From positions 1 to 64,000 of the forward strand of contig DAIDAO010000037.1 in the NCBI GenBank assembly GCA_027310575.1: DNA of 64,000 nucleotides, written 5' to 3'. The notes under the pieces are model-generated. The model worked only from the letters and a program-made list of their open reading frames with translations. It did not search any database and had not been told where the DNA came from. This stretch comes from a bacterium (lineage in GTDB: Archaea; Thermoproteota; Nitrososphaeria; Nitrososphaerales; Gagatemarchaeaceae). Positions within the stretch are counted from its first letter, which is position 1. Each line of letters starts with the position of its first letter. The translations under genes and the position numbers were made by a program. This document shows, one piece after another, positions 1-64,000 of this stretch.

Positions 1-189
1 ATCGCCCTGAAGGAAGTCGGGTCCGAGCCACGGGAAGCCGTACACGTGGGGGACCTCTACGAGGCGGACGTGGTCGGCGCGAGGAACGCCGGCATCGAGG
101 GGGTGCTGATCGACAGGGACGGCTCGCAGTCGGGCGTCGACTGCCCCCGCATCGAAAGCCTCTCCGAGATACAGCACTATCTGAACTGA
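1..189 (+). CDS. HAD-superfamily hydrolase, C-terminal part (partial)
   Basis: The frame is open from the window edge and ends in TGA, leaving the last 62 residues of a protein whose start lies outside. It carries the HAD motif IV pattern VHVGDLYEADVVGARNAG, in which the acidic residues bind the catalytic Mg2+, followed by GVLIDRDG. This is the usual C-terminal end of phosphoglycolate-phosphatase-like or YjjG-like HAD phosphatases. The substrate cannot be told from this fragment. It converges on the minus-strand LigB-like gene 31 nt downstream. Confidence 0.8.
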   Translation: MALKEVGSEPREAVHVGDLYEADVVGARNAGIEGVLIDRDGSQSGVDCPRIESLSEIQHYLN

Positions 190-220
190 TGCACGCGGCC
201 CGCAGCGGGGCGCCTCCAGC

Positions 221-1051
221 CTATCCCTTGACTGGGCTGAAGCCGGCGCAGAGCATCCCGAAGTAGGTGGGGACCTGGTAGGAGAGGAATTCCGCCTTCA
301 TCGGGGCTTCGGCGAGGGCTCCAGCCAGCATCGCAATCTGCCAAAGGCTGTCTGGCTTCGCCGCTTCGACGAGCTCGGGCTCTACCCGCATCAGCGAACC
401 GAGCCTATCCGCCTTGACCGCGTCCACCACCATGCGGTCGTACTCAGCAGCCCTCCTATCGAACCCGTACGGCCCGTTCTTCTTGTGCGCGTGGGCTTGG
501 TCCGCGCTCGCAACGAAAGCGACGCGCTTCCTCTCCCCGCATGCGACCTCAGCGACCGCCCTTCCGAACTCGAAGTTCTGTTCAAGTGGGATGCCCCTGG
601 ACGGCGTCACGATCACCACCCTGCTCTTCAGGGCCGCCCCCCTCAGCAGGAACCAGAGCGGGACGAGCGTCCCCCAGTCCATCGCCAGGTCGGAAAGCGG
701 CCCTTCAAGCGCTCCGTAGTTGGCCGCCACCACAGGGAGCCCCCTCCTTTCGGCGGCCTCGACCACCTTCTGTGAGAGTCCCAGGTCGCAGGCCACTTTC
801 AGTCTGACGACCCTCCTTCCCTCGGTCACGCTCCCGGACGAGTGCGCCGACGTGACGACCCCGATGTGCTTCTGCAGCCTGAGGTTGTGCGGCGTAGCGA
901 TGACGATGGTGTCTGGCTTCGCAGCCTTCATTTCGAGCGAGAGCGACCTCATCGCCTTCCTCGTCGGCCCGAACAGCCTGAGCCTACTCCCGGCCAGCGC
1001 GGGAATCAGCTCCCCACCATGGGGAGCGATGCAGGCGTAGACGAGGGGCAC
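221..1051 (-). CDS. Class III extradiol dioxygenase LigB-like / MEMO-family protein
   Basis: A 276-residue protein of the LigB (class III extradiol ring-cleavage dioxygenase, subunit B) superfamily. The N-terminal CIAPHGGELIP block (His11) and the later SADQAHAH block supply the residues that bind non-heme Fe(II) in true dioxygenases. Archaeal members are often called MEMO-like and their substrates are not known, so ring cleavage is only one possibility. It starts with GTG 27 nt after the upstream MBL-fold gene and is the last gene of a minus-strand run M20 peptidase - MBL hydrolase - LigB. That grouping suggests a small catabolic operon. Confidence 0.75.
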   Translation of the reverse strand: MPLVYACIAPHGGELIPALAGSRLRLFGPTRKAMRSLSLEMKAAKPDTIVIATPHNLRLQKHIGVVTSAHSSGSVTEGRRVVRLKVACDLGLSQKVVEAAERRGLPVVAANYGALEGPLSDLAMDWGTLVPLWFLLRGAALKSRVVIVTPSRGIPLEQNFEFGRAVAEVACGERKRVAFVASADQAHAHKKNGPYGFDRRAAEYDRMVVDAVKADRLGSLMRVEPELVEAAKPDSLWQIAMLAGALAEAPMKAEFLSYQVPTYFGMLCAGFSPVKG

Positions 1052-1078
1052 GGTCCGCTGCCGCTTCGCGACGATATT

Positions 1079-1990
1079 TCAGGCGTTCTTTTCCAGGTAG
1101 TGCCTGATTCCCATCGCCGACGTCCTGACTGACACCTTCGCGTAGATTGGCAGCTCGGCGACTCCGGCGTCCCTCTTCACTTCGGCTTCCATCTCCTCCG
1201 TGATCTCGTCGAGCGAGGCTCCCTTCCTCCAGAGCGCTTTCACCTGATCGACCCACGACTGCACCAGCTCCACAGTCCTGTCGAAGACCCATCCGACGTC
1301 CGTTCTTCTCCCGAAGTGAGGGACCAGGAGCTCCGACGGGGTCGTCTGTCTGAGGTTGCCCACCGTCGCGACGAGCTCGTCTGGCCTGAAGCTGGGGGGC
1401 GGCGTGGTGGGGATGAGGGCCTTCATCCCTGGATAGACTATCCCGACCGCGTCGGCCGTCAGGAGAGCCTTCGTCCTGTCGAGCATGACAGAGATCTGAT
1501 GAGGGGCGTGTCCGGGGGTGTGAATCAGCGTGGCTGTCACCCCATCCCCCAGGTCCAGGTGGTGCTCCTCCCCGACCGAGGTCACCCTTTCTGCCGGGAT
1601 TGGCTCGGGGACCCCATAGAGCTCCATTATCGCCTTGCCGAAGACCATCGTCGACGACTCGACGAGCCTGGCCGGGTCGACAAGGTGCGGCGTGCTCCTC
1701 TCGTGTGCTATCACCTCCACATTGGGCATCTCCTTCACGAGCCGGCCGGCCGCCCCTGCATGGTCGAGATGGACGTGGGTGGGTATCAGGTACCTGACAT
1801 CCGTGGGCATCACCCCCACTTCGGCGAGCCCGGCCAGCACGTTCTGGTAGGACGACGCGTATCCGCAGTCGACCAGGGTCGGCTTCGGCCCCTTGACAAG
1901 GTAGGCGCTGACCGTTCCCGGCTGCCCCAGGGCGTAGGTGTCGAGCATGTACACTCTTTCGGATACCTTCGTGGCGTACAATCCCAACAC
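1079..1990 (-). CDS. Metallo-beta-lactamase-fold hydrolase
   Basis: A 303-residue MBL-fold protein. The metal site is complete: THVHLDH (His72, His74, Asp76, His77), a later HTPGHAPH histidine, the TADAVG aspartate and the PHFGRR histidine. The family includes glyoxalase II-like thioesterases, lactonases and other hydrolases; the C-terminal helical region of about 90 residues does not point to one substrate. The GTG start directly follows the TAG of the M20 gene, so the two are probably cotranscribed and translationally coupled. Confidence 0.85.
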   Translation of the reverse strand: MLGLYATKVSERVYMLDTYALGQPGTVSAYLVKGPKPTLVDCGYASSYQNVLAGLAEVGVMPTDVRYLIPTHVHLDHAGAAGRLVKEMPNVEVIAHERSTPHLVDPARLVESSTMVFGKAIMELYGVPEPIPAERVTSVGEEHHLDLGDGVTATLIHTPGHAPHQISVMLDRTKALLTADAVGIVYPGMKALIPTTPPPSFRPDELVATVGNLRQTTPSELLVPHFGRRTDVGWVFDRTVELVQSWVDQVKALWRKGASLDEITEEMEAEVKRDAGVAELPIYAKVSVRTSAMGIRHYLEKNA

Positions 1991-3193
1991 CTATCGTGGG
2001 CCCTTCGGGTTCCCGAACTCGTACGCCAGCATGGCGAGGGACGCCGCCCCGTACTTCAGCACGTCCTCGTCCACCTTGAACCTCGAGCTGTGGTTGGGAT
2101 AGACGCACCCTTTCGACGCGTTGTTGGTCCCGAGGAAGTAGAATGTCCCTGGCGCCTTCTGCAGGAACCGGGAGAAGTCTTCGCCCCCAAGGATGGGGTC
2201 GACCTCCTTGACCTTGATGCCCGCCATCTTCCTCAGCACCTTCACCGCCTCCCTGGTGGTCCGTGGGTCGTTGACTGTGACCGGGTACGCGTCTTGTTCG
2301 AACTCGACTTCGGCAGTAGCTCCGAAGGACCTGCATACCCCCTTCGCGACCTCTTCGACCTTCTTCTTGGCGCGGCTCCTCGTCCCTTCATCGAGGGTCC
2401 TTATGGTCCCCTCGAGGGTCGCCTGGTCCGGGATTATGTTCTCCTTGGTCCCCGAGTGGACTGCGCCGACCGTTATCACGAACGGGCGTATGGGGTCGAT
2501 CATCCTCGCGGAGATCCCCTGCAGCGCGAGTATGACGTGGGCTGCGACGTAGATGGGGTCTATCGTCTCGTGGGGGGCCGATCCGTGTCCGCCTCTGCCT
2601 ACGACCTTCACCTTGAACGTGTCGGGGGCTGCCATGAAGGAGCCCTCCCTCACCCCGATCTCGCCTGACTTTTGATTGTTCGAAATGTGGAGGCCGAACA
2701 CGAAGTCCACCTTTGGGTCCTTCATGACCCCTGCTTCGATCATCGGCAGCGCCCCGCCCCTCCCCCCGTGCTCCTCGGCCGGCTGGAAGAGGAACTTCAC
2801 TGTACCGCTCAGCTCGTCCCTGTTACCAGAAAGGATCCTGGCTGCTCCCAGCAGCATCGCAACGTGCGTGTCGTGGCCGCAGGCGTGCATGACGCCATCC
2901 ACCTTCGAACGGAACTCCACGTCAGCCATCTCCTGGACCGGGAGGCCGTCCATGTCGGCCCTGAGCGCGACAACGCGCCCCTTCTTCGATCCCTTCAGCG
3001 TTCCCACCACGCCCGTCCCGCCCACTCCTCTCTTCACGCCTACGCCCATCGACTCCAGCCTCTCCGCCACGAACCTCGAAGTCGCTTCTTCATGGTAGGC
3101 CACCTCCGGGTGCTGGTGGAGGGCGCGTCTGTTCTTGACTATCTCAGGTTCGGCGCGCTTCGCCTCGGAAAGGAAGTCCACGGGCCGCGCCAC
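1991..3193 (-). CDS. M20-family amidohydrolase (N-acyl-amino acid hydrolase type)
   Basis: A 400-residue member of peptidase family M20D, the IAA-amino acid/hippurate hydrolase and N-acyl-L-amino acid amidohydrolase group. Seen motifs are RADMDGLPVQE (residues 79-89), HACGHDTH (Cys105 and His107 as metal ligands), FQPAEEHGG with the catalytic Glu, GLHISNN and a C-terminal YPNHSSRF histidine. The dimerisation domain lies between about residues 185 and 300. It is first in the run that continues into the MBL and LigB genes. It probably releases amino acids from N-acyl or aromatic conjugates in the cytoplasm; there is no signal peptide. Confidence 0.88.
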   Translation of the reverse strand: MARPVDFLSEAKRAEPEIVKNRRALHQHPEVAYHEEATSRFVAERLESMGVGVKRGVGGTGVVGTLKGSKKGRVVALRADMDGLPVQEMADVEFRSKVDGVMHACGHDTHVAMLLGAARILSGNRDELSGTVKFLFQPAEEHGGRGGALPMIEAGVMKDPKVDFVFGLHISNNQKSGEIGVREGSFMAAPDTFKVKVVGRGGHGSAPHETIDPIYVAAHVILALQGISARMIDPIRPFVITVGAVHSGTKENIIPDQATLEGTIRTLDEGTRSRAKKKVEEVAKGVCRSFGATAEVEFEQDAYPVTVNDPRTTREAVKVLRKMAGIKVKEVDPILGGEDFSRFLQKAPGTFYFLGTNNASKGCVYPNHSSRFKVDEDVLKYGAASLAMLAYEFGNPKGPR

Positions 3194-3345
3194 CGGGCGC
3201 GCTCATAAAAAATCTCTCGATGGGCCGCACCAACAGGCCCCGGAACGCGCGGCCCTGACCACGAGACGCGTCCGGGGTTTCTTCCGGCGTCCCCACCGTA
3301 GGCTGAAGGCTCAGGCTTTTAGGGCAACTCCGTCATGGCCTTGCG

Positions 3346-3942
3346 ATGGCGCTTTCAGACGCCTCGAAAGCCGGCGTAGCAATCTTCGTGGGCGCTGTGC
3401 AGTTCAGCATCGGCCTTGTCCTCGCTGAGATTTACTATCCTAACTACAACGTCTCGCTCAACTATGTGAGCGACCTGGGGGCGACCTGCCCCGGCGGCGG
3501 TGCCGCCTGCGTGATCAACCAGCCCACCTCGATGATCTTCAACACCTCGATCGTCATCTTGGGCCTGCTCATCCTGGTCGGCGCGTACTTCCTCAACCGC
3601 GCCTTCCACTGGAGGCCAGCGACTATCCTGATCGCCCTTGCCGGCATCGGCGCGCTCGGGGTCGGCCTGTTTCCGGAGACCACCGGGATTTGGCACCAAC
3701 TCTTCTCGCTCGTCGTCTTCCTCTTCGGCGGCCTGTCTGCCATAGTCACGGCGAGGTTCCAGAAGAAGCCGATGCTCTACTTCTCAGTCATCCTGGGCCT
3801 GGCCACGCTCATCGCCCTCCTCCTCTACATGGCCGGGGACTACCTCGGCCTGGGTGCAGGGGGGATGGAGAGGATGGTGGTCTATCCGATGCTGGTCTGG
3901 TCCATCGGGTTCGGCGGCCACCTGATGGCTATAGAGCACTGA
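3346..3942 (+). CDS. DUF998 family membrane protein
   Basis: A 198-residue integral membrane protein with about six hydrophobic segments. The opening region, with an AEIYYPNYNVSLNYVSDLGA-type sequence just after the first segment, is typical of DUF998 proteins, whose function is unknown. A TATA-like element (CTTTTAGGG, about 3316-3324) is centred about 26 nt before the ATG at 3346, so the transcript is probably leaderless. The gene stands between the minus-strand amidohydrolase and the acetate permease, with no clear functional link to either. Confidence 0.75.
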   Translation: MALSDASKAGVAIFVGAVQFSIGLVLAEIYYPNYNVSLNYVSDLGATCPGGGAACVINQPTSMIFNTSIVILGLLILVGAYFLNRAFHWRPATILIALAGIGALGVGLFPETTGIWHQLFSLVVFLFGGLSAIVTARFQKKPMLYFSVILGLATLIALLLYMAGDYLGLGAGGMERMVVYPMLVWSIGFGGHLMAIEH

Positions 3943-4026
3943 CGCAGGAAAGGGCGACAGCGCGTCCGAACGTGGAGGTGGAGCCGCCGCGCAAGTTGAT
4001 TGTTATTATCGAATATTAGAACTAGG

Positions 4027-4034
4027 CTTATATT
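4027..4034 (+). promoter_or_regulatory. TATA-like box of the acetate permease gene
   Basis: TTATATTG-type element inside an AT-rich patch (4000-4036) in otherwise GC-rich DNA. It predicts a start of transcription near 4055. The patch also holds TCGAATATT (4009-4017) and TTAGAACTA (4016-4024), both also found in the acs promoter. Confidence 0.5.
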
Positions 4035-4050
4035 GGGAGCCTTCACTTCC

Positions 4051-4617
4051 GTGAAGCGGAGCACTGAAAAAGTGTCCCAACCATCGTCAGCTGACTGGGC
4101 GAATCCAGCCGTAATCGGACTGATGGGCTTCGGAATGACGACCATGCTCACGGGGCTGAACGTGGCGGGCTACTATCCTGGCGGAGCGAACCTTGCCCTC
4201 GCGTTGATCTGGGGGGGCGGGGCCCAGTTCGTCGCCGGTTGGGTGGCCCTCAAGAAAGGAAACATCTTCGCAGGATCTGCATTCACCGGATACGGCGCGT
4301 TCTGGATCGCGCTGTTCCTCCTCAGCAACCCGAGCGTCGGCCTTCCGGCGACAACGAACATCCTAGGCTTCTGGTTGGTCTGGACCCTCTTCACCCTCAC
4401 CTTCCTCCTCAACGCATGGAAGCACGGCCCCGGTATCTTCGTCGTCTTCCTCCTCCTGTTCATAGCCTACCTCCTGCTCGACGCGATAGCGGCCGGGGCG
4501 ACGGGGATCACGACCGCCTCCGGGTGGGAGATCTTCCTAGACGGACTCGTCGCCTGGTACGTGGCAACAGGAATCGAAGTCGAAGCCCACTACGGCAGAA
4601 AGATACTGCCATTCTGA
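4051..4617 (+). CDS. Acetate/succinate permease, GPR1/FUN34/YaaH (SatP) family
   Basis: A hydrophobic protein of about 188 residues with six predicted membrane segments. The family signature NPAVIGLMGFGMTT follows a short hydrophilic N-terminus; the archetypes are the acetate carriers SatP (YaaH) and Ady2. Three in-frame starts are possible: TTG at 4000, GTG at 4051 and GTG at 4072. The TATA-like box at about 4030 argues against 4000, and 4072 (ten residues before NPA) is also plausible. It faces the deacetylase-acetyltransferase-acs genes across a short gap, which supports acetate as substrate. Confidence 0.85.
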   Translation: MKRSTEKVSQPSSADWANPAVIGLMGFGMTTMLTGLNVAGYYPGGANLALALIWGGGAQFVAGWVALKKGNIFAGSAFTGYGAFWIALFLLSNPSVGLPATTNILGFWLVWTLFTLTFLLNAWKHGPGIFVVFLLLFIAYLLLDAIAAGATGITTASGWEIFLDGLVAWYVATGIEVEAHYGRKILPF

Positions 4618-4630
4618 CAACCTCTCACCG

Positions 4631-4636
4631 TTTTTT
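4631..4636 (+). terminator. T-run terminator after the acetate permease
   Basis: A run of six T residues 14 nt after the permease stop codon. Archaeal RNA polymerase terminates at such oligo-T tracts. It lies in the gap between two convergent genes. Confidence 0.45.
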
Positions 4637-4687
4637 CTCCTAGGCGTCCGCTGCGCACCCAGCCCCCCCGAGGTCCGGGCTGACCTG

Positions 4688-5656
4688 CTAGGTCGCGCGC
4701 GATCCGGACAGCTCCTCGACCACCGCTCCCCAAGCCGCAGCGACGTTGGCCGGGTCGTACCCTCCGCCCCCCATAGCCAGTATCCTCCCCTCGCACACTT
4801 CGTGGGCTAGCCTGTGGAGCTTCCTGCAGGCGTAGGCATGGGCAGCAGCGCTGTAACGCAGGTCCGCGATGGGGTCCCCTGCCAGGCCGTCGGCCCCGCA
4901 CTGAAAGAAGATCATTTCGGGCTTCGACCTCCGGACGAACTCTTCGACCCTGTCGAAGGCCTCGACGAACTCTGCATCTCCAGCGCCAGGGGGCAGGCCG
5001 ACGTTCAGCTTGGTCCCGGCGCCGAACCCCGTTCCGGTCTCGTTCGCGCTCCCGGTCCCAGGGTACAGATACCTCCCGTCCTCGTGTATGTCGCCGATGA
5101 CGACCCTCGGGTCAGGCTCGAACTCATAGTAAACCCCGTCCCCATGGTGGGCGTCGATGTCGACATAGGCGACGCCTCTGAGCTTGTAGTCGCCGAGCGC
5201 CCTCGCTATCGCAATGACGCTGTCGTTGAAGACGCAGAAGCCCCTCGCTTCGGCAGGCCCTGCGTGATGGAGTCCGCCGACGGGATTGAAGAAGTGGTCG
5301 ACCTTCCCACCCATGATCATCCTGAGGCCGTTGAGGGTGTTCCCCACGGGGAACAGGGACGCTTCGAAGATCCCCTCGAAGGCCGGGGTGTCGCCTGTGT
5401 CGGAGAGGCCCACACCCGTGATAGAGGCCTCCTTCACCTGGTCGACGTACTCCTGCGTGTGAAAGACCAGAAGGTCTCGTTCGCTCCCGGCGACGGGTCT
5501 CACGAGCCGGGAACGGCGCCCAGCCTTCTTCGCCCTCCCCCACCCGTCCACGAGTTCGGCGAAGCGGGTCAAGCGCGACGAGTTCATCGGGTTGCCTGCT
5601 GGGAACGAATACAGAAACGACTCCTGGCCGAAAGACACGCCCAGCTCGCACTCCAA
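4688..5656 (-). CDS. acuC: Histone deacetylase-family protein deacetylase, AcuC-like
   Basis: About 322 residues of the arginase/deacetylase fold used by class I/II HDACs and AcuC. The active site is intact: GGLHHAG (catalytic His pair), VDIDAHHGDG (zinc Asp and His), GADGLAGD (second zinc Asp) and GGGGYDP (catalytic Tyr). The frame is open up to ATG 5737, which overlaps the preceding GNAT gene by 25 nt. I chose TTG 5656 because GGAG lies eight bases before it and the family N-terminus (SFPAGNPM near residue 17) then falls at the usual place. It follows the GNAT gene and acs on the same strand, as acuC does beside acsA in Bacillus. The likely substrate is acetyl-lysine of Acs; other acetylated proteins are possible. 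Confidence 0.88.
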   Translation of the reverse strand: MECELGVSFGQESFLYSFPAGNPMNSSRLTRFAELVDGWGRAKKAGRRSRLVRPVAGSERDLLVFHTQEYVDQVKEASITGVGLSDTGDTPAFEGIFEASLFPVGNTLNGLRMIMGGKVDHFFNPVGGLHHAGPAEARGFCVFNDSVIAIARALGDYKLRGVAYVDIDAHHGDGVYYEFEPDPRVVIGDIHEDGRYLYPGTGSANETGTGFGAGTKLNVGLPPGAGDAEFVEAFDRVEEFVRRSKPEMIFFQCGADGLAGDPIADLRYSAAAHAYACRKLHRLAHEVCEGRILAMGGGGYDPANVAAAWGAVVEELSGSRAT

Positions 5657-5712
5657 GAGTCCCGCTCCTGGAACCGAGACGTCGCGGGCCAACGGAAATT
5701 GTTTGCCCCCTG

Positions 5713-6288
5713 TCAACAGCCGGGAGTGAACATCCACCTCTCCTGAAACTCGGCTATCGTTACGGGGTCGATCGACGTCGGGAAGCGGATGCGGATGAGG
5801 TCAGGCTCCACTTTCTCAGACGTCGGGAAGCCCATGGTCCTCACCATCTTGATCATCCGCGTGTTGTTCCATCCAATCACTGCTTCGAACATGGTGACCC
5901 CGTCGGCATTGGCCGCCCGCGCGATGCTCTCGATCAGCCTCGTCCCCAGCCCCTTCCCCTGGTAGCCATCGAGTATCAGGACGCCCACCTCCGCAGCCTC
6001 CCCTTCCGACTTGTAGTACGCCGCGTGCCCCACGATGACGTTGCCCTTAACGGCCACGAGGCTCAGCCCTCCTGGCCTGGGCAGGAGCTGACTGACGATC
6101 ACCTGCCTGTCCATCCCTGTGGCGAGGAAGCGGAAATAGACCGTGTCTTCAGAGAGGCCCTCGACGAACCGCTCGAGCTCTTCCCTGTCTCCGTCCCTGA
6201 GCTCCCGGATCGTGACCCCGGTCCCGTCTCTCAGCGTGAACTCGGATCCCCTCCTCGCCAGCGGGACCTGCAGGTCTGATGCCGTCAA
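5713..6288 (-). CDS. GNAT protein lysine acetyltransferase, Pat/AcuA-like
   Basis: About 191 residues with one GNAT domain. LRDGTGVTIRELRDGD near the N-terminus and the acetyl-CoA loop GYQGKGLGTRL match the GNAT domain of Pat-type protein acetyltransferases, which modify acetyl-CoA synthetase in several organisms. There is no attached acyl-CoA synthetase-like or cNMP-binding domain. The frame opens at GTG 6324, but a TATA-like CTTTAAGG element at 6314-6321 sits about 27 nt before TTG 6288, so I chose 6288. It lies between acs and the AcuC-like deacetylase. Regulation of Acs by acetylation is inferred from sequence type and context. Confidence 0.82.
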   Translation of the reverse strand: MTASDLQVPLARRGSEFTLRDGTGVTIRELRDGDREELERFVEGLSEDTVYFRFLATGMDRQVIVSQLLPRPGGLSLVAVKGNVIVGHAAYYKSEGEAAEVGVLILDGYQGKGLGTRLIESIARAANADGVTMFEAVIGWNNTRMIKMVRTMGFPTSEKVEPDLIRIRFPTSIDPVTIAEFQERWMFTPGC

Positions 6289-6313
6289 GCCAGGCCGCGT
6301 GGACGCGGACCGG

Positions 6314-6321
6314 CCTTTAAG
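6314..6321 (-). promoter_or_regulatory. TATA-like box of the acetyltransferase-deacetylase pair
   Basis: CTTAAAGG on the minus strand, centred about 29 nt before TTG 6288. It implies a promoter separate from that of acs, and it decides the start choice for the GNAT gene. Confidence 0.4.
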
Positions 6322-6361
6322 CACCGGATACGATTCTCAGGCCTTGTAACGGCCGGAGCCT

Positions 6362-8395
6362 CTAGGCTGTCTGGACCTGTTTCCGAATCGTCTCGACGAT
6401 GTCGGGGTTTGCCAGCGTTGTGATGTCCCCGTAGTCCTTCCTGTCAGAGATGGAGACGAGGACACGCCGCATGATCTTCCCAGACCTCGTCTTTGGAAGG
6501 TCTGGCACTATGTACACCGTCCTCGGCTTCGCGATCGGCCCTAGCCCCTTGACGACGTTCTCCCTGATCTTGTCTTCAAGCTCCTTGGACGCGCTGTTCC
6601 CAGGCTTCAGCGAGACGTACACCACCGGGATGTGGCCGCGCAGCTCGTCGGCGACCGCCACAGCCGCAGCCTCCGCGACTTCAGGGGTGGTCAGGACCGC
6701 GTTCTCCAGCTCCTTCGTCCCGAGCCTGTGACCCGCCACCTTGATGACGTCGTCGACCCTCCCCAGGATGCGGAAGTACCCGTCGGCGGCCAGGACAGCC
6801 CCATCGCCGGAGAAGTAAGGCCAGTCATGCCAGTCCTTGCTGTCCGGGTTCCTGTTGTACTTCGAGTAGTACACCTTCACGAACCTCTCCGGGTCCCCCC
6901 AGATGGTCTGCATGATCCCCGGCCAAGGATTGCGGATGCACATGTTTCCAGCCTTGTTCTGTCCAGCCGGGACCTCGTCGCCGTTCTCGTCAAGGATGAT
7001 TGGGAATATCCCGGGCATCCCTGGCCCTGCGCTGCCAGGCTTCATCGGCGAAATCGCCGGCAAGGTCGAGCAGAGGAACCCGCCGTTCTCTGTCTGCCAC
7101 CACGTGTCCGTGATCGCCGCCTGCTTCCTCCCGACGACGTCGTAGTACCACATCCATGCTTCCGGCTCGATCGGCTCTCCGACCGTGGTCATCGTCTTGA
7201 AGTGCAGGTCGTACTTCGACGGCTCGTCCGGACCTGCCTTCCGCAGCATCCTGATGGTGGTGGGAGCGGTGTGGAAGATGTTCACTCCGAGCCGTTCCGC
7301 TATCCTCCACGGCCTTCCCGGGTCCGGGTACAGCGGGACCCCTTCGTACATCACGGACGTCGCAGCGACTGCGAGCGGGCCGTACACGATGTACGAGTGG
7401 CCGGTGATCCAGCCGATGTCTGCGAAGCACCAGTAGACGTCCTCAGGATGGATGTCCTGCACGTACTTCGACGTCCCGGCTACATATGCCAGGTATCCTC
7501 CGGTCCTGTGCTGGGCTCCCTTGGGTCTCCCCGTCGACCCGCTGGTGTACATGAGGAATAGAGGGGCCTCGGCGTCCATCGAGACGGGAGCTATCGTCTT
7601 GCCGCGGAAGGGCTTGATCAGGTCGTCAACGAAGTAGTCGCGCCCTTCGACCATCGGGGACTGGGAGACGTATCTTCCCGGGTGGCGCCTCCAGACGAGC
7701 ACCTTCCTGACCTCGACTCCGAGCTTCTTCGCCTCCTCCACAGTCGTGTCGGCTTCCTTCTTCTTGTCGATCAGCCCCCCGTTCCTGTAGTATCCGTCAA
7801 CCGTGACCAGCACGTCGCTCTTGGAGTCCTCCATCCTTTCGGCGCACGCCCTGGCGCTGAACCCGCCGAAGACCTGGTTGTGGATGATGCCCAAGCGCGC
7901 GGCTGCGAGCATCGAGATCGGGAGCTCAGGGACCATCGGCAGATGGAAGGTCACTCTGTCCCCCGCCTTCAGCCCGGCGGACTCCAGGACGAGCGCGAAC
8001 TCGTTCACCCTCCTGTACAGCTCTTGGTATGTGATGGCCTGGGTCGCTTCGCTCTCCGGCTCAGGCACCCAGATCAGTGCCGCCTTGTTCCTGTACTTCG
8101 GGAGGTGCCTGTCCACGCAGTTGTAGCTGGCGTTGAGCTTCCCGCCCACGAACCACTTCCAGAACGGCGGCTTGCTCGTGTCAAGGACCGTGTGCCACCT
8201 CTGGTCCCACGTCAGCATGTCCGCGTATTCTTCGAAGCACTCGGGGAAGTTCTTCTCAGAGAACCTCTCGTAAATCGACCTTTCCTTGACGTTTGCGTGC
8301 TGAGCCATGGTCACCGGCGGGTTGATGAGCGGCTCCTCCTTCCAGTGTACTGCTATCTGCGCCTCGGAAATCTCGGCCTCGCTTGTGGCCGTCAT
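6362..8395 (-). CDS. acs: Acetyl-CoA synthetase (AMP-forming)
   Basis: A full-length, 677-residue member of the acyl-adenylate superfamily. It makes acetyl-CoA from acetate, ATP and CoA through acetyl-AMP. Motif A3 reads MYTSGSTGRPKG, the hinge region reads GRVDDVIKVAGHR, and the C-terminal A10 motif PKTRSGKIMRR holds the catalytic Lys (about Lys640) that is the known target of regulatory acetylation in bacterial Acs. The tryptophan that keeps the acyl pocket small is present in TDTWWQTE. The gene is followed on the same strand by an acetyltransferase and a deacetylase. A TATA-like element at 8426-8433 lies about 35 nt before the ATG. Confidence 0.97.
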   Translation of the reverse strand: MTATSEAEISEAQIAVHWKEEPLINPPVTMAQHANVKERSIYERFSEKNFPECFEEYADMLTWDQRWHTVLDTSKPPFWKWFVGGKLNASYNCVDRHLPKYRNKAALIWVPEPESEATQAITYQELYRRVNEFALVLESAGLKAGDRVTFHLPMVPELPISMLAAARLGIIHNQVFGGFSARACAERMEDSKSDVLVTVDGYYRNGGLIDKKKEADTTVEEAKKLGVEVRKVLVWRRHPGRYVSQSPMVEGRDYFVDDLIKPFRGKTIAPVSMDAEAPLFLMYTSGSTGRPKGAQHRTGGYLAYVAGTSKYVQDIHPEDVYWCFADIGWITGHSYIVYGPLAVAATSVMYEGVPLYPDPGRPWRIAERLGVNIFHTAPTTIRMLRKAGPDEPSKYDLHFKTMTTVGEPIEPEAWMWYYDVVGRKQAAITDTWWQTENGGFLCSTLPAISPMKPGSAGPGMPGIFPIILDENGDEVPAGQNKAGNMCIRNPWPGIMQTIWGDPERFVKVYYSKYNRNPDSKDWHDWPYFSGDGAVLAADGYFRILGRVDDVIKVAGHRLGTKELENAVLTTPEVAEAAAVAVADELRGHIPVVYVSLKPGNSASKELEDKIRENVVKGLGPIAKPRTVYIVPDLPKTRSGKIMRRVLVSISDRKDYGDITTLANPDIVETIRKQVQTA

Positions 8396-8410
8396 TCCTA
8401 ACAGTCAATG

Positions 8411-8434
8411 TTAGAACTATTCGAATATTTAAAA
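8411..8434 (-). promoter_or_regulatory. acs promoter with TTAGAACTA / TCGAATATT elements
   Basis: An AT-rich island upstream of acs. On the plus strand it reads TTAGAACTA (8411-8419), T, then TCGAATATT (8421-8429), then TAAAA. TATTCGAATA is a perfect 10-bp palindrome (8418-8427). The minus-strand TATA-like element is TTTAAATA (8426-8433). The same two nonamers occur before the acetate permease. Confidence 0.5.
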
Positions 8435-8570
8435 CTGGCTCCGGACTACCGCCATTGTCTGCCTGAATTCGGGCGATGCTCGAAGCTGTGCTGCAAGAGG
8501 CGGAGCGCGTTCCATCCGTCGGTCGACTGACTCCCACATTGCGGCGCTGCTTCTTTCTGCCGGGATCTGA

Positions 8571-8667
8571 TGCGGGGGGTGGGATTTGAACCCACGAACC
8601 CCTGAGGGAAAGGATCTCTTCACTTTTCTTAAGTCCTCCGCAGTTGGCCTGGCTTTGCTACCCCCGC
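8571..8667 (-). tRNA. tRNA-Leu (UAA) with a 12-nt intron
   Basis: The minus strand folds as a class II tRNA: acceptor GCGGGGG pairing with CCCCCGC, T arm GTGGG-TTCAAAT-CCCAC, and a long variable arm with CCC/GGG. The anticodon loop reads CTTAAG, then intron, then A, so the anticodon is UAA. Removing 8616-8627 (AAAAGTGAAGAG on the minus strand) restores a normal 7-nt loop closed by GAGGA/TCCTT. The intron is at the canonical 37/38 site. CCA is not encoded. The gene lies between acs and polX. Confidence 0.88.
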
Positions 8668-8710
8668 GAGCGCTGCGCCGTCGGTTTCCGTTATTAATCT
8701 TGGAACGGCT

Positions 8711-10399
8711 CTAGCCCACGCGCCCGAGCAGCGTCTTCAGGCTCTTCGTGTTCGCGACGTCCTTGGCCTCGAGCCACGCCCTCCGCGCCACCGTTACTCC
8801 GTACGAGACGTTGTCCAGTTCCCCCACAGAGTGCGCGTCCGAGTCGACGACTATGGGGACCCCCTCCTCCGCCGCCCTCTTCGACCAGACCTCGTCCAGG
8901 TCCAGCCTCTGGGGCTCCCCGTCGATCTCCAGCATCTTGCCGTTCTCCTTGGCCGTCGCTACCACCTTGGCGAGGTCTATCGGGTTCCCTTCCCTCCTTC
9001 CGATCAGCCTGTTCGTCGGGTGGCACAGGAAGTCGACCGACGGGTGCGAGAGGGCCTTCACCGCCCTCTCCGTGAGCTTCCGCGCGTCCTGCCTGAAGTT
9101 CTGATGGAGGGAGGCACCCACCAGGTCGAACTCGTCCAGGAGCTTCTTCTCGAAGTCGAGCGACCCATCGCTCTTGATCTCCAGCTCCACCGCCTTGAGT
9201 ATCCGGAAGGGCGACAGGCGGTCGTTCAGCTTCTCGATTTCCCTCCACTGCTTCCTGAACCTCTCCTCGGATAGGCCGTTGGCCACCCTGACCGAGACCG
9301 AGTGGTCTGTGATCGCGATGTATTCGTAGCCCCTGTCTCTCGCAGCAGTCGCCATCTCCTCCAGAGTCGCGGAGCCGTCGCTCCAGGTCGTGTGCATCTG
9401 CAGGTCGCCCCTCAGGTCGTCGAACTTGACGAGACGCGGGAGGCCCCTGTTCCGGGCTGCGTCGATCTCGCCTCTGTTCTCCCTCAGTTCGGGTGGGATG
9501 TAGTCCATCCCGAGCTTCCTGTACACCCCTTCTTCCGTCTCCCCGGCGAGCCTGCCACCCGCCCTGTCGAAGAGCCCGTACTCGTTGAGCTTCCATCCCC
9601 TCTCTATCGCGAGGTTCCTGAGGGCGATGTTGTGGTCCTTCGACCCAGTGAAGTACACCATCGCGGCTCCGTACTCCTCCTCTGCGAACAGCCTCACGTC
9701 CACTTGGACCCCGTCTTCGAGCTTGACGCTCGTCCTCTTCGGGCCGCTCTCGATCACCTGCGCGACCCCCGGGCACCCCTTGATCGCTTCTACGACCTTC
9801 GGGTCGGTCGAGATGAGGTCCAGGTCCCCCACAGTGCTCTTACCCCTCCTCAGGCTCCCGGCCATCCCCACCCTGATTCCCAGCGCCCCGAAGTAAGACG
9901 CCATCTTCTGGAACGCCCCCTCGGCTTCGGGGAGCAGCATCCTCTTCTCGAAGCTCTCCAGCCTCTCTATCCCCAGGCGGAACGACTCCCTCACGGTCGG
10001 CCCGAACTCGTCGTCGAGCCTCCCTTCCGCCAGCGCCTTCCTGAGCTCGTCGACGCTCGTTATTCCCAGGTCGTGCGAAAGATGGTAGGCGGTCCGAGGC
10101 CCTATCCCCTGGACCTTCATCAGGAGGGGCACCCCGGCTGGGGTCTTCTCGCGCAGCCTCTCCAGGAGCTGTAGCTTGCCCGTCCTCAGGAACTCGTCAA
10201 TCTTCTTGGCTATGCCTTCGCCCACATACTTGATCTCCTCCAGCTTCTTCTCCTTCCAGAGCTGCTCCACCTCCTCGTCCATGTTCCTGATGCTTGTGGC
10301 AGCCCGGTGGTAGGCGATCACCTTGAACCTGTCCTCGCCGTTCGCCTCGACGAGCTCGCCCAGCCTGTCCAGAAGCTCGGCGACTTCGCTGTTTCTCAA
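8711..10399 (-). CDS. polX: DNA polymerase X family protein with PHP domain
   Basis: A 562-residue PolX: helix-hairpin-helix/8-kDa region (residues 1-120), a pol beta-like nucleotidyltransferase domain, and a C-terminal PHP domain. The polymerase site is visible as GSLRRGKSTVGDLDLIS and VQVDVRLF, which supply the three catalytic Asp. The PHP metal site is visible as LQMHTTWSDGS, ITDHS, SHPSVDF and DSDAHS. Bacterial and archaeal homologues combine gap-filling synthesis with 3'-5' exonuclease and AP-endonuclease activity in base-excision repair. The gene diverges from a small RAM-domain gene 56 nt away. Confidence 0.93.
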   Translation of the reverse strand: MRNSEVAELLDRLGELVEANGEDRFKVIAYHRAATSIRNMDEEVEQLWKEKKLEEIKYVGEGIAKKIDEFLRTGKLQLLERLREKTPAGVPLLMKVQGIGPRTAYHLSHDLGITSVDELRKALAEGRLDDEFGPTVRESFRLGIERLESFEKRMLLPEAEGAFQKMASYFGALGIRVGMAGSLRRGKSTVGDLDLISTDPKVVEAIKGCPGVAQVIESGPKRTSVKLEDGVQVDVRLFAEEEYGAAMVYFTGSKDHNIALRNLAIERGWKLNEYGLFDRAGGRLAGETEEGVYRKLGMDYIPPELRENRGEIDAARNRGLPRLVKFDDLRGDLQMHTTWSDGSATLEEMATAARDRGYEYIAITDHSVSVRVANGLSEERFRKQWREIEKLNDRLSPFRILKAVELEIKSDGSLDFEKKLLDEFDLVGASLHQNFRQDARKLTERAVKALSHPSVDFLCHPTNRLIGRREGNPIDLAKVVATAKENGKMLEIDGEPQRLDLDEVWSKRAAEEGVPIVVDSDAHSVGELDNVSYGVTVARRAWLEAKDVANTKSLKTLLGRVG

Positions 10400-10455
10400 T
10401 CCGGACCTCCAAAGGCAAGAGAGTTTTTTAAAGGCAGTCTGGACTCCTCAGCCAC

Positions 10456-10725
10456 TTGCCGGTGTATCAGAAGGCGTTCGTCCTCATCAAGGTCGCACCG
10501 GGTCATGAGGAGGACGTCGTCGACTCGCTCATGAAGATCCCGGACGTGAGAGAAGCGCACATCGTCCCAGGCGACTGGGACATCCTCGCGGTCATCAGCA
10601 GCGAGAAGGAGATAGTGGTCCCCAGCGACGAGAAGGTCTACAGGCTTGTCCTGCAGAAGATCTCCAAGATAAGCCACGTCCAGGACACGAACACGCTCGT
10701 GTCTCAGTTCGCGAGGACGAAGTAG
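10456..10725 (+). CDS. Lrp/AsnC ligand-binding (RAM) domain protein, stand-alone
   Basis: An 89-residue protein consisting only of the RAM (regulation of amino acid metabolism) domain of Lrp/AsnC proteins, without the DNA-binding helix-turn-helix. The order YQKAFVLIKVAPG, then PDVREAHIVPGDWDILAVI, matches the alpha-beta fold whose dimer interface binds amino acids. It starts with TTG. Stand-alone RAM proteins can form mixed oligomers with full Lrp proteins or sense amino acids on their own. It converges tail to tail with the X-Pro peptidase gene with no spacer. Confidence 0.85.
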   Translation: MPVYQKAFVLIKVAPGHEEDVVDSLMKIPDVREAHIVPGDWDILAVISSEKEIVVPSDEKVYRLVLQKISKISHVQDTNTLVSQFARTK

Positions 10726-11826
10726 CTACTTCCACCAGCCGTATTCTTTGGGAGTGTCGGTTATCGCCACGCCCTTCTTCCCCTCCACCAGGACGTCGTC
10801 CTCGATCCTCACGCCGAGCTTCCCCCTGATATAGACGCCCGGCTCCACTGTGAAGCACATGTTGGAACCGAGCCTCTCCTTGCCACCCTCCACGATGTAG
10901 GGGGCCTCGTGGACCTCGAGCCCGAGGCCGTGGCCCGTCCTGTGTATGAAGAACTTCCCCATCTCGGCCCTCTCCAGCACCCCCCTGGCGGCGCCGTCGA
11001 CGTCCCCGACCCGGGCCCCCAGGGCAGCCCTGTCGATCCCCGAAACCTCCGCCTCGAGGACCTTCCCGTAGACCTTCTCCACGTCCCGGGACGCGCCGAT
11101 GCAGAACGTGCGGGTGATGTCAGCGTAGTATCCCTGGTAGACTGAGCCGACGTCGATGATTATGCTCTCCCCCCTGCCTATCTTCCTCTCCGACGGGAGC
11201 CCGTGGGGGTCTGCGGCCCTGGGCCCCGACTGGACCAGCATGTCGTCCACCTTCGTCGCGCCTTTGGCGTAGATCACGTCCGTCGCAGCCTTCGCCAGTT
11301 CGAGCTCGCTCATCCCTTCCTTCAGCAGGCCGGGGAACTCCTCGAACGACCTGCTCAGGATTTCCGACGACTTCTTCAGGAGCCTGACTTCGGCCTCGTC
11401 CTTGACCTCGCGGAGGCCCTGGAGTATGGGCTCCGCGTCCGAGAGCCTGGGCGAGGCCCTCTTCGTCACCCTGTCCAGGAAGAGGAAAGGGACCTTGCCT
11501 TCGACCCCCCACTTCCCCTTCATCGCCACGCCCTCGATAGCCTCGGCCACAGCGCCTCCGGAGCCCTCGGAGTCGGTCCAGGGGTGGATCCTCATCCTGA
11601 GAGGGCAGTCCCCGTACGGCCCTGCCTCCAGCGCGGGCGCCACCAAGTGCGGCTCCCCGCGGGCCGGGACGAAGAGCATGAAGGGGCGCTCGAGCAGCAG
11701 GGAGTTGACCCCGGTGAAGTACCGCATGTTCGGGCCAGGCACTATTATCGCCCCCCGGAGCCCCTTGACCTCGAGCTCGTCCTTCAGCCTCTCGACCCTC
11801 TGAGCGTGCACGCCTTCCTTCGTCAT
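10726..11826 (-). CDS. Xaa-Pro peptidase (M24 family, prolidase-like)
   Basis: A 366-residue M24 'pita-bread' metallopeptidase with an N-terminal creatinase-type domain (about residues 1-135). All five metal ligands are visible: the two Asp of DVGSVYQGYYADITRT, the His of HRTGHGLGLEVHE, the Glu of TVEPGVYI and the Glu of RIEDDVLV. It should cleave X-Pro dipeptides or N-terminal X-Pro bonds in the cytoplasm. It diverges from proline dehydrogenase, 59 nt apart, around one shared TATA-like element, so release and oxidation of proline may be controlled together. Confidence 0.9.
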   Translation of the reverse strand: MTKEGVHAQRVERLKDELEVKGLRGAIIVPGPNMRYFTGVNSLLLERPFMLFVPARGEPHLVAPALEAGPYGDCPLRMRIHPWTDSEGSGGAVAEAIEGVAMKGKWGVEGKVPFLFLDRVTKRASPRLSDAEPILQGLREVKDEAEVRLLKKSSEILSRSFEEFPGLLKEGMSELELAKAATDVIYAKGATKVDDMLVQSGPRAADPHGLPSERKIGRGESIIIDVGSVYQGYYADITRTFCIGASRDVEKVYGKVLEAEVSGIDRAALGARVGDVDGAARGVLERAEMGKFFIHRTGHGLGLEVHEAPYIVEGGKERLGSNMCFTVEPGVYIRGKLGVRIEDDVLVEGKKGVAITDTPKEYGWWK

Positions 11827-11851
11827 GCTCGCGATGTGCGTTAGGAGCCAT

Positions 11852-11860
11852 CGTTAAATG
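11852..11860. promoter_or_regulatory. Shared TATA-like element between prolidase and proline dehydrogenase
   Basis: CGTTAAATG lies 26-30 nt before the prolidase ATG on the minus strand and about 31 nt before the proline dehydrogenase TTG on the plus strand. It is the only AT-rich element in the 59-nt gap. Confidence 0.45.
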
Positions 11861-11885
11861 TAGTCCTCTCGGCGGGCCGTTCGTC

Positions 11886-12731
11886 TTGGGCCTGAAGGAA
11901 AGGGTCGTCCTCCCGCTCGCCAAGCGCTGGATCGCGGGGGTCACCATGGACTCCGCCATCGAAGACGCGAAGAGGGCCAACACCAGGGGCATCGGCGCGA
12001 TCGTCAACTTCCTCGGCGAAGAGATCAAGGACCCGGCCACGGCCGACGCTCACACCGAGGAGTACCTGCGGCTCCAGCAGTCGCTCTTCGACGCTGGCGT
12101 CAACGGGTTCGCATCGGTTAAGCTCACCCAGCTCGGGCTCGGCGCCGACGACGAGGGGATGAAGGTCCGGCTTGAGAAGATCGCCTCGAACGCCGAGCGC
12201 CTCAGACAGCAGCTCTGGATAGACATGGAGGGGTCTGCGTTCACCGACGTCACCATCAGGACATACCTGGCAGCCCACGAGAAGCACCCTGACATGGGGG
12301 TCGCGCTCCAGGCGTACACTCGCAGGAGCGAGGGAGACCTGAAGACAATCCTGGACGCGGGAGGGAAGGTGCGCCTTGTCAAGGGCGCCTACAGGGAGAG
12401 CAGGGACTTCGTCTTCGCGACCAGGGCCGAGGTCAGCGAGAACTTCGCAAGGCTGATGGGGATGCTCTTCGAGAGAGGGAGCGGCTTCGCGATAGGCACG
12501 CACGACTCTTCCCTCGTAGACAGGGCCAGGTCGCTCGCCGAGTCCAAGCACGCAGAGTTCCGCTTCGAGCTGCTCAAGGGGATCAGGGACGACCTGAAGG
12601 ACGACCTCGTGAAGTCCGGGTACAGGGTGTCGGAGTACCTCCCCTACGGCGACAGATGGTACGCCTATTCCAGAAGGCGCATCTCGGAGCACCCGAGCAA
12701 CATCTGGCTCCTCCTCAGGTCCCTCGTCTAG
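11886..12731 (+). CDS. Proline dehydrogenase
   Basis: A 281-residue FAD-binding TIM-barrel enzyme that oxidises proline to pyrroline-5-carboxylate and feeds electrons to the quinone pool or another acceptor. The family blocks are in order: WIDMEGSAF, VALQAYTRRSEGDL, RLVKGAYRE, GTHDSSLV, FELLKGIRD and LPYGDRWYAYSRRRISE, the last of which binds substrate. It is a mono-functional PRODH of the short bacterial/archaeal type, not a PutA fusion. The start is TTG. No P5C dehydrogenase is in the window. The divergent neighbour is an X-Pro peptidase. Confidence 0.92.
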   Translation: MGLKERVVLPLAKRWIAGVTMDSAIEDAKRANTRGIGAIVNFLGEEIKDPATADAHTEEYLRLQQSLFDAGVNGFASVKLTQLGLGADDEGMKVRLEKIASNAERLRQQLWIDMEGSAFTDVTIRTYLAAHEKHPDMGVALQAYTRRSEGDLKTILDAGGKVRLVKGAYRESRDFVFATRAEVSENFARLMGMLFERGSGFAIGTHDSSLVDRARSLAESKHAEFRFELLKGIRDDLKDDLVKSGYRVSEYLPYGDRWYAYSRRRISEHPSNIWLLLRSLV

Positions 12732-12832
12732 GGACTCGTCTGCGGGTAGCCGGCGTTGATGCCAAGCTCAACAACAATAGACTCCGCCCGCAAAATACCC
12801 GACGGGCAATGAAAGGACACAGGTCAAGACAA

Positions 12833-13009
12833 ATGACAGAATATCAAAAGGGACAAGTCTGGGGCGCCCTCCGCAAGGCATGGAAGGGGTACCGGATCGC
12901 GAAGGTCCAGGGCGACAACGCCCGCATGAGGGAATACGCGACCCGCATCAGGACCCTCCAGGGCCAGCTTGGCGTTCCACAGGCTTCCTTCCCGAATCTG
13001 GGCATGTAG
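12833..13009 (+). CDS. Small conserved-type basic protein, function unknown
   Basis: 58 residues starting MTEYQKGQVWGALRKAWKG, rich in Lys, Arg and Gln, predicted mostly helical, with no membrane segment. I chose ATG 12833 over an in-frame ATG at 12809 because an AT-rich element (AAAATACC, about 12791-12798) places transcription start after 12809. The reading frame extends upstream into proline dehydrogenase but that part has no coding character. A good hairpin terminator follows the stop codon, which supports a real transcription unit. The basic composition could fit an RNA- or DNA-binding role; that is a guess. Confidence 0.6.
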   Translation: MTEYQKGQVWGALRKAWKGYRIAKVQGDNARMREYATRIRTLQGQLGVPQASFPNLGM

Positions 13010-13036
13010 AGGAGCTCCGCTCCTCTCTCCCTTTTT
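13008..13036 (+). terminator. Hairpin plus T-run terminator
   Basis: AGAGGAG (13008-13014) and CTCCTCT (13020-13026) form a 7-bp stem with a 5-nt loop, followed by TTTTT at 13032-13036. It overlaps the stop codons of the two convergent genes here. Confidence 0.55.
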
Positions 13037-13703
13037 AGTCAGAGTGGCCTAGTTCCTTCTCTATCTCGTCGAGGATGTCTTCGACTACCTGCTTCTGAAG
13101 TCCGAGAGACGAACAGATGGCGCCCATGCCGTCGCCGTCTTCTCTTACAAGGTAGTGCAGGACCTTCCTCCTGTCCGCGCCCGGCATCGACGTGGTGATC
13201 CTAGCAGCCTCCCGGAGTGCAAGGCTCCTGAGGTAGAGCAGCACCGCCCTCTCCTCCTCCATCTCCTTGAGCTTCCTGTCGACCTCGGCGACCACGCGGG
13301 TCAGGGGCCTTATCCTGGTGGCTGCGTCCGGATACCTGAGCACCTCGCTAATCTGCGTCATCATCTGCGCGTGCTCGTCTGTCTCCTGGACCCCCGGGAG
13401 CGCCCCGAACGAAAAGATCCTGGCCCTGAACCTATTCGGGGCGAGATCGAGCGTGACCGAGAAGCTCTTCTTCAAGAGGTACTCCTTCCTCTGCGGACCC
13501 CGCGGGCTGTCCTGAGAGACCGTGCTGACCAGGCCCGCGTCTTCCATCGTGAGCAGGTGCTTCGCCACCAGCTGCTGGCTGATGTCGAGCTCCTTCGAGA
13601 GCTGTAACTGGTAGTTGGGCTCCTCGCTGATCTTCGCGATTATCCTCCGTCTTATGGGGTTCTCTACTGTCCCCAGCACGGCGTCGAGCTCAGACTGGCC
13701 CAA
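13035..13703 (-). CDS. Winged-helix transcriptional regulator (ArsR-like)
   Basis: About 222 residues. An N-terminal winged helix (TVENPIRRRIIAKISEEPNY, then LSKELDISQQLVAKHLLTME as recognition helix, then the wing SQDSPRGPQRKEYLL) is followed by a helical region with a likely coiled coil (VVAEVDRKLKEMEEERAVL) and a second HTH-like C-terminal segment. The frame is open to 13811, but that would overlap the divergent GNAT gene. TTG 13703 lies about 35-40 nt from the shared TATA-like box at 13738-13747 and begins the conserved part. The regulator probably controls itself and the divergent GNAT/gamma-glutamyltransferase pair. Confidence 0.82.
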   Translation of the reverse strand: MGQSELDAVLGTVENPIRRRIIAKISEEPNYQLQLSKELDISQQLVAKHLLTMEDAGLVSTVSQDSPRGPQRKEYLLKKSFSVTLDLAPNRFRARIFSFGALPGVQETDEHAQMMTQISEVLRYPDAATRIRPLTRVVAEVDRKLKEMEEERAVLLYLRSLALREAARITTSMPGADRRKVLHYLVREDGDGMGAICSSLGLQKQVVEDILDEIEKELGHSD

Positions 13704-13736
13704 TTGTACTACCGGCGGTCGAAACGACGTGCTGAC

Positions 13737-13750
13737 GTATAAATAAATTC
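13737..13750. promoter_or_regulatory. Shared TATA-like box of regulator and GNAT/ggt genes
   Basis: GTATAAATAAATTC, a near-consensus archaeal TATA box. It is centred about 26 nt before the GNAT ATG (13768), so that transcript is leaderless. Read the other way it serves the winged-helix gene. Confidence 0.6.
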
Positions 13751-13767
13751 TCGACCGGGGGTATCCC

Positions 13768-14385
13768 ATGAGGCACCACGGCTTCGAGGGCCACGCCCAC
13801 GGGCCCGCCACGACGGCTCAGCTGTCGGCAAAGACGTGGGTCGACTTCGACAGGCTGTTCGCCTCCAACGGAGGGGTCTGGGGAGGCTGCTGGTGCATGT
13901 TCTTCCATTCCCCCGGGAAGTTCGACGCCGGCGCGTACGAAAGGAACAGGGACGCGAAGCAGTCGCTGGTGAGCGAAGGAAGGGCCCATGGCACGATCGT
14001 CTACTGCGGAAAGGACCCGGTCGGCTGGTGCCAGTTCGGCCCAAAGGAGGAGCTGTCCCGCATCGACAACAAGCGGGGCTACGCTCCGACCGCTGAGGAT
14101 CCTTGGAGGATCACCTGCCTGTTCATAGCGCCAAAGCACCGGCGGTCCGGCCTGGCGAAGTTGGCCGTCGCCGCATCGGTCCGCGCCATGAAGAAGCTGG
14201 GGGCCAAGGCCGTCGAGGCATACCCCGTGGAGGGGAAGTCAGGCGCGGCCTTCCTGTACTCCGGTACGCCGCATCTCTTCGAGGGCGAAGGCTTCTCGAG
14301 GGTGAAGCAGCTTGGGAAGAAAAGTTGGATATACTCCCTGAGCTTCCCCAGCCGCTCGCAGGAAAGGAGCACGAAGTCAACCTGA
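13768..14385 (+). CDS. GNAT family N-acetyltransferase
   Basis: A 205-residue acetyltransferase with a Trp/Cys-rich first half (GGCWCMFFHSPGKF, then DPVGWCQFGP) and a GNAT core. LFIAPKHRRSGLAKLAV is the acetyl-CoA binding motif A, with RRSGLA as pyrophosphate loop. This CWCM-type subgroup is often annotated simply as GNAT and its substrate is unknown. It begins with a leaderless ATG 3' of a strong TATA box, and its end overlaps the likely start of the gamma-glutamyltransferase gene, so the two should be one transcript. Confidence 0.82.
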   Translation: MRHHGFEGHAHGPATTAQLSAKTWVDFDRLFASNGGVWGGCWCMFFHSPGKFDAGAYERNRDAKQSLVSEGRAHGTIVYCGKDPVGWCQFGPKEELSRIDNKRGYAPTAEDPWRITCLFIAPKHRRSGLAKLAVAASVRAMKKLGAKAVEAYPVEGKSGAAFLYSGTPHLFEGEGFSRVKQLGKKSWIYSLSFPSRSQERSTKST

Positions 14386-15890
14386 CGCTCAGCAAGACGC
14401 TGATAGGAGAGCACGCAGCCGTGGCCAGCGAGCAGCCCCTCGCTTCGCTCGCGGGGTATGACGTGATGCGGAAAGGGGGGAACGCCTTCGACGCAGCCGT
14501 GGCCACTAGCTTAGCCCTGGCCGTGACTTTCCATCCAGCTGGCGGGCTCGGAGGCGACTTCTTCGGCATGTTCTACGAAGCGAAGACCGGGAAGGTCCAC
14601 TGCCTCAACGGGAGCGGATGGTCCCCGTCAGGGCTTACGCTGGAACTCGTGCTGTCGAAGGGGGGCGGGAAGATCCCGGTCTTTGGTCCGCTCACCTGCA
14701 TGATCCCGGGATACGTCGCAGGCGTCTGCGAGATGCACAGGAAGCTGGGGAGCAAGGAGCTCAAGGAGCTCCTCGGCGCTGCCATCGGGCTAGCTTCCCA
14801 CGGCTTCCCTGCGGGCGAGGGCATCTGCCGCTCGGTAGCCGGGGCGTACCCCGACCTGCCGGTCGAGGCCAGGAAGGTCTTCGCGCCGAACGGGAGGCCC
14901 ACGGCGCCGGGGGAGTGGATTAGACAGGAGGCCCTAGGCAGGGTGATCTCCGAAGTCGCCGAGTCGGGGCCCGGAGGGTTCTACGCGGGCTGGCCGGCCG
15001 AGAAGATTTCGTCGGCGCTCGATTCCCTAGGCGTCCCGTGCGGGGCATCGGATTTCCGTGACTTCAAACCCGAGTGGGTGTCCCCTCTCACCCTCGACTA
15101 CCGTGGCACCAAGGTCTACGAGGTGCCCCCTAACAGCATGGGGGCTACCAGTCTGCTCATCCTGAAGCAGCTCTCTCAGGGAGCCCTTTCGGGGACCGGT
15201 CCGCTCTCCAGGGAGAGGATCGAGAGGACGATGCGGGCCGTCCTCCTCGCATACGCCCGAAGGGACCAGATGCTCGGGGACCCGCGCTTCGGCAGCATTG
15301 ACATGGACTCTTTCCTGGACGTGTCGAACCTGACCGCCGCGGCGGCAGGCCCGGCCAGGAGCGGGGACACCACCGCCTTCTCCGTAGCCGACGCCGACGG
15401 GAACCTCGTCTCAGGAATCCAGAGCCTGTTCCACCACTTCGGCTCCAGAGTGTTCGTCCAAGAATGCGGCATCGCGCTCAACAACAGGGGGTCGGGCTTC
15501 AGCGCCTCAGGCCCGAACAGGGTGGAGCCCCGCAAGCGCCCCCTCCACACACTTTCATCCCTGATCCTCGAGCGCGACGGCCGCCCATACCTCGCCATAG
15601 GCGCCAGCGGCGGGGATTACAGGCCGACCCAGCACGCGCTCTTCGTGACGAACTCGGTCGACTACTCCATGCCGGCCGAGCAGAACGTAGCGCACCCGAG
15701 GTTCCTCTGGGACGGAGGGAGGAAGCTGCTCGTCGAGCAGGGGTATGAGCTGCCTGACGGAAGCGCCTTCGACATCCAGAGTCTCCCCATCCCCGGCAGG
15801 ACGGGGGTCTGTCAGGCGGTCGAGATCTCAGGCAACTATCGGAAGGCGGTGTGCGACATACGCGGCGACGGCGTGCCCGCCGGGTTCTAG
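14325..15890 (+). CDS. ggt: Gamma-glutamyltransferase family protein
   Basis: About 521 residues of the Ntn-hydrolase GGT family, made as one chain and self-cleaved. The large-subunit start (SEQPLASLAGYDVMRKGGNAFDA has the usual form), GGLGGDFF, and the cleavage/nucleophile region SGDTTAFSVADADGN are clear; the nucleophile is the Thr after GD. The residue after the TT pair is Ala where classical enzymes have His. Start is uncertain: TTG 14325 overlaps the GNAT gene by 61 nt, and GTG 14421 would leave too short an N-terminus. There is no signal peptide, so the enzyme is probably cytoplasmic. It may act on glutathione-like or other gamma-glutamyl or amide substrates. Confidence 0.87.
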   Translation: MDILPELPQPLAGKEHEVNLTLSKTLIGEHAAVASEQPLASLAGYDVMRKGGNAFDAAVATSLALAVTFHPAGGLGGDFFGMFYEAKTGKVHCLNGSGWSPSGLTLELVLSKGGGKIPVFGPLTCMIPGYVAGVCEMHRKLGSKELKELLGAAIGLASHGFPAGEGICRSVAGAYPDLPVEARKVFAPNGRPTAPGEWIRQEALGRVISEVAESGPGGFYAGWPAEKISSALDSLGVPCGASDFRDFKPEWVSPLTLDYRGTKVYEVPPNSMGATSLLILKQLSQGALSGTGPLSRERIERTMRAVLLAYARRDQMLGDPRFGSIDMDSFLDVSNLTAAAAGPARSGDTTAFSVADADGNLVSGIQSLFHHFGSRVFVQECGIALNNRGSGFSASGPNRVEPRKRPLHTLSSLILERDGRPYLAIGASGGDYRPTQHALFVTNSVDYSMPAEQNVAHPRFLWDGGRKLLVEQGYELPDGSAFDIQSLPIPGRTGVCQAVEISGNYRKAVCDIRGDGVPAGF

Positions 15891-15918
15891 ACAACAGGGG
15901 CGTCCTGGCGGGAGTCCG

Positions 15919-15950
15919 AAAAAAGGAGAGGTGAGGGTCCGTCGACCCTC
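15919..15950 (-). terminator. Hairpin plus T-run terminator of the DUF4382 gene
   Basis: On the minus strand GAGGGTC-GACG-GACCCTC (15950-15933) forms a 7-bp stem with a 4-nt loop, followed by TTTTTT (15924-15919). It lies just past the stop codon of the DUF4382 gene. Confidence 0.6.
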
Positions 15951-15955
15951 ATTCC

Positions 15956-16687
15956 CTACGTTGAACTTGTGCTGGTAGAGTTGGTCTCGGTCTGCGTTAC
16001 TGTGGTCTCGGCGGTCTGCGTGCCCTGCGGACCCGTGCTCACGACTGTGACATGAACGACCGGCCTCAGGACCGACGCCTGGCCGGGGCTCACGTGGATG
16101 TCTCCGGGGACGATGTCCAGGGTAAGGTCAGTCGTCCCGTTGGCTTGGACCGTGAAGTGGACGTTGATCATCAGCTTCCCGTCTGCTACGACCTTCAGCT
16201 GAGTGTGGTTGCCGTTTGTCCAGAAGGCTTCGGCGCCGGTTATGTTGAGGATTATCCCTGTGATGTTCCCTGCGGGCACCTTGGGGGACCCAAGGAGGAT
16301 CCCTGGTCCCTGGAGCTTGGTGAGGTTGACGTTGGTTCCGAGGCTAGACGAGACGTTGAAGACGTACCTGCTCCCAGAGCCCCCTCCTGGGGAGGATGTG
16401 CTCGTGGTGTTCCCAGTCGTAGTGCTGCTGGTCGCGTTCACCGCGGTGACATTAGACGAATACTTCAGGGTGATGCTTGTCACGTTGATGAGGAGATACT
16501 TCAGCGTCTGATTCTGTGGAGGAGGGTCCGCGAGGTAGATGTTCATCGTGCCTGTCCCCGCGCTTCCCAGACCCGAGCTGCTCGACGAGTGGTTGGAGAG
16601 ACCTGGTAGGTAGACTGTGTACGCGTACGCCGACACCCCCATGGTGGCCAGCAGAACGAGTACCCCAATCGCGACTACTTTGTTCAT
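15956..16687 (-). CDS. DUF4382 domain surface protein
   Basis: A 243-residue exported protein. Residues 5-25 are one hydrophobic signal or anchor segment, followed by a Ser-rich linker (SNHSSSSSGLG) and a DUF4382 domain that begins GTMNIYLADPPPQ, the family's usual opening, and includes the INVTSITLKYS strand. Ser/Thr-rich insertions occur near residues 85-110 and at the C-terminus. DUF4382 is a beta-sandwich domain of unknown function on archaeal and bacterial cell surfaces. The many N-x-S/T sites suit N-glycosylation, and a membrane glycosyltransferase is encoded nearby. Confidence 0.78.
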   Translation of the reverse strand: MNKVVAIGVLVLLATMGVSAYAYTVYLPGLSNHSSSSSGLGSAGTGTMNIYLADPPPQNQTLKYLLINVTSITLKYSSNVTAVNATSSTTTGNTTSTSSPGGGSGSRYVFNVSSSLGTNVNLTKLQGPGILLGSPKVPAGNITGIILNITGAEAFWTNGNHTQLKVVADGKLMINVHFTVQANGTTDLTLDIVPGDIHVSPGQASVLRPVVHVTVVSTGPQGTQTAETTVTQTETNSTSTSST

Positions 16688-16871
16688 TTCTCAGGACCGT
16701 CCGCCATGCTTCTCATCTTAATCCAACGCTATTGAACGGCACGGAAAGCGGAATTAAACGGCCCGCAGGCGGGCGATGAAACGGAGGAGCTCGATCCGGG
16801 CCTTGTACGCCCGAGACCGACCCGGCGCCTGCTCCTTTTCGCCCGGCGGCCCCGATAGCGGCTTGGGGCGT

Positions 16872-17606
16872 CTAGGCCGTGACCTGAACGGAGAAAGTCA
16901 CCGAAATGGGCTGGAGTCCGTTGGCGCTCAGAGTGAACACGCAGTTGCTGTACTGGCCTGACTGAGAGGGCGCCTGGACGGTCAGGGTGAGTACGATCGT
17001 GTTCGGAACCACGCTCCCGACCGAGACGGCGTTGCTTGAACAGGGGACGGGGGTCGCCGACCCGCTGTTGACAGACTCGCTGCAGCTCAGGAAGGCGAAC
17101 TTCGTGAAGTCGCCGGAAGACACGAGCGTCGCGCTGGAGTAGGTCGCGCTCCCCGAGTCGTAGATGTACACATAGCACGTGAACGTCGAGCCCGCTGTCA
17201 CTCGGTCGCCGGCGCACGAGGGATTCGGCATGCTTACGCTCTGTGAGGGGGCCGTGGCCGTGCTTGTGGTCGTCGACGTGGAGGACGTGGACTGCGTCGG
17301 TGTCGTCGCAGCAGACGAGGTGAACGAAGTCGAGGCGCTCGACGTGAACGAGGTCGTCGGGCCGACGGTCGAGGTGCCGCCGGGCGCGCTGAACCCGGAA
17401 GCGAAGAAGTAGAAGACCCCGCCAGACAGGAAGAGCATGCCGATGAGGAACGCCACCTTGACCGCCCGGGTGCCCCCTCCCTTCTCGTCGCGGAGGGTCT
17501 CTCTCACCCTGAACGCGACGTAGAGGGCGAGCCCCGAAAGGAGGAGGATCGCCACTGCCAGGGCCAGGACGGTCCCGACGATCGTGTAGTCCGAGGGTAC
17601 GGCCAT
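16872..17606 (-). CDS. Membrane-anchored surface protein with Thr/Ser-rich stalk
   Basis: A 244-residue protein with no recognised family. Two hydrophobic segments (about residues 10-32 and 49-68) flank a short charged cytoplasmic loop (RVRETLRDEKGGGTR). A Thr/Ser-rich stalk of about 50 residues follows, then a domain of about 120 residues with five Cys and alternating beta-type patterns ending TVSFSVQVTA, like an Ig-type sandwich. ATG 17606 is preceded in frame by GTG 17609. It follows the glycosyltransferase gene by seven nt on the same strand, so the glycosyltransferase may decorate its stalk. Confidence 0.65.
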   Translation of the reverse strand: MAVPSDYTIVGTVLALAVAILLLSGLALYVAFRVRETLRDEKGGGTRAVKVAFLIGMLFLSGGVFYFFASGFSAPGGTSTVGPTTSFTSSASTSFTSSAATTPTQSTSSTSTTTSTATAPSQSVSMPNPSCAGDRVTAGSTFTCYVYIYDSGSATYSSATLVSSGDFTKFAFLSCSESVNSGSATPVPCSSNAVSVGSVVPNTIVLTLTVQAPSQSGQYSNCVFTLSANGLQPISVTFSVQVTA

Positions 17607-17613
17607 CACATGC

Positions 17614-18777
17614 TCACCGCGCCGGCTTCTCCCACTTCATACCGAGGCTGAGGACCTCTTCCATGAAGGCGGCCGCACGTATGCCGTCCAGGAAGGTGCT
17701 GTAGAAGATGAGCAAAGGGCTGACTATCACCTGCCAGGGCTTCCTCTCCGTGTCGAAGGCGATGGCGGAGATGGCGACGAACGTCTGGATCGCCCAGTAG
17801 CCGGCGAGGCCGTACAGGACCGGCGCCCAGTCCCCTGTCACATATCCCGCAAGCACCGCGAAGAGCGCCAGGAACAGGTTGATGATCGGCGCGATAGTGT
17901 CGTACCACATGTAGGGAATCCCGTACAGGCCGGCAACGCCGTACCGCTTCCTGAAGAACATGTCCTCGTGCTTCGCGAGCACCTGCATCATCCCCCTGTA
18001 CCATCTGCGCCTCTGCTTCAACAGGTCCTCGACCCCTTTCGGCGCGATCGTGTACGCTATCGCCCTGTCCTCGTACTCCACCCTGTACCTCTCCCTGAGT
18101 ATCGCCAGGGTCATGTCGAAATCCTCTGCGAACGTGTGGGGCGAGAAGTAGCTCACCCTCTCCACCGCCTCCTTCCTGAATGCCGCGATCGGCCCGGGGA
18201 CGATCATGACAGTGGCCAGCACCGACTGCCCCTTCCTGCTCAGCGCGATCCCGGTCGTGTACTCCACCTCCTGCAGCCGCTGGAGGAGCCCCTTCGGCCG
18301 GTCCACCTTGACGTTCCCTGAAAGCGCCCCGAGCCTGGGGTCTGAAGCGAACCTGCGCGCCAGCGCGGTCAGCGCCCCGCGGTTCAGGCGGGTGTCCGCG
18401 TCCACCGTGAGTATGACCGTCCCTGAAGAGGACCTGATGCCAGCGTTGAGCGCCTCCGCCTTCCCCCTGTTCTCTTGGTGGACCACCTTCACGTTCGGGC
18501 CCTCGTACTTCTTCGAGATCTCGAGAGTCCTGTCGGTCGACCCGTCGTCGACCACGACGACCTCGTAGTCGCCGTAGTCCTGGGAGAGCAGCGATTCGAT
18601 GCTGGAGGCGATGCTCTTCTCCTCGTTGTAGGCAGGGACTATCACCGACACCCTGTCCGTCGGGGTGGCGCCAGTGCCGCGCCTGAAGTTGTAGGCGATC
18701 GACAGGAACCACAGGCTGAACACTCGGACCAGGGCTACCACGAGCAGGCCGAGGAAGACGAGGAGTGTGAATTCCAA
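17614..18777 (-). CDS. Membrane glycosyltransferase, family 2 (processive type)
   Basis: 387 residues. An N-terminal membrane helix (residues 3-24) precedes a GT2 catalytic domain with SVIVPAYNEEKSI, VVVVDDGSTDRTLE, the metal-binding DADTRL, the base-containing EDFDMT, and QRRRWYRG, the Q-x-x-R-W motif of processive enzymes such as hyaluronan, cellulose or poly-GlcNAc synthases. Three or four membrane helices follow at about residues 265-375. It could build a surface polysaccharide or transfer sugars to lipid carriers. The start is TTG. The next gene downstream encodes a Thr/Ser-rich surface protein. Confidence 0.87.
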   Translation of the reverse strand: MEFTLLVFLGLLVVALVRVFSLWFLSIAYNFRRGTGATPTDRVSVIVPAYNEEKSIASSIESLLSQDYGDYEVVVVDDGSTDRTLEISKKYEGPNVKVVHQENRGKAEALNAGIRSSSGTVILTVDADTRLNRGALTALARRFASDPRLGALSGNVKVDRPKGLLQRLQEVEYTTGIALSRKGQSVLATVMIVPGPIAAFRKEAVERVSYFSPHTFAEDFDMTLAILRERYRVEYEDRAIAYTIAPKGVEDLLKQRRRWYRGMMQVLAKHEDMFFRKRYGVAGLYGIPYMWYDTIAPIINLFLALFAVLAGYVTGDWAPVLYGLAGYWAIQTFVAISAIAFDTERKPWQVIVSPLLIFYSTFLDGIRAAAFMEEVLSLGMKWEKPAR

Positions 18778-19051
18778 TCGATATTCCCCTGGTTTCTCGC
18801 TTCCGTTCAGGAGACTGGCCGCTGCCCGATTTTAACCCACATATTTGGACACCAGACTCACGGGCGTTCCGGCATGCGATGAGACGCGCAACGTCCCGGC
18901 AGGATGAAGGACGGCCACTTCTGGACGCTGTCCGAGGTTCCGGCTCGTTGAGCCCAGCCATGCCCGTCATAGTTCCGTGGCCCCCGGCCGCTTCGTGGGG
19001 CCTAATCCCTTAGGCGGCAGCTTTAACGAATGTTAGTTATACCCGAGCGCG

Positions 19052-20194
19052 TTGCGACCGCCGTGGACCATCAGGACAGATACGTCGGGGACCCCGCTGT
19101 TCGTCTGTTGGGAGACCACGAAGGCCTGCCTCCTCGCCTGCCGTCACTGCAGGGCTAGGGCGATCCGGAGGCCACTCGAGGGCGAGCTTGACCGGCGTCA
19201 GGGAATTGCGCTCATCGACCAACTCTTGGAGTTCGACGAGCCTTACCCGGCTCTCCTCATGACTGGAGGCGACCCGCTCATGCGGCCAGACTTCTTCGAG
19301 CTCGTCGAACATGCGAAGAGCAGGGGCCTCTACGTCGCGGTCGCCGCGAGCGTGACGCCGCGGCTGAACGAGGAGTCGATCCTGCGCATGAAGGACCTCG
19401 GCGTCGACATAATGTCGGTCAGCCTCGACGGGGCGTCCCCGCTCACCCACGACAGGCTCCGGGGCGTCCCAGGCACCTGGGAGGCTACCGTGCGGGCGCT
19501 CAAGCTCGCGAGGGACGCGGGGCTGAGGGCGCAGGTCAACACCACGGTCATGAGGAGCAACGTCGGCGAGCTGGCCGACATCTTCCACATAGCCAGAGAA
19601 GCAGGCTCGGTCGCATGGGAGGTCTTCTTCCTCATCCGGACGGGCCGGGGCGCTTCGCTGGAGAGCCTTCAGGCGGCCGAGTGCGAGGAGGTCATGCACT
19701 TCCTCTATGACGCCTCGCAGTACGGGCTCCCAGTCAGGACTTCCGAGGGTCCGAGCTTCAGGAGGGTCCGAGTCGAGCGACAGAAGGCTGCAGGCTCGCC
19801 AGCCGGAGGAACATACCAGGGGCTTTCACGGCGGCTGCGGGCGCTCGAGGGCGCTCCCACGCCGCAGCCTTCGGTCAGACCGACGCAGACGAGGGACGGG
19901 AAGGGCCTCATGTTCGTCGGGTACAACGGCGAGGTCTTCCCGAGCGGGTTCCTGCCGCTGAGCGCCGGCCGCGTCCCGGATGAGAGGCTCGTCTCAATCT
20001 ATAGGTCGAACCAGCTCTTCGCGAGCCTGAAAGACGCGTCGATGCTGAAGGGGAGATGCGGAAGGTGCGAATACCGGGAGATCTGCGGGGGTTCGAGGTC
20101 CAGGGCCTTCGCCGAGCTGGGGGACCCGCTGGGGGAGGACCCCGCCTGCCCGTATGTACCGAGGTCCAACACCGCAGTGCCGACCATGACGTGA
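19052..20194 (+). CDS. Radical SAM/SPASM domain protein
   Basis: A 380-residue protein with the radical SAM cluster motif C-x3-C-x2-C (Cys26, Cys30, Cys33, in CLLACRHC), the glycine-rich LLMTGGDPLMRP strand and VSLDGASP. A C-terminal SPASM-type cluster region (CGRCEYREICGG and later DPACPY) should hold extra Fe-S clusters. Relatives include AhbC/AhbD-type heme enzymes and peptide-modifying enzymes, and the sequence resembles the family annotated as TIGR04053. The heme operon starts 600 nt downstream, so a tetrapyrrole role is possible but not shown. The start is TTG, with an AT-rich element (TTAGTTATAC) 10-20 nt before it. Confidence 0.85.
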   Translation: MRPPWTIRTDTSGTPLFVCWETTKACLLACRHCRARAIRRPLEGELDRRQGIALIDQLLEFDEPYPALLMTGGDPLMRPDFFELVEHAKSRGLYVAVAASVTPRLNEESILRMKDLGVDIMSVSLDGASPLTHDRLRGVPGTWEATVRALKLARDAGLRAQVNTTVMRSNVGELADIFHIAREAGSVAWEVFFLIRTGRGASLESLQAAECEEVMHFLYDASQYGLPVRTSEGPSFRRVRVERQKAAGSPAGGTYQGLSRRLRALEGAPTPQPSVRPTQTRDGKGLMFVGYNGEVFPSGFLPLSAGRVPDERLVSIYRSNQLFASLKDASMLKGRCGRCEYREICGGSRSRAFAELGDPLGEDPACPYVPRSNTAVPTMT

Positions 20195-20197
20195 GGT

Positions 20198-20554
20198 CTA
20201 GTCCCACGTCAACATCATTGATGGGCTACGATTCAGATCATCGAGGAAGATATCTTTGCGTCTGCCTCCCATGTCTGGTTGCAGTTTCCTGACGACGGCC
20301 AATATTGAATCAGCCTTCTCCTCGGGAAACGACAACTCAATGGTGTCGGTGTATGGGCCACCCTCTCTTTGAATCCTCTCAGGTTCATCTAATACATCGC
20401 CAACCTTCACAATGGTCGCCCCTGCAGCATAGAGTTCCTTCACAGCCTCGACTGCCTCGGCGGTCGTCGCGAAGCGGTTTGTCGCAAGGGCAGACTTGTT
20501 ACCGTTACGCTGCAGCCACGACAAGGCTTCGAATTCAGTCGGTCCCAACTTCAT
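20198..20554 (-). CDS. Hypothetical protein, 118 residues, in a lower-GC stretch
   Basis: I do not recognise this protein. It starts MKLGPTEFEALSWLQRNG, has FATTAEAVEAVKELYAAGA in the middle and ends in a charged, Asp-rich tail; no membrane segment or signal peptide is seen. It is predicted as mixed alpha/beta. Codon use is visibly less GC-rich than in both neighbours, which suggests transfer. An upstream 40-residue ORF in another frame overlaps its start by 20 nt, so either the two are coupled or a frameshift splits one longer gene. It is tail to tail with the radical SAM gene. Confidence 0.55.
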   Translation of the reverse strand: MKLGPTEFEALSWLQRNGNKSALATNRFATTAEAVEAVKELYAAGATIVKVGDVLDEPERIQREGGPYTDTIELSFPEEKADSILAVVRKLQPDMGGRRKDIFLDDLNRSPSMMLTWD

Positions 20555-20657
20555 TGGAGTGCGTCCCACCAACCCTGGGATAAGCCTTGAAGCCAAGGTT
20601 GACTCTCATGGAAGCTTCGGCGAGGTATTTCATCGCCACCACTCCGCCAGTGTCCAT
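20535..20657 (-). CDS. Possible 40-residue leaderless protein upstream of the 118-residue gene
   Basis: An ORF beginning MDTGGVVAMKYLAEASMRVN and ending in TGA 20 nt inside the next gene. A TATA-like TATTATAG (20681-20688, minus strand) lies 28 nt before its ATG, the normal spacing for a leaderless transcript here. It could be a real small protein coupled to the next gene, or the N-terminal part of one gene broken by a frameshift near 20555-20580. Confidence 0.35.
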   Translation of the reverse strand: MDTGGVVAMKYLAEASMRVNLGFKAYPRVGGTHSNEVGTD

Positions 20658-20757
20658 GCTGTCTAGGAGGCGGAATCTCGCTATAATACAAAGGCCTTCG
20701 CACGCGCCCTCGCAGGTGGGGTCTGGCGAAAGTGGGACAGCACCGGCTTAACAAACG

Positions 20758-20769
20758 CTAAATATAATG
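20758..20769 (+). promoter_or_regulatory. TATA box of the heme operon
   Basis: CTAAATATAATG, a strong TATA-like sequence centred about 31 nt before the hemA ATG at 20795, predicting a leader of about five nt. Confidence 0.55.
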
Positions 20770-20794
20770 AGCTCTGGCCGCCGGCGAATCGTCA

Positions 20795-22084
20795 ATGGGT
20801 GCGCCCAAGGGGGGAGCTGGACACGCCATGCATGATTGGGGCGAAGAACCACCAGCGCCTTCCCTCGTCTTAGTCGGTACGTCCTTCCGGACCGCAGGGA
20901 TAGCCACGAGGGAGCGCGTAGCAAGGCGCCTCGCGAGGCCCGGGCAGCCCGATATCCTCTCCGGTGGAGGCAGGATAATGGAGAGCGCTATCATCGAGAC
21001 CTGCAACAGGCTCGAGCTCTATCTTGTGTGCAGCAGCGCGGAAGAGGCGGCGAGGTCGGCGATGGAGCAGCTCGGCAGGGGCACTCCTTCTGGAAGCTTC
21101 TACGTAAAGAGCGGCGCGGACGCGGTCAGGCACCTCTTCAGGGTGGCTTCGGGCCTCGATTCCCCTGTCCTGGGCGAGGAGCAGATACTCGAGCAGGTCA
21201 GGGAGGCAGGGAGAACGGCAAGGACCGCGGGGAGCGCGAAGTCGGTCCTCTCCTCGCTCTTCGACGCAGCGTACAGCTCAGGCAGGCGCATACGCGCGTC
21301 GTACGAGGTCTCTCCTGAGAACAGGTCGGTCAGCTCGTTCGCTCTGAAGCACGCGCTGGAGGAGGTCGGGGGTCGGCCGGCAAGCGCGCTGCTGATAGGA
21401 TCAGGCGAGACGGCCAAGCTCGCCGCGCTCAAGCTGAAGGGGTCCACGGTCTACCTCCTCTCGGCCAGGAGGGGGGTCGAGTCCAGGTTCCCGAAAGCGG
21501 TGAGGATTCCGAGACGCAGGCTGCGCGAGGCTGCCGAGAAGTGTGACCTGATAATATCGGCCACGAGGCGCCGTCGCTACGTCCTGACCGCAAGAGACCT
21601 CCCGAGGGCCAAGAAGGTGGTGGTTCTCGACCTCGGCTTCCCGAGGAACGTCGACCCGTCCGTGGGCGACTTGAAGCTCGTGAGGCTGTACGACCTGGAC
21701 GCCGTGGCGGAATGGGCCCTTTCCAGGACGCCCATCAGGAACGCTGCCGCAGAGGCATCGGTCGAAGAGGAGACGAAGCGGTTCGCCGCATGGCTCACCG
21801 CCAGCAGGCTCACCCCGACCCTCGCCAGCATCTACAGGTGGGCCGAGAGCATAAGGGAGGAGGAAGCCGTCGCAGCTCTCAGGAAGCTCCCGAACCTCTC
21901 GGCGCACGACAGGGGCGTCGTCGAGGCCCTCAGCAGGCGGCTCACGGGGAAGCTGATCTCGCCGCACGCCGCGTTCGTGAAGCAGCTCGGCAGCGGAGAG
22001 GGGCAGCAGGAGAGGCTTCTCTTGCTCGAGTCGATCTTCAGAGACGGAGGGAAGGCTGCGCAGAAGCCGAAGGTGGGCGCCTGA
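20795..22084 (+). CDS. hemA: Glutamyl-tRNA reductase
   Basis: A 429-residue enzyme that reduces Glu-tRNA to glutamate-1-semialdehyde, the first step of C5-type tetrapyrrole synthesis. Visible motifs are the N-terminal SFRTAGIATRER, IETCNRLELYLV with the catalytic Cys, and SPVLGEEQILEQV. The NADPH Rossmann site is LLIGSGETAKLAALKLKG, and a C-terminal helical dimerisation region starts near residue 310. It is the first gene of hemA-hemQ-hemE-hemH; its TGA overlaps the hemQ ATG by one nt. An in-frame ATG at 20828 is an alternative start. Confidence 0.95.
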   Translation: MGAPKGGAGHAMHDWGEEPPAPSLVLVGTSFRTAGIATRERVARRLARPGQPDILSGGGRIMESAIIETCNRLELYLVCSSAEEAARSAMEQLGRGTPSGSFYVKSGADAVRHLFRVASGLDSPVLGEEQILEQVREAGRTARTAGSAKSVLSSLFDAAYSSGRRIRASYEVSPENRSVSSFALKHALEEVGGRPASALLIGSGETAKLAALKLKGSTVYLLSARRGVESRFPKAVRIPRRRLREAAEKCDLIISATRRRRYVLTARDLPRAKKVVVLDLGFPRNVDPSVGDLKLVRLYDLDAVAEWALSRTPIRNAAAEASVEEETKRFAAWLTASRLTPTLASIYRWAESIREEEAVAALRKLPNLSAHDRGVVEALSRRLTGKLISPHAAFVKQLGSGEGQQERLLLLESIFRDGGKAAQKPKVGA

Positions 22085-22794
22085 TGGAGGAAAGGCGCGA
22101 GGAAGCGCCGGCGGCTGCCCAGCTCGAGAAGAGCTACCTGAAGTACACTTTCTTCAAGGTGTCCCGCGAGTGGAGGTCCCTCGGCGCCGAGGCGAGGGAG
22201 GAATCGAAGAGGGAGTTCCTCCAGGTCCTGGAATCTTCCGCGACGGCCCTCTCCTTCTTCTCGCTCGTCGGGCTGAGGGGGGACACAGACTTCATGATCC
22301 TGGCGGAATCCCCTAGCCTCGACTCCTTCCAGACGCTCGTCTCAGACGTCCTTTCGACCAAGCTCGGCAGGTACCTCGAGATGCCGTACTCCTACCTGGC
22401 GATGACCAGGAGCTCGAAGTACCTCGGCTCTCACAGGCACGCAGGCCAGGAAGGGTCGATGCGCCAGCCCTCCTCCAGCAGGTTCATCTTCGTCTATCCG
22501 TTCGTGAAGAAGCGGGAGTGGTACAGGCTGCCGTTCACCGAGAGGCAGAGGATCATGGCTGAGCACTTCAAGATCGGACACAAGTATCCCTCGATAAAGA
22601 TCAACACGGGCTATTCGTTCGGCCTCGACGATCAGGAGTTCGTGCTCGCCTTCGAAGGGGACGACCCCTCCGAATTCCTCGAGCTGGTCGAGGAACTGAG
22701 GAGCTCAGAAGCGAGCATGTACACGGAGCTGGAGACCCCCATCTTCACCTGTCGCCGCGTAGATCCGGCGACCATGCTCTCCCTCCTGGGATAA
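22084..22794 (+). CDS. hemQ: Coproheme decarboxylase, HemQ/chlorite dismutase-like
   Basis: A 236-residue protein of the chlorite dismutase/HemQ superfamily with two ferredoxin-like halves. The second half holds REWYRLPFTERQRIMAEH and GHKYPSIKINTGYSFGLDD, where the His of GHKYP is the expected proximal heme ligand, and ends in YTELETPIFT. HemQ (ChdC) decarboxylates coproheme to heme b with peroxide. Placement between hemA and hemE, with a one-nt overlap, supports heme synthesis rather than chlorite removal. A loop rich in Gln and Ser (about residues 117-137) replaces part of the Firmicute sequence. Confidence 0.9.
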   Translation: MEERREEAPAAAQLEKSYLKYTFFKVSREWRSLGAEAREESKREFLQVLESSATALSFFSLVGLRGDTDFMILAESPSLDSFQTLVSDVLSTKLGRYLEMPYSYLAMTRSSKYLGSHRHAGQEGSMRQPSSSRFIFVYPFVKKREWYRLPFTERQRIMAEHFKIGHKYPSIKINTGYSFGLDDQEFVLAFEGDDPSEFLELVEELRSSEASMYTELETPIFTCRRVDPATMLSLLG

Positions 22795-22853
22795 GGGTCT
22801 GCGATGGATGTGCGAGATTCGAGGGGGCGCCGCTCCGAGGCGGAGGCTGCGCT

Positions 22854-23891
22854 GTGACGCGCGAGGGTTCGCAGTTCGTCCGAGCGTGCCTCCGGGAGGA
22901 GACGGAATACACCCCCGTCTGGTTCATGAGGCAGGCGGGAAGGTTCCTGCCTAGCTACAGGCGGATAAAGGGGGCCCGGAACGTGCTGGAGGTCGCCAAG
23001 GACCCCGTGCTTGCTTCGGAGGCGGCAGCAGACGCTGTGCGCGCCCTCGGCGTCGACGCAGGGATCATCTTCGCGGACATCATGCTGCCTCTCGAGGCGA
23101 TGGGGGTCAAGCTCAGGATCGAAGAGGACGTCGGGCCCCTCATCTCGAACCCGATACGCACGTCCGAGGACGTCACCGCGCTCCGCAGGGTGGACCCGGG
23201 GGCCGACCTCCCCTTCGTCTACGAGGGCATAGACAGGACCATCCAGAAGCTCGACGGACGGACCCCTCTGATCGGGTTCTCCGGTGCTCCGTTCACCCTC
23301 GCGGCCTACATGATCGAAGGTGCGCCGAGCAGGGAGCTCGCGAAGACCAGGTCTCTCATGTACTCCGACCCGGAGACGTGGCGCCTCCTGATGAGAAGCC
23401 TGACCGACATGACCAAGGCGTATCTCTCGGAGCAGGTCAAGCACGGCGTGTCCGCTGTCCAGCTGTTCGACAGCTGGGTGGGGTGCCTCTCCCCCCACGA
23501 CTACCAGCGGTTCGTCTCTCCCTACACCCGCGAGATATTCGCTTCGACTGACACGGTGCCAAGGATCCACTTCTGCGCCGACTCATCCGCGCTACTAGAG
23601 GAGTTCCATCGCACCGGGCCTGACGTCCTCAGCGTCGACTGGAGGATACCCATCGACGAGGTCTGGCGTAGGTGCGGTGACGACACCGCAGTCCAGGGGA
23701 ACCTCGACCCCGCGGCAGCGCTCGCCGGGGGCGCGGAGATGAGGAACCAGGTCGCAGGGATACTGGACAGGGCCAAAGGCCGGAGCGGCCACATATTCAG
23801 CCTGGGTCACGGCGTCCTCCGCGGCACAGACCCGGACACTCTCCGCGAGGTAGTGAGCTACGTGCACGAAAGCACCAGGAGGGGAGCCTGA
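22854..23891 (+). CDS. hemE: Uroporphyrinogen decarboxylase
   Basis: A 345-residue UroD, converting uroporphyrinogen III to coproporphyrinogen III. The signature PVWFMRQAGRFLPSYR, with its substrate-binding Arg, is complete, as are the catalytic Asp in FADIMLPLEAMG and the conserved GFSGAPFTLAAYMIEG. HGVSAVQLFDSWVG and SLGHGVLRGTDP near the end are also typical. It starts with GTG 59 nt after hemQ. Its TGA is overlapped by a likely CTG start of hemH. Full decarboxylation suits the coproporphyrin-dependent heme route, not the siroheme route. Confidence 0.95.
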   Translation: MTREGSQFVRACLREETEYTPVWFMRQAGRFLPSYRRIKGARNVLEVAKDPVLASEAAADAVRALGVDAGIIFADIMLPLEAMGVKLRIEEDVGPLISNPIRTSEDVTALRRVDPGADLPFVYEGIDRTIQKLDGRTPLIGFSGAPFTLAAYMIEGAPSRELAKTRSLMYSDPETWRLLMRSLTDMTKAYLSEQVKHGVSAVQLFDSWVGCLSPHDYQRFVSPYTREIFASTDTVPRIHFCADSSALLEEFHRTGPDVLSVDWRIPIDEVWRRCGDDTAVQGNLDPAAALAGGAEMRNQVAGILDRAKGRSGHIFSLGHGVLRGTDPDTLREVVSYVHESTRRGA

Positions 23892-24793
23892 CGAAGGGGG
23901 TCCTGCTCATGACGTACGGCACACCCAGCTCCATGGAGGGGGTGGCCGAGTACTACACCAACATCCGCGGGGGGCAGAGGCCGTCCCAGGCCGAGATCGA
24001 CAACCTTCGCAGGCGGTACGAGACGATAGGGGGGACGTCCCCGCTCATCCGGATCACGGAGAGCCTGCGAGGCAAGCTCCAACGCCGCCTCGCGGCCGAA
24101 GGCTCGGAGACCCTCGTCTACTCCGCCATGAAGCACTCGGAGCCGTTCATCGCAGACGTGGTGAGGAGGGCCGCAGACGAAGGGGTCGACGAGCTTCTTT
24201 CGATCGCGCTCGCACCCCACTTCTCCAAGATGAGCGTCGGGACTTACATGCTTGCAGTCGAGATGGCGAACGCCGCGCTCCCGAGGAAGATGAAGCTCAC
24301 CTCGGTTGACTCATGGCACACGAACCCGAAGCTAATCCAGGCCTGGGCGTCGAGGATCAGAAGCGCCGAGCGGACTCTCCCGGGAACCTACTCCCTTGTC
24401 TTCTCCGCCCACAGCCTCCCGGAGAAGATACTGGCGAGCGGGGATCCCTACAGGTATCAGCTGGTCGAGTCGTGCGAATCGGTGTCCGCGGCCCTCCGAA
24501 GAGAAGAGTGGAGCTTCTCGTTCCAGAGCGCGGGCCACACGAGGGACCCCTGGCTGGGGCCGGACATACTCGAGCACCTCCAGGACAGGCTTGACTACGG
24601 CTCCAGGAGCTTCCTGATCGCGCCGATAGGGTTCGTCGCAGACCATCTGGAGATCCTATACGACATCGACGTCGAGTGCAGGCATTGGGCAGAGACAGCT
24701 GGCGCCCGACTGGAGAGATGCCGCATGCTCAACGACGACGACGACTTCGTAGAGTGCCTCCGTTCCGTGGTCGACGAGCGGCGCTTCCTATGA
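23888..24793 (+). CDS. hemH: Ferrochelatase (coproporphyrin ferrochelatase type)
   Basis: A chelatase of about 301 residues that inserts Fe2+ into a porphyrin. TKGVLLMTYGTPSSMEGVAEYY is the standard first strand and loop, and SAHSLPEKI carries the metal-binding His. GPDILEHL and PIGFVADHLEILYDIDVE, with the catalytic Glu, complete the site. The first ATG is 23909, but that start would cut the first beta strand KGVLLMTYG. No ATG, GTG or TTG lies between the hemE stop and it. CTG 23888 overlaps the hemE TGA as CTGA, so I extend to it. With HemQ and HemE in the operon, the likely substrate is coproporphyrin III. Confidence 0.9.
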   Translation: MTKGVLLMTYGTPSSMEGVAEYYTNIRGGQRPSQAEIDNLRRRYETIGGTSPLIRITESLRGKLQRRLAAEGSETLVYSAMKHSEPFIADVVRRAADEGVDELLSIALAPHFSKMSVGTYMLAVEMANAALPRKMKLTSVDSWHTNPKLIQAWASRIRSAERTLPGTYSLVFSAHSLPEKILASGDPYRYQLVESCESVSAALRREEWSFSFQSAGHTRDPWLGPDILEHLQDRLDYGSRSFLIAPIGFVADHLEILYDIDVECRHWAETAGARLERCRMLNDDDDFVECLRSVVDERRFL

Positions 24794-26086
24794 CCGTGTA
24801 GGGCCCTTGGTCGCCCTCTTCTCTCTGTAGCTGCCGTGGATGAAGCCCAGGACCGCGACGGGGACGCTGGCGACCAGCAGCGTTCCGAGGAAAGGGAGGA
24901 TGAGGAGGGAAACGATCAGAGAAACCCACGGTAGCGCTCTCCGCACCCCTCCATCCCCCAAGAGTCTGATCCCAGCGGCAGACCCGACGACATAGGTCAG
25001 CACTGCGGCGCCGCTCGTAGCCAGGAAGGCCGACTGTATGTCAACGTTCGCGAGGTAGTAGACGGCCAGGCCCACCATGATCAGCAGGAAGAGCGTGACG
25101 AGGGCACGGCGGGGCACCCCGGTCTTTGGGTCGACCGTGCCGAGAAACCTCGGCAGGTTGCCGTCTACTGCCGCTGCGTACACGACCCTCCCCATCCCTG
25201 CTGTGTACGCGTTCACTGTGGAGAAGATTATCACGACCGCGAGTACTGAAACCACGTCCCCTCCGTAGGCGCCGAAGGCGTTCGACATCATCTCGGCGAA
25301 GGGGGTGACCCCGCCCCCGGCAGTGTAGGCCCTGGTCCCCACGACTACGGCAGCCACGGCCATGTATAGGACGCCTATGAGCACCACGCTGATCGTGACG
25401 CTCCTCCCAAAGTCCCTCTTCGGGTCCTTGAATTCCTCAGCCAAGTTAGATACGTTCTCGTAGCCGAGGAACGACCACACAACAAGCGCAGAAGCGACCC
25501 CGACCGACGCCACTCCGTTGGGGAGAAGCGGGACGAAGTTGCCGGCCTTCACCGCCGGACTCGAGGCCACCACCCCCAGGGTTAGCACAGCTATCATGAC
25601 CGAGACCGCAGCGACCTGCACCCTGCCGCTCAGCCTGATGCCCCGCAGGTTGATTCCATATGCCAGCGCAAGGATTCCCGCAGCCACCAAGAAGACTCCC
25701 GGGCCGGAGACAGGGAATGCGTAAGCGAGATAGGTGCCGGCCGCCAGCGTGATGGCCGGAGACCCCAGTACCACCCAGACGACGAAGAGCCAGGCCGTCA
25801 TCGTGCCTACGCCATGCCCGAACGCTTCCCTGGTGAAGGAGTAGATCCCACCCGACTCAGGCTTCCGCGCAGACAGGCTGGAGAAGGTGAAGGCGAACGG
25901 ATAGCTGGCGAGGGCCAGGAGGCCCCAGGCAAGGAGCGACCCTGGTCCTGCGGTCCTCGCTGCCAGCCCGGGGATGACAAGTATGCCCGCCCCAAGGACG
26001 GAGCTTACGTAGATGGCGACCGCGTGCCTGACTGTGATCACCTTCCTAAGGTGCTCTTCGGGCGGCCGCTCGTCCCCTTCAGGCAA
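24788..26086 (-). CDS. APC-family amino acid permease
   Basis: A 432-residue transporter with about twelve membrane helices. The first helix contains GAGILVIPGLAARTAGPGSLLAW, matching the APC superfamily TM1 with its G-x-G-x unwound substrate site (quoted in parts: GAGILVIPG). The sequence GYENVSNLAEEFKDPKRDFG in the TM6-loop region is a typical APC signature. It should take up amino acids by cation symport or exchange; the substrate is unknown. The stop codon overlaps the end of the convergent hemH gene by six nt. Confidence 0.88.
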   Translation of the reverse strand: MPEGDERPPEEHLRKVITVRHAVAIYVSSVLGAGILVIPGLAARTAGPGSLLAWGLLALASYPFAFTFSSLSARKPESGGIYSFTREAFGHGVGTMTAWLFVVWVVLGSPAITLAAGTYLAYAFPVSGPGVFLVAAGILALAYGINLRGIRLSGRVQVAAVSVMIAVLTLGVVASSPAVKAGNFVPLLPNGVASVGVASALVVWSFLGYENVSNLAEEFKDPKRDFGRSVTISVVLIGVLYMAVAAVVVGTRAYTAGGGVTPFAEMMSNAFGAYGGDVVSVLAVVIIFSTVNAYTAGMGRVVYAAAVDGNLPRFLGTVDPKTGVPRRALVTLFLLIMVGLAVYYLANVDIQSAFLATSGAAVLTYVVGSAAGIRLLGDGGVRRALPWVSLIVSLLILPFLGTLLVASVPVAVLGFIHGSYREKRATKGPTRS

Positions 26087-26307
26087 ACTGGCGGGGCAGC
26101 CAAGCTTTCGGATTTAAGATGGGCCCCCAGGTTCGGCCAAGAAAGGCATGCCGTGCGAAAGTGTCTTCGCTGCGAAACCCCCGGCGCACCGGGGCCCCCC
26201 TCGCCGCCACCAGTCCGGGGAGGCGAGCGTGTCCCGCCAGGGGTCCTCCCGAAAAGCATAGATTATGCCACGTTTACGGCGCAAGGGCAGAAAGTGGGGA
26301 ATCCAGG

Positions 26308-26685
26308 ATGAAGATGTTCCAGGAGCTCAAGGCCAGATGTTCGTGCGAGGTGTGCAAGGCGGGGTGCATGTGTGGAGATTGCGCGAGGTGCTCGAACCCG
26401 GTCTATGACAGGATGTTGATGCGGAACGTCAAGCGGATCTCCGCCCTGGCCTGCCTCGCCATAATCCTCGGAGGGTTCGTCTACTTCGCCCCGGTGGTGA
26501 CCCTCGGGGCGACCCCGACCGTGACCGAGACCTTCTCCATGAAAGTCCGGCAGTCGGGCAGCCCGTCGGCGCCTATGGGTTCGATCTCCTTCTGCCTGTT
26601 CGGCGACGGCGCCGTCCTCCTAAACGACACGTACTATCCTACTGTGGCAGCAGACCAGAACGCGAGCCGCCTGTGCAAGGGATAG
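26308..26685 (+). CDS. Cys-rich single-pass membrane protein, unknown
   Basis: 125 residues, no family recognised. Seven Cys lie in a 17-residue stretch near the N-terminus (C-S-C-x2-C-x3-C-x-C-x2-C-x2-C), which looks like a metal-binding knuckle. It is followed by a basic patch (MRNVKR) and one membrane helix at about residues 45-65, then a Thr/Ser-containing C-terminal part of about 60 residues that should be outside. By the positive-inside rule the Cys cluster is cytoplasmic. The frame is open farther upstream, but ATG 26308 is where coding character begins. Confidence 0.6.
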   Translation: MKMFQELKARCSCEVCKAGCMCGDCARCSNPVYDRMLMRNVKRISALACLAIILGGFVYFAPVVTLGATPTVTETFSMKVRQSGSPSAPMGSISFCLFGDGAVLLNDTYYPTVAADQNASRLCKG

Positions 26686-26706
26686 CCGGCCTGTCTGGAT
26701 AAGACG

Positions 26707-26796
26707 CGGGCCCGGTGCGATTTGAACGCACGACCTACAGCTCGCTCCTTGTTGGCTTAGGAGGCTGCCGCGCTATCCGTACTGCGCTACGGGCCC
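26707..26796 (-). tRNA. tRNA-Arg (CCU) with a 15-nt intron
   Basis: On the minus strand the acceptor GGGCCCG pairs with CGGGCCC, and the T arm is GTGCG-TTCAAAT-CGCAC. The anticodon stem GCAGC pairs with GCTGT only if 26743-26757 (AGCCAACAAGGAGCG on the minus strand) is removed, giving the loop CTCCTAA and anticodon CCU. The intron is at the canonical 37/38 site. CCA is not encoded. Confidence 0.88.
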
Positions 26797-26839
26797 AGCC
26801 TCCGGGCCGTGAAGAACCGGGATATTACCTGTTCCCGTC

Positions 26840-27292
26840 TTACTCCGCGAGGTCGAACTCGATCTCGAGCTCCCTCTTGGCGTTCCTGAAGCGCGGCTCC
26901 CCGAGCCTTATCCTCCCTATCTGGGCCGTGTTGTCCACGTGCCCCTGGTTGCAGCAGTTGATGTTCCAGTCCGGAATCCTGACGATCCTGAGTATCGTGA
27001 CCCCGCTCGGCACGGGGAAGAGGTCGTAGATGGCGTCCCCGAAGTGCCCTTCGGCTTCCTGCTTCTCCATCTCGAACTCGAGCACCTCGGCCCCCTCCGC
27101 GATCTTCTTGTTCGCCTCCTCCTCGATTCTGGCGGTCTCCTCGCCCGTGGGCTTCCTGTCGAACTGCACGGTCAGCCTGCCGTGCCTACCCGCTACGTAT
27201 ACAGACGCCGTCCACTTCGCGCCGATCACCCTCTGGACTGCGCCCTTGACCACGTGCAGCGCGGAGTGCGTTCGAAGCTCTTCCGAGCTCAA
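26840..27292 (-). CDS. alaX: Alanyl-tRNA editing protein AlaX (short form)
   Basis: A 150-residue stand-alone editing domain that hydrolyses Ser- or Gly-tRNA(Ala). The zinc site is visible as HSALH (H-x3-H) near residue 9 and as CCNQGHVDNTAQIG near the C-terminus (C-x3-H type). The glycine-rich motif of longer AlaX forms is absent, so this is the small archaeal type. The TTG start directly follows the TAG of the preceding lipid reductase gene, so the two genes are coupled. A tRNA-Arg gene follows it on the same strand. Confidence 0.9.
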   Translation of the reverse strand: MSSEELRTHSALHVVKGAVQRVIGAKWTASVYVAGRHGRLTVQFDRKPTGEETARIEEEANKKIAEGAEVLEFEMEKQEAEGHFGDAIYDLFPVPSGVTILRIVRIPDWNINCCNQGHVDNTAQIGRIRLGEPRFRNAKRELEIEFDLAE

Positions 27293-28303
27293 CTACAGCC
27301 TCGTGACGACCTTGTAGAATGTCGACAGCTCTGTCTGGAGCCCATAGCGCCTTGTGTTCCCGCGCATGTACCAGTAGACAGAAAGCAGGGTCGGGAGCAT
27401 CTTCATCAGGCTGAACCTGTTCTCGACCTTCGCCTTGACGAACTCGTAGACCTTGGCATAGACCGAGTAGTGGTCGAGGACCGCCTTCCTGTACCCTTCC
27501 CTGTCGTTGATGTGGTCTACGAAGAGATCGACGCACTGCATGCTCGGGATGATCCCCTCCCCCAGCATCGGGTAGACGGTTCCGATCGACTCCCCCACGC
27601 CCACGACCTTCCCGTCGTAGAAGGGCTCCATGTACTTCGGGGGCGTGACCCTGACCGGCCTCCCCACCCTCCTCACGACCTCGCAGTGATGCTTCTTGAC
27701 GAACTCGTCCAGCTCGTACCTGTACCTGCCGCGGAGGTCTCCTGCGCCGACGTGGGCCATGCCGTCCCCGAGGGGGAAGTACCACCAGTATCCGGTGATC
27801 CCGGGGTAGGGTCTGATCACGAAGTCGTCGTAGGGGAGGTCCTTCGACTTCACCTGGTACTCCAGAGACGGGATCAGCAGATCGTCCTCCACCTTCGGAA
27901 GGAGCGACCTGTGCAGGCCAGTGGAGTCCACGACCAAGTCGAACCCGTCGAGGCCGCCGTCGGCCGCCTTCACCTGCGCTCCCCAGTGCACGTTCTTTCC
28001 CTTCAGCATGTCTTCTGTGAGCCTGTGCTTGTCGTAAGTGACCAGCCCGTTCAACTTGATGTTGAGCTCCTCGTCTCCGAGGTCCACGACCATGTTCTTC
28101 CCCCTGTGCAGGACGTAGTCCTGGAAGTCGAACCCTGCCTTCTTCACCAGGTCCGTGATGAACGGTTCGCTGGTCCCCCACGCGCAGACGGTGTACCAGT
28201 TCTTCTCCGTCTTGGCTTCGAAGGCCTCGGCCTCGACCCCTGGTGGCAGCCGGTTCAGCAGGTATGCCCCAGCCACTCCGCTGCCGACCACCGCGAGTCT
28301 CAT
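27293..28303 (-). CDS. FAD-dependent oxidoreductase, geranylgeranyl reductase family (short)
   Basis: A 336-residue flavoprotein. The N-terminal dinucleotide-binding motif VVGSGVAGAYLL (G-x-G-x2-G), the middle LVVDSTGLHRSLLP and the YWWYFPLGDGMAHVGAGD block, which matches the P-x-Y-x-W-x-F-P type signature of archaeal geranylgeranyl reductases, place it in that family. GVGESIGTVYPMLGEGI is the second FAD motif. Members saturate isoprenoid chains of membrane lipids or quinones. It is about 70-150 residues shorter than classical archaeal GGRs, and a longer relative lies at 37404-38888, so the two probably act on different substrates. Confidence 0.82.
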   Translation of the reverse strand: MRLAVVGSGVAGAYLLNRLPPGVEAEAFEAKTEKNWYTVCAWGTSEPFITDLVKKAGFDFQDYVLHRGKNMVVDLGDEELNIKLNGLVTYDKHRLTEDMLKGKNVHWGAQVKAADGGLDGFDLVVDSTGLHRSLLPKVEDDLLIPSLEYQVKSKDLPYDDFVIRPYPGITGYWWYFPLGDGMAHVGAGDLRGRYRYELDEFVKKHHCEVVRRVGRPVRVTPPKYMEPFYDGKVVGVGESIGTVYPMLGEGIIPSMQCVDLFVDHINDREGYRKAVLDHYSVYAKVYEFVKAKVENRFSLMKMLPTLLSVYWYMRGNTRRYGLQTELSTFYKVVTRL

Positions 28304-28376
28304 GAGAGATGGAACCTTCTCGGCGACCGCCGCATCAGGAGCTTTTCTACCTATCGCAGCTGCGAGGCTCGTCCGC

Positions 28377-29699
28377 CTAGATGTGGCGCTCGGGGCTCCC
28401 CAGATACAGCTGCCTCGGGCGCGCTATCTTCTGTTCGGGGTCGAGCAGGCCTTCCTGCCACTGGGCGAGCCACCCTGACATCCTGGGTATGGCGAACAGG
28501 ACAGGGAACATGTCGCTCGGGAACTTCATGGCCTGGTAGATGATCCCCGAGTAGAAGTCGACGTTCGGGTAGAGCTTCCTCTTGATGAAGTAGTCGTCCG
28601 AGAGGGCGACCTTCTCCAGCGCCAGGGCTATGTCCAGCAGGCGGTTGCGCCCGGTGACCTGGAATACCTCTTCTGCGACCTTCTTGATTATCCGCGCGCG
28701 GGGGTCGTAGTTCTTGTAGACCCTGTGCCCGAACCCCATCAGCAGCCTCTTCCCGTCCTTCACCTGGGCGATGACCTCTGGTATCTTCTCCACCGACCCT
28801 ATCTCGGTGAGCATCCTGATGACCTCCTCGTTGGCCCCTCCGTGGAGCGGGCCGTAAAGCGCCGCAGCCGCCCCGGCGGCCGCAGAGAACGGGTCCGCAT
28901 GCGAGCTCCCGATGCTCCGCATGGCGTTGGCGCTGCAGTTCTGCTCGTGGTCTGCGTGCAGGATGAAGAGCACGTCGAGGGCCTTCGCCAGAGTCTCGTT
29001 CGGCTCGTACTTCGTCGTGGGGGAGGGCGTGTACATCATCGACAGGAAGTTGGCTGCGTAGCCCAGGTCGTTGCTCGGGTGAATGTAGGGCATCCCCCTG
29101 GAGTGCCTATAGGCGAACGCCGCCAGCGTTGGAATCTTCGCTATGAGCCTGTATATCTGGAGGTTCCTGGACTCCGCGTCGAAGATGTTCTTGGCGTCCG
29201 GGTAGAACGTGGAGAGCGCCCCCAACGTCCCCACCAGCATCCCCATCGGGTGGGCGTCGTGATGGAAGCCGTCCATGAACTTCTTCACGTTCTCATGGAC
29301 CATCGTGTGGTAGGTGACGCTGTGGACCCAGTCCTCGTACTCGCTCTTCGTGGGGAGCTCCCCGTGAAGCACTAGGTAAGCGACCTCTAGGTAGTTCTTC
29401 TTCTCCGCCAGCTCCTCAATCGGGTAGCCACGGTATCTCAGGATCCCCGCGTCCCCGTCGATGAACGTTATCCTGCTCTTGCAGGAGGCCGTGTTCTGGA
29501 AGGCTGGGTCGTACGTCATGAGCCCAAAGTCCTTCTCCGAGGCCTTGATCTGCCGCAGGTCCATGGCTTTCACTGCTCCGTCCTGGATCTGAATCTTGTA
29601 CTCCTTGCCTGTACGATCGTCCCTCACGGTCAGGGTGTCTGTCATGACAGGGCCCGACGCTTGTCCGGGCTTCTTAACGATAGCTCCTTCCTGTGCCAT
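28377..29699 (-). CDS. gltA: Citrate synthase
   Basis: A 440-residue type II citrate synthase that condenses oxaloacetate and acetyl-CoA. The catalytic His region HADHEQNCSANAMR, the GPLHGGANEEV motif and GFGHRVYKNYDPRA are present. The N-terminal region begins with a variable stretch of about 40 residues before the conserved GLMTYDPAFQNTASCKSRI. ATG 29699 is supported by a TATA-like CTTAATTG (29723-29730) about 27 nt upstream; the frame is open farther but that part is not coding. It diverges from the nuo genes and links the acetyl-CoA supply to the TCA cycle. Confidence 0.95.
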   Translation of the reverse strand: MAQEGAIVKKPGQASGPVMTDTLTVRDDRTGKEYKIQIQDGAVKAMDLRQIKASEKDFGLMTYDPAFQNTASCKSRITFIDGDAGILRYRGYPIEELAEKKNYLEVAYLVLHGELPTKSEYEDWVHSVTYHTMVHENVKKFMDGFHHDAHPMGMLVGTLGALSTFYPDAKNIFDAESRNLQIYRLIAKIPTLAAFAYRHSRGMPYIHPSNDLGYAANFLSMMYTPSPTTKYEPNETLAKALDVLFILHADHEQNCSANAMRSIGSSHADPFSAAAGAAAALYGPLHGGANEEVIRMLTEIGSVEKIPEVIAQVKDGKRLLMGFGHRVYKNYDPRARIIKKVAEEVFQVTGRNRLLDIALALEKVALSDDYFIKRKLYPNVDFYSGIIYQAMKFPSDMFPVLFAIPRMSGWLAQWQEGLLDPEQKIARPRQLYLGSPERHI

Positions 29700-29722
29700 G
29701 GTTCCCTCGCCTGGCCTCAAGG

Positions 29723-29730
29723 CAATTAAG
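29723..29730 (-). promoter_or_regulatory. TATA-like box of citrate synthase
   Basis: CTTAATTG on the minus strand, centred 27 nt before ATG 29699. It points to a leaderless transcript and fixes the start choice. Confidence 0.45.
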
Positions 29731-29830
29731 GACGATACGCAATTCTCACGCCTGAAAATGAACGCCCCGAACGAAGCTGCTCCCTGACCTCGTGGAATCG
29801 TCACCAGTTCTTGCGTTCAACCCGTCAAAT

Positions 29831-29838
29831 CTTAAATA
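29831..29838 (+). promoter_or_regulatory. TATA-like box of the nuo genes
   Basis: CTTAAATA centred about 28 nt before the nuoA ATG (29863), predicting a leaderless or nearly leaderless nuoABCD message. Confidence 0.5.
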
Positions 29839-29862
29839 GCGTGAGACGGTCGCGATTTTACG

Positions 29863-30234
29863 ATGGCCCTCACAGGAGACATGGGACTGGTCTTCCTGAT
29901 GGCGCTCGTGGGCGTAGCGTTCACAGTGCCCGTGATGATAATCCCCGTACTGTTCGGCCCGAAGCGCCCCAACCCGATCAAGAACGCGCCCTTCGAGTGC
30001 GGCCAGGTCCCCCAAGGGGCTGGCAAGATGCACTTCATGATGCAGTACTACGCCTACCTGTTGATGTTCATAGTCTTCGACGTCATGGGCATGTTCCTCT
30101 ACGCGTGGGCTTCGGCATACAGGCCGATGGCCCTCGGCCTCTCCTCAGACTGGATCGTCACAGCCTTCATCGGGATGCTCGCATTCCCGATGGCGTTCGC
30201 GCTGGTGCAGGCAGGGAGGCGTGAGCTGTGGTAG
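29863..30234 (+). CDS. nuoA: NADH-quinone oxidoreductase-like subunit A
   Basis: A 123-residue membrane subunit of complex I with three helices. PFECGQVPQGAGKMHF in the first loop is the typical NuoA/ND3 loop with its Cys, and FDVMGMFLYAWA lies in the second helix, including the usual acidic residue. It begins nuoABCD and overlaps nuoB by seven nt. In archaea without NuoEFG the electron donor is not NADH but probably ferredoxin or another carrier. Confidence 0.95.
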   Translation: MALTGDMGLVFLMALVGVAFTVPVMIIPVLFGPKRPNPIKNAPFECGQVPQGAGKMHFMMQYYAYLLMFIVFDVMGMFLYAWASAYRPMALGLSSDWIVTAFIGMLAFPMAFALVQAGRRELW

Positions 30235-30755
30235 TCGCCCAGCAGCAGAAGACGGGCGCCTTCCAGGTGCTGGTCGGCAAGATCGACGACGTCCTGCAGT
30301 ACGCGATAGGCGACCCCATGCGCTACCTCGCCAACTGGGGCCGGCTCTATTCCCTCTGGCCTGTCCATCTTGAGACCGCGTGCTGTTCGGTGGAGGTCGG
30401 CGCAGCCGCGGGAGCGAGGTTCGACATGGAGAGGTTCGGCACACTGGAGGCGTTCGGCTCCCTCCGCGCCTGCGACCTGATCATAGTCATGGGGACCGTC
30501 ACCCGCAAGCTCGCCCCGAGGCTGAAGCTCGTTTACGACCAGATGGCGGAGCCGAAGTGGGTCATAGCCATGGGCGCCTGCTCGATCACAGGCGGGCTGT
30601 ACTTCGACTCTTACAACGTTCTCAGGGGGATTGACGACATCATCCCGGTCGACGTCTACGTCCCTGGATGCCCGCCCAGGGCGGAGGCCTTCTTACAGGG
30701 CCTGGTCCTGCTACAAGAAAAGATCCGCAAGGCGCCGTCCCTCAGCGGCCGGTGA
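30228..30755 (+). CDS. nuoB: Complex I subunit B (N2 cluster subunit)
   Basis: 175 residues. The four Cys that bind the terminal N2 [4Fe-4S] cluster are visible: the adjacent pair in TACCSVEV, one in MGACSITGG and one in PGCPPRAE. The core is full length with a short N-terminal extension. GTG 30228 lies inside the end of nuoA, so translation is probably coupled. This subunit passes electrons to quinone at the junction with NuoD. Confidence 0.96.
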   Translation: MVVAQQQKTGAFQVLVGKIDDVLQYAIGDPMRYLANWGRLYSLWPVHLETACCSVEVGAAAGARFDMERFGTLEAFGSLRACDLIIVMGTVTRKLAPRLKLVYDQMAEPKWVIAMGACSITGGLYFDSYNVLRGIDDIIPVDVYVPGCPPRAEAFLQGLVLLQEKIRKAPSLSGR

Positions 30756-30762
30756 TCACAGC

Positions 30763-31338
30763 GTGAGCAAGGCGCCGGCCCCCGCACCTTCCCCACCCCC
30801 TGCGCCAGCGGCCGCCCAGCCTGCGCCGCCCAGACCTGCCGCTGCGCCCGCGCCTCCTGCGCCCCCGGCCCCCGAGCCTGTCAGGGCCAAGGGGTTCGCC
30901 TCCCAGATAACCGCGAAGTACCCAGACGTGAAGGTGGACTGGATGAAGGAGCGCCGCCTGAAGGTCACCACCACCCCGCTCAGGATAGGGGAGGTCGGCC
31001 TCTTCGTCCGTGACACCCTCGGCTTCGACCACATAAGCACGGTAAGCGGCGTCGACTGGATAGCCAAGAACGAGCTGGAAGTGGTCTACTTCATCGGCTC
31101 CAGCAAGCCCGGTCAGCAGGACTTCGTCCTTGCCGTGTCCGAGCGCGTCGCCAGGGACAACCCGGTGGTGCCGACCCTTATCGCGGTCTGGAAGGGAGCA
31201 GACTACATGGAGCGGGAGACGCACGAGATGTTCGGGATCAACTTCCAGGGGCACCCGAACCAAGCCCACCTCTACCTCCCAGAGGACTGGAACGATCTTC
31301 CTCCGCTGCGGAAGGACTACGTCTCGCCGGGGCGATGA
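30763..31338 (+). CDS. nuoC: Complex I 30-kDa-like subunit C with Pro/Ala-rich N-terminus
   Basis: 191 residues from GTG 30763, seven nt after nuoB. The C-terminal 140 residues are NuoC: DHISTVSGVDW, EVVYFIGS, and the signature ERETHEMFGINFQGHP (E-R-E-x-x-D/H-M-F). The first 45 residues are almost only Pro and Ala, including PAPAPSPPPAPAAAQPAPP, an odd low-complexity tail that may be a flexible tether. The core ends LYLPEDWNDLPPLRKDY, as usual. Confidence 0.93.
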   Translation: MSKAPAPAPSPPPAPAAAQPAPPRPAAAPAPPAPPAPEPVRAKGFASQITAKYPDVKVDWMKERRLKVTTTPLRIGEVGLFVRDTLGFDHISTVSGVDWIAKNELEVVYFIGSSKPGQQDFVLAVSERVARDNPVVPTLIAVWKGADYMERETHEMFGINFQGHPNQAHLYLPEDWNDLPPLRKDYVSPGR

Positions 31339-31342
31339 CAGC

Positions 31343-32461
31343 TTGACCCTCGAATCGGAATTCTCGCCGGACTCTGACCGGATCATGTCCGTGTCTCTGG
31401 GCCCACAGCACCCCGGGGCGGGCCACTTCCGGGTCAGGCTCTGGCTTGACGGAGACTACGTCGTCCGCTCCGAGCCGGACGCGGGCTACGTACACCGGGG
31501 GGAGGAGAAGATGGGAGAATACAGGAACTACATCCAGAACGTGCCTCATCTCGAGAGGCCCGTGATCCTCGACAGCTCGAACATCCTGTTCCCCTACGCG
31601 ACGGGCGTCGACGAGCTGATGAACAGCAAGGTCCCGGCGAGGGGGCAGTACCTCCGGGTGATAATGTCAGAGATCAACCGCATCATCTCGCACATGTACT
31701 TCATCGCGATCCAGGGATACTTCCAGGGGCACACGACCATGATCGCCTGGGGGATGGGGGACAGGGACCTCTGGATCGACCTCGCCGAGCGCATCGCGGG
31801 CGCCCGCGTCACGTTCGCCTACATCATCCCAGGGGGGGTGCGGAACGACATCCCGGAGTTCGCCATCGAAAAGGGCCTGAAGACCTGCGACTGGTTCGAC
31901 AAGAGGATGGACGAATACGAGAAGATATACTTCGAGAACCCGATGGTCCATCAGCGCTCTGACCACATCGGCGTTCTGTCGAGAGAGGACGCCATAGCCT
32001 ACGGCGCCACGGGGACCGTGGCGAGGGCTTCGGGCCTGAAGGTAGACGTGAGGAAGGACGAACCCTACTCGGCCTATCCCGACCTCGAATTCGAGACCCC
32101 GGTGATGACGCAGGGGGACGCTTGGGCGAGGACCTACGTGGCGCTCCTCGACATGAGGGAGGCGGTCAAGATCATCCGGCAGGCCCTGAAGAAGCTCCCA
32201 TCCGGCCCAGTGCGGCTGAAGCTGGGGCCGCAGCCCAGGGTCCCCGCAGGGGAAGTCTACTCGCGGACCGAGGCTGCGAGGGGGGAGATGAGCTACCACA
32301 TCATCAGCGACGGCTCGCCGAGGCCCTACAGGCTGAAGATCGGTGTACCGTCTGCCAAGAACCTCAGGGTGCTCCCGCACCTGTTGAGAGACGTGCACGT
32401 CGCTGACATCCCGGTCATCTACTGGGGCCTGAACTACTGGCCAGTCGAGAGCGACAGGTAG
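31343..32461 (+). CDS. nuoD: Complex I 49-kDa-like subunit D
   Basis: 372 residues of the Ni-Fe-hydrogenase-large-subunit-like family, which forms the quinone site with NuoB. SLGPQHPGAGHFRV is the quinone-loop motif with His; DAGYVHRGEEKMGE and the C-terminal DVHVADIPVIYWGLN, with the conserved Asp, are present. The four Cys of hydrogenases are absent, as in true NuoD. Start is TTG 31343, four nt after nuoC; ATG 31385 is a shorter choice. The operon stops here: the next gene is a minus-strand transporter, so the membrane-arm genes (nuoH to nuoN) must lie elsewhere. Confidence 0.94.
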   Translation: MTLESEFSPDSDRIMSVSLGPQHPGAGHFRVRLWLDGDYVVRSEPDAGYVHRGEEKMGEYRNYIQNVPHLERPVILDSSNILFPYATGVDELMNSKVPARGQYLRVIMSEINRIISHMYFIAIQGYFQGHTTMIAWGMGDRDLWIDLAERIAGARVTFAYIIPGGVRNDIPEFAIEKGLKTCDWFDKRMDEYEKIYFENPMVHQRSDHIGVLSREDAIAYGATGTVARASGLKVDVRKDEPYSAYPDLEFETPVMTQGDAWARTYVALLDMREAVKIIRQALKKLPSGPVRLKLGPQPRVPAGEVYSRTEAARGEMSYHIISDGSPRPYRLKIGVPSAKNLRVLPHLLRDVHVADIPVIYWGLNYWPVESDR

Positions 32462-32464
32462 CCG

Positions 32465-33358
32465 CTAGGGAACGTACGCCGGCCTTTCGCTTCTCCTGAA
32501 GAGATAGACTCCCGCAATTATCAGCGCCCCTCCCAGCAGTTGCGCCGGGGTGACCTGCTCCCGCAGAATCACCAGGCCGAAAGCCGCGCCGAAGACGGTC
32601 GAAAGCGAGTAGACCAGTATCATCTTGATTGCACCGAGTCTCTGGAGGGCCGCGATGAACATGTAGGTGGTCCCCGAGATAGCAAGGACCAAGAGCGCGA
32701 GGACAGCGGCGTCGTAGGCCGATAGCCTCAGCGGCAGCCCCATGAGCGCGGCTGATGCCACCACAACCCCTCCTCCGATGAGGTTCCTGAACTTGCTAAG
32801 GGTGGCCGCATCGAACCTGCTCGAGGCGGCTACTATCACGTTGTTCTCGAACCCCCAGCCTAGCGTCGCCAGCAGTATCATGACGTTCCCGAGCAGCCCC
32901 TGCAGGAACTGGACGTGGGTCAGGTCCAAGTTCGTGGACACGACGAGAATGCCAGCCACTATCAGGAGGCCCCTCCCCGCCTGGGCTCTGGCGAGTCTCT
33001 CGCCGAGCACGAAGAACGCAATCAGGGTGGTGAAAAGGACCTCCCCGTTCGCCAGGAGCGACGCGTTGATGACCGTCGTCTCGTTAATGCCCGCTGCCCA
33101 GAGGAGCGGTGCGGCCCCTGCGCCGACCACGCCTATGAACAGCAGGTAGGGGGCGCTCTGCCTGCTCGGCGCAGCCCTAGGCCTGTACGCGAGGAGCAGG
33201 ATCCCCGACAGGAGCACTCCCAACCCAGAGACTACGACAGGGCCGTTGTCCGCAAGAAGTATCTTCGTCAGCGTGGGGACCGAAGCTCCGCAAAGCGCCC
33301 CGATGATCGTGTAGAGATAGCCTCGCGAGGCCTCGCGTCCCTGGTCGCTTCCCTCCAA
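32465..33358 (-). CDS. EamA-family (DMT) transporter
   Basis: A 297-residue membrane protein with ten predicted helices built as two EamA repeats of five helices (residues about 12-145 and 155-285). The second repeat ends LGGALIIAGVYLFRR, as is typical. DMT proteins export metabolites or take up nucleotide sugars; the substrate is unknown. It is tail to tail with nuoD, three nt apart, and may cut off an ancestral longer nuo operon. It shares only general family likeness with the second EamA protein at 55335-56174. Confidence 0.82.
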   Translation of the reverse strand: MEGSDQGREASRGYLYTIIGALCGASVPTLTKILLADNGPVVVSGLGVLLSGILLLAYRPRAAPSRQSAPYLLFIGVVGAGAAPLLWAAGINETTVINASLLANGEVLFTTLIAFFVLGERLARAQAGRGLLIVAGILVVSTNLDLTHVQFLQGLLGNVMILLATLGWGFENNVIVAASSRFDAATLSKFRNLIGGGVVVASAALMGLPLRLSAYDAAVLALLVLAISGTTYMFIAALQRLGAIKMILVYSLSTVFGAAFGLVILREQVTPAQLLGGALIIAGVYLFRRSERPAYVP

Positions 33359-33400
33359 CCTATGCCCTGCGTCCTGGCTGGCGCGTTCAGGGAGTTAACC

Positions 33401-33937
33401 GTGCAGTCTAGTCCCGCCCCTGAACACTTTTCACACGCGGCAGCTCCACCCCTGCCTGTCAGCGGCTTGTCCGAAGAGTATCTTGGGGGGCTCGCGAGCT
33501 CAGCCATCGCGAAGAAGTGGGGCCTGAGCTGGAAGCAGGGCTACGCGATCTATCTGACCAGCAGGAGGATAATCGTCGCCCCGGCGAAGACGGAGAACTC
33601 GCTGAGGTGGACCCCTAACACAGGGTCCCTCTTCGGGAGCTTCGGCACAAAAGTCACGCCGTTCATTGACGAGGCTCCGCCAGCTCTCGACGCAATCACC
33701 AAGGGCAAGGACGTCCTCGAAATCCCCGCCGAGACTGTCTCCTCCATCGAGCTGAAGAAGCCCGGATCCTGGATCGGGCAGGGGTCCGTGCGCTTCGTCC
33801 TCTCGCAAGGAAGGGATGTGAAGATGGGGCTGTTAGGGGGGACCGGCACCTACAACGGGGAGCTCGGGAGCGAGGTGTGCGACAGGCTGGCGGCTCTCTT
33901 CAGGTCGAGAATGCCTGGCATAGTGAAGCTTCTGTAA
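33401..33937 (+). CDS. Hypothetical protein with a PH-like fold pattern
   Basis: About 178 residues, not assigned to a family with certainty. After a Pro/Ser-rich start, a beta-rich region GYAIYLTSRRIIVAPAK, then VLEIPAETVSSIELKKPGSW and SVRFVLSQGRDVKMGLLG, has the strand order of bacterial PH-like (bPH) domains, ending in a helix. I chose GTG 33401; ATG 33362 is also in frame. There is no membrane helix. The next genes encode an MscL-like channel and an ESCRT-III protein, so a membrane-linked role is possible. Confidence 0.6.
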   Translation: MQSSPAPEHFSHAAAPPLPVSGLSEEYLGGLASSAIAKKWGLSWKQGYAIYLTSRRIIVAPAKTENSLRWTPNTGSLFGSFGTKVTPFIDEAPPALDAITKGKDVLEIPAETVSSIELKKPGSWIGQGSVRFVLSQGRDVKMGLLGGTGTYNGELGSEVCDRLAALFRSRMPGIVKLL

Positions 33938-33976
33938 GCCTCAGCGGCGCTCGGGCCTCGCGGGCCACCGCGAACT

Positions 33977-33985
33977 CTTAAATTT
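33977..33985 (+). promoter_or_regulatory. TATA-like box of the MscL-like gene
   Basis: CTTAAATTT centred 26 nt before GTG 34006, which supports a leaderless transcript with a GTG start. Confidence 0.5.
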
Positions 33986-34005
33986 CGCAGCGGAAGCGTC
34001 CCTGC

Positions 34006-34416
34006 GTGTCCTCTGACCAAGAGGTGCTCGCAGAACTTCGGAAAATTAGAGAGCTCCTGACAAAGCCCACACCGCCGGCCCCGCCCGCGCCCAAGGGCCT
34101 GCTCGCCGAGTTCAAGGCCTTCATCTCGCAGTACAAAGTGCTCGGTCTAGCAGTGGGGTTCATCCTCGCCCTGTACTTGGGGCAGCTCGTGCAGGGACTG
34201 GTCAACGACTTCATCATGCCAGTCATTTCTCTTGCCACAGGCGGTGGCCCCACCGCACTGTGCGGTGGTTCGACCGTCCCTGTCCCTGCCTGGCAGTGCC
34301 TCACCGCAGGACCCTTCCTCTACGGCCAATTCCTTGGCACTCTTCTCACATTCATAATCGTCGCCTTCGTCATCTTCCTGATCGTGAAGATCGCGAAGCG
34401 GTACAAGATCGACTAG
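34006..34416 (+). CDS. MscL-like mechanosensitive channel protein
   Basis: 136 residues. A charged N-terminal helix (VLAELRKIRELL) and a Pro-rich hinge lead to FISQYKVLGLAVGFILALYLGQ and LVNDFIMPVISLATGG (quoted in parts), which matches MscL TM1: an L-A-V-G core followed by D-F/I-I-M-P. A periplasmic-type loop of about 35 residues with two Cys precedes TM2 (TLLTFIIVAFVIFLIVKIAK). MscL opens under membrane tension to release solutes in hypo-osmotic shock. The N-terminal extension before TM1 is longer than in E. coli MscL. Confidence 0.8.
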   Translation: MSSDQEVLAELRKIRELLTKPTPPAPPAPKGLLAEFKAFISQYKVLGLAVGFILALYLGQLVQGLVNDFIMPVISLATGGGPTALCGGSTVPVPAWQCLTAGPFLYGQFLGTLLTFIIVAFVIFLIVKIAKRYKID

Positions 34417-34499
34417 GGGCTCTCCCAACCATTTTTGCAGCGCTTTCGAAAAGTGTGATTCGTTAAGCAGACAGTCAACCGTTCTTGCTATAGTCAGTC

Positions 34500-35180
34500 A
34501 TGTCCGGTTTCGCTGATATCGCACCGGATATCACGATGAGCAGCAGCAAATTCGAGAAGGGATGGAAGGCTCAGGAGAAGGAGCCGTTCGGGAAGCAGGT
34601 CCGCGAAACAATCCGCGGTCCTCAGCCGATGCGTCCTCAGATCCAGAAGGCGACCCAGCAACTCACTGGGGAGATCAACAGGCTGGACCAGGCGATGAAC
34701 CGGCTGAAGCAACGCGAAAGCTCCATCTTCAAGAAGACCGTGACTGCTGTTCAGGCACACGACCAGGAATCCAGCAAGGCGTACTCAAACGAGCTCGCCG
34801 AAGTCCGCAAGATGGAGAAGATCGTCACGCAGTCCAAGATCGCCCTAGAGCAGATCACCACGAGGCTGCAGACGGTCACCGACATCGGGGACTTCGCCGC
34901 CACTATCGCCCCGGCGATCGGGGTGATCAAGAACGTACGCGCAACCCTCGGAGAGGCCATGCCAGACGCCCAGGGAGCACTCGGAGAGATTGGCGCCCAG
35001 CTCAACTCGATCATGGTGGACGTCGGCCAGATAACTGGCACGACGTTCTATCAGGCCGAGAACAGCGAGGAGGCCAACAAGATCCTGGCAGAGGCTTCAG
35101 CCATAGCTGAAAAGCGCATGGCGGAGTCCCTCCCAGAAGTGCCTAACAGCGCAGGCCAGTCCATCTTCACCAGCGAATAG
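34500..35180 (+). CDS. cdvB: ESCRT-III-like (Snf7/CdvB family) protein
   Basis: A 226-residue archaeal ESCRT-III homologue. The core starts PMRPQIQKATQQLTGEINRL, a basic alpha-1/alpha-2 hairpin, and continues with the coiled-coil helices LKQRESSIFKKTVTAVQAHD and AYSNELAEVRKMEKIVTQSK, then SKIALEQITTRL. These are characteristic CdvB sequences. The acidic C-terminal helices reach about residue 210. The C-terminal winged-helix of the full CdvB is absent and no MIM2 motif is evident, so this resembles the shorter CdvB1/B2/B3 paralogues. It should polymerise on membranes at constriction in division or vesicle budding. cdvA and cdvC (Vps4) are not in the window. Confidence 0.88.
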   Translation: MSGFADIAPDITMSSSKFEKGWKAQEKEPFGKQVRETIRGPQPMRPQIQKATQQLTGEINRLDQAMNRLKQRESSIFKKTVTAVQAHDQESSKAYSNELAEVRKMEKIVTQSKIALEQITTRLQTVTDIGDFAATIAPAIGVIKNVRATLGEAMPDAQGALGEIGAQLNSIMVDVGQITGTTFYQAENSEEANKILAEASAIAEKRMAESLPEVPNSAGQSIFTSE

Positions 35181-35303
35181 AACACCCCAGGCAGCTCGGC
35201 GAGAGCCGGGCGGCCTTTCTTTCTGTTTTCCCTGCCCCGGAAGTTCTCAAAACAGGGAATCGTCTCACTCCATAAAGAGGGTCCCAAGGTCGACCCGTCC
35301 TCC

Positions 35304-36032
35304 TTGAACGCGGTCGAGGTGAAGGACCTGAGGAAGACCTACAGGCCGACGGTCGCCCTCGATGGCATCAGCTTCACAATAGGGGAGGGGGAGGTCTTCG
35401 GCCTCATCGGCCCCAACGGCTCGGGAAAGACCACAACGCTTAGGATTCTCGGGACCCTCATTAGGCCTACTGGAGGCTCGGCCAAGATCTTCGCGACGGA
35501 CGTAGTGAAAGACCCTGACGACGTCCGTCGCATGATTGGGTACCTTCCTGAAGAGGCAGGTGTGTACAACAACCTGACGGGCAACGACTATCTGAATTTC
35601 ATCGGGCGGCTGTACTCCTCCACGGCAGAGGGGGTCGACGGAATGGTGAGGCAGGCAGCAGAGATTTCGGGGCTGGGGAACAGACTGGACGAAAGGGCGG
35701 GAGGGTACAGCCAAGGGATGAAGCGGAGACTCCTGCTGGCGAGGGTGATGATGCTGAAGCCTCGACTGGCCATACTGGACGAACCGACGTCAGGCCTGGA
35801 CGTGGTCCACTCCACCCACATCAGGGGGCTGATCCGCACCTACGTGAAGGACTTCGGCGTGACCGTTCTCCTCTCGAGCCATAACATGCTAGAGGTCGAC
35901 TATCTCTGCGACAGAATCGTGTTGATGAACAAGGGGAAGGTCGTGGCTGCCGGGACTCCACGCGAGCTCAAGGAGGCCGGCGGCTCCGCCAACCTCGAGG
36001 AGGCTTTCATGAAGGTGATAGGAAACGGCTAG
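35304..36032 (+). CDS. ABC transporter ATP-binding protein (ABC-2 type)
   Basis: A 242-residue ATPase. Walker A is GPNGSGKTT, the Q-loop region is YLPEEAGVY, the signature is YSQGMKRRLLLARVMM, and Walker B is LAILDEPTSGLD; the switch His follows in LLSSHNM. The sequence type is the DrrA/NatA-like exporter group. The start is TTG. The permease gene lies 13 nt downstream on the same strand. Likely roles are export of lipids, drugs or small molecules. Confidence 0.93.
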   Translation: MNAVEVKDLRKTYRPTVALDGISFTIGEGEVFGLIGPNGSGKTTTLRILGTLIRPTGGSAKIFATDVVKDPDDVRRMIGYLPEEAGVYNNLTGNDYLNFIGRLYSSTAEGVDGMVRQAAEISGLGNRLDERAGGYSQGMKRRLLLARVMMLKPRLAILDEPTSGLDVVHSTHIRGLIRTYVKDFGVTVLLSSHNMLEVDYLCDRIVLMNKGKVVAAGTPRELKEAGGSANLEEAFMKVIGNG

Positions 36033-36045
36033 GGCCTTCCAGACA

Positions 36046-37326
36046 TTGGTGGTCAAGGAGGTCAGGGACCTCCTAAAGGACAGGAAGATTGTTCTTGGAA
36101 TGATCATAGTGCCGCTCCTGATCTTCCCGCTGATGGGCGGCGCCATCGGCCTGTCCACGGAGTCCGTCAAGACAGCCACGAAGAGCACGAGCTTCGCAGT
36201 GATGAACTTGGATGGGGGGAACTACTCGAGCTTGGCCCTCGGCTACTTCAACTCACTGCCGAACGTGACCGTGAAGGATGTCCCGCCTCAGCCCGTTCCC
36301 GACGGGATGCTTACCGCCCTGAAGCAGAACGTCTCGACTCTGGTCGTAATTCCCGCCGACTTCAGCTCAAGGGTCCAGGCGAGGAGCCAGGTCTCCCTCG
36401 AATCGTACACGGCGGTGACCAGCTTCGGCGTCGGCCAACAGGTTACCTCGACAATGGTTCCCTCAATCCTGAAGTCATTCGGGGCTGCCCTCAGCACCTA
36501 CTACATCGAGCAGGGATCAACGGGCCTGAACGCTTCGGTGGTGCTCGCCCCTATCGCTTTGAGTGAATCTACCTATCTCAACGGGAACCTCCTCCCAGTC
36601 TCCCCCGCAGCCGTCGCTTCCTCAGGAATGCAACAATCATTCGCCCTCCCGATAGCGACCTTTATCGTGCTGATTTTCGCTATGCAGATCGCGTCTTCCG
36701 CGATGGCCGTGGAGAAAGAGCAGAAGACCTTCGAGACGCTTCTCACCCTCCCGGTGTCACGCTTCCAGATTCTCGGAGCGAAACTGATCGGGTCGACGGT
36801 CATCGCCGCGATGGGGGCTGTCACTTCGATAATCGGATTCACCTACTACATGGGCATGATCGGGTCCGTCTCCGAAGCCGCGGGGTCTGCAGCAGTGGAG
36901 ATTACTCCATCTCCCGCCTATTACGTCATGCTCGGGTTGCTCCTCTTCCTCACGCTTGCGCTAGCCACCTCCATATCCATTATTGTCTCCGTCTTCACAT
37001 CTGATGTCCGGGGGGCCCAAGCAGTAGTGGGCTATCTCGCCCTCCCGATCATCCTCCCCACCTTCTTGGTTATCTTCGGGGACATCGGCACACTGTCGCT
37101 CGGCCTGAAGGCGCTGGTCCTCGCAATTCCGTTCTCCTACGTTGCTGCCTTCGCCGCTACGGGGGTCTTCGGGGACCTGACCTACGGGCTGATAGGGATG
37201 GTCTATATTTCCCTCTGGGTTGTCGGAACCCTATACCTAGCCTCGAAGCTGTTCAACTCCGAGAGAATACTCACTTCGAGGTTCACATTCGGCCGCCGGA
37301 AACCCGAGCAGCAAGGCGACAACTGA
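36046..37326 (+). CDS. ABC-2 type transporter permease (NatB/YhaP-like)
   Basis: 426 residues. The N-terminal VVKEVRDLLKDRKIVLGMI lead into TM1 is typical of NatB/YhaP-type permeases. A large extracellular domain of about 150 residues with N-x-S/T sites (NYSSL, NVTVK, NVSTL) precedes a cluster of five helices at about residues 195-410. EKEQKTFETLLTLPVSR in the cytoplasmic loop is the usual coupling motif for the ATPase. It forms one unit with the preceding ATP-binding gene. GC content is a little below that of neighbouring genes. Confidence 0.9.
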   Translation: MVVKEVRDLLKDRKIVLGMIIVPLLIFPLMGGAIGLSTESVKTATKSTSFAVMNLDGGNYSSLALGYFNSLPNVTVKDVPPQPVPDGMLTALKQNVSTLVVIPADFSSRVQARSQVSLESYTAVTSFGVGQQVTSTMVPSILKSFGAALSTYYIEQGSTGLNASVVLAPIALSESTYLNGNLLPVSPAAVASSGMQQSFALPIATFIVLIFAMQIASSAMAVEKEQKTFETLLTLPVSRFQILGAKLIGSTVIAAMGAVTSIIGFTYYMGMIGSVSEAAGSAAVEITPSPAYYVMLGLLLFLTLALATSISIIVSVFTSDVRGAQAVVGYLALPIILPTFLVIFGDIGTLSLGLKALVLAIPFSYVAAFAATGVFGDLTYGLIGMVYISLWVVGTLYLASKLFNSERILTSRFTFGRRKPEQQGDN

Positions 37327-37403
37327 CGGGGACGGACGACCGATGCCGGAGTATACCTATATCCGGACCCCTGGACCCCCCTCAAACAAGAGCGAACCAG
37401 CAA

Positions 37404-38888
37404 TTGGGTAACTCAAGATCGACCCTCGACTACGACGTCGTAATCGCGGGCGGGGGGATGGCGGGCCTAATCACAGCGGCGTCAATCGGCTACAACTCAA
37501 AGGGGAGGGCCCGGGTCGTCATCGTAGACAGGAACAAAGAGAGCGAGCCAGGCAGGAAGACCAACAACGGCTGGACCTGCGGGGACGCGACCAGCAAGCG
37601 ATCCCTGGAGTATCTGGCAGACCACATCGGGATAAGGTACGGCCCACCGGAGCTGGAGCACCCCGTCAAGGGGGTCTACGTCTACTCCCCTGACCGGCAG
37701 ACGAAGGTGCTCTTCGAGGGGGAAGGCTACCTCTTCAACAGGAAGGTCCTCCCGAGGCGGCAGGTGGCCGACGCCAAGAAGTACGGCACGGAGTTCATGT
37801 TCGAAGCGACGGCGGAGAGGCTGCTCTCCGATGGGGGAAGGATAACCGGGGTCACGGGAAGAAGGTCCGACGGATCGGCGTTCAGCTTGACCGCGAAGGT
37901 GGTCATAGACGCCACCGGCTCGTCCTCCACGCTGAGGCGGTTCATGCCGATCCCCTCAATGATCGAGAAGGAGATCGACCCCGACGACGTCGTCGGCACA
38001 GGGAGGTACATCCTGGACTTCCAACCCGCCAAGGACGAGCCGGCGTTCTTTTCACCCGACTACTGCATCATCCACCTCGACCAGTTCATCGCCCCAGCGG
38101 GATACGCGTGGGTCTTCCCGAAGGGGAAGAAGAAGGTCAACATCGGTCTCGGCGTGTCCCATTCCGGGCTCGCCAGAAGGAACAGGCGGTTCGGGCTCAA
38201 CGACAACCTCCAGAGCCTGATAGACGAGTATCTGGCCGACAATCCGGTGATCAAGAACTACTCCCAGCCATCCGACGATGCCAACGCAGGTAACACCAAG
38301 GGGAACTGGCAGGTCCCTGTCAGGCGCCACAACGACTGCATGGTGGCCAACGGCTTCGCGGTGGTGGGGGACTCGGCGTGGATGCCGAGGCCGATCGACG
38401 CCGGCGGCATAAGCCCGTCCATCTACGGAGGCACGATCCTGGGCAAGGTGGTCGCCGAGGCCCTCGAGGCGGGGGACACCAGCGAGGCCAGATTGTGGAA
38501 GTACAACGTGGAGTACATGAACACCCACGGCTACCCCATGGCGAGCTTCGAGGTCCTCAGGCGCTACCTCCAGACTGTGACGAACGACCAGATCAACTAC
38601 GGCATGAAGCACTTCCTATCGGAGGAGGACGTGAACGCCATCACGGAACGGAAGCACCCCCAGTTCAACCAGGCACGCTTCATGAACCCGGCCATGTGGC
38701 TCCGGGTGCTTGGGGAGCTGTCGCTCGCGAGGGGGCTGAGATACACGGTGAAGAAGAGCGCCGCCCTGGTCGAGGTCAACCTCGCCTACCCCGAGTCCCC
38801 GACCGGGTTCGCGGAATGGCAGAAGCGGCTGGCGAGGGAGCTGGCCGAGACCGTCGAGAGGTTCAAGCCTCTTGACGTCGTGAACTAG
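37404..38888 (+). CDS. Geranylgeranyl reductase-family FAD protein (long)
   Basis: A 494-residue flavoprotein. The N-terminal FAD motif is VVIAGGGMAGLITAAS; TNNGWTCGDATSKR contains a Cys near the active site as in archaeal geranylgeranyl reductases; GYAWVFPKGKKKVNIGLGVS is the lipid-pocket block and VVGDSAWMPRPIDAGGIS is the second FAD motif. Such enzymes saturate the isoprenoid chains of archaeal ether lipids. It starts with TTG (a GTATACCTATATCC element lies about 45 nt upstream). The C-terminal 120 residues form a helical domain missing from the shorter relative at 27293-28303. Confidence 0.88.
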   Translation: MGNSRSTLDYDVVIAGGGMAGLITAASIGYNSKGRARVVIVDRNKESEPGRKTNNGWTCGDATSKRSLEYLADHIGIRYGPPELEHPVKGVYVYSPDRQTKVLFEGEGYLFNRKVLPRRQVADAKKYGTEFMFEATAERLLSDGGRITGVTGRRSDGSAFSLTAKVVIDATGSSSTLRRFMPIPSMIEKEIDPDDVVGTGRYILDFQPAKDEPAFFSPDYCIIHLDQFIAPAGYAWVFPKGKKKVNIGLGVSHSGLARRNRRFGLNDNLQSLIDEYLADNPVIKNYSQPSDDANAGNTKGNWQVPVRRHNDCMVANGFAVVGDSAWMPRPIDAGGISPSIYGGTILGKVVAEALEAGDTSEARLWKYNVEYMNTHGYPMASFEVLRRYLQTVTNDQINYGMKHFLSEEDVNAITERKHPQFNQARFMNPAMWLRVLGELSLARGLRYTVKKSAALVEVNLAYPESPTGFAEWQKRLARELAETVERFKPLDVVN

Positions 38889-38917
38889 AAATAGCTGGCT
38901 CCGCAGGCTCGGCTGAC

Positions 38918-40579
38918 ATGGCCTCAGACCCTCTCGACGCCGAGATATTGCAACTCGTGAAGGAGATCAACCCCTCAGGTGCCTACCTGATGGGGTTCAA
39001 CGAATACGCCGGCAAGCTGTTCATCGCTTCCAGCGAGAACATCGAGGAGGCACTGCAGAAGCTCAGGTCGCTCCGGTCTCGGGCCAAGACCGACCTGCAG
39101 CGGAAGGTCCTCGACTCCATGGAGATGGCCGTGGGGTTCGACGAGCCCCAGCCGGTCTTAGACGACATCGTCGGCACGATCTTCGCCCATCTTGCCAAGG
39201 AGGGGGTCAACGACGCGCACATGCTCTCCCTTCTGGACTATGCCGTCAGGGACATCGACGCCTGCATAGGCAGGTTCTCCAGCCGGGCGATATCCGCGGC
39301 CGTCAAGGCGCTTACGCTCTACAGACTGGACGGCGTCCTCGAGATACTCGACACGGTGAAAGGCCAGAGCAAGAGCGTCGAGGTCAAGCGGGCGTGCGAC
39401 GCGACCAAGGCCAAGGCGTCGGAGTACGTCAGGCTGTTCGAGCTGAGGGGATGGGGGAAGGGGGAGTTCCCCAACGTCGAGCGGATCTTCAAGGAGGAAG
39501 GGTTCGACCTAGGCAGGGAAGGGTCCTACGCCGAGGTGCTCAGGAGGGCATTCGACTACACGAGCACTGCCGACGAGCTGGAGAAGAAGGCCATTTCTTG
39601 GATCGACGAAGAGCTCCCGAGGTTCAGGAGGATAACAGAGAGGCTCGCGAAGCAGTTCGGTTGCGACCCCACCCCCGAGGCGGTGGAAGCCAAGATCAAC
39701 GAAACGGACAGTCTGGACCCCAAGAAGCTCGTGGGCGTGACGCTGGGGATAAGGCGCGTGGTCCAGAGGCTCGTCGACGAAGACGTCAGCGGCATCAACC
39801 CGAAGTACAGGACCACAGTGGTCGAGACGCCCCCGTACCTGACCGGCACCATCCCCACTGGCGCGGCGCAGTTCTTCGACACGTTCACCAGGAGGCCTTT
39901 CCAGTACTTCTTCCAGACCACCGATCCGAAGAGGGACCCAGACAAGTCGGTGGCTGCGCTGACCGCCCTCCTCGTCCACGAGGAGTATGGGCACTGCGTG
40001 CACCACTCCAACAGCGCGCTCGGGTTCGCAGGGGAGCTCCCCGTGCTCCAGCTCTTCCCCGGGCTCCCGACCGGAGGCCCGATAACCGAGGGGCTGTCTT
40101 TCAACAGGGAGATCGAGTTCCTGGATGTCTCAGAGGGGCTGGAGTCCAAGAAGAGACTGACGAAGACGGAGAAGGCGTACGTCAAGCTGCTCGAGAAGTA
40201 CGGTGGGCTCAAGCAGTTCAACCTGGAGCTCGAGTTCATGACAATGCGGATGCGGATAATCCGGTTCCTCCGCGTCGTCGGGGACGTCAGGGTGAACACG
40301 GGCAAGCAGGGGCTCCTCGAGTTCGTCGGCTGGGCGCACGAGCACACGGGGATCCCGAGGAGCAGCATGTACTTCCAGCTCTTCCCCGCCCACGAGGGCA
40401 TCTTCCCCGGCTACGCGACGAGCTACGCAGTCTGCGGCCAGGAGATCCGCGCAATCGAGAAGAAGATCAGGGACCCGAAGAAGAAGGTGAAGTTCTCTAC
40501 CTACCTGTGCAGCATAGGGTTCCCGCCGATGAGCATCTATATGCGGATGCTGAGGGAGTACGCCGCGAAGTTGAAGTAG
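38918..40579 (+). CDS. Putative zinc metallopeptidase with an HEEYGHCVHH motif
   Basis: A 553-residue soluble protein, largely helical, with no signal peptide. VHEEYGHCVHHSN, at about residues 352-364, resembles the active-site helix of M3/M32-type peptidases (HExGHxxH), but one residue longer: the second His is five, not four, places after the first. EGLSFNREIEF about 40 residues later could give the Glu ligand. DUF885 proteins also have a lengthened motif (HExxPGH), so it may lie between these groups. A peptidase or carboxypeptidase role is inferred from the motif and size. It is 29 nt after the lipid reductase gene and 20 nt before a PPOX gene. Confidence 0.65.
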   Translation: MASDPLDAEILQLVKEINPSGAYLMGFNEYAGKLFIASSENIEEALQKLRSLRSRAKTDLQRKVLDSMEMAVGFDEPQPVLDDIVGTIFAHLAKEGVNDAHMLSLLDYAVRDIDACIGRFSSRAISAAVKALTLYRLDGVLEILDTVKGQSKSVEVKRACDATKAKASEYVRLFELRGWGKGEFPNVERIFKEEGFDLGREGSYAEVLRRAFDYTSTADELEKKAISWIDEELPRFRRITERLAKQFGCDPTPEAVEAKINETDSLDPKKLVGVTLGIRRVVQRLVDEDVSGINPKYRTTVVETPPYLTGTIPTGAAQFFDTFTRRPFQYFFQTTDPKRDPDKSVAALTALLVHEEYGHCVHHSNSALGFAGELPVLQLFPGLPTGGPITEGLSFNREIEFLDVSEGLESKKRLTKTEKAYVKLLEKYGGLKQFNLELEFMTMRMRIIRFLRVVGDVRVNTGKQGLLEFVGWAHEHTGIPRSSMYFQLFPAHEGIFPGYATSYAVCGQEIRAIEKKIRDPKKKVKFSTYLCSIGFPPMSIYMRMLREYAAKLK

Positions 40580-40599
40580 AGCCGTCCCTCTTCACGCCC

Positions 40600-40998
40600 A
40601 TGGCAAAGTTCAGCGCGAAGGCCGTGACGTTCCTGAAGGGGAGGCACTTCGGTAAGCTCGCGACGATTCAGAAGGACGGTTCCCCGCATGTCACTCCGAT
40701 CTGGTACATGCTCGACCGCGGGAAGCTGATAGTGAACACGACTACCGACCGCGTGAAGTACCATAACATCCGCAGGGATCCAAGGGTCGCGCTCCTCGTC
40801 GACGACGGCTACCCATATGTGATGATCAAGGGCGAGGCGAGGGTGGCAAGGGAGCGGGACGCCAAGAAGGACATCGAGACGCTGGCCATACGCTACAGGG
40901 GCGAGGAAGCGGGGAGGAAGGCTGCGAGAGGCCGCTACTGGAAGGACCCGCGGGTGTCTCTGGAGATCGTCCCCAAGAAGGTAGTCGTCGGCCTGTAA
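40600..40998 (+). CDS. PPOX-class flavin/F420-binding split-barrel protein
   Basis: A 132-residue split beta-barrel of the pyridoxamine 5'-phosphate oxidase superfamily. FGKLATIQKDGSPHVTPIWYM is the opening strand pair (quoted as FGKLATIQKDG and PHVTPIWYM) and KYHNIRRDPRVALLVDD is the cofactor phosphate-binding region. In archaea and actinobacteria these small members often bind F420 or FMN and reduce small molecules. ATG 40600 gives the normal length. The gene converges with TetR three nt away. A second, different member lies at 59802-60179. Confidence 0.85.
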   Translation: MAKFSAKAVTFLKGRHFGKLATIQKDGSPHVTPIWYMLDRGKLIVNTTTDRVKYHNIRRDPRVALLVDDGYPYVMIKGEARVARERDAKKDIETLAIRYRGEEAGRKAARGRYWKDPRVSLEIVPKKVVVGL

Positions 40999-41001
40999 CG
41001 A

Positions 41002-41586
41002 CTACCGCATCGCCCTGAAGAAGAAGTCAGTGACGAACCGCCTGTAGGCCTCCCTGTCCGACCCCCTCGCGAAGTGAATGTGCTGGAATATGTCCCGATT
41101 GAGCATCCCGAGGAGGCAGTCCGAAGCCAGGGCCGCGTCCGACTTCCTGAACAGATTCTTTGCCATAGCGCCTTCGATCAGCCCCGCCGCGATTCCCTTG
41201 ATCTTCTCGAGGTCCTCGAACACCATCTGGGCGCTGCGCTTGTCCATGGTGGCCGAGTCCCGCATGTAGAGTCCGATGTCGAATGTGTGCTCGGGGAAGG
41301 ACGACAGGTAGGTGGAGATGAATCGCTCCAGCCCCTTCTTCGGGTCCCGCAGTTGGGAAGGGGGCGTGAGCTGCGCAATGAAGTCCGCCATTGTTATCTT
41401 CTTGCGCGCCACGGCGTCAAAGAGCCCCTTCTTGTTCCCGAAGTAGTAGTAGATGACCGGGGCCGTGGTCCCAGTCTCCTTGCAGATGTCCCGCACAGAC
41501 ACGTTGGAAAAGCCCTTCTCCGCAAACAACTTCGACGCAGTCTGGAGTATCTTATTGGCCGTCTCGCGATGGCCGTCGGCCTGCAT
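41002..41586 (-). CDS. TetR/AcrR-family transcriptional regulator
   Basis: 194 residues. The N-terminal HTH is typical: KILQTASKLFAEKGFSNVSV, then DICKETGTTAPVIYYYFGNK, in which the YYYF element anchors the recognition helix. The remaining 130 residues form the helical ligand-binding and dimer domain, which is not specific enough to name an effector. ATG 41586 is preferred over GTG 41592 because the TATA-like box at 41611-41619 is centred 28 nt before it. It probably represses itself and a neighbour, possibly the PPOX/peptidase genes. Confidence 0.9.
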   Translation of the reverse strand: MQADGHRETANKILQTASKLFAEKGFSNVSVRDICKETGTTAPVIYYYFGNKKGLFDAVARKKITMADFIAQLTPPSQLRDPKKGLERFISTYLSSFPEHTFDIGLYMRDSATMDKRSAQMVFEDLEKIKGIAAGLIEGAMAKNLFRKSDAALASDCLLGMLNRDIFQHIHFARGSDREAYRRFVTDFFFRAMR

Positions 41587-41610
41587 CCTCACGAAAACCC
41601 GCTACATCGT

Positions 41611-41619
41611 ATTTAACGC
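41611..41619 (-). promoter_or_regulatory. TATA-like box of the TetR gene
   Basis: GCGTTAAAT on the minus strand, centred 28 nt before ATG 41586. Confidence 0.45.
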
Positions 41620-41639
41620 TTGAACAGGTCCCAGGCTCC

Positions 41640-42114
41640 AGAACCCTCCGCGCGAGGTGGAAGCGACCTGCTGCGCCGTGGGGCTCAACGGGATCGGCGG
41701 GGAGCGTCGGGAGGGTCGTCCAGTCCGTCGCGGCGACCCTGACGCTGGAACTCCTCGGCATACCTTTCGTCAGGACGGTCGGAGCCCTCTGTCTCGAGGG
41801 TGCCTTCTGCCCCGCGCTGATGCTGAAGGGCGTGAGATTCAGTGGCGTCAGAGCCGCGAGAATCGCCATCGAGAAACGGCTCCCGCCGCTCCCGAGGTGG
41901 GAGCTAATTGCGAAGCTCCTCCCCCTGACCCTCGTCTCACGGAACGGTGCGCCGGTCCTTGGGATTACGCATAAGCATCCCGCTTGGCATCATTATGGGA
42001 TATCCTAACTTAAGTACTGGCACCGACCAGTGCCTGCTGTTGGCCCTAACAGGTAAGGGAATCGCGGGAGCGACTCTCGCCACCTGGGGTTCCGGCGGAG
42101 GAAATGCATCCTAG
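41640..42114 (+). other. Region without an assigned gene; open frame lacking a start, and a long leader
   Basis: From about 41640 to 42008 one plus frame is open and codon-like. It reads SVAATLTLELLGIPFVRTVG, then ALCLEGAFCPALMLKGVRFSG, then RLPPLPRWELIAKLLPLTLV (quoted in separate parts of 20 or fewer), rich in Leu and Val. It has no ATG, GTG or TTG before 41820, so it may be a gene remnant. An antisense frame (41552-41869) is also open but poorer in coding character. After 42008 a CTTAAGTA element (about 42010-42017) may start the message of the large secreted protein, leaving a leader of nearly 80 nt. I see no RNA gene. Confidence 0.35.
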
Positions 42115-44961
42115 ATGGGCAGCTCTCGTCTGAAGGCCAACCGCACCTGCAGGAGGAATCTGTCGCCTGTTTCGCTCTGCCTGATCATCATTCTGTCCTT
42201 GTCGTCCCTGTTCGGGGCGGTCCGGGCGACGTACGCTGCTCCTGCGCCGAGCTCCACTGCCGTCAAATGCACGCCCGGGTCGCTGGCGTTCTCGGCATGG
42301 GCGAAGTGCACGGCCACGGTCACCGGCTCCTCCCCCACCGGTACCGTGACGTTCTCCCAGGCTGACCTCAACTATTCCTCCCTTGGGACGTTCGACTCGA
42401 CGACCTGCACGCTGAGCGGCGGCTCCTGCTCGGTGTTCTTCGACTATACGGCGTCAGGCTGCATAATCTACTGCCAGGAGACCGACTTCCAGATCACGGG
42501 GAGCTACGGCGGAGACTCCAGCAACCTCCCTAGCTCGGGGTCCGTCCCCAAGCTGATCTTCCACTCCTGCTGGTTCGCCGAGTGCCTGTACAACACGTAT
42601 CCGGGCGAGGATTTCAAGGACTTCATCTGCGTGATCGGTAACAACCCCACCGACACCTTCGCCGACTGCAAGCAGGTCGACACCGATTACTCAAGCACGG
42701 GCTTCGACCTCAGCAACCAGGGGATAGAGCTCCCCGGCGCAGGCATGCTCTCCGCTATGGCCGGGTGTGTAGGCGTCTCGACGTCGATCACCTTCGCCAT
42801 CGGGGGCCCGTACGCTTCGGGCTCCAGCCCCGGCCAGGTAGACTCGGCTGCGCTTCTGGCAACCTGTGCCGTGAGCTTCCCTCTCTACATGGCCGGCGCG
42901 GCCACATCGGCGCTCTTCGGGGGCAAGCCTGTCCCTGACTCCGGGCTGGCCTTCTCCTTGTTCCCCCTGGTCGTGGCTGGCGGCTATCCGGCCTGGGTGG
43001 CCATGGGAGACCTCGCAGTCTACGTCGATCTGGCATGCGGGTTCGTCAACTACTACTGTTACGGCGCGAACCTCACGGCCAACATAATCGCCAACCCGTT
43101 CGACATACAGCAGAAGCAGATCCCCTTCGCCCCCCAGTTCCTCTCCACGTGGGGCGACCACAACGGCTTCTCTTCCATAGGGTGGTCCCTCCCCTCCTGC
43201 ACCGACACGGCCTTCTGCACAAAGGTGGGTTCGCTCTGCGGCCCCAGCGGGACTGTGGCTCCGTGTATCAACCCGCCGGTCGAGGGGACGGCCGGAGAGT
43301 TCGACACCCTCGACATAGGCCACCCTGACTACACGCAGATCAACACGTACGCCCCCGAAAAGTGCACCACCGGGCACATCAACTCGCTGAGCATCGGCTA
43401 TGACGGGGATGCAGACTTCAACATCAATTCCACCGCCGCAGGGGCGCTGGTCAACCCCCACAACGAGGAAGGGGGGGCGCTCGGCGCTCCGGCAGGGATC
43501 GGGGCCGAGATCCCGCCTGCAGACAGGGGAAGGACGAACATAACCCCCGACCACCTTCCGGTGTCACAGACGCTGCTGAAGCTGAGGGTCGGGATGATGG
43601 TCTACATCTGCGGCCGCTGGGTGACCGACACCCGCGACCTGTGGAACGAGCTGCACCCCGTCACCTTCCTGGAGATCCTCCCCAACTTCACAGTCTCGGC
43701 CTCGCCTCCGGACGTGACCGTCCAGTCGGGGGAGCACGCAGCGTTCACAGTGACAGTCCACCTCTACTCAGGGCCGTCTGGGCCTACCCCCATCCAGCTC
43801 AGCGTGTCCGGCCTCCCGTTCGGAGCGTCCGGGACCTTCTCGACGAACCCGGTCCTCCTTGACAATCCATCCACGATGACCGGCACGTCTAACCTCACGG
43901 TCCTGACCGAGCCCTACGACCTGGGCGACTACGCTCTGACCATCAGTGGGAAGGACCAGACCGGACTTGCGGTGGTGACGACGACGGCAAACCTCCACCT
44001 TTACGACTACAACGTCACGCTCTCACCCCCGGACAGGACCGTGCTCAGAGGGGGATCCGCGGCATACTTGGTCACCCTGACCCTGCTGGCCGGGTCTTCT
44101 ACGGTCGGCATACCGGCCGAGACCCTCGGCGCCACCGGCCCGCCCGGCGCCGCGCTGACCTTGGGAGCAGGGTCTGTCGTCCCGAGCGCAGGGGGCGCTA
44201 GCACCGCCCTCACGGTCGCCACGCAGGGCCCTCCCAGCGGCGCCCTCGGGGACTACGCAGTGACCGTGACGGGCACGTCCCCGGGAGGGACCGTTCGCAC
44301 CGGGGACGCCAGCGTCCACGTCTACGACTTCCAGGTCAATGCGACCGTCTCCCCAGCGAGCCCGGCCTATGCCTGCACCAGCCTCCCGTCCCCATGCATC
44401 TACGTCCTGGACACGGGGTCGAACACCTACCAGGTCGCAGTCGCTCTGATCCCAGGATCTTCGACCGTGGGGCTCCCGGCTGTCTCTCTCACCCTGACCG
44501 GACTGCCTTCGGGTGCGACCTACGCGTTCGCCCCCGACACCGGGACGCCGACGTTCGAGTCCAACCTGACGATAACGACGGCGGGCTCCCTGCCTGGGAA
44601 CTACACGCTGACAATCACCGGGACCGACGCCAGGCCGGAGGGAGGGTCCAGGTCCAGCACGGCCTCCCTTGTCGTGCTGACTCCCCAGCAAGCGCTCCAG
44701 CTCGTCATAAAGCAGGTTGAGGCCTACCGGTCCGCCGGGGTGATCAGCGCAGGGCAGGCGAACGCCCTCATCACGAAGCTGCAGTCGGCCATAAACTACC
44801 TGAACATGGGGAACGCCGCTCTGGCCTGTTCGCAGCTGAACGCCTTCACGAACATCGCGAACGGCTACGTCGCGCAGGGGTTTCTGAGGCCGGCACAGGA
44901 GAACCTGCTCCTTGGCGGGCCGCTGGGAGTCTACGCGGTCATGAATTCCATTCCGTGCTGA
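42115..44961 (+). CDS. Large secreted multi-domain protein, 948 residues
   Basis: A signal peptide is clear: basic start, hydrophobic SLCLIIILSLSSLFGAV at about residues 21-37, then a cleavage-like ATYAAPA. An Ig-like domain (residues 45-140) is followed by a Cys-rich region of about 390 residues (over 25 Cys) that I do not recognise. Three or four repeats of about 95 residues (from about 515 to 860) each start with a NFTVSASPPDVTVQSG-like, NVTLSPPDRTVLRGG-like or FQVNATVSPASP-like strand and are bacterial-type Ig/cadherin-like beta domains. A final helical domain (QQALQLVIKQVEAYRSAGVI) resembles FIVAR-type repeats. There is no C-terminal anchor. The disulfide-rich core could be an adhesin or enzyme. 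Confidence 0.75.
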   Translation: MGSSRLKANRTCRRNLSPVSLCLIIILSLSSLFGAVRATYAAPAPSSTAVKCTPGSLAFSAWAKCTATVTGSSPTGTVTFSQADLNYSSLGTFDSTTCTLSGGSCSVFFDYTASGCIIYCQETDFQITGSYGGDSSNLPSSGSVPKLIFHSCWFAECLYNTYPGEDFKDFICVIGNNPTDTFADCKQVDTDYSSTGFDLSNQGIELPGAGMLSAMAGCVGVSTSITFAIGGPYASGSSPGQVDSAALLATCAVSFPLYMAGAATSALFGGKPVPDSGLAFSLFPLVVAGGYPAWVAMGDLAVYVDLACGFVNYYCYGANLTANIIANPFDIQQKQIPFAPQFLSTWGDHNGFSSIGWSLPSCTDTAFCTKVGSLCGPSGTVAPCINPPVEGTAGEFDTLDIGHPDYTQINTYAPEKCTTGHINSLSIGYDGDADFNINSTAAGALVNPHNEEGGALGAPAGIGAEIPPADRGRTNITPDHLPVSQTLLKLRVGMMVYICGRWVTDTRDLWNELHPVTFLEILPNFTVSASPPDVTVQSGEHAAFTVTVHLYSGPSGPTPIQLSVSGLPFGASGTFSTNPVLLDNPSTMTGTSNLTVLTEPYDLGDYALTISGKDQTGLAVVTTTANLHLYDYNVTLSPPDRTVLRGGSAAYLVTLTLLAGSSTVGIPAETLGATGPPGAALTLGAGSVVPSAGGASTALTVATQGPPSGALGDYAVTVTGTSPGGTVRTGDASVHVYDFQVNATVSPASPAYACTSLPSPCIYVLDTGSNTYQVAVALIPGSSTVGLPAVSLTLTGLPSGATYAFAPDTGTPTFESNLTITTAGSLPGNYTLTITGTDARPEGGSRSSTASLVVLTPQQALQLVIKQVEAYRSAGVISAGQANALITKLQSAINYLNMGNAALACSQLNAFTNIANGYVAQGFLRPAQENLLLGGPLGVYAVMNSIPC

Positions 44962-45012
44962 GGTGTAGCATCCTCAGGGCGGGCAGAGCTACCTATTTGA
45001 TTCGCGCGTCTG

Positions 45013-46683
45013 CTAGTCGAAGTCTCCGCCCTCGCCGCCCATCCCACCGGCTCCGCCTGGCGGGCCTGCCGGGGCCTTCGACTTCCCTGCGGCGATGACG
45101 TCGTCGATCCTCAGTATCATCGAAGCGGCCTCCGTGGCCGACCTGATGACCTGTATCTTGACTGCCAGCGGCTCGAAGACCTGACGCTGGTACATGTCCT
45201 TGACCTTGCCGTCGGCTGCCTCGATTCCGAACCACTTGCCGTTCTCAGTGGCGTGCTTGGCCCGGAACTCGACCTGCGCGTCGATCGGATCCATGCCCGC
45301 GTTGAGCGCCAGCGCTATGGGTATGGACTCCAGCGCTTCGGCGAACTTCTGTGCCGCGAGCTGCTCCCTTCCCGAGAGCCTGTCCGCCCACTTCAGCACC
45401 TGCGACGCGGCCTCCGCCTCGGCTGCGCCTCCGCCCGCGACTACCGCAGGCTTCTCTATGACGTCCTTGGTCACCATCAGGGCGTCGTGCAGCGACCTTT
45501 CGCCCTCGTCGACGATGCGCTGCGTCCCGCCCCTGACTAGGATCGTCACTGCCTTCGGGTTCTTGCACCCTTCGATGAAGACCCACTTGTCCTCTTCGAC
45601 CTTCCTCTCCTCGACGTGGGCCGCGTAACCCAGGTCGGCGGCCGAAAGGTCCTCGAAGTTGTTGACCACCCTCGCCCCCGTGGCCTTCGCGAGCTTGGTC
45701 ATGTCGGACTCCTTCGCCCTCCTCACTGCCAGGATGCCCGCCTTCGCGAGGTAGTGCTGCGCGATGTCGTCGATGCCCTTCTGGCACACCACCACGCCGG
45801 CGCCGACCTCGACGATCTTGTCGACCATCCCCTTCAGCATCTTCGTCTCTTCATCCAGGAACTTCTTCATCATGGACGGGTCGTTGATGTTGAGCTTCGC
45901 GTCGAACTCCGTCTTCTCTATCTCGAACGGGGCGCTTATGAGCGCGATCTTCGCCTTCTCGACCACCTTGGGCATCCCGGAGTGCACCACCTCCTTGTCC
46001 AGTACGATCCCCTGGATGAGCTTGGTGTCCTTCAGGGAGCCGCCCGGCTTCTTCTCGACCTTCACGTTGTCGATGTCTACCCTGTACCCCTTGTCCGCCT
46101 TCTCGGCGACAGCCAGGGTGGCGTCGACCACGAGCGCGGCCAGCTCTTCGGCTTCCTTGAAGACCAGCTTCGTCTGCATGCTGGTCCTCGCGACCTTCAC
46201 CAGCCAGTCCCTGTCGTCAGGCGTGACCTTCTCAGCGACGCCCTCGAGCGCCTCCATCGCCTTCCTCGAGGCCTTCGAATAGCCGTCCACGATCACGGTC
46301 GGGTGAACGTCCTTGTCGAGGAGCTCTTCCGCCTTCTCAAGAAGGGCGCCGGCTAGGACCACGGCCGAGGTGGTCCCGTCTCCGACCTCGTTGTCGGTGG
46401 TCTTCGACACTTCGACAAGCATCTTGGCAGCGGGATGCTGGACGTCGATCTCCTTCAGCATCGTGGCGCCATCGTTCGTAATCGTGACGTCCCCGAGAGA
46501 GTCGACCAGCATCTTGTCCATCCCCCGCGGGCCGATGGAGCTCTTGACGATCTCCGAGATCAGCTTGGCGGCTGCGATGTTGTTCCTCTGGGCCTCTCTG
46601 CCCCTGCTCTGGCTCGACCCCTCCCTCAGAATCAGGACGGGCTGTCCGGACGAAGTAACGGCTGGAATAGCTGTTGCCGACAT
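45013..46683 (-). CDS. thsA: Thermosome subunit (group II chaperonin)
   Basis: A 556-residue ATP-dependent chaperonin subunit that forms a double-ring folding chamber. Seen motifs are [14 protein letters not shown] and [12 protein letters not shown] at the ATP site, [13 protein letters not shown], and the catalytic Asp region near [15 protein letters not shown]. The C-terminus ends in a Gly-rich tail [14 protein letters not shown]. The ATG at 46683 is preferred over an upstream start at 46707 because of a TATA-like AATATAAACC (46713-46722) at the correct spacing. Only one subunit gene is in the window; hetero-oligomers with others are common. Confidence 0.97.
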
Positions 46684-46712
46684 ATCGAATCTTATTCCGG
46701 TATACAACTAGT

Positions 46713-46722
46713 GGTTTATATT
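46713..46722 (-). promoter_or_regulatory. TATA box of the thermosome gene
   Basis: AATATAAACC on the minus strand, predicting transcription start near 46691, eight nt before the ATG. It is one of the closest matches to the archaeal consensus here. Confidence 0.55.
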
Positions 46723-46748
46723 GGTTTTGCGGCGGAAGCGCGATTTGC

Positions 46749-47054
46749 CTACCGCTTCTTCCTTCTTTTCTCCGCCAGCGCGCCCTCTATCGCCGCGGCC
46801 AGGTCGAGGTCCCATTCGGTCACCCCGCCCTCGGAGTGCGTCTGCACGGAGAGGGTGATTGTCGTGTATCTGACGTGGATGTCGGGGTGGTGCTCCTCCC
46901 TCTCGGCGACCGCGGCCACCCTGCCGATGAAGGCGATCCCTTCCATGAAAGTCGGGAATTCGAAGGTCTTGGTGATGAACCTGCCTTCATGCTTCCACCC
47001 TTCGAGCGTCTTGAGACGCGACGAGATCTCGCCGTCCCCCAGCAGCCTAGGCAC
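46749..47054 (-). CDS. Pterin-4a-carbinolamine dehydratase-like protein
   Basis: 101 residues. The family core is complete: LKTLEGWKHEGRFITKTFEF, EGIAFIGRVAAVAEREEHHP with the active-site His pair (quoted as AEREEHHPDI), and the later VQTHSEGGVTEWDLDLAAAIE. These proteins dehydrate 4a-hydroxy-pterins or act in pterin recycling; in archaea the real role is often unclear because aromatic amino acid hydroxylases are rare. GTG 47054 is supported by a TATA-like AAAATTAATA (47079-47088) 29 nt upstream. The frame is open farther but overlaps the divergent gene. Confidence 0.88.
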   Translation of the reverse strand: MPRLLGDGEISSRLKTLEGWKHEGRFITKTFEFPTFMEGIAFIGRVAAVAEREEHHPDIHVRYTTITLSVQTHSEGGVTEWDLDLAAAIEGALAEKRRKKR

Positions 47055-47078
47055 AGGAGATGTTGATTGCCACCCGGT

Positions 47079-47088
47079 ATTAATTTTA
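47079..47088 (-). promoter_or_regulatory. TATA-like box of the pterin dehydratase gene
   Basis: AAAATTAATA on the minus strand, centred 29 nt before GTG 47054. It fixes the start choice of that gene. Confidence 0.45.
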
Positions 47089-47139
47089 GCGAAGCGGCAA
47101 GGCGTTTTGACAACCCGCGTTAACGTACCCGTTCCTGTC

Positions 47140-47472
47140 ATGGGCCCGCGATTGCAGCATAGGAGGATAATCCGCTCTACCACGGACTCGCTCTCCAGGC
47201 TCGCCGAAGCGAAAACCGAAGTCGCGGCTGGTCTGAGAACGGAGCCTGTGGCGAAGCACGTCAAGAACCTGACAAAGCCGAATTCGGTCAGCAAGACGAT
47301 GAGGAACGTCGGCGTGGCGCTGATCGCATCGCCTGACATCATCACCGACCCTGTCGGCGCAGCGCTCGTCGCAGGCTCATACGTGATGAAGAGCAGGGAC
47401 CCGATCAAGCTGGACGATCTCGCGGTCGAAACCAGGAAAATCCTCCGCGACATCCAGAGCCTGAGGCTTTAA
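47140..47472 (+). CDS. Hypothetical protein, 110 residues
   Basis: No family recognised. The basic first half (HRRIIRSTTDSLSRLAEAKT) is helical. It is followed by a small hydrophobic region (NVGVALIASPDIITDPVGAALVAGSYV) with Pro and Gly, which may be a short membrane-associated hairpin, and a charged C-terminal helix (KLDDLAVETRKILRDIQSL). ATG 47140 is the first start after the divergent pterin dehydratase promoter. It is followed at 30 nt by two more small unknown genes on the same strand, so the three may be one operon. Confidence 0.6.
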   Translation: MGPRLQHRRIIRSTTDSLSRLAEAKTEVAAGLRTEPVAKHVKNLTKPNSVSKTMRNVGVALIASPDIITDPVGAALVAGSYVMKSRDPIKLDDLAVETRKILRDIQSLRL

Positions 47473-47501
47473 TTATCCGAACGAGCCGTCCGTCGCACTC
47501 G

Positions 47502-47798
47502 ATGGAACTAAAACCATCGAAGGGACTCAGGGTCCAGGTCAACGCGCAACGGGAAGCGATCTTCGGCGACGAATCAGTCTCGGTTCAGAGAGTCTCGATC
47601 AACAACGGGGCCAACCTCGGAGTCATGACCGGCCGCACGCTCATAGGCTTCTGCGAGGTGGAGATGCAGAAGCTCGACGGCCGAAACCACTGGTATCCCG
47701 TCGACGAGTTGGTCGGGGAGCACGGAGAGAAGATCGTGGAGGAGGAGATCCCCATCGAGTTGCCCGAAGACGAGGGGCCGGAAGAGGAGCTAGCCTAG
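47502..47798 (+). CDS. Hypothetical acidic protein, 98 residues
   Basis: No family recognised. The first half is beta-like (LRVQVNAQREAIFGDESVSV), the middle contains ANLGVMTGRTLIGFCEVEMQ, and the last 25 residues are strongly acidic (EEEIPIELPEDEGPEEELA). It is soluble. It lies 30 nt after the 110-residue gene and two nt before the next small gene. The tight spacing points to translation from one message and perhaps a shared complex. Confidence 0.6.
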   Translation: MELKPSKGLRVQVNAQREAIFGDESVSVQRVSINNGANLGVMTGRTLIGFCEVEMQKLDGRNHWYPVDELVGEHGEKIVEEEIPIELPEDEGPEEELA

Positions 47799-47799
47799 G

Positions 47800-48132
47800 G
47801 TGGCGTCGGCCGGCGTGGCCGAGCTGGTATTCGTGGTCGACGTCTCAGCCCTCACCGACAGCGGTTTCATAGGGACCACGCGGTACGAGGGCAGAAAGGT
47901 CGAACTGGACTTCGACGACGGGAACGCCGGGGTCTTCCTGAACGCTGAGATGGCGGGCAGGCTGCACGTGAAGAAGGGCTCTCGCCTCTCCATAATCATC
48001 GAGGGCGAGACCAACCAGGTGTCCGAGACCAAGGTGGCCTCCGTGGGGAAGTCGCTCCGGATATCGGACGCGAAGGTGTACTACGCAGTCGGCAGGGAGG
48101 GCGGCGCTGTGCTACAGGTCAGGAAGGCCTAG
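47800..48132 (+). CDS. Hypothetical protein, 110 residues, beta-rich
   Basis: No family recognised. It starts at GTG 47800. The sequence alternates short strands and turns (FVVDVSALTDSGFIGTTRYE, KVELDFDDGNAGVFLN, SRLSIIIEGETNQVSETKV), which suggests a small beta-barrel or OB-like fold. No cysteines and no membrane helix are seen. It is the third of three tightly spaced small genes and is followed 49 nt later by a peroxiredoxin gene on the same strand. Confidence 0.6.
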   Translation: MASAGVAELVFVVDVSALTDSGFIGTTRYEGRKVELDFDDGNAGVFLNAEMAGRLHVKKGSRLSIIIEGETNQVSETKVASVGKSLRISDAKVYYAVGREGGAVLQVRKA

Positions 48133-48181
48133 CGCCGGGACGCGCCAGGTTCATATCGACGCGCCGCTACTCCGCCATCCC

Positions 48182-48661
48182 TTGTCACGTCCTGTCAGGG
48201 TCGGGGACGCTGCGCCTCGGTTCGCCCTGAAGACGCAGTCCGGCGCAGTCCTGGACATGGGCGACCTGCTGGGGAAGAAGGAGATCGTGCTGTACTTCTA
48301 TCCGAAGGATTTCACCCGAGGGTGCACGACGGAGGCCGGCGCATTTCGAGACGCCTACGAATCCTTCAGGGATGCGGGCGCAGAGGTGATCGGCGTCAGC
48401 TCCGACTCCGTGGATTCGCATCGCGACTTCGCTTCTGACTGCGGCCTCCCCTTTACGATCCTCAGCGACGAGGGAGGGAGGGTGCGCAAGCTGTACGGGG
48501 TCCCCTCGACCCTAGGGTTGATCCCCGGGAGGGTGACGTACGTGATCGACGCGAAAGGGGTGGTGCGGCACGTCTTCGACTCGCAGATGAACCCGAGGAG
48601 ACACGTCGACGAGGCGATGAAGGTCCTGAAGGCGATCAGATCGGAGCACGGCGGAGCGTAG
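48182..48661 (+). CDS. bcp: Peroxiredoxin, BCP/PrxQ type
   Basis: A 159-residue thioredoxin-fold peroxidase that reduces peroxides. YFYPKDFTRGCTTEAGAFRD carries the peroxidatic Cys in its P-x3-T/R-x2-C setting. The Cys five residues later found in two-Cys BCP is replaced by Ala/Phe here, while a second Cys lies in ASDCGLPFTIL, so a different resolving Cys or 1-Cys mechanism is possible. Start TTG 48182 leaves a normal N-terminus (RVGDAAPRFALKTQSG). The next gene starts directly after its stop codon. Confidence 0.92.
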   Translation: MSRPVRVGDAAPRFALKTQSGAVLDMGDLLGKKEIVLYFYPKDFTRGCTTEAGAFRDAYESFRDAGAEVIGVSSDSVDSHRDFASDCGLPFTILSDEGGRVRKLYGVPSTLGLIPGRVTYVIDAKGVVRHVFDSQMNPRRHVDEAMKVLKAIRSEHGGA

Positions 48662-48961
48662 ATGGCGCTGGACCTCTTCCTCGCGTGGTACCTTGTCATC
48701 GGGTTCCTTCTTGGAAACGGGGTGCCGCACTTCACGTTTGGGGCGGCTGGGAAGGTCTTCAGGAGCCCGTTCGGGCAGAAGTCCTCTCCGCGGACGAACG
48801 TCATCTGGGGTCTTTCGAACTTCGCCGCCGCCACAATCATAGCCCTGTCCCTCGCAGGGCTGGGAGACTACGACACCTACTCCTTGCCCGCGCTCCTCGC
48901 CGGGTTCTGGATGACGATGCTGATGTTCGGCACCCGGATCAAGAAGTTCCTGAACGACTAG
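48662..48961 (+). CDS. Small membrane protein, 99 residues
   Basis: About three hydrophobic segments (residues 3-20, 48-66 and 73-90). The first contains LAWYLVIGFLLGNGVPHFTFG, followed by a polar loop (SPFGQKSSPRTN). I recognise the general type: small bacterial and archaeal membrane proteins of unknown function with a GNGVPHF-like motif. The ATG abuts the peroxiredoxin stop codon, so it is cotranslated with it. It ends in a basic tail (TRIKKFLND). Confidence 0.7.
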   Translation: MALDLFLAWYLVIGFLLGNGVPHFTFGAAGKVFRSPFGQKSSPRTNVIWGLSNFAAATIIALSLAGLGDYDTYSLPALLAGFWMTMLMFGTRIKKFLND

Positions 48962-48986
48962 CTGGGACGAGCGCCGGTCCGCAGGC

Positions 48987-49766
48987 TCAGGGGTTGGCGC
49001 CCTGGCGGAGCATCGCGTCTCCGTCAGACTCCGGCAGGTCGTACCACCGCGTCCTCTCTCCTATCCTGGCTCGCATCTTCCATCCGAAGCTCTTCGGCGC
49101 AGCCTCCATCATGGCCATCAGCTTCTGGACCCTCGACACTACGGTCTGGCGTTCCGTCTCCTCGAGCTCTCCGACCTTCAGCAGCAGGGATTCCAGGCTC
49201 TTGGTGAACGTGGTGTAGATCCCCCAGTCCTTCGAGCAGAGGTCGGCTATCTCGTCCCCTCTGATCCCGCTCTTCCCCGCCGTGACGTCGAAGTCACGGA
49301 AAGTCACCATGAGGTCCTTGTACTCCTTCTCCGTCTTCTCCACGACCTGAAGCTTCGTCATGAGGAGCTGCGTTATCGGGAGGGTGTAGGTCCCGGCGAG
49401 GATGTTCTCCTTGAAGTTGAACCTGTGGCACATCACGAACTCGTCCAGGAAGAGGTCCACCCTGCGCCCGTTGTCCATGTCGTAGTAGATCAGCCTCTGA
49501 CCCATGTTGAGCTTGTTGAACAGCTCCCTGGGCTTGTAACCGAGCGTTTCCATGATTTGCATGATCTTCCGGGAGTCCTCTCTCTTCCCCATCAGGTCTA
49601 TGTCCTTGTTCTCCCTGAAGTAGCGCGGGTCCATGGAGCTCGGACAGAGCTTCTTGAAAGCGAGCCCGCCAAGCAGCCTGAGCCTCACTCCCCTCCGCTC
49701 GGCCGTGTCCATGATCTGGGTCGCGGCCTCGAGCGCATTGGGGGGGACCAACACTAGGCTCTCCAT
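48987..49766 (-). CDS. Nucleotidyltransferase-fold protein (MNT/AbiEii-like)
   Basis: A 259-residue protein with an N-terminal pol beta-like nucleotidyltransferase pattern: RLRLLGGLAFKKL, then ENKDIDLMGK (the two-Asp motif) and NGRRVDLFLDEF (third Asp). LPITQLLMTKLQVVEKTEKE is the helix typical of the AbiEii/MNT-like group. The C-terminal 100 residues are helical. The three Asp positions are kept, so catalysis is possible. No antitoxin-like partner gene is adjacent, so a toxin role is not supported. Substrate unknown. Confidence 0.75.
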   Translation of the reverse strand: MESLVLVPPNALEAATQIMDTAERRGVRLRLLGGLAFKKLCPSSMDPRYFRENKDIDLMGKREDSRKIMQIMETLGYKPRELFNKLNMGQRLIYYDMDNGRRVDLFLDEFVMCHRFNFKENILAGTYTLPITQLLMTKLQVVEKTEKEYKDLMVTFRDFDVTAGKSGIRGDEIADLCSKDWGIYTTFTKSLESLLLKVGELEETERQTVVSRVQKLMAMMEAAPKSFGWKMRARIGERTRWYDLPESDGDAMLRQGANP

Positions 49767-49852
49767 ACGAGGGTCGAAACCCGGCCATTTGGATTTAAGA
49801 TGTCCTTAGCATCGGCGTGTTGAAAGGCCCGCCTAGTGTGAAATCCGCGCCG

Positions 49853-50173
49853 CTACTCGCTGCGGGGCCGCTCCTTGCGAGCCCGCGTCAGCATCCATCT
49901 CGGCTTCTCCCAGAGCTCCTCGTACCCGGCCGCGTCCTTGATCAGGACCTTCCTGCCGTCGTCGTCCAGGAGCTCGACTGCCGGGACCTCCGACCTGAAC
50001 CTGGCGTACTCCGCGTCCGTCATCTCGACCCCTCGCCTCTTCCCGATGCTCGCGTGCCAGTCGGCGCTCGTCCCGTCCAGTGAGAACGCCACGGACGTCG
50101 GCCCGGCCTCAAAGTAGACCCTGGCATACCTCAGCCTTCTGGGGAGCTTGTGCACGAGGAGGAACTTCAACAC
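49853..50173 (-). CDS. Hypothetical protein, 106 residues
   Basis: No family recognised. A basic N-terminus (MLKFLLVHKLPRRLRYARVY) leads to a short beta region (TSVAFSLDGTSADWHAS) and a charged helical C-terminus that ends ARKERPRSE. It is soluble. It diverges from nurA, 78 nt apart, and shares a promoter region with it, so it may be linked to the NurA/HerA function. Confidence 0.55.
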   Translation of the reverse strand: MLKFLLVHKLPRRLRYARVYFEAGPTSVAFSLDGTSADWHASIGKRRGVEMTDAEYARFRSEVPAVELLDDDGRKVLIKDAAGYEELWEKPRWMLTRARKERPRSE

Positions 50174-50251
50174 TTTCGCAGAGGCCTCCCCGGGTTAATA
50201 ATCGATGCGCCTCTAGCCTTTAAGCCGCTCAGGGAGGGGTCGCAAAGGTGA

Positions 50252-52024
50252 TTGTCTTCTGGGGCTGGTGAGTCCGTGTCGTCAGAGATAGCGGAAGACC
50301 TCTCCAGGCAGACCCGAGACCTCGTCTCACGGTTCGAAGGACGCGCCAGCACTTTCTCACGCCGCAGGGACCTCGCAGGGATGACGGTCCCCTCCGACCC
50401 CAGCTCGGCCGAGAAGACCGCCCAGGAGTTCTTCGGCCGCGGGGAGCACTTCGCCACCGGTATTGATGGGTCGATGGACTTCGACGAGCGCCTGCAGATG
50501 ATCCTGTTCTACGCCAACGCGACCGCGTACACCTGCACGTTCGCGGTGGGGGAACACGTCAGGTTCGACCTGGGATCCGCCCGCAGGGAATCGCGGCTCG
50601 CAGCCTCCGCTGCCGTACCCCTCTGGGCCGAGGACCTCTCCAGCGTGGTGAGCAGCGAGCCCGAGATCGACATAGACCTCGAGCATTCGATGGAGAGGAT
50701 ACCGAACTCCTTCATGACCCTCGGCGAGCTGTATCTCGCCTACCTCGCGTGCGAGAAGTCGAGGCTGGTCTTCCTCGACAGGCCGATGTCCGGGACCTAC
50801 TCGACCCTGGCAAGGGACGCGAGGAACATGATCAGGAGGGGGGACAACAGGCTCGGCAGGTGGTCAGGCGAGCATCCGGCTTCGGCCCTCGACTTCGCGC
50901 TCGCGGTCAACCTCGGCTCGCCCGCGATGGCTCTGCCCACCCGGCCCCGCCACCTCCACTACGCGGTCCTCAGGTCTCTTTTTGACTCACCCGCCGGCGT
51001 CCCTGATCTTTCCTTGCGCCTGGGCGTCTCCGAAGCCGAGGCCAAGAGGGCGGTCGCCAGGCTGGTCAAGTTCGACAAGAAGCACGACGGAGCCGTCCTC
51101 GCAGACTCATCCGAGGCGCACCTCCGGGTGCGGGACGAGGTCCCAGGCTACTGGGAGCGTGTCCTCGGTCTCGGGTTGGACTACGCCAGGGCAGTCTTCG
51201 CCCGCCAGAGGCATCCGCTCGCGCTCAAGGGGGACGAGTACCTCACGATCCTAGACGTCAATGCGGTCGCCTTCATCCTGCTCGAAGGGGTCCTGCAGCG
51301 CTCGAGGGAGAGGGGGACCCTTCTCGTGGGGATCGCGAAAGACACCACGGCCACGGACGTCGCGCGGGCCGTCCTCCCGTACGCGTCTTCCGCGGGTTAC
51401 ATCAAGCTGGAATCTCCACCGCCGATGCTGAAGAACGACAGGGCGTTCCTGGCAATTCTGAGCGCAGAGAACCCGGGGATCCTGACGCCGTGGAGGACCA
51501 AGGGATACGACGCCGCCTTCTCCACGATCGTCGAGATTGACCACGAGCTGCGCAGCGCGAGGAAGGTGGTCTCCAGGGAGCAGCTCTTCGTCCGCTCGTA
51601 CTTCCAGCTGCGGACTCTCAGGAGCGACCCGAGCGTCCGCTCGCAGGTCTTCCTCTTCGACAGGGCCTTCGACCCCGGTTGGGACGGGGAAGGGGTGAGG
51701 AGCTTCAGCGTGCGGGAACGGTCAGGCGTCACGCGGATCAGCGGCTACTTCGAGGGGGACGAAGGGAGCGCGCTCTCCAACATGGTCGTCCATATCCTGT
51801 CCATGAACGACAACCCCGAGGTCTTCGAGGCCTTCGGGCACAACCAGCTGCTGTACCTCGCTGACAAGGCGGTCAAGGCGGAGGTCAGGATGATGAGGAG
51901 CTCGCTGCACGGGGTCGCCGACCTGAGCGTCGGCGGAGTCACCAGGAGGCGCAAGATCTTCGGGCTCGTGACTCCTTATAGGCAGCAGCGGGCGGAGGCG
52001 GAACACGCGAGGATGAGGCACTAG
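50252..52024 (+). CDS. nurA: NurA-domain nuclease (long form)
   Basis: A 590-residue protein with a split NurA nuclease domain. GIDGSMDFDERL (Asp72) is the first metal-binding motif; LTILDVNAVAFILLEG and LLVGIAKDTTATDVARAV are the central NurA blocks with the conserved Lys-Asp. The final part (residues about 425-575) contains VFLFDRAFDPG and SGYFEGDEGSA. NurA is the 5'-3' nuclease partner of HerA in end resection. It is longer than typical NurA (about 340-450 residues), with an inserted region from about 230 to 320. The stop is two nt from the herA start. Confidence 0.85.
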   Translation: MSSGAGESVSSEIAEDLSRQTRDLVSRFEGRASTFSRRRDLAGMTVPSDPSSAEKTAQEFFGRGEHFATGIDGSMDFDERLQMILFYANATAYTCTFAVGEHVRFDLGSARRESRLAASAAVPLWAEDLSSVVSSEPEIDIDLEHSMERIPNSFMTLGELYLAYLACEKSRLVFLDRPMSGTYSTLARDARNMIRRGDNRLGRWSGEHPASALDFALAVNLGSPAMALPTRPRHLHYAVLRSLFDSPAGVPDLSLRLGVSEAEAKRAVARLVKFDKKHDGAVLADSSEAHLRVRDEVPGYWERVLGLGLDYARAVFARQRHPLALKGDEYLTILDVNAVAFILLEGVLQRSRERGTLLVGIAKDTTATDVARAVLPYASSAGYIKLESPPPMLKNDRAFLAILSAENPGILTPWRTKGYDAAFSTIVEIDHELRSARKVVSREQLFVRSYFQLRTLRSDPSVRSQVFLFDRAFDPGWDGEGVRSFSVRERSGVTRISGYFEGDEGSALSNMVVHILSMNDNPEVFEAFGHNQLLYLADKAVKAEVRMMRSSLHGVADLSVGGVTRRRKIFGLVTPYRQQRAEAEHARMRH

Positions 52025-52026
52025 CC

Positions 52027-53781
52027 ATGCTCAGGGACGAGATGTCATTCTTCGACACGATGGCCGGGGAGTTCGACGCCCGGCTGAAGCTAAACACGAG
52101 GACGACAAGGACCTCAAGGAGCGACGGGAGGGAGCTCACGGTCTCAAATCCGCTGGCCATCATCGAAGCCCGTTTCAGCTACAAGGTCCTCGACCGGCTC
52201 TACTTCCCGAGCTTCGTAGCAATCGAGAGGGACGTGGACGGGGAGAAGCGGTACGTCATGTTCGAGGTGGTGGGGGTCTCCCCCACGCACTACCAGCTCC
52301 CGGGGATCGACTCGTCGATGCCCACCCTGCTCAGGAAGGAGTACCTCGACACCATCAACGAAAGCTGGGGGAAGTCGCAGGAGACCTGGATCGACCTCGC
52401 GGCAGTCCCGACCAACTACTGCGCCAAGATAGGTCCGGAAGGGATGGAGTTCGCGCGCGCCCCGTACGCCCCCCTCCCCGGAGCCAAGGCCTGGCTCCTC
52501 TCAAAGTCGGCCGTCGAGAGGTTCCTCTGCGTGGCCGGCGGAGAGGTCATCGGGACGATGGCGGGTTTCAATCTGCCGTTCACAGTCGACATGGACAGCC
52601 TGATTCGCTACCACGCAGGCTTCTTCGCCTTCACCGGAAGCGGCAAGTCCAACCTCGCGAGCTCGCTGCTCAGGTCCGCGCTCAGGCGCGACCCGGGCCT
52701 CACAGCCGTCGTCATCGACATAGCAGGGGAGTACGCAGTCAACCTGCTCGACCTCCTGGACGACAGGTCCCGCATGATCACCACCGAAACCTTCGACAAC
52801 GAGCAGGAGTTCATCAGCTCGCAGGCAATCCCTGAAAGCCTCGAGGAAGCCGCTGGCCGGAAGCCGGTGGAGCAGGCCCTGTCGCGGGTATGGGCGAGGG
52901 GAGTGGACAGGCTTTCGCTCCAGGAGGGCGGGGGAATAGACCTGGCGTGGATACAGCAGCTCTTGGAGAACACGGTCGAAAGCGCAAAGGCAGGGGGCAC
53001 CGCGGCCAAGATCGCGCTCGCGAAGCTGACGACGGAGTACTATGACAAGTCGGGGTACAGGCCGAGCACGAAGCTGACCGACCTGGACGGAGAAGCGAGG
53101 AAGTCCCTCACGTCGCTGCTCACCGATCTCACCCAGAAGGTCCACGAGAAGTCGGGACTGAAGTCAGAGATCGACCTGATACTCGAGATGCTCGAGTCAG
53201 GGGACTTCGGCTCGGCGCTCTCCACGCGGCTCAGCCCGGAAAAGCTGGCGGAGCAGCTGGCGAAGGGGCAGGCCCCGAGGCTGAACGTCCTCTACATGCC
53301 CGAACCGATGCAGGCGAGGATCGCCACCGAGCGCCTGATCAAGAGGCTGCTCTTCCTGAAGAAGAAGTACGGGAACAAGCAGAGGGTCCTCTTCCTCCTG
53401 GACGAGGCGCAGGAGTACATACCCGACGAGCACACAGACAGGGATTTCACGACCCAGTCGAACCGCGCGGTGGAGCAGCTCCTGAGGCAGGGGCGGAAGT
53501 ACCGCCTCCACTGCTGGATGGCCACCCAGAGGGTGGCGAGGCTCAACGTCAACGCCCTCCAGCAGCTCCACAGCTACTTCGTCAGCACGCTGCCCAGGAT
53601 GTACGACAGGATGGTGATAGCCGACGCCTTCGCCCTCCCATACGAGGTCCTCGAGAGGTCAGCAGACCTCGGCACGGGCGAGTGGCTCTTCGTCTCGTTC
53701 AAGGCCGCCAAGCAGAGGAACGTGCCAGTCTTCCTCAAGACGGAGAACAACGAGGCAACCGTCGCAGAGCACCTCAAGTGA
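52027..53781 (+). CDS. herA: HerA-like DNA translocase ATPase
   Basis: A 584-residue hexameric ATPase. The N-terminal 190 residues form the HAS-barrel-like region. Walker A is FTGSGKSN (residues 202-209); IDIAGEYAVNLLDLL gives the strand after it; LFLLDEAQEYIPDE (near residue 458) is Walker B, and CWMATQRVARLN is the sensor. HerA pumps DNA through its channel to feed NurA. The pair stands without mre11 or rad50 in the window, unlike the usual archaeal resection operon, so those genes are elsewhere or this is a separate system. Confidence 0.9.
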   Translation: MLRDEMSFFDTMAGEFDARLKLNTRTTRTSRSDGRELTVSNPLAIIEARFSYKVLDRLYFPSFVAIERDVDGEKRYVMFEVVGVSPTHYQLPGIDSSMPTLLRKEYLDTINESWGKSQETWIDLAAVPTNYCAKIGPEGMEFARAPYAPLPGAKAWLLSKSAVERFLCVAGGEVIGTMAGFNLPFTVDMDSLIRYHAGFFAFTGSGKSNLASSLLRSALRRDPGLTAVVIDIAGEYAVNLLDLLDDRSRMITTETFDNEQEFISSQAIPESLEEAAGRKPVEQALSRVWARGVDRLSLQEGGGIDLAWIQQLLENTVESAKAGGTAAKIALAKLTTEYYDKSGYRPSTKLTDLDGEARKSLTSLLTDLTQKVHEKSGLKSEIDLILEMLESGDFGSALSTRLSPEKLAEQLAKGQAPRLNVLYMPEPMQARIATERLIKRLLFLKKKYGNKQRVLFLLDEAQEYIPDEHTDRDFTTQSNRAVEQLLRQGRKYRLHCWMATQRVARLNVNALQQLHSYFVSTLPRMYDRMVIADAFALPYEVLERSADLGTGEWLFVSFKAAKQRNVPVFLKTENNEATVAEHLK

Positions 53782-53842
53782 GCCCGGGCGCTGGCGGTCC
53801 TGGCTTTGATTGACCCCCTGGGTCGGGTAGCCGACTGGCGCG

Positions 53843-55282
53843 TCAGTCCAGCGGGCCGCTCTCCACCGCCTCGTACTTCACCTTGGGCTTCTTGGCCATG
53901 AAGGTCGGCACGGCGGAGAAGAGGCTGATGAAGCCCAGGAGCAGGAACAGCCCGTGCAGCGAGTTGATGAAGTTCTCCAGCTGGAGCGGGCTTATCGAAA
54001 CCGAAGTCCCGGAGAAGATGGCCTGGAGCACGGTGCTCGGCACGCTGGCCGCCATCACCGCGAACGCTATGCCCAGGCTGAGCAGGAAACCCGTGTTCAC
54101 CAGAGTCGAGGACATGCCCGAGGCCACGCCTCTTCTGGGTGTAGGCGTCGCGTTCATTATCGACGCGACGTTGGGCGCCACGAACATCCCTCCCCCTGCG
54201 CCTGCGAGCAGCAGCGGCGGGAGCATCTGGTAGAAGCCTCCAAACGGGACTAGCCCGAACCAGAACAGAGCGGTCGAGATCACTAGGACCCCTGCAGTCG
54301 CGAACCCCCGGGATCCGAACCTGTCGGAGAGGTAGCCGCTGAGGGGGCCGAGCGTGACGAACGCGACCGAGAACGGGATCAGCTGCAGCCCTGCGGTGAA
54401 TGCGTCCAGCAGCAGCACGCCCTGGAAGTAGAACACGAGGACCAGCGAGACGCCCCCCCTCGCCATGGACGCGAGGAGGTTCGCAGCCATCCCTGACGCG
54501 AACGCCCTTATCCTGAAGAGCGACAGGTCCATCATCGGGTACTTCACCTTCGTCTCAACCACAACGAAGGCCGAGATGCACAGCACTCCGGCCCCCATGG
54601 CGCCCAGCGGGAAGGCCGTCCATCCGGCCAGTGCCCCGAACATGAGCCCCAGGAGAAACGTAGCCAGCCCGGCGGCGAAGAGTATGTTCCCCAAGGGGTC
54701 CTGCTTCTCGCCCCGGCGCGGCTGCGACGTCTCCTTCAGCTTGAAGTGGGCCCAGAGCGTCGCGAAGGCCCCGACCGGGATGTTGATCCAGAATATCGAC
54801 CTCCATCCCAGGAACGACCCTGCGAGTATCCCGCCCAGCGCGAGACCGAGGACCGAACCGAGCGTCCCTGCCACCTGGTTCAGGCCGAGCGCCCTCCCCC
54901 TTTCGGTCGGCGGGAACACGTCTGTCAGCAGGGCGGCCGCGTTGGCGAATATCAGCGCCCCTCCCGACCCCTGGACGAGCCTGAACAGGACCAGCGAGAG
55001 CCCGCTGGGCGCTACGCTGCTGAGGCCTGACCCTACAGTGAAGACGGCGAACCCCACGTTGTAGAGCCTGACCCTGCCGAAGACATCAGAGAGCCTCCCG
55101 AAGGTGAGGAGGAGGGACGCGTTGACCAGTATGTACCCCATGATTATCCAGACGGACTCGAAGGGGCTCGCGTGAAGGTCGTCGCTTATCGTCGGGAGCG
55201 CAATCAGCACTATGTTGGAGTCCAGGACCGCCATGAACGCGCCGACGGTCGTGTTGGTCAGGACCACGTACTTGTACTGCAA
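53843..55282 (-). CDS. MFS drug transporter, DHA2 (EmrB/QacA) type
   Basis: A 479-residue protein with 14 predicted membrane helices. The first helices contain AVLDSNIVLIALPTISDDLH, the DHA2 motif in TM1 with its acidic residue, and GRLSDVFGRVRLYN, motif A in the TM2-3 loop. LNQVAGTLGSVLGLALGGIL is motif C in TM5, typical of drug/proton antiporters. The start is ATG 55282 or nearby. The gene ends 61 nt from the end of herA. It should export drugs or organic ions. Confidence 0.88.
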   Translation of the reverse strand: MQYKYVVLTNTTVGAFMAVLDSNIVLIALPTISDDLHASPFESVWIIMGYILVNASLLLTFGRLSDVFGRVRLYNVGFAVFTVGSGLSSVAPSGLSLVLFRLVQGSGGALIFANAAALLTDVFPPTERGRALGLNQVAGTLGSVLGLALGGILAGSFLGWRSIFWINIPVGAFATLWAHFKLKETSQPRRGEKQDPLGNILFAAGLATFLLGLMFGALAGWTAFPLGAMGAGVLCISAFVVVETKVKYPMMDLSLFRIRAFASGMAANLLASMARGGVSLVLVFYFQGVLLLDAFTAGLQLIPFSVAFVTLGPLSGYLSDRFGSRGFATAGVLVISTALFWFGLVPFGGFYQMLPPLLLAGAGGGMFVAPNVASIMNATPTPRRGVASGMSSTLVNTGFLLSLGIAFAVMAASVPSTVLQAIFSGTSVSISPLQLENFINSLHGLFLLLGFISLFSAVPTFMAKKPKVKYEAVESGPLD

Positions 55283-55334
55283 TTCTTGGTATTCTCCAGG
55301 TCGCGCGATTGCGGATGCGGATAAGACTTTGGCT

Positions 55335-56174
55335 TCAGAACGCGACGGCCAGGACGAGGGCTGTGACTATGAGCGCTCCTCCTGCGAAGTCCGTCGTGGA
55401 GGGGGACTCCTTCCCGAGGGCCTTCGCAAAGACCTGCGTGAGGACAGGCGAGACGCTCGTGAGTATGACGGTCAGGGCCACCCCGATGGTCGAGACCGAA
55501 TAGACGAAGAGCGTAGACCCGAGGGCCAGGTCGCTCACTATGAGCGTCAGCATGAACCCATATTCGCCTATCCTGAGCCCGGAAGGCCACGCCCTGCCCC
55601 TCTTCGTAAGCAGCAGGACGGCCCCGAGGGTGGCAGCCGCAGCTGCGCGGCTGGCGAACGTCACCATCACGAAGTTCCCTCCCGAGTTTATCGCCACCTG
55701 CACGAGCTCCTGCCCCGCGGTCCAGAAGAGCCCCGCGATGACTGCGAGCGCGATGCCCTTCGGGCGCGGCTTCGCTCCCCCTCCCCGGGACAGGAGGTAG
55801 ACTCCGGCGACCACCATCGCGGCTGCCACGAAGTTGGCGTAGGGAATCGCCTGGCCGAGGGCGGCACCGGCGAACTGGACCATGAGGACGTAAGTGTAGG
55901 CGACGGGCGTAGTCACTGAGGCTCCGATCTGGCGCAGCGAGAGCAGGAAGAGGCTGTCCCCGATGGCGAGGGTGAGCACCCCGCTGGGGACCGCGGCGCC
56001 TAGCCCAGAGGTGCTCCAGGAGAAGAGCGCGGGGACGACTAGCACCACCGAGGCCGTCGAAGTGCGGAGGAAGTTGAAGCTGAGGAAGTCGAACTTCGCG
56101 AGGTAGCCCCGGTAGTAGATCGGGCTGACCGCCCAGATGAATGCTACGAGCAGGGCGTACGCCGGGCTGGCCAA
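55335..56174 (-). CDS. EamA-family (DMT) transporter
   Basis: A 279-residue membrane protein with ten predicted helices in two EamA repeats; the first repeat starts AYALLVAFIWAVSPIYYRGY and the second LAVIAGLFWTAGQELVQVAI. The substrate is unknown. It sits 52 nt upstream of the MFS exporter on the same strand, so the two exporters may be cotranscribed. The long antisense and other-frame ORFs here are shadows of this gene. Confidence 0.82.
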   Translation of the reverse strand: MASPAYALLVAFIWAVSPIYYRGYLAKFDFLSFNFLRTSTASVVLVVPALFSWSTSGLGAAVPSGVLTLAIGDSLFLLSLRQIGASVTTPVAYTYVLMVQFAGAALGQAIPYANFVAAAMVVAGVYLLSRGGGAKPRPKGIALAVIAGLFWTAGQELVQVAINSGGNFVMVTFASRAAAAATLGAVLLLTKRGRAWPSGLRIGEYGFMLTLIVSDLALGSTLFVYSVSTIGVALTVILTSVSPVLTQVFAKALGKESPSTTDFAGGALIVTALVLAVAF

Positions 56175-56196
56175 TCACCCTGCCCCGAGGACCGGG

Positions 56197-56376
56197 CTAA
56201 TTAGTCCGAGCGGTGCTCTCTTCCAGCGCCTTCACATCAGCCGACAGGCTCGCCGGAACCCCCCTGCAACCGCAGGCGGCTGAATGCTCGGCGTGCCATT
56301 CGACCCTCTGCTCCCTCGTCGGTCTGCCCGGCATCCTGTGCGTGCGGTGCCAGTCGGCGTTGACTTTTCCTTTCAT
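56197..56376 (-). CDS. Small conserved WH/EH-motif protein, 59 residues
   Basis: A 59-residue protein starting MKGKVNADWHRTHRMPGRPT. It has a pattern I recognise from small archaeal and bacterial proteins of unknown function: W-H near residue 9, H-R-M-P, T-x-E-Q-R, E-W-H-x-E-H and C-G-C-R. The His/Cys set (HRTH, WHAEH, CGC) could bind a metal. Its ATG overlaps the TGA of the CoA-binding gene as ATGA, so translation is coupled. Confidence 0.72.
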   Translation of the reverse strand: MKGKVNADWHRTHRMPGRPTREQRVEWHAEHSAACGCRGVPASLSADVKALEESTARTN

Positions 56377-56813
56377 CTGAGCCCGTTCATTACCTTGTGC
56401 TCTATCCGCATGCACTTGTCCATCACGTAGTCGATCCCGGCGACTGCGAGTATCTTCTTCGCCTCCTCGTTCTCCAAGCCGAGCTGCCCCCAGAAGACGT
56501 ACGGCCTCCCCGTCCTCTTCTTCATCTCGGCTACCTGCCTCGCGACCTGGGGGAACTCCTCTGAAGGTCTGAACACCTCGACCACCTCAACGGTCTTCGC
56601 AGCCTGATCCGGGACCTCGGCCAGCGTCGGATAGGCCTTCGCCCCGAGGACGCTGTCGGCCGTGGGGTTCACCGGGATTATCGTGTACCCGCGCTCCTTG
56701 AGGTAGGCAGGTACTGTGTTCGCCTCCTTCTCCGGGTTCTTGGACGCGCCGACGACCGCGATCACCCTGTACTTCCTCATGACCTCCTTCGGGTCCACCG
56801 TGAACTTGGGCAT
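56373..56813 (-). CDS. CoA-binding domain protein (YccU type)
   Basis: A 146-residue Rossmann-fold protein of the CoA_binding_2 family. VIAVVGASKNPEKEANTVPAYL is the nucleotide-binding start, IIPVNPTADSVLGAKAYPTL follows, and VVEVFRPSEE and VFWGQLGLENEEA complete the core. The role of these small proteins is not known; homologues bind CoA. The downstream 59-residue gene overlaps its stop codon by four nt, so the two probably act together. Confidence 0.9.
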   Translation of the reverse strand: MPKFTVDPKEVMRKYRVIAVVGASKNPEKEANTVPAYLKERGYTIIPVNPTADSVLGAKAYPTLAEVPDQAAKTVEVVEVFRPSEEFPQVARQVAEMKKRTGRPYVFWGQLGLENEEAKKILAVAGIDYVMDKCMRIEHKVMNGLR

Positions 56814-56901
56814 GAAAACTGCGCCCCCTGGCCTCTTAATACAGCTGTCGAGTCGAGGGGCCGTAATCCTCTAAAACAGGGAGGCCGAAGGCGTCGGCAA
56901 G

Positions 56902-57069
56902 ATGCTGAGCGCTCTGCTGACCAACATCTCGCTGGGCACCGCGGACCTCCTCTCCTACGGCATGATCATAGTGGTCGCGATCTTCCTGCTTTCAGGGCCC
57001 GCGATCACCTACTATTACTGGAAGAAGAACAAAAGGATGAAGGCGGCTTCGCCTACTGGCTCTGCTTGA
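56902..57069 (+). CDS. Small single-pass membrane protein, 55 residues
   Basis: An ORF starting MLSALLTNISLGTADLLSYG, with one strongly hydrophobic helix (MIIVVAIFLLSGPAIT, about residues 21-36) and a basic tail (YYYWKKNKRMKAASP). Codon use is GC-rich at the third position, as in real genes here. It converges with the DUF4349 gene, whose end it overlaps by 17 nt. Function unknown. Confidence 0.5.
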   Translation: MLSALLTNISLGTADLLSYGMIIVVAIFLLSGPAITYYYWKKNKRMKAASPTGSA

Positions 57070-58321
57070 TGCTCTTCTGACCTCTGCTGCGCCTCTGGAT
57101 TGGGATCACGATCGCAGCACCCACCGCTGCGAGAGGCAGGACGACCGCGGCCACTTCGATTATCCCGGCCACGACGCTGAGGAAGAGGCCGCCCACGTAT
57201 CCGAAGAATGTGACCACTCCTGACGGCGAGGGAGGCGCGACCACCCTCACCACCGTGCTGGTCTGTGCGACAGTGCCGTTCTGGTCGGTGGCGCTGACCT
57301 GCACCTTGTAGCTTCCAGCCTGGAAGTAGGTGTGGATGACGACCTGTCCCTGGCTGGCGTAGCCGTCCCCGAAGTTGTAGTTGACTATGTAGGGCTGCGA
57401 GCCCCCCTTGACGACGGCGTTGAAGGTGACGCTGAGCGGAGAGGTCCCGTTGACCGGGATCGCGCTCAGGGTGATGGAGAGCGGTACCTGCGTGGCCGTC
57501 ACGGTGATGGTGACGTTGATCGTAGAGTATTCGATGAGCGTCCTCATCTGGAGTATCTCGCTCTGCACCTCGTTGATCTGCTGGTTGACTCCCTGGAGCT
57601 GTGTTTCGATCGCCAGCGTGGAGTTGATCGTCGTCGACTGGTTGAGGAGCCTCAGCAACGCTCCCTGCTCGGTCTGGAGCGAAGCGAGGGTCGCGTTCAG
57701 GTCTGTGTACTGGACGTGGACGTCGTTGGAGTTCGAGGTGAGGCCGAGGACCGTCCCCATCGCCTCGACCTTTGCGAGGACCTGCTGGTACTCAGCCGCC
57801 GGGACCCTGATCACCACGTACGCCGAGTTGCTGTACGTGGACTGGTAGGCGACGTACCCTCCGACCGAGTACGCCAGTGCCACCACTCCTGAGGCTGTCT
57901 GCTCAGGGGCCGAGGTCCTGATGCTGAGGTCGCTTGAGAATTCGATGAGCCCTCCGGCTGCGGTCGGGGTGCCCTGCGTGACGTTCGACATTCCTTGGCC
58001 CGGAGGAACCGCCTGTGTGGTGGTGCTGACGGTCGTCGTGACCGTCGCCGCCTGGCCAGGATTGACTACTTCCGTGTTCCCTGGGCCCGTATAGTACGTG
58101 TCTGGACCGAAGCCATGGGCGCTAACGGCGTTGTTTGCTGCGCCGGTGAGGGAGGTGAGGTCCTGAAGGCTTGCATAGGGGTTGTATGTGGTTGTCGCCG
58201 GTGCAAAGCTGCCGGGCGTGCCGGCCATCGAAAGCAGAGCCAGCACGAAGCCGCCCACGACTATGAGGGCGACGAGTCCCATCAGCACCCTCCCGGTCGT
58301 AACGCGGCCGTGCAGGTTCAC
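57053..58321 (-). CDS. DUF4349/PKD membrane-anchored surface protein
   Basis: About 422 residues. An N-terminal membrane helix (VLMGLVALIVVGGFVLALLS) leads to a Thr-rich linker and a DUF4349 domain (starting about GLIEFSSDLSIRTSAPEQTA and including AYSVGGYVAYQSTYSN), with a coiled coil (TLAIETQLQGVNQQINEVQSE). A PKD-like domain follows (ITLSAIPVNGTSPLSVTFNA and YNFGDGYASQGQVV), then a C-terminal helix at about residues 375-405 and a basic tail. GTG 58321 is placed by a TATA-like element at 58343-58350. It shares its promoter region with the membrane-anchored regulator. DUF4349 proteins are of unknown function, some in envelope-stress operons. Confidence 0.82.
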   Translation of the reverse strand: MNLHGRVTTGRVLMGLVALIVVGGFVLALLSMAGTPGSFAPATTTYNPYASLQDLTSLTGAANNAVSAHGFGPDTYYTGPGNTEVVNPGQAATVTTTVSTTTQAVPPGQGMSNVTQGTPTAAGGLIEFSSDLSIRTSAPEQTASGVVALAYSVGGYVAYQSTYSNSAYVVIRVPAAEYQQVLAKVEAMGTVLGLTSNSNDVHVQYTDLNATLASLQTEQGALLRLLNQSTTINSTLAIETQLQGVNQQINEVQSEILQMRTLIEYSTINVTITVTATQVPLSITLSAIPVNGTSPLSVTFNAVVKGGSQPYIVNYNFGDGYASQGQVVIHTYFQAGSYKVQVSATDQNGTVAQTSTVVRVVAPPSPSGVVTFFGYVGGLFLSVVAGIIEVAAVVLPLAAVGAAIVIPIQRRSRGQKSIKQSQ

Positions 58322-58342
58322 GGCCGACTGTCCCACCCGAGA

Positions 58343-58350
58343 CGATATAG
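58343..58350 (-). promoter_or_regulatory. TATA-like box of the DUF4349 gene
   Basis: CTATATCG on the minus strand, centred 26 nt before GTG 58321, the spacing of a leaderless gene. Confidence 0.45.
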
Positions 58351-58390
58351 TCCCAGCACAGAGAACGAGCCGTTCTGGGAGGGCGAACAC

Positions 58391-58400
58391 ATCCTTATCT
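58391..58400 (+). promoter_or_regulatory. TATA-like box of the membrane-anchored regulator gene
   Basis: ATCCTTATCT, centred about 29 nt before TTG 58426. Confidence 0.35.
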
Positions 58401-58425
58401 CGCCTGAGGGCCTATACCGAAGCCA

Positions 58426-58860
58426 TTGCCCGAGGCTCCTAGGGAGGCGGTGGAGTACGCCCTTCGCGGGAAGACCCTGACCGTCTACCTCTACCTCCTG
58501 AAGCACGGCAAAGCCATAGGGGTCCGCGAGATCCAGAAGGCTCTCGGGTTCTCAAGCCCATCCGTCGCGTTTCATCACCTCGACAAGCTGGTCGAGCTCG
58601 GGGTGGTAGAGAAGGACCAGTACGACAGGTACGTCCTGGCCAGGAAGGTCGACACGGGGATACTCCACTCCTTCGTCAGCATAGGTGGGCTGACGCTTCC
58701 GAGGCTCGGGTTCTATGCCGCCTTCTTCACGACAATAGCTGCCGCATATCTGCTGGCCAACCGGGGCTACCTCGACCTCTACGCCCTGATCGGGACCGTG
58801 GGAGGGGCGGCCATCTTCTGGTATGAGGCTTGGCGCGTGTGGAGGAGGAAGCCGTTCTGA
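58426..58860 (+). CDS. Membrane-anchored winged-helix transcriptional regulator
   Basis: 144 residues. Residues 10-75 form a winged helix: KTLTVYLYLLKHGKAIGVRE, then ALGFSSPSVAFHHLDKLVEL as recognition helix and DQYDRYVLARKV as wing. Two membrane helices follow (about residues 93-112 and 116-134), ending in a basic cytoplasmic tail (RVWRRKPF). Both termini should face the cytoplasm. A membrane-tethered regulator could sense the envelope. It is divergent from the DUF4349 gene and directly upstream of a two-helix surface protein, its likely targets. Confidence 0.82.
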   Translation: MPEAPREAVEYALRGKTLTVYLYLLKHGKAIGVREIQKALGFSSPSVAFHHLDKLVELGVVEKDQYDRYVLARKVDTGILHSFVSIGGLTLPRLGFYAAFFTTIAAAYLLANRGYLDLYALIGTVGGAAIFWYEAWRVWRRKPF

Positions 58861-58894
58861 GAACTAGAACTATCTACCCTCGGGGTGGGGCCGG

Positions 58895-59335
58895 ATGAGC
58901 ATGGATGGCAGGCGCTTCGGTATCGGCGCAGCCGCGGGCCTTCTTCTCGCCCTCGCGATCGTCGCTTCCTACGGGGTCGTCTCCCCGTCAGCCTCGCCCT
59001 TCTCGCCCGCCCAGGGCAGGAACGTCCCTGCAGCCTCGGTGACAACGACAGCGACGACGTGGCCCTACTTCTGGACGACCGGACCGTCGGCTACCACGTC
59101 CCAGGGCAATCTGTCGAGCCTCAACGGCAACATCGGTCCCACCAACCCAGATACTACGGCAGCCTCGAACAGCCAGAGCGGGGGGCTCGTGTTCTCTTCG
59201 AGTCTGGCGACCGCCAATCAGCAGCCCTCCCTTTCCAGGGCCCTGATGCTGGCGCCCATAGTCGTCGCCTCACTTCTCGGCGTCCTCCTCTACAGGGCAT
59301 CGGCGCGGAGCAGCAGCGACCAAGAAACCGACTAG
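58895..59335 (+). CDS. Two-helix surface protein with Thr/Ser/Asn-rich middle
   Basis: A 146-residue protein with no known domain. An N-terminal signal-anchor helix (IGAAAGLLLALAIVASYGVV) and a C-terminal helix (ALMLAPIVVASLLGVLLY) flank 75 residues rich in Thr, Ser, Asn and Gln (for example TTATTWPYFWTTGPSATT). This resembles a reduced form of the stalk of the nearby DUF4349 protein, without its domains. It is 34 nt downstream of the membrane-anchored regulator on the same strand, so it is probably in the same operon. Confidence 0.62.
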   Translation: MSMDGRRFGIGAAAGLLLALAIVASYGVVSPSASPFSPAQGRNVPAASVTTTATTWPYFWTTGPSATTSQGNLSSLNGNIGPTNPDTTAASNSQSGGLVFSSSLATANQQPSLSRALMLAPIVVASLLGVLLYRASARSSSDQETD

Positions 59336-59358
59336 GCGCTGCTTCCTCTACGGCCCGT

Positions 59359-59742
59359 CTACTTCGAGACCAGGAACTCCCTGCTGTTGGGTTCCTTGCC
59401 TTCCCAGCGCTTCGACCAGCCGGCCAGGTCGCACAGGATCTTGTAGACCTCGTGCCCCTTGACTGTGAGCGAATACTCTATCCTCGGCTTGTCCTCGGCG
59501 TATACCTTCCTCTGGACCACCCCGAACTTCTCGAGCTGTGTCAGCCTCTCAGCGAGAGAGGTGGCGCTTATCCCCTGGATGTGCCTCTTGAGCTCGTTGA
59601 ACCTGGTCGGTTCGATCTGTCCGAGCATGTGAATGGTGGGAAGGGTCCATGTGCGGGTGATCTGATTCCACGTCTGGTGCACGACCGCGCATGAGTCGAG
59701 CGTCTTCTGGTCAAGCTGCTCTTGCTTGGTTAGGCGCGTCAT
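59359..59742 (-). CDS. HxlR/MarR-like winged-helix regulator
   Basis: A 127-residue regulator of the HxlR group: CAVVHQTWNQITRTWTLPTI, then RFNELKRHIQGISATSLAERLT as the DNA-reading part, and YAEDKPRIEYSLTVKGHEV as the wing. A single Cys near residue 18 (DSCAV) lies where redox-sensing HxlR proteins have one. It diverges from a PPOX gene around one palindromic TTTTAAAAA box, and a CATACC-n5-GGTATG inverted repeat covers its start codon, so it probably represses itself and the PPOX-HtrA pair. Confidence 0.88.
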   Translation of the reverse strand: MTRLTKQEQLDQKTLDSCAVVHQTWNQITRTWTLPTIHMLGQIEPTRFNELKRHIQGISATSLAERLTQLEKFGVVQRKVYAEDKPRIEYSLTVKGHEVYKILCDLAGWSKRWEGKEPNSREFLVSK

Positions 59743-59756
59743 ACCTAGTTGGTATG
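59740..59756. promoter_or_regulatory. Inverted repeat CATACC-n5-GGTATG, probable HxlR operator
   Basis: CATACCTAGTTGGTATG is a 6-bp inverted repeat with a 5-nt spacer. It overlaps the hxlR start codon and the predicted hxlR transcription start, about 15 nt from the shared TATA box. It is the only such repeat I saw between the two genes. Confidence 0.5.
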
Positions 59757-59769
59757 GAAAGACTACCAG

Positions 59770-59778
59770 TTTTAAAAA
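59770..59778. promoter_or_regulatory. Shared TATA box of hxlR and the PPOX gene
   Basis: TTTTAAAAA, nearly symmetric. It is centred 27-28 nt before the PPOX ATG (59802) and about 32 nt before the hxlR ATG (59742). Confidence 0.5.
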
Positions 59779-59801
59779 CCTGTCTCGGCATAAGAGAATC
59801 C

Positions 59802-60179
59802 ATGATCGGGAACGAGCGCGTCGCGAGGCGCGCTGTGGCCTTCAGCGAGGCAGAAGCGGAGTACCTGGCAGAGAACTTCATCGGCAGGGTCGCCACGTCC
59901 TCGACCTCCGGCCAGCCTCATGTGGTCCCTGTCGGCTACAAGTTCGACGGCAGCACGATAGCGTTCGGGGGCTGGAACCTGACCAAGACCCTGAAGTTCA
60001 GGAACATGATGGCGAACAACAAGGTGGCGTTCGTCGTAGACGACGTGGTCTCGACGAGCCCATGGAAGGTGAGGGGGGTCGAGGTCCGCGGGACGGCAGA
60101 GCCTGTGCCCTCGAAGGAGGGTGTGACCATGATCAGGATAATCCCGCTCAATATTAGGAGTTGGGGGCTGGGGGGCTGA
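59802..60179 (+). CDS. PPOX-class flavin/F420-binding split-barrel protein
   Basis: A 125-residue member of the pyridoxamine 5'-phosphate oxidase superfamily. The opening FIGRVATSSTSGQPHVVPVG, then TKTLKFRNMMANNKVAFVVDD, and the final VRGVEVRGTAEPV match F420/FMN-dependent small reductases. It differs clearly from the other PPOX protein in the window. A leaderless ATG follows the shared TATA box. Control by the divergent HxlR protein is likely, and the next gene (HtrA-like) starts three nt after its stop. Together they suggest a stress or redox response unit. Confidence 0.83.
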   Translation: MIGNERVARRAVAFSEAEAEYLAENFIGRVATSSTSGQPHVVPVGYKFDGSTIAFGGWNLTKTLKFRNMMANNKVAFVVDDVVSTSPWKVRGVEVRGTAEPVPSKEGVTMIRIIPLNIRSWGLGG

Positions 60180-60181
60180 GC

Positions 60182-61141
60182 GTGGCTATCCCGGGCTTCG
60201 AAGGACAGGTCACGCAGGCAGTCGAGAAGCTGAGCGACAGCATCGTAGGTGTCAGCAGCATGAGGCTCGAGCGGCGCTTCTTCGGGATAGTCCCGCTCGA
60301 AGGTCAGGGGTCAGGGATCATCCTCGACAGGAAGGGCCTGATCGTGACGAACAACCACGTGATAGACGGGGCGAGCCAGGTCCGCGTCAGCCTGAAGGAC
60401 GGCAGGACCTTCACTGGCGAAGTGGTGGGCGCAGACGAAGCGACAGACGTGGCCGTGATCAGGCTCGACGCGGATGACCTCCCTGCCGCAGAGCTCGGCG
60501 ACTCCGAGGCGCTGAAGGTGGGGCAGTTCGTGCTGGCTATCGGGAACGCGCTGGCCCTGCCTGGCGGCCCGACGGTCTCGATGGGCGTGCTCAGCGCGAA
60601 GGGGAGGCCGCTGCCGGGATCGGACTTCATCTTCGAGGGGCTGCTGCAGACAGACGCAGCCGTCAACCCTGGCAACAGCGGGGGGCCTCTCGCCGACCTC
60701 GACGGCCGGATAATAGGCATCACCACGATGATGATACCGTACGCTCAGGGAATGGGCTTCGCCATTCCGATCAACACGGTCAAGAAGATAGCCCAGGAGA
60801 TACTCGAGAACGGAAGGGTCTCCAGGCGCTGGATCGGCATCTCGGGCATAGACGTGACCCCGCAGCTCGCCCGCAGGTATGACCTGCAGACCGCGTCCGG
60901 GTTCTTGGTAGCAGAGGTGGTTCCGCGCAGCCCTGCGGACTACGCTGGCATCCGCAGCGGGGACGTGGTGGTCGGGGCGGACGGCGGGGAGGTGAAGCAC
61001 ACGAAGGACCTGCTGCTGGCCATCTCGAGGGTCGGGGCTGGGGGGAGCGTGAGGCTTGAGGTCGACAGGATGGGGAGGAGGGGGTCCCTCGACGTGAAGC
61101 CCTCCGAAGCGCCTCCGGTCCAGACGGCTGACGGCAGATAG
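60182..61141 (+). CDS. HtrA/DegP-like serine protease with PDZ domain
   Basis: About 319 residues. The trypsin-like domain has the catalytic triad His59 (VTNNHVID), Asp89 (ATDVAVI) and Ser166 (NPGNSGGPL). A single PDZ domain spans about residues 215-305 (GFLVAEVVPRSPADYAGIRS). No signal peptide or membrane anchor is seen, so it should be cytoplasmic, unlike DegP. GTG 60182 follows the PPOX stop closely; TTG 60161 is an alternative start inside that gene. It probably degrades damaged proteins or acts in regulated proteolysis. Confidence 0.9.
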   Translation: MAIPGFEGQVTQAVEKLSDSIVGVSSMRLERRFFGIVPLEGQGSGIILDRKGLIVTNNHVIDGASQVRVSLKDGRTFTGEVVGADEATDVAVIRLDADDLPAAELGDSEALKVGQFVLAIGNALALPGGPTVSMGVLSAKGRPLPGSDFIFEGLLQTDAAVNPGNSGGPLADLDGRIIGITTMMIPYAQGMGFAIPINTVKKIAQEILENGRVSRRWIGISGIDVTPQLARRYDLQTASGFLVAEVVPRSPADYAGIRSGDVVVGADGGEVKHTKDLLLAISRVGAGGSVRLEVDRMGRRGSLDVKPSEAPPVQTADGR

Positions 61142-61154
61142 CAGCAGAGGCGTC

Positions 61155-62084
61155 TCAGCGGAGCGTGCGGTACACGCCGTCCAGGAGCTCTAGAGAGAGT
61201 TCTCCGCTGTTGATCCCGACCTGCTCGACCTGAAGGCCAAGCGGTACCCCGTCCCTCCGCCGTTCTGATTCCGATACTATCCTCTGGAAGATCTCTCCGG
61301 CCACCTTGAGCGATTCCTGCCCCATCCTGTCGGCGCTCAGTATCCTCTTCTTGACCTTCGGGGGGATGGCCACGTCGAGGCTCTCGATGAGTGCCATGAT
61401 GCTCGCAGAGGGGACCGTGGCGAGGCTCACGAACACTGTCAGAGGCTCCGCTCCGGTCTTCTCGCAGAGCCTGCCATAGGCCGCGAGGAAGCGCAGCGCG
61501 GGTTCCGCGTCGAAGCATATCTGAGATGTCACGAAGTCGCACCCTGCGCCAGCCTTGGCCCAGACCCTCCTCGCTTCTGTCAGACGAGAATGGACGCCGT
61601 AGTCCGCCGACGCGGCCACCTCACGGCCGAAGATGCATATACCGCCCAGCGCAAGGTCCTCCGCCCTTTCTGCGTTGATGAGGGAGAGCGCCTCCAGCAC
61701 GCTCGGTCCCGACAGCGGGTCTTCATGCCTCTCCTTCCCCACTATCACCAGGTTCCGAATCCCGTAGTCGCCCAGTATCTTCCTCGTCCGGGCGAGGAGC
61801 TGCTCCCTCCCCAGCCGGGGCGCGATGATGTCGACGATCGGCTCCTTGTGGTCTCTTATCAGCAGCGCATACTCCTCTGGCGGAATCGTGGTCGGCGAGT
61901 AGCGGACGCCGTCCCCGTCCTTCCTCCTCGTCATGAGCTCCGGGATGTTGATCGCGTCGATCCTCCTGTCCGTAAGCACGTTCTCCACCCCTCGGAGCTC
62001 GGTGTTGAACCGAGAGGTGTCTCTCCTCGGGGGGACGATCTCGTAGATCAGGGGCCCGTCCTTCAGAGAGGTCTTGAGGCTCAA
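61155..62084 (-). CDS. Methylenetetrahydrofolate reductase-like protein
   Basis: About 309 residues of the MTHFR TIM-barrel family: LIYEIVPPRRDTSRFNTELR is the start of the barrel, with the usual P-P-R motif. RNLVIVGKERHEDPLSGPSV and CDFVTSQICFDAEPALRF are core blocks; the latter is the conserved F-x-x-T-Q-x-x-F/Y-D site. The start is TTG 62084, twelve nt after the stop of the methionine synthase gene; the much longer open frame upstream is a shadow of that gene. It makes 5-methyl-tetrahydrofolate, or a tetrahydromethanopterin analogue, for methionine synthesis. Confidence 0.87.
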   Translation of the reverse strand: MSLKTSLKDGPLIYEIVPPRRDTSRFNTELRGVENVLTDRRIDAINIPELMTRRKDGDGVRYSPTTIPPEEYALLIRDHKEPIVDIIAPRLGREQLLARTRKILGDYGIRNLVIVGKERHEDPLSGPSVLEALSLINAERAEDLALGGICIFGREVAASADYGVHSRLTEARRVWAKAGAGCDFVTSQICFDAEPALRFLAAYGRLCEKTGAEPLTVFVSLATVPSASIMALIESLDVAIPPKVKKRILSADRMGQESLKVAGEIFQRIVSESERRRDGVPLGLQVEQVGINSGELSLELLDGVYRTLR

Positions 62085-62095
62085 GCCAATCGGAT

Positions 62096-63235
62096 CTACG
62101 CGTACTTCTTCCGCAGGACCTCTGCGGCCGCGGTCATGGATTTCAGCTTCGCGAAGGCCACCTCCCTGGGGAACGTCCTGAACATGCCAGGCGCGAAGCC
62201 GCAATCGGGGTTCAGCCAGATCCTCTCGGGCTCGATGTGTCCCGTGATCCTTTCGACCCTGGACACGACCTCCTCGGGCGTCTCCACTTCGTAGTTCTGG
62301 ACGCTTATGACCCCGAGCCCGATCTCGAGGTCGCTCGGGAATTCGTCTATCAGCTTCGTAGGGTCCCCGGTCCCAGCGGTGGTGTACTCCAGGACGAACT
62401 GCTTCGTCTTCGTCTCGAGCAGCTCGGGGAGGAACCTCTCGTACCCGACGTTGAAGTAGGGAGAGTCCTTGTTCGGCCAGCGGTCCATGTGGACCCCGAT
62501 CCTCACGCCGGTCACGCCCACCGTGACCTCGTTCAGGAGCTCGACCGCGAGCTTGAGCTCTTCCCTGAACCCCCTGTACTTCTGCCCGTACAGCTCCTTG
62601 AACACGCTCCTGTACCTGTCTGGCTTGTCCCCCGCCTCCGTGAGGTCCCCGAGCATCGGTTCGTCGAGCTGGATGAACGAGACTCCCGCTTCCTTCAGCC
62701 TCGCGACCTCCTTCCGGAGCAGCTTGGCGTAGGCGTGGCCGAACTCCTCGGGGGTCGGGTACGCATCCCTCGAATGGATGCTGTGCCAGCTCTCCCACAT
62801 CACGAGGTAGGGGGCCGGGAGGGTGACCTTGAACGGCCTGCGCGAGTACTTCCTTGCCTTCGCGAACTCGTCCGCGGCGATTACCGAGTCCCGGAGGGGC
62901 TCGGAGACCACTGCCCTTGCGTACGTCAGCTGGACCTTGTTCGTCTTCAGGATGTCCATGGCCCGAGGGTTGAGCTTGGTGATATGCATCACCTTGAAGC
63001 CTGGGATCTTGTCCCCAACGAAGCTCACGAAGCTGCTTCTCCTCTGCTCCCCGTCCGTTATCACGTCGAGCCCGGCCTCCTCCTCGCCTTCGATCGTGGC
63101 CCTGGTCGCGCCATCGAGCAGCTTCTCGTATTCGCCGTGGGGGAGATCTCCAGCGGAGTGTCTCCCAGCCGCTTCAACCAGCTCGCGGGGGCGGGAGAAG
63201 CTTCCGACGACCGTGGTCGTGAACGCCAGGCTCAG
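62096..63235 (-). CDS. metE: Core methionine synthase (MetE C-terminal domain type)
   Basis: About 379 residues, only the catalytic half of MetE. The N-terminus [16 protein letters not shown] is the conserved barrel start, and [19 protein letters not shown] and [10 protein letters not shown] follow. I begin at CTG 63235, which overlaps the metK TGA as CTGA: no ATG, GTG or TTG occurs before GTG 63064, and that later start would delete TTTVVGSF. The zinc ligands appear as His in VHMDRW, Glu in FVLEYT and Cys in NPDCG, but the residue two after the His is Asp where MetE has Cys. Members of this core family take the methyl group from various donors, and the donor here is unknown. Confidence 0.88.
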
Positions 63236-64000
63236 CCCACCCTGCTCCTAAGGGCCTCTGCCCTGTCTGTCCTCTCCCATGTGAAGTCCGGGTCCTCCCT
63301 GCCGAAGTGCCCGTAGCACGCGGTCTTCCTGAAAATGGGCCTCTGAAGGTCGAGCTCCCTTATGATGATCCCGGGCCTCATGTCGAAGAGCTCGCGCGCG
63401 GCCGTGGTGATCGCTTCATCCCCGGCCCTTCCGGTCCCGAAGGTGTCCACCATGAACGAGACGGGCTCGGCGACCCCGATCGCGTACGCTATCTGCACCT
63501 GGCACCTGTCTGCAAGCCCGGCGGCGACGATGTTCTTCGCGATGTACCTGGCCATGTAGCTCCCGGAGCGGTCGACCTTCGTCGGGTCCTTCCCGGAGAA
63601 GCACCCGCCGCCGTGCGCTCCCACCCCTCCGTAGGTGTCGACAATGATCTTCCTCCCCGTCAGCCCCGAGTCCGCGAGTGTCCCGCCGATTACGAAGCGG
63701 CCCGTCGAGTTGACGTAGAACTTCGTCCGCCCGTCGATCAGTCCGCTCGGGACCACCTTCTTGACCACGCGTTCGACGACGTCCTGCCTCACCTGCGCCT
63801 CGTCCGCGGATTCGTTGTGCTGCGCCGCGACCACCACCGCGTCGACCCTCGTGGGCCTCCCGTCGTCGTACTCCACTGTGACCTGGGACTTGCCGTCAGG
63901 CCTGAGGTAGGGGATCTCGCCGCTCTTCCTGCTGTCCGCGAGCTGTCTGACTATCCCGTGCGCGAGCGTTATCGGCAGCGGCATCAGCCCCGGCGTCTCC
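63232..64000 (-). CDS. metK: S-adenosylmethionine synthetase, archaeal type (partial)
   Basis: The C-terminal 255 or so residues of an archaeal MetK; the 5' part is past the window edge. The diagnostic blocks [56 protein letters not shown] and [14 protein letters not shown] are all present and match the archaeal family rather than bacterial MetK. The enzyme makes AdoMet from methionine and ATP. It comes first in the operon metK - core metE - MTHFR, and its TGA is overlapped by the probable CTG start of metE. Confidence 0.95.

Follow-up and report, generated by a model that had tools for sequence, protein, structure and literature searches.

A 64,000-nucleotide stretch of a soil archaeal genome (referred to here as the window) carries hemA, hemQ, hemE, and hemH. 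We consider it likely (probability of approximately 0.8) that the window holds one part of a split coproporphyrin-dependent (CPD) heme pathway, in which this gene set (A-Q-E-H) and a hemC-hemD-hemB-hemL set on another contig (C-D-B-L) derive from two operon lineages. The source is a metagenome-assembled genome (MAG) of a member of the Nitrososphaeria near Ca. Gagatemarchaeum (1.58 Mb in 61 contigs; 97% complete; 4.35% contamination), and the window lies on its contig C52. Read in this way, the genome would provide a case of one pathway drawn from two operon lineages with complementary gene loss.

The heme locus in the window

Five plus-strand genes (a radical SAM/SPASM gene, hemA, hemQ, hemE, and hemH) are present at the locus, with family matches far above chance (GlutR_N, 5e-34; Chlor_dismutase, 8e-57; URO-D, 2e-114; Ferrochelatase, 5e-75; TIGR04053, 1e-140). 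The features are as follows.

19052-20194, + strand: TIGR04053 radical SAM/SPASM protein (469 bits; cut-off, 395; AhbD model, 269 bits; cut-off, 500)
20759-20768, + strand: TAAATATAAT, a 10-nt A/T run, probable TATA box of the hem operon, judged by position and composition
20795-22084, + strand: hemA, glutamyl-tRNA reductase (GlutR_N family match)
22084-22794, + strand: hemQ (chdC), predicted coproheme decarboxylase (Chlor_dismutase match; Tyr147, proximal His161, and distal His117)
22854-23891, + strand: hemE, uroporphyrinogen III decarboxylase (TIGR01464, 385 bits; cut-off, 303)
23888-24793 (first ATG at 23909), + strand: hemH, candidate CpfC-type ferrochelatase (Ferrochelatase match, closest to Firmicute CpfC)

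The hemA and hemQ genes overlap by 1 nt. The start of hemH is probably the CTG at 23888 rather than the ATG at 23909; this CTG gives a 4-nt overlap (CTGA) with the hemE stop and brings back the N-terminal strand of HemH seen in its relatives. The 3' end of TAAATATAAT lies 26 nt upstream of the hemA ATG, and the run could plausibly serve as the TATA box for a leaderless or nearly leaderless hem transcript. A hemA-hemQ-hemE-hemH operon with a TATA box had been proposed in the first-pass annotation, and the family matches bear out the operon, with the A/T run upstream of hemA as a plausible TATA box. The radical SAM gene is outside the tight operon; it is separated from hemA by 600 nt, with a possible minus-strand open reading frame in between.

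In HemQ, the catalytic Tyr147 and the proximal His161 were invariant in 93 homologues, and the distal His117 was present, as in the actinobacterial enzymes, which are the nearest kind to the window HemQ (see PMC7611857 for the functions of these residues). The protein was nearest to HemQ of Ca. Gagatemarchaeum. HemH was closest to the coproporphyrin ferrochelatases of Firmicutes (i.e., Bacillus and Listeria CpfC) and retained the active-site His and Glu motifs. On the basis of homology and gene neighborhood, we infer that HemQ is a ChdC-type coproheme decarboxylase, and HemH is a candidate CpfC-type enzyme using coproporphyrin III. COX1 was also found, indicating that the genome needs heme.

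In the proposed route, HemA would carry out the starting step, and HemL, HemB, HemC, and HemD (encoded on contig C20) would lead to uroporphyrinogen III, which HemE would convert to coproporphyrinogen III. HemH would insert iron into coproporphyrin III, and HemQ would use peroxide to convert the resulting coproheme to heme b for the terminal oxidase. The intervening oxidation of coproporphyrinogen III would involve neither of the known enzymes (CgoX and CgoN); it may depend on an unrecognized enzyme (one candidate being a CopD-like membrane protein encoded on contig C8) or may proceed nonenzymatically in air. The CPD route fits the genome given the HemQ and HemH residues, the presence of hemC-hemD-hemB-hemL and COX1, and the negative searches for the siroheme (Ahb) genes described below, in agreement with the earlier assignment of the gene set to this route in an archaeon.

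A pathway probably divided between two operon lineages

The window contains no hemL, hemB, hemC, or hemD, and these genes had been reported as missing. All four in fact lie intact and side by side on another contig of this MAG, C20 (L111, 7536-11514), which accounts for the upper pathway. An apparent stop in the C20 hemC was attributable to an alignment overrun.

In same-genus relatives and many Thermoplasmatota, the genes form a single operon, hemA-C-D-B-Q-L-E-H, which is here divided without overlap into A-Q-E-H (window) and C-D-B-L (C20). Gene by gene, the former were nearest to L002, L004, and L122, and the latter were nearest to L008-L011 and L117. Concatenated trees placed A-Q-E-H with L002, L004, and L122 (100/98; clade I rejected, AU p = 5.7e-5) and C-D-B-L as sister to clade I (100/99; clade II rejected, AU p = 2.7e-4), these p values being somewhat optimistic because the clades were named after the HemQ tree had been seen. 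Operon clades I and II are not mirrored in the EF-2 tree; for example, G008 (clade I) and G009 (clade II) have identical EF-2 rows. This mismatch makes exchange of the operon within the genus plausible. EF-2 was too conserved to serve as a species tree for deciding which half is native.

Because the division is exact and the two halves conflict in their tree placement, a split, chimeric pathway is likelier than the assembly of a new operon. The formation of a new operon, as suggested in the first-pass annotation, is contradicted by the relatives, which carry one eight-gene operon that is split here. In the simplest reading, this eight-gene arrangement would be ancestral, a second operon would have been acquired from a relative, and complementary gene loss would have followed, an order of events that we infer.

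We weighed the possibility of a bin artefact, that is, that A-Q-E-H and C-D-B-L come from two archaea in one MAG and that no single cell has a chimeric pathway. Such an artefact would be compatible with the 4.35% contamination, with the different nearest relatives of the two halves, and with the fact that close relatives are indistinguishable by composition; among the 61 contigs, we found no physical link between C52 and C20. We nevertheless regard it as unlikely. The two halves are exactly complementary, while every relative has a whole operon, and two contaminant halves would imply complementary splits in each of the two source genomes. Simple contamination should leave two complete operons, and the bin contains only one hemQ and one hemB. 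Moreover, C20 is joined through an exact 141-bp overlap to contig C56, which carries the single EF-2 gene of the bin.

Coproporphyrinogen oxidation and the neighboring radical SAM gene

The lack of CgoX noted previously extended beyond the window: no protein of this genome or of 30 relatives passed the TIGR00562 cut-off, and CgoN (PF07285) was detected in 0 of the 31 genomes. The CPD route is thus incomplete on paper, as the CgoX step has no assigned enzyme. Among 30 archaeal genomes that carry the operon and were reached through their loci, 6 had a CgoX over the cut-off (one of the six was read through in-frame stops). In Ca. Gagatemarchaeum stordalenia (L002), it adjoins the operon and is divergent from hemA. 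A flanking gene shared by every operon, as a possible replacement for CgoX, was looked for and not found; only an ABC-2 transporter gene recurs, in some of them. Coproporphyrinogen may also be oxidized spontaneously in air.

The radical SAM protein of the window exceeded the TIGR04053 cut-off, while its second-best family, AhbD (TIGR04545), remained below its own. It carries a CxxxCxxC motif (residues 26-33) and the SPASM cysteines at its C terminus. Judged by score, TIGR04053 is a sister family of AhbD and not part of it. The nearest relative of the window protein was that of L011 (clade I), where the gene directly precedes hemA.

Among 14 same-genus genomes searched for both proteins, with distant CopD-like paralogues (<35 bits) excluded, TIGR04053 was over its cut-off in 8, the same 8 had the CopD-like protein (one as a fragment at a contig edge), and 6 had neither (Fisher p = 3e-4, a value that ignores relatedness). 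The two genes are neighbors in most of these eight genomes and in other lineages. In three Thermoplasmata hemH comes next after the pair, and in two Nitrososphaeria it faces the pair. Elsewhere among archaea, the neighbor of TIGR04053 is cgoX, joined by hemH in two Thermoplasmata; family f21 shows the order hemB-hemL-hemE-hemH-rSAM-cgoX, in a cluster without hemQ (L188). The cgoX and CopD-like genes thus occupy similar places beside the radical SAM gene, which suggests that the two may share a function and that the radical SAM protein may act at the HemQ step.

These neighborhoods bear on the earlier idea that the radical SAM enzyme substitutes for CgoX in coproporphyrinogen oxidation. The repeated location of TIGR04053 beside heme genes, the absence of CgoX from this genome, and the activity of some radical SAM enzymes on porphyrinogens (e.g., HemN) speak for such a role, which we consider quite unlikely: the family adjoins cgoX itself in several lineages, and G005 (a complete genome), G008, G010, and G012 have the operon with neither CgoX nor TIGR04053. 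In addition, AhbD, the sister family, acts on coproheme and, in some organisms, has already been described as completing the coproporphyrin route (PMC7242693).

A better fit than CgoX replacement is that TIGR04053 is a candidate oxygen-independent alternative to HemQ; in Haloferax, ChdC functions in air and AhbD functions without air (PMC5746218 and PMC8305020). More tentatively, TIGR04053 could decarboxylate coproheme and the CopD-like protein could oxidize coproporphyrinogen, in both cases independently of oxygen. Together with HemH, they would form a three-gene cassette that performs the entire final part of the coproporphyrin route in archaea with no need for oxygen or peroxide, either alongside CgoX and HemQ or in their place; this is possible, though we would not expect it. 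The recurring TIGR04053/CopD-like/hemH neighborhood would in any case supply two named candidates for oxygen-independent enzymes.

As the missing oxidase, the CopD-like protein, a four-helix membrane protein, is a weaker candidate. Its gene is on contig C8, far from the heme genes, which weakens the case for such a role in this genome. As a general replacement for CgoX it was rejected, being missing from the complete genome G005 and from most Thermoplasmatota operon genomes; G005 and similar genomes have the operon and neither TIGR04053 nor the CopD-like protein. No HemJ match was found for it: scans of eight relatives gave CopD, DUF2269, DUF4149, and DUF2214 and no HemJ.

Alternative routes, known systems, and origin

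HemA to HemE and HemH are shared by the protoporphyrin and coproporphyrin routes, and the genes could in principle belong to a classical protoporphyrin route with unrecognized oxidases and another role for HemQ. This is very unlikely, however, as hemQ is inside the operon with its catalytic residues intact, HemH is closest to coproporphyrin ferrochelatases, and the TIGR00562 search of this genome and 30 relatives found no HemY-type oxidase.

A search for ahb genes, proposed in the first-pass annotation, detected no AhbA/B (PF17805) in this genome (G000) or its genus and no AhbC- or AhbD-grade radical SAM protein besides TIGR04053. The best other radical SAM protein in the genome scored 46 bits with a model, used as an indirect Ahb test, that gives 214 bits for AhbC and 399 bits for an AhbD-like protein. 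Heme synthesis through siroheme, with HemQ replacing only AhbD as in Haloferax and with HemE and HemH in other roles, is hardly credible: AhbA/B and HemQ are combined in the order relatives G019, G020, G025, and G027, but HemQ of these Ahb-type relatives lies elsewhere in the HemQ tree, neither AhbA/B nor an AhbC-grade radical SAM protein was found in this genome or its genus, and hemE is in the same operon as hemH, whose product is CpfC-like.

The CPD reading is best compared with the UroD-CgoX-CpfC-ChdC route of Firmicutes and Actinobacteria, for which HemA, HemL, HemB, HemC, HemD, HemE, a HemH that is a candidate CpfC type, and HemQ are all present here. The differences are the archaeal host, the failure to detect CgoX or CgoN, and the division of the operon into two halves of different lineage. 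Haloferax volcanii is likewise an archaeon with a ChdC-family enzyme (PitA) alongside Ahb, using AhbD for anoxic and ChdC for oxic growth (PMC5746218). In contrast to the genome described here, which has hemE and hemH and no AhbA/B, Haloferax lacks uroD, cgoX, and cpfC and obtains coproheme via Ahb; PitA is also fused to an ABM-like domain, whereas the window HemQ has no fusion. AhbD (heme b synthase) resembles the window radical SAM protein in being of the radical SAM/SPASM type, but the latter falls far below the AhbD cut-off and occurs without AhbA/B/C. Thermoplasma and Picrophilus are also archaea that possess hemE and hemH, with ahb genes and recognized late oxidases absent (PMC3004389). 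In the window, unlike in those archaea, hemQ shares an operon with these genes, making the route explicit. The ChdC structure 3DTZ (T. acidophilum TA0507) is homologous to the window HemQ.

Transfer from bacteria, which had been proposed together with the operon formation rejected above, is consistent with our results. Within the sampled homologues, HemQ proteins of the window type from archaea grouped nearest to Thermomicrobiota and HR33, the bacterial sampling consisting of close matches of the query. Thermomicrobiota have the gene order hemCD-B-Q-E. Both observations would fit an exchange between domains.

In 2010, the heme route of archaea with hemE and hemH was judged unclear (PMC3004389). 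A 2024 survey that covered 2,978 archaeal genomes reported no complete CPD route beyond some Halobacteria and a single genome of Hydrothermarchaeota (PMC11459464). We found no description of the operon in Nitrososphaeria or Thermoplasmatota in the open-licence full-text literature, although an earlier one may exist. Many MAGs of Thermoplasmatota carry related operons, and the eight-gene CPD operon is frequent among soil Nitrososphaeria and among Thermoplasmatota; it has perhaps been overlooked because the oxidase is usually missing.

Heme genes in related archaeal genomes

Four order relatives (G019, G020, G025, and G027) carry AhbA/B, SUMT-like, SirC-like, and HemQ genes close to hemA-B-L-C-D.

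L123 8253-18995: Ahb-type gene region of the order relatives

Radical SAM proteins of AhbC or AhbD grade were not found in these four genomes with the TIGR04053 model (best scores, 33 to 61 bits, compared with 214 for an AhbC and 399 for an AhbD-like protein), leaving no obvious enzyme for the conversion of didecarboxysiroheme to coproheme. Two genomes from the genus of the window genome (G002 and G003; 90 and 96% complete) both have a COX1-type oxidase, while neither hemB nor hemQ was found in them; thus, these archaea are possible heme auxotrophs.

A stop-interrupted cgoX in G319

At locus L180 of G319, a TIGR04053 gene adjoins a CgoX match that represents a decayed cgoX. This genome additionally has a radical SAM-CopD-like pair (L210).

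G319:C105:5274-6683 (L180): CgoX match spanning two TAG codons and one TAA codon

Surroundings of the hem genes

Partial operon rearrangements were observed at L012 (hemQ-E-H divergent from hemA; hemL not in the arrangement) and L024 (hemB-Q-E-H, with hemL not between hemQ and hemE). In the window, one additional ORF matched no family and had no convincing relative among the loci compared.

20198-20596, minus strand: 132-aa ORF between the radical SAM gene and hemA

On contig C20 of the window genome (L111 5005-15315), two pairs of related genes flank hemC-D-B-L; a multicopper oxidase that contains a cupredoxin domain is encoded nearby, as is a cytochrome b561.

L111 5996-7508 and 11556-13159: flanking gene pairs

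Across several loci, genes for the ATPase and permease of an ABC-2 type transporter were repeated neighbors of the hem operon; one possibility is that this transporter exports heme or porphyrin.

L008-L011 and L117: transporter downstream of hemH
L026, L031, L033, and L038: transporter upstream of hemA
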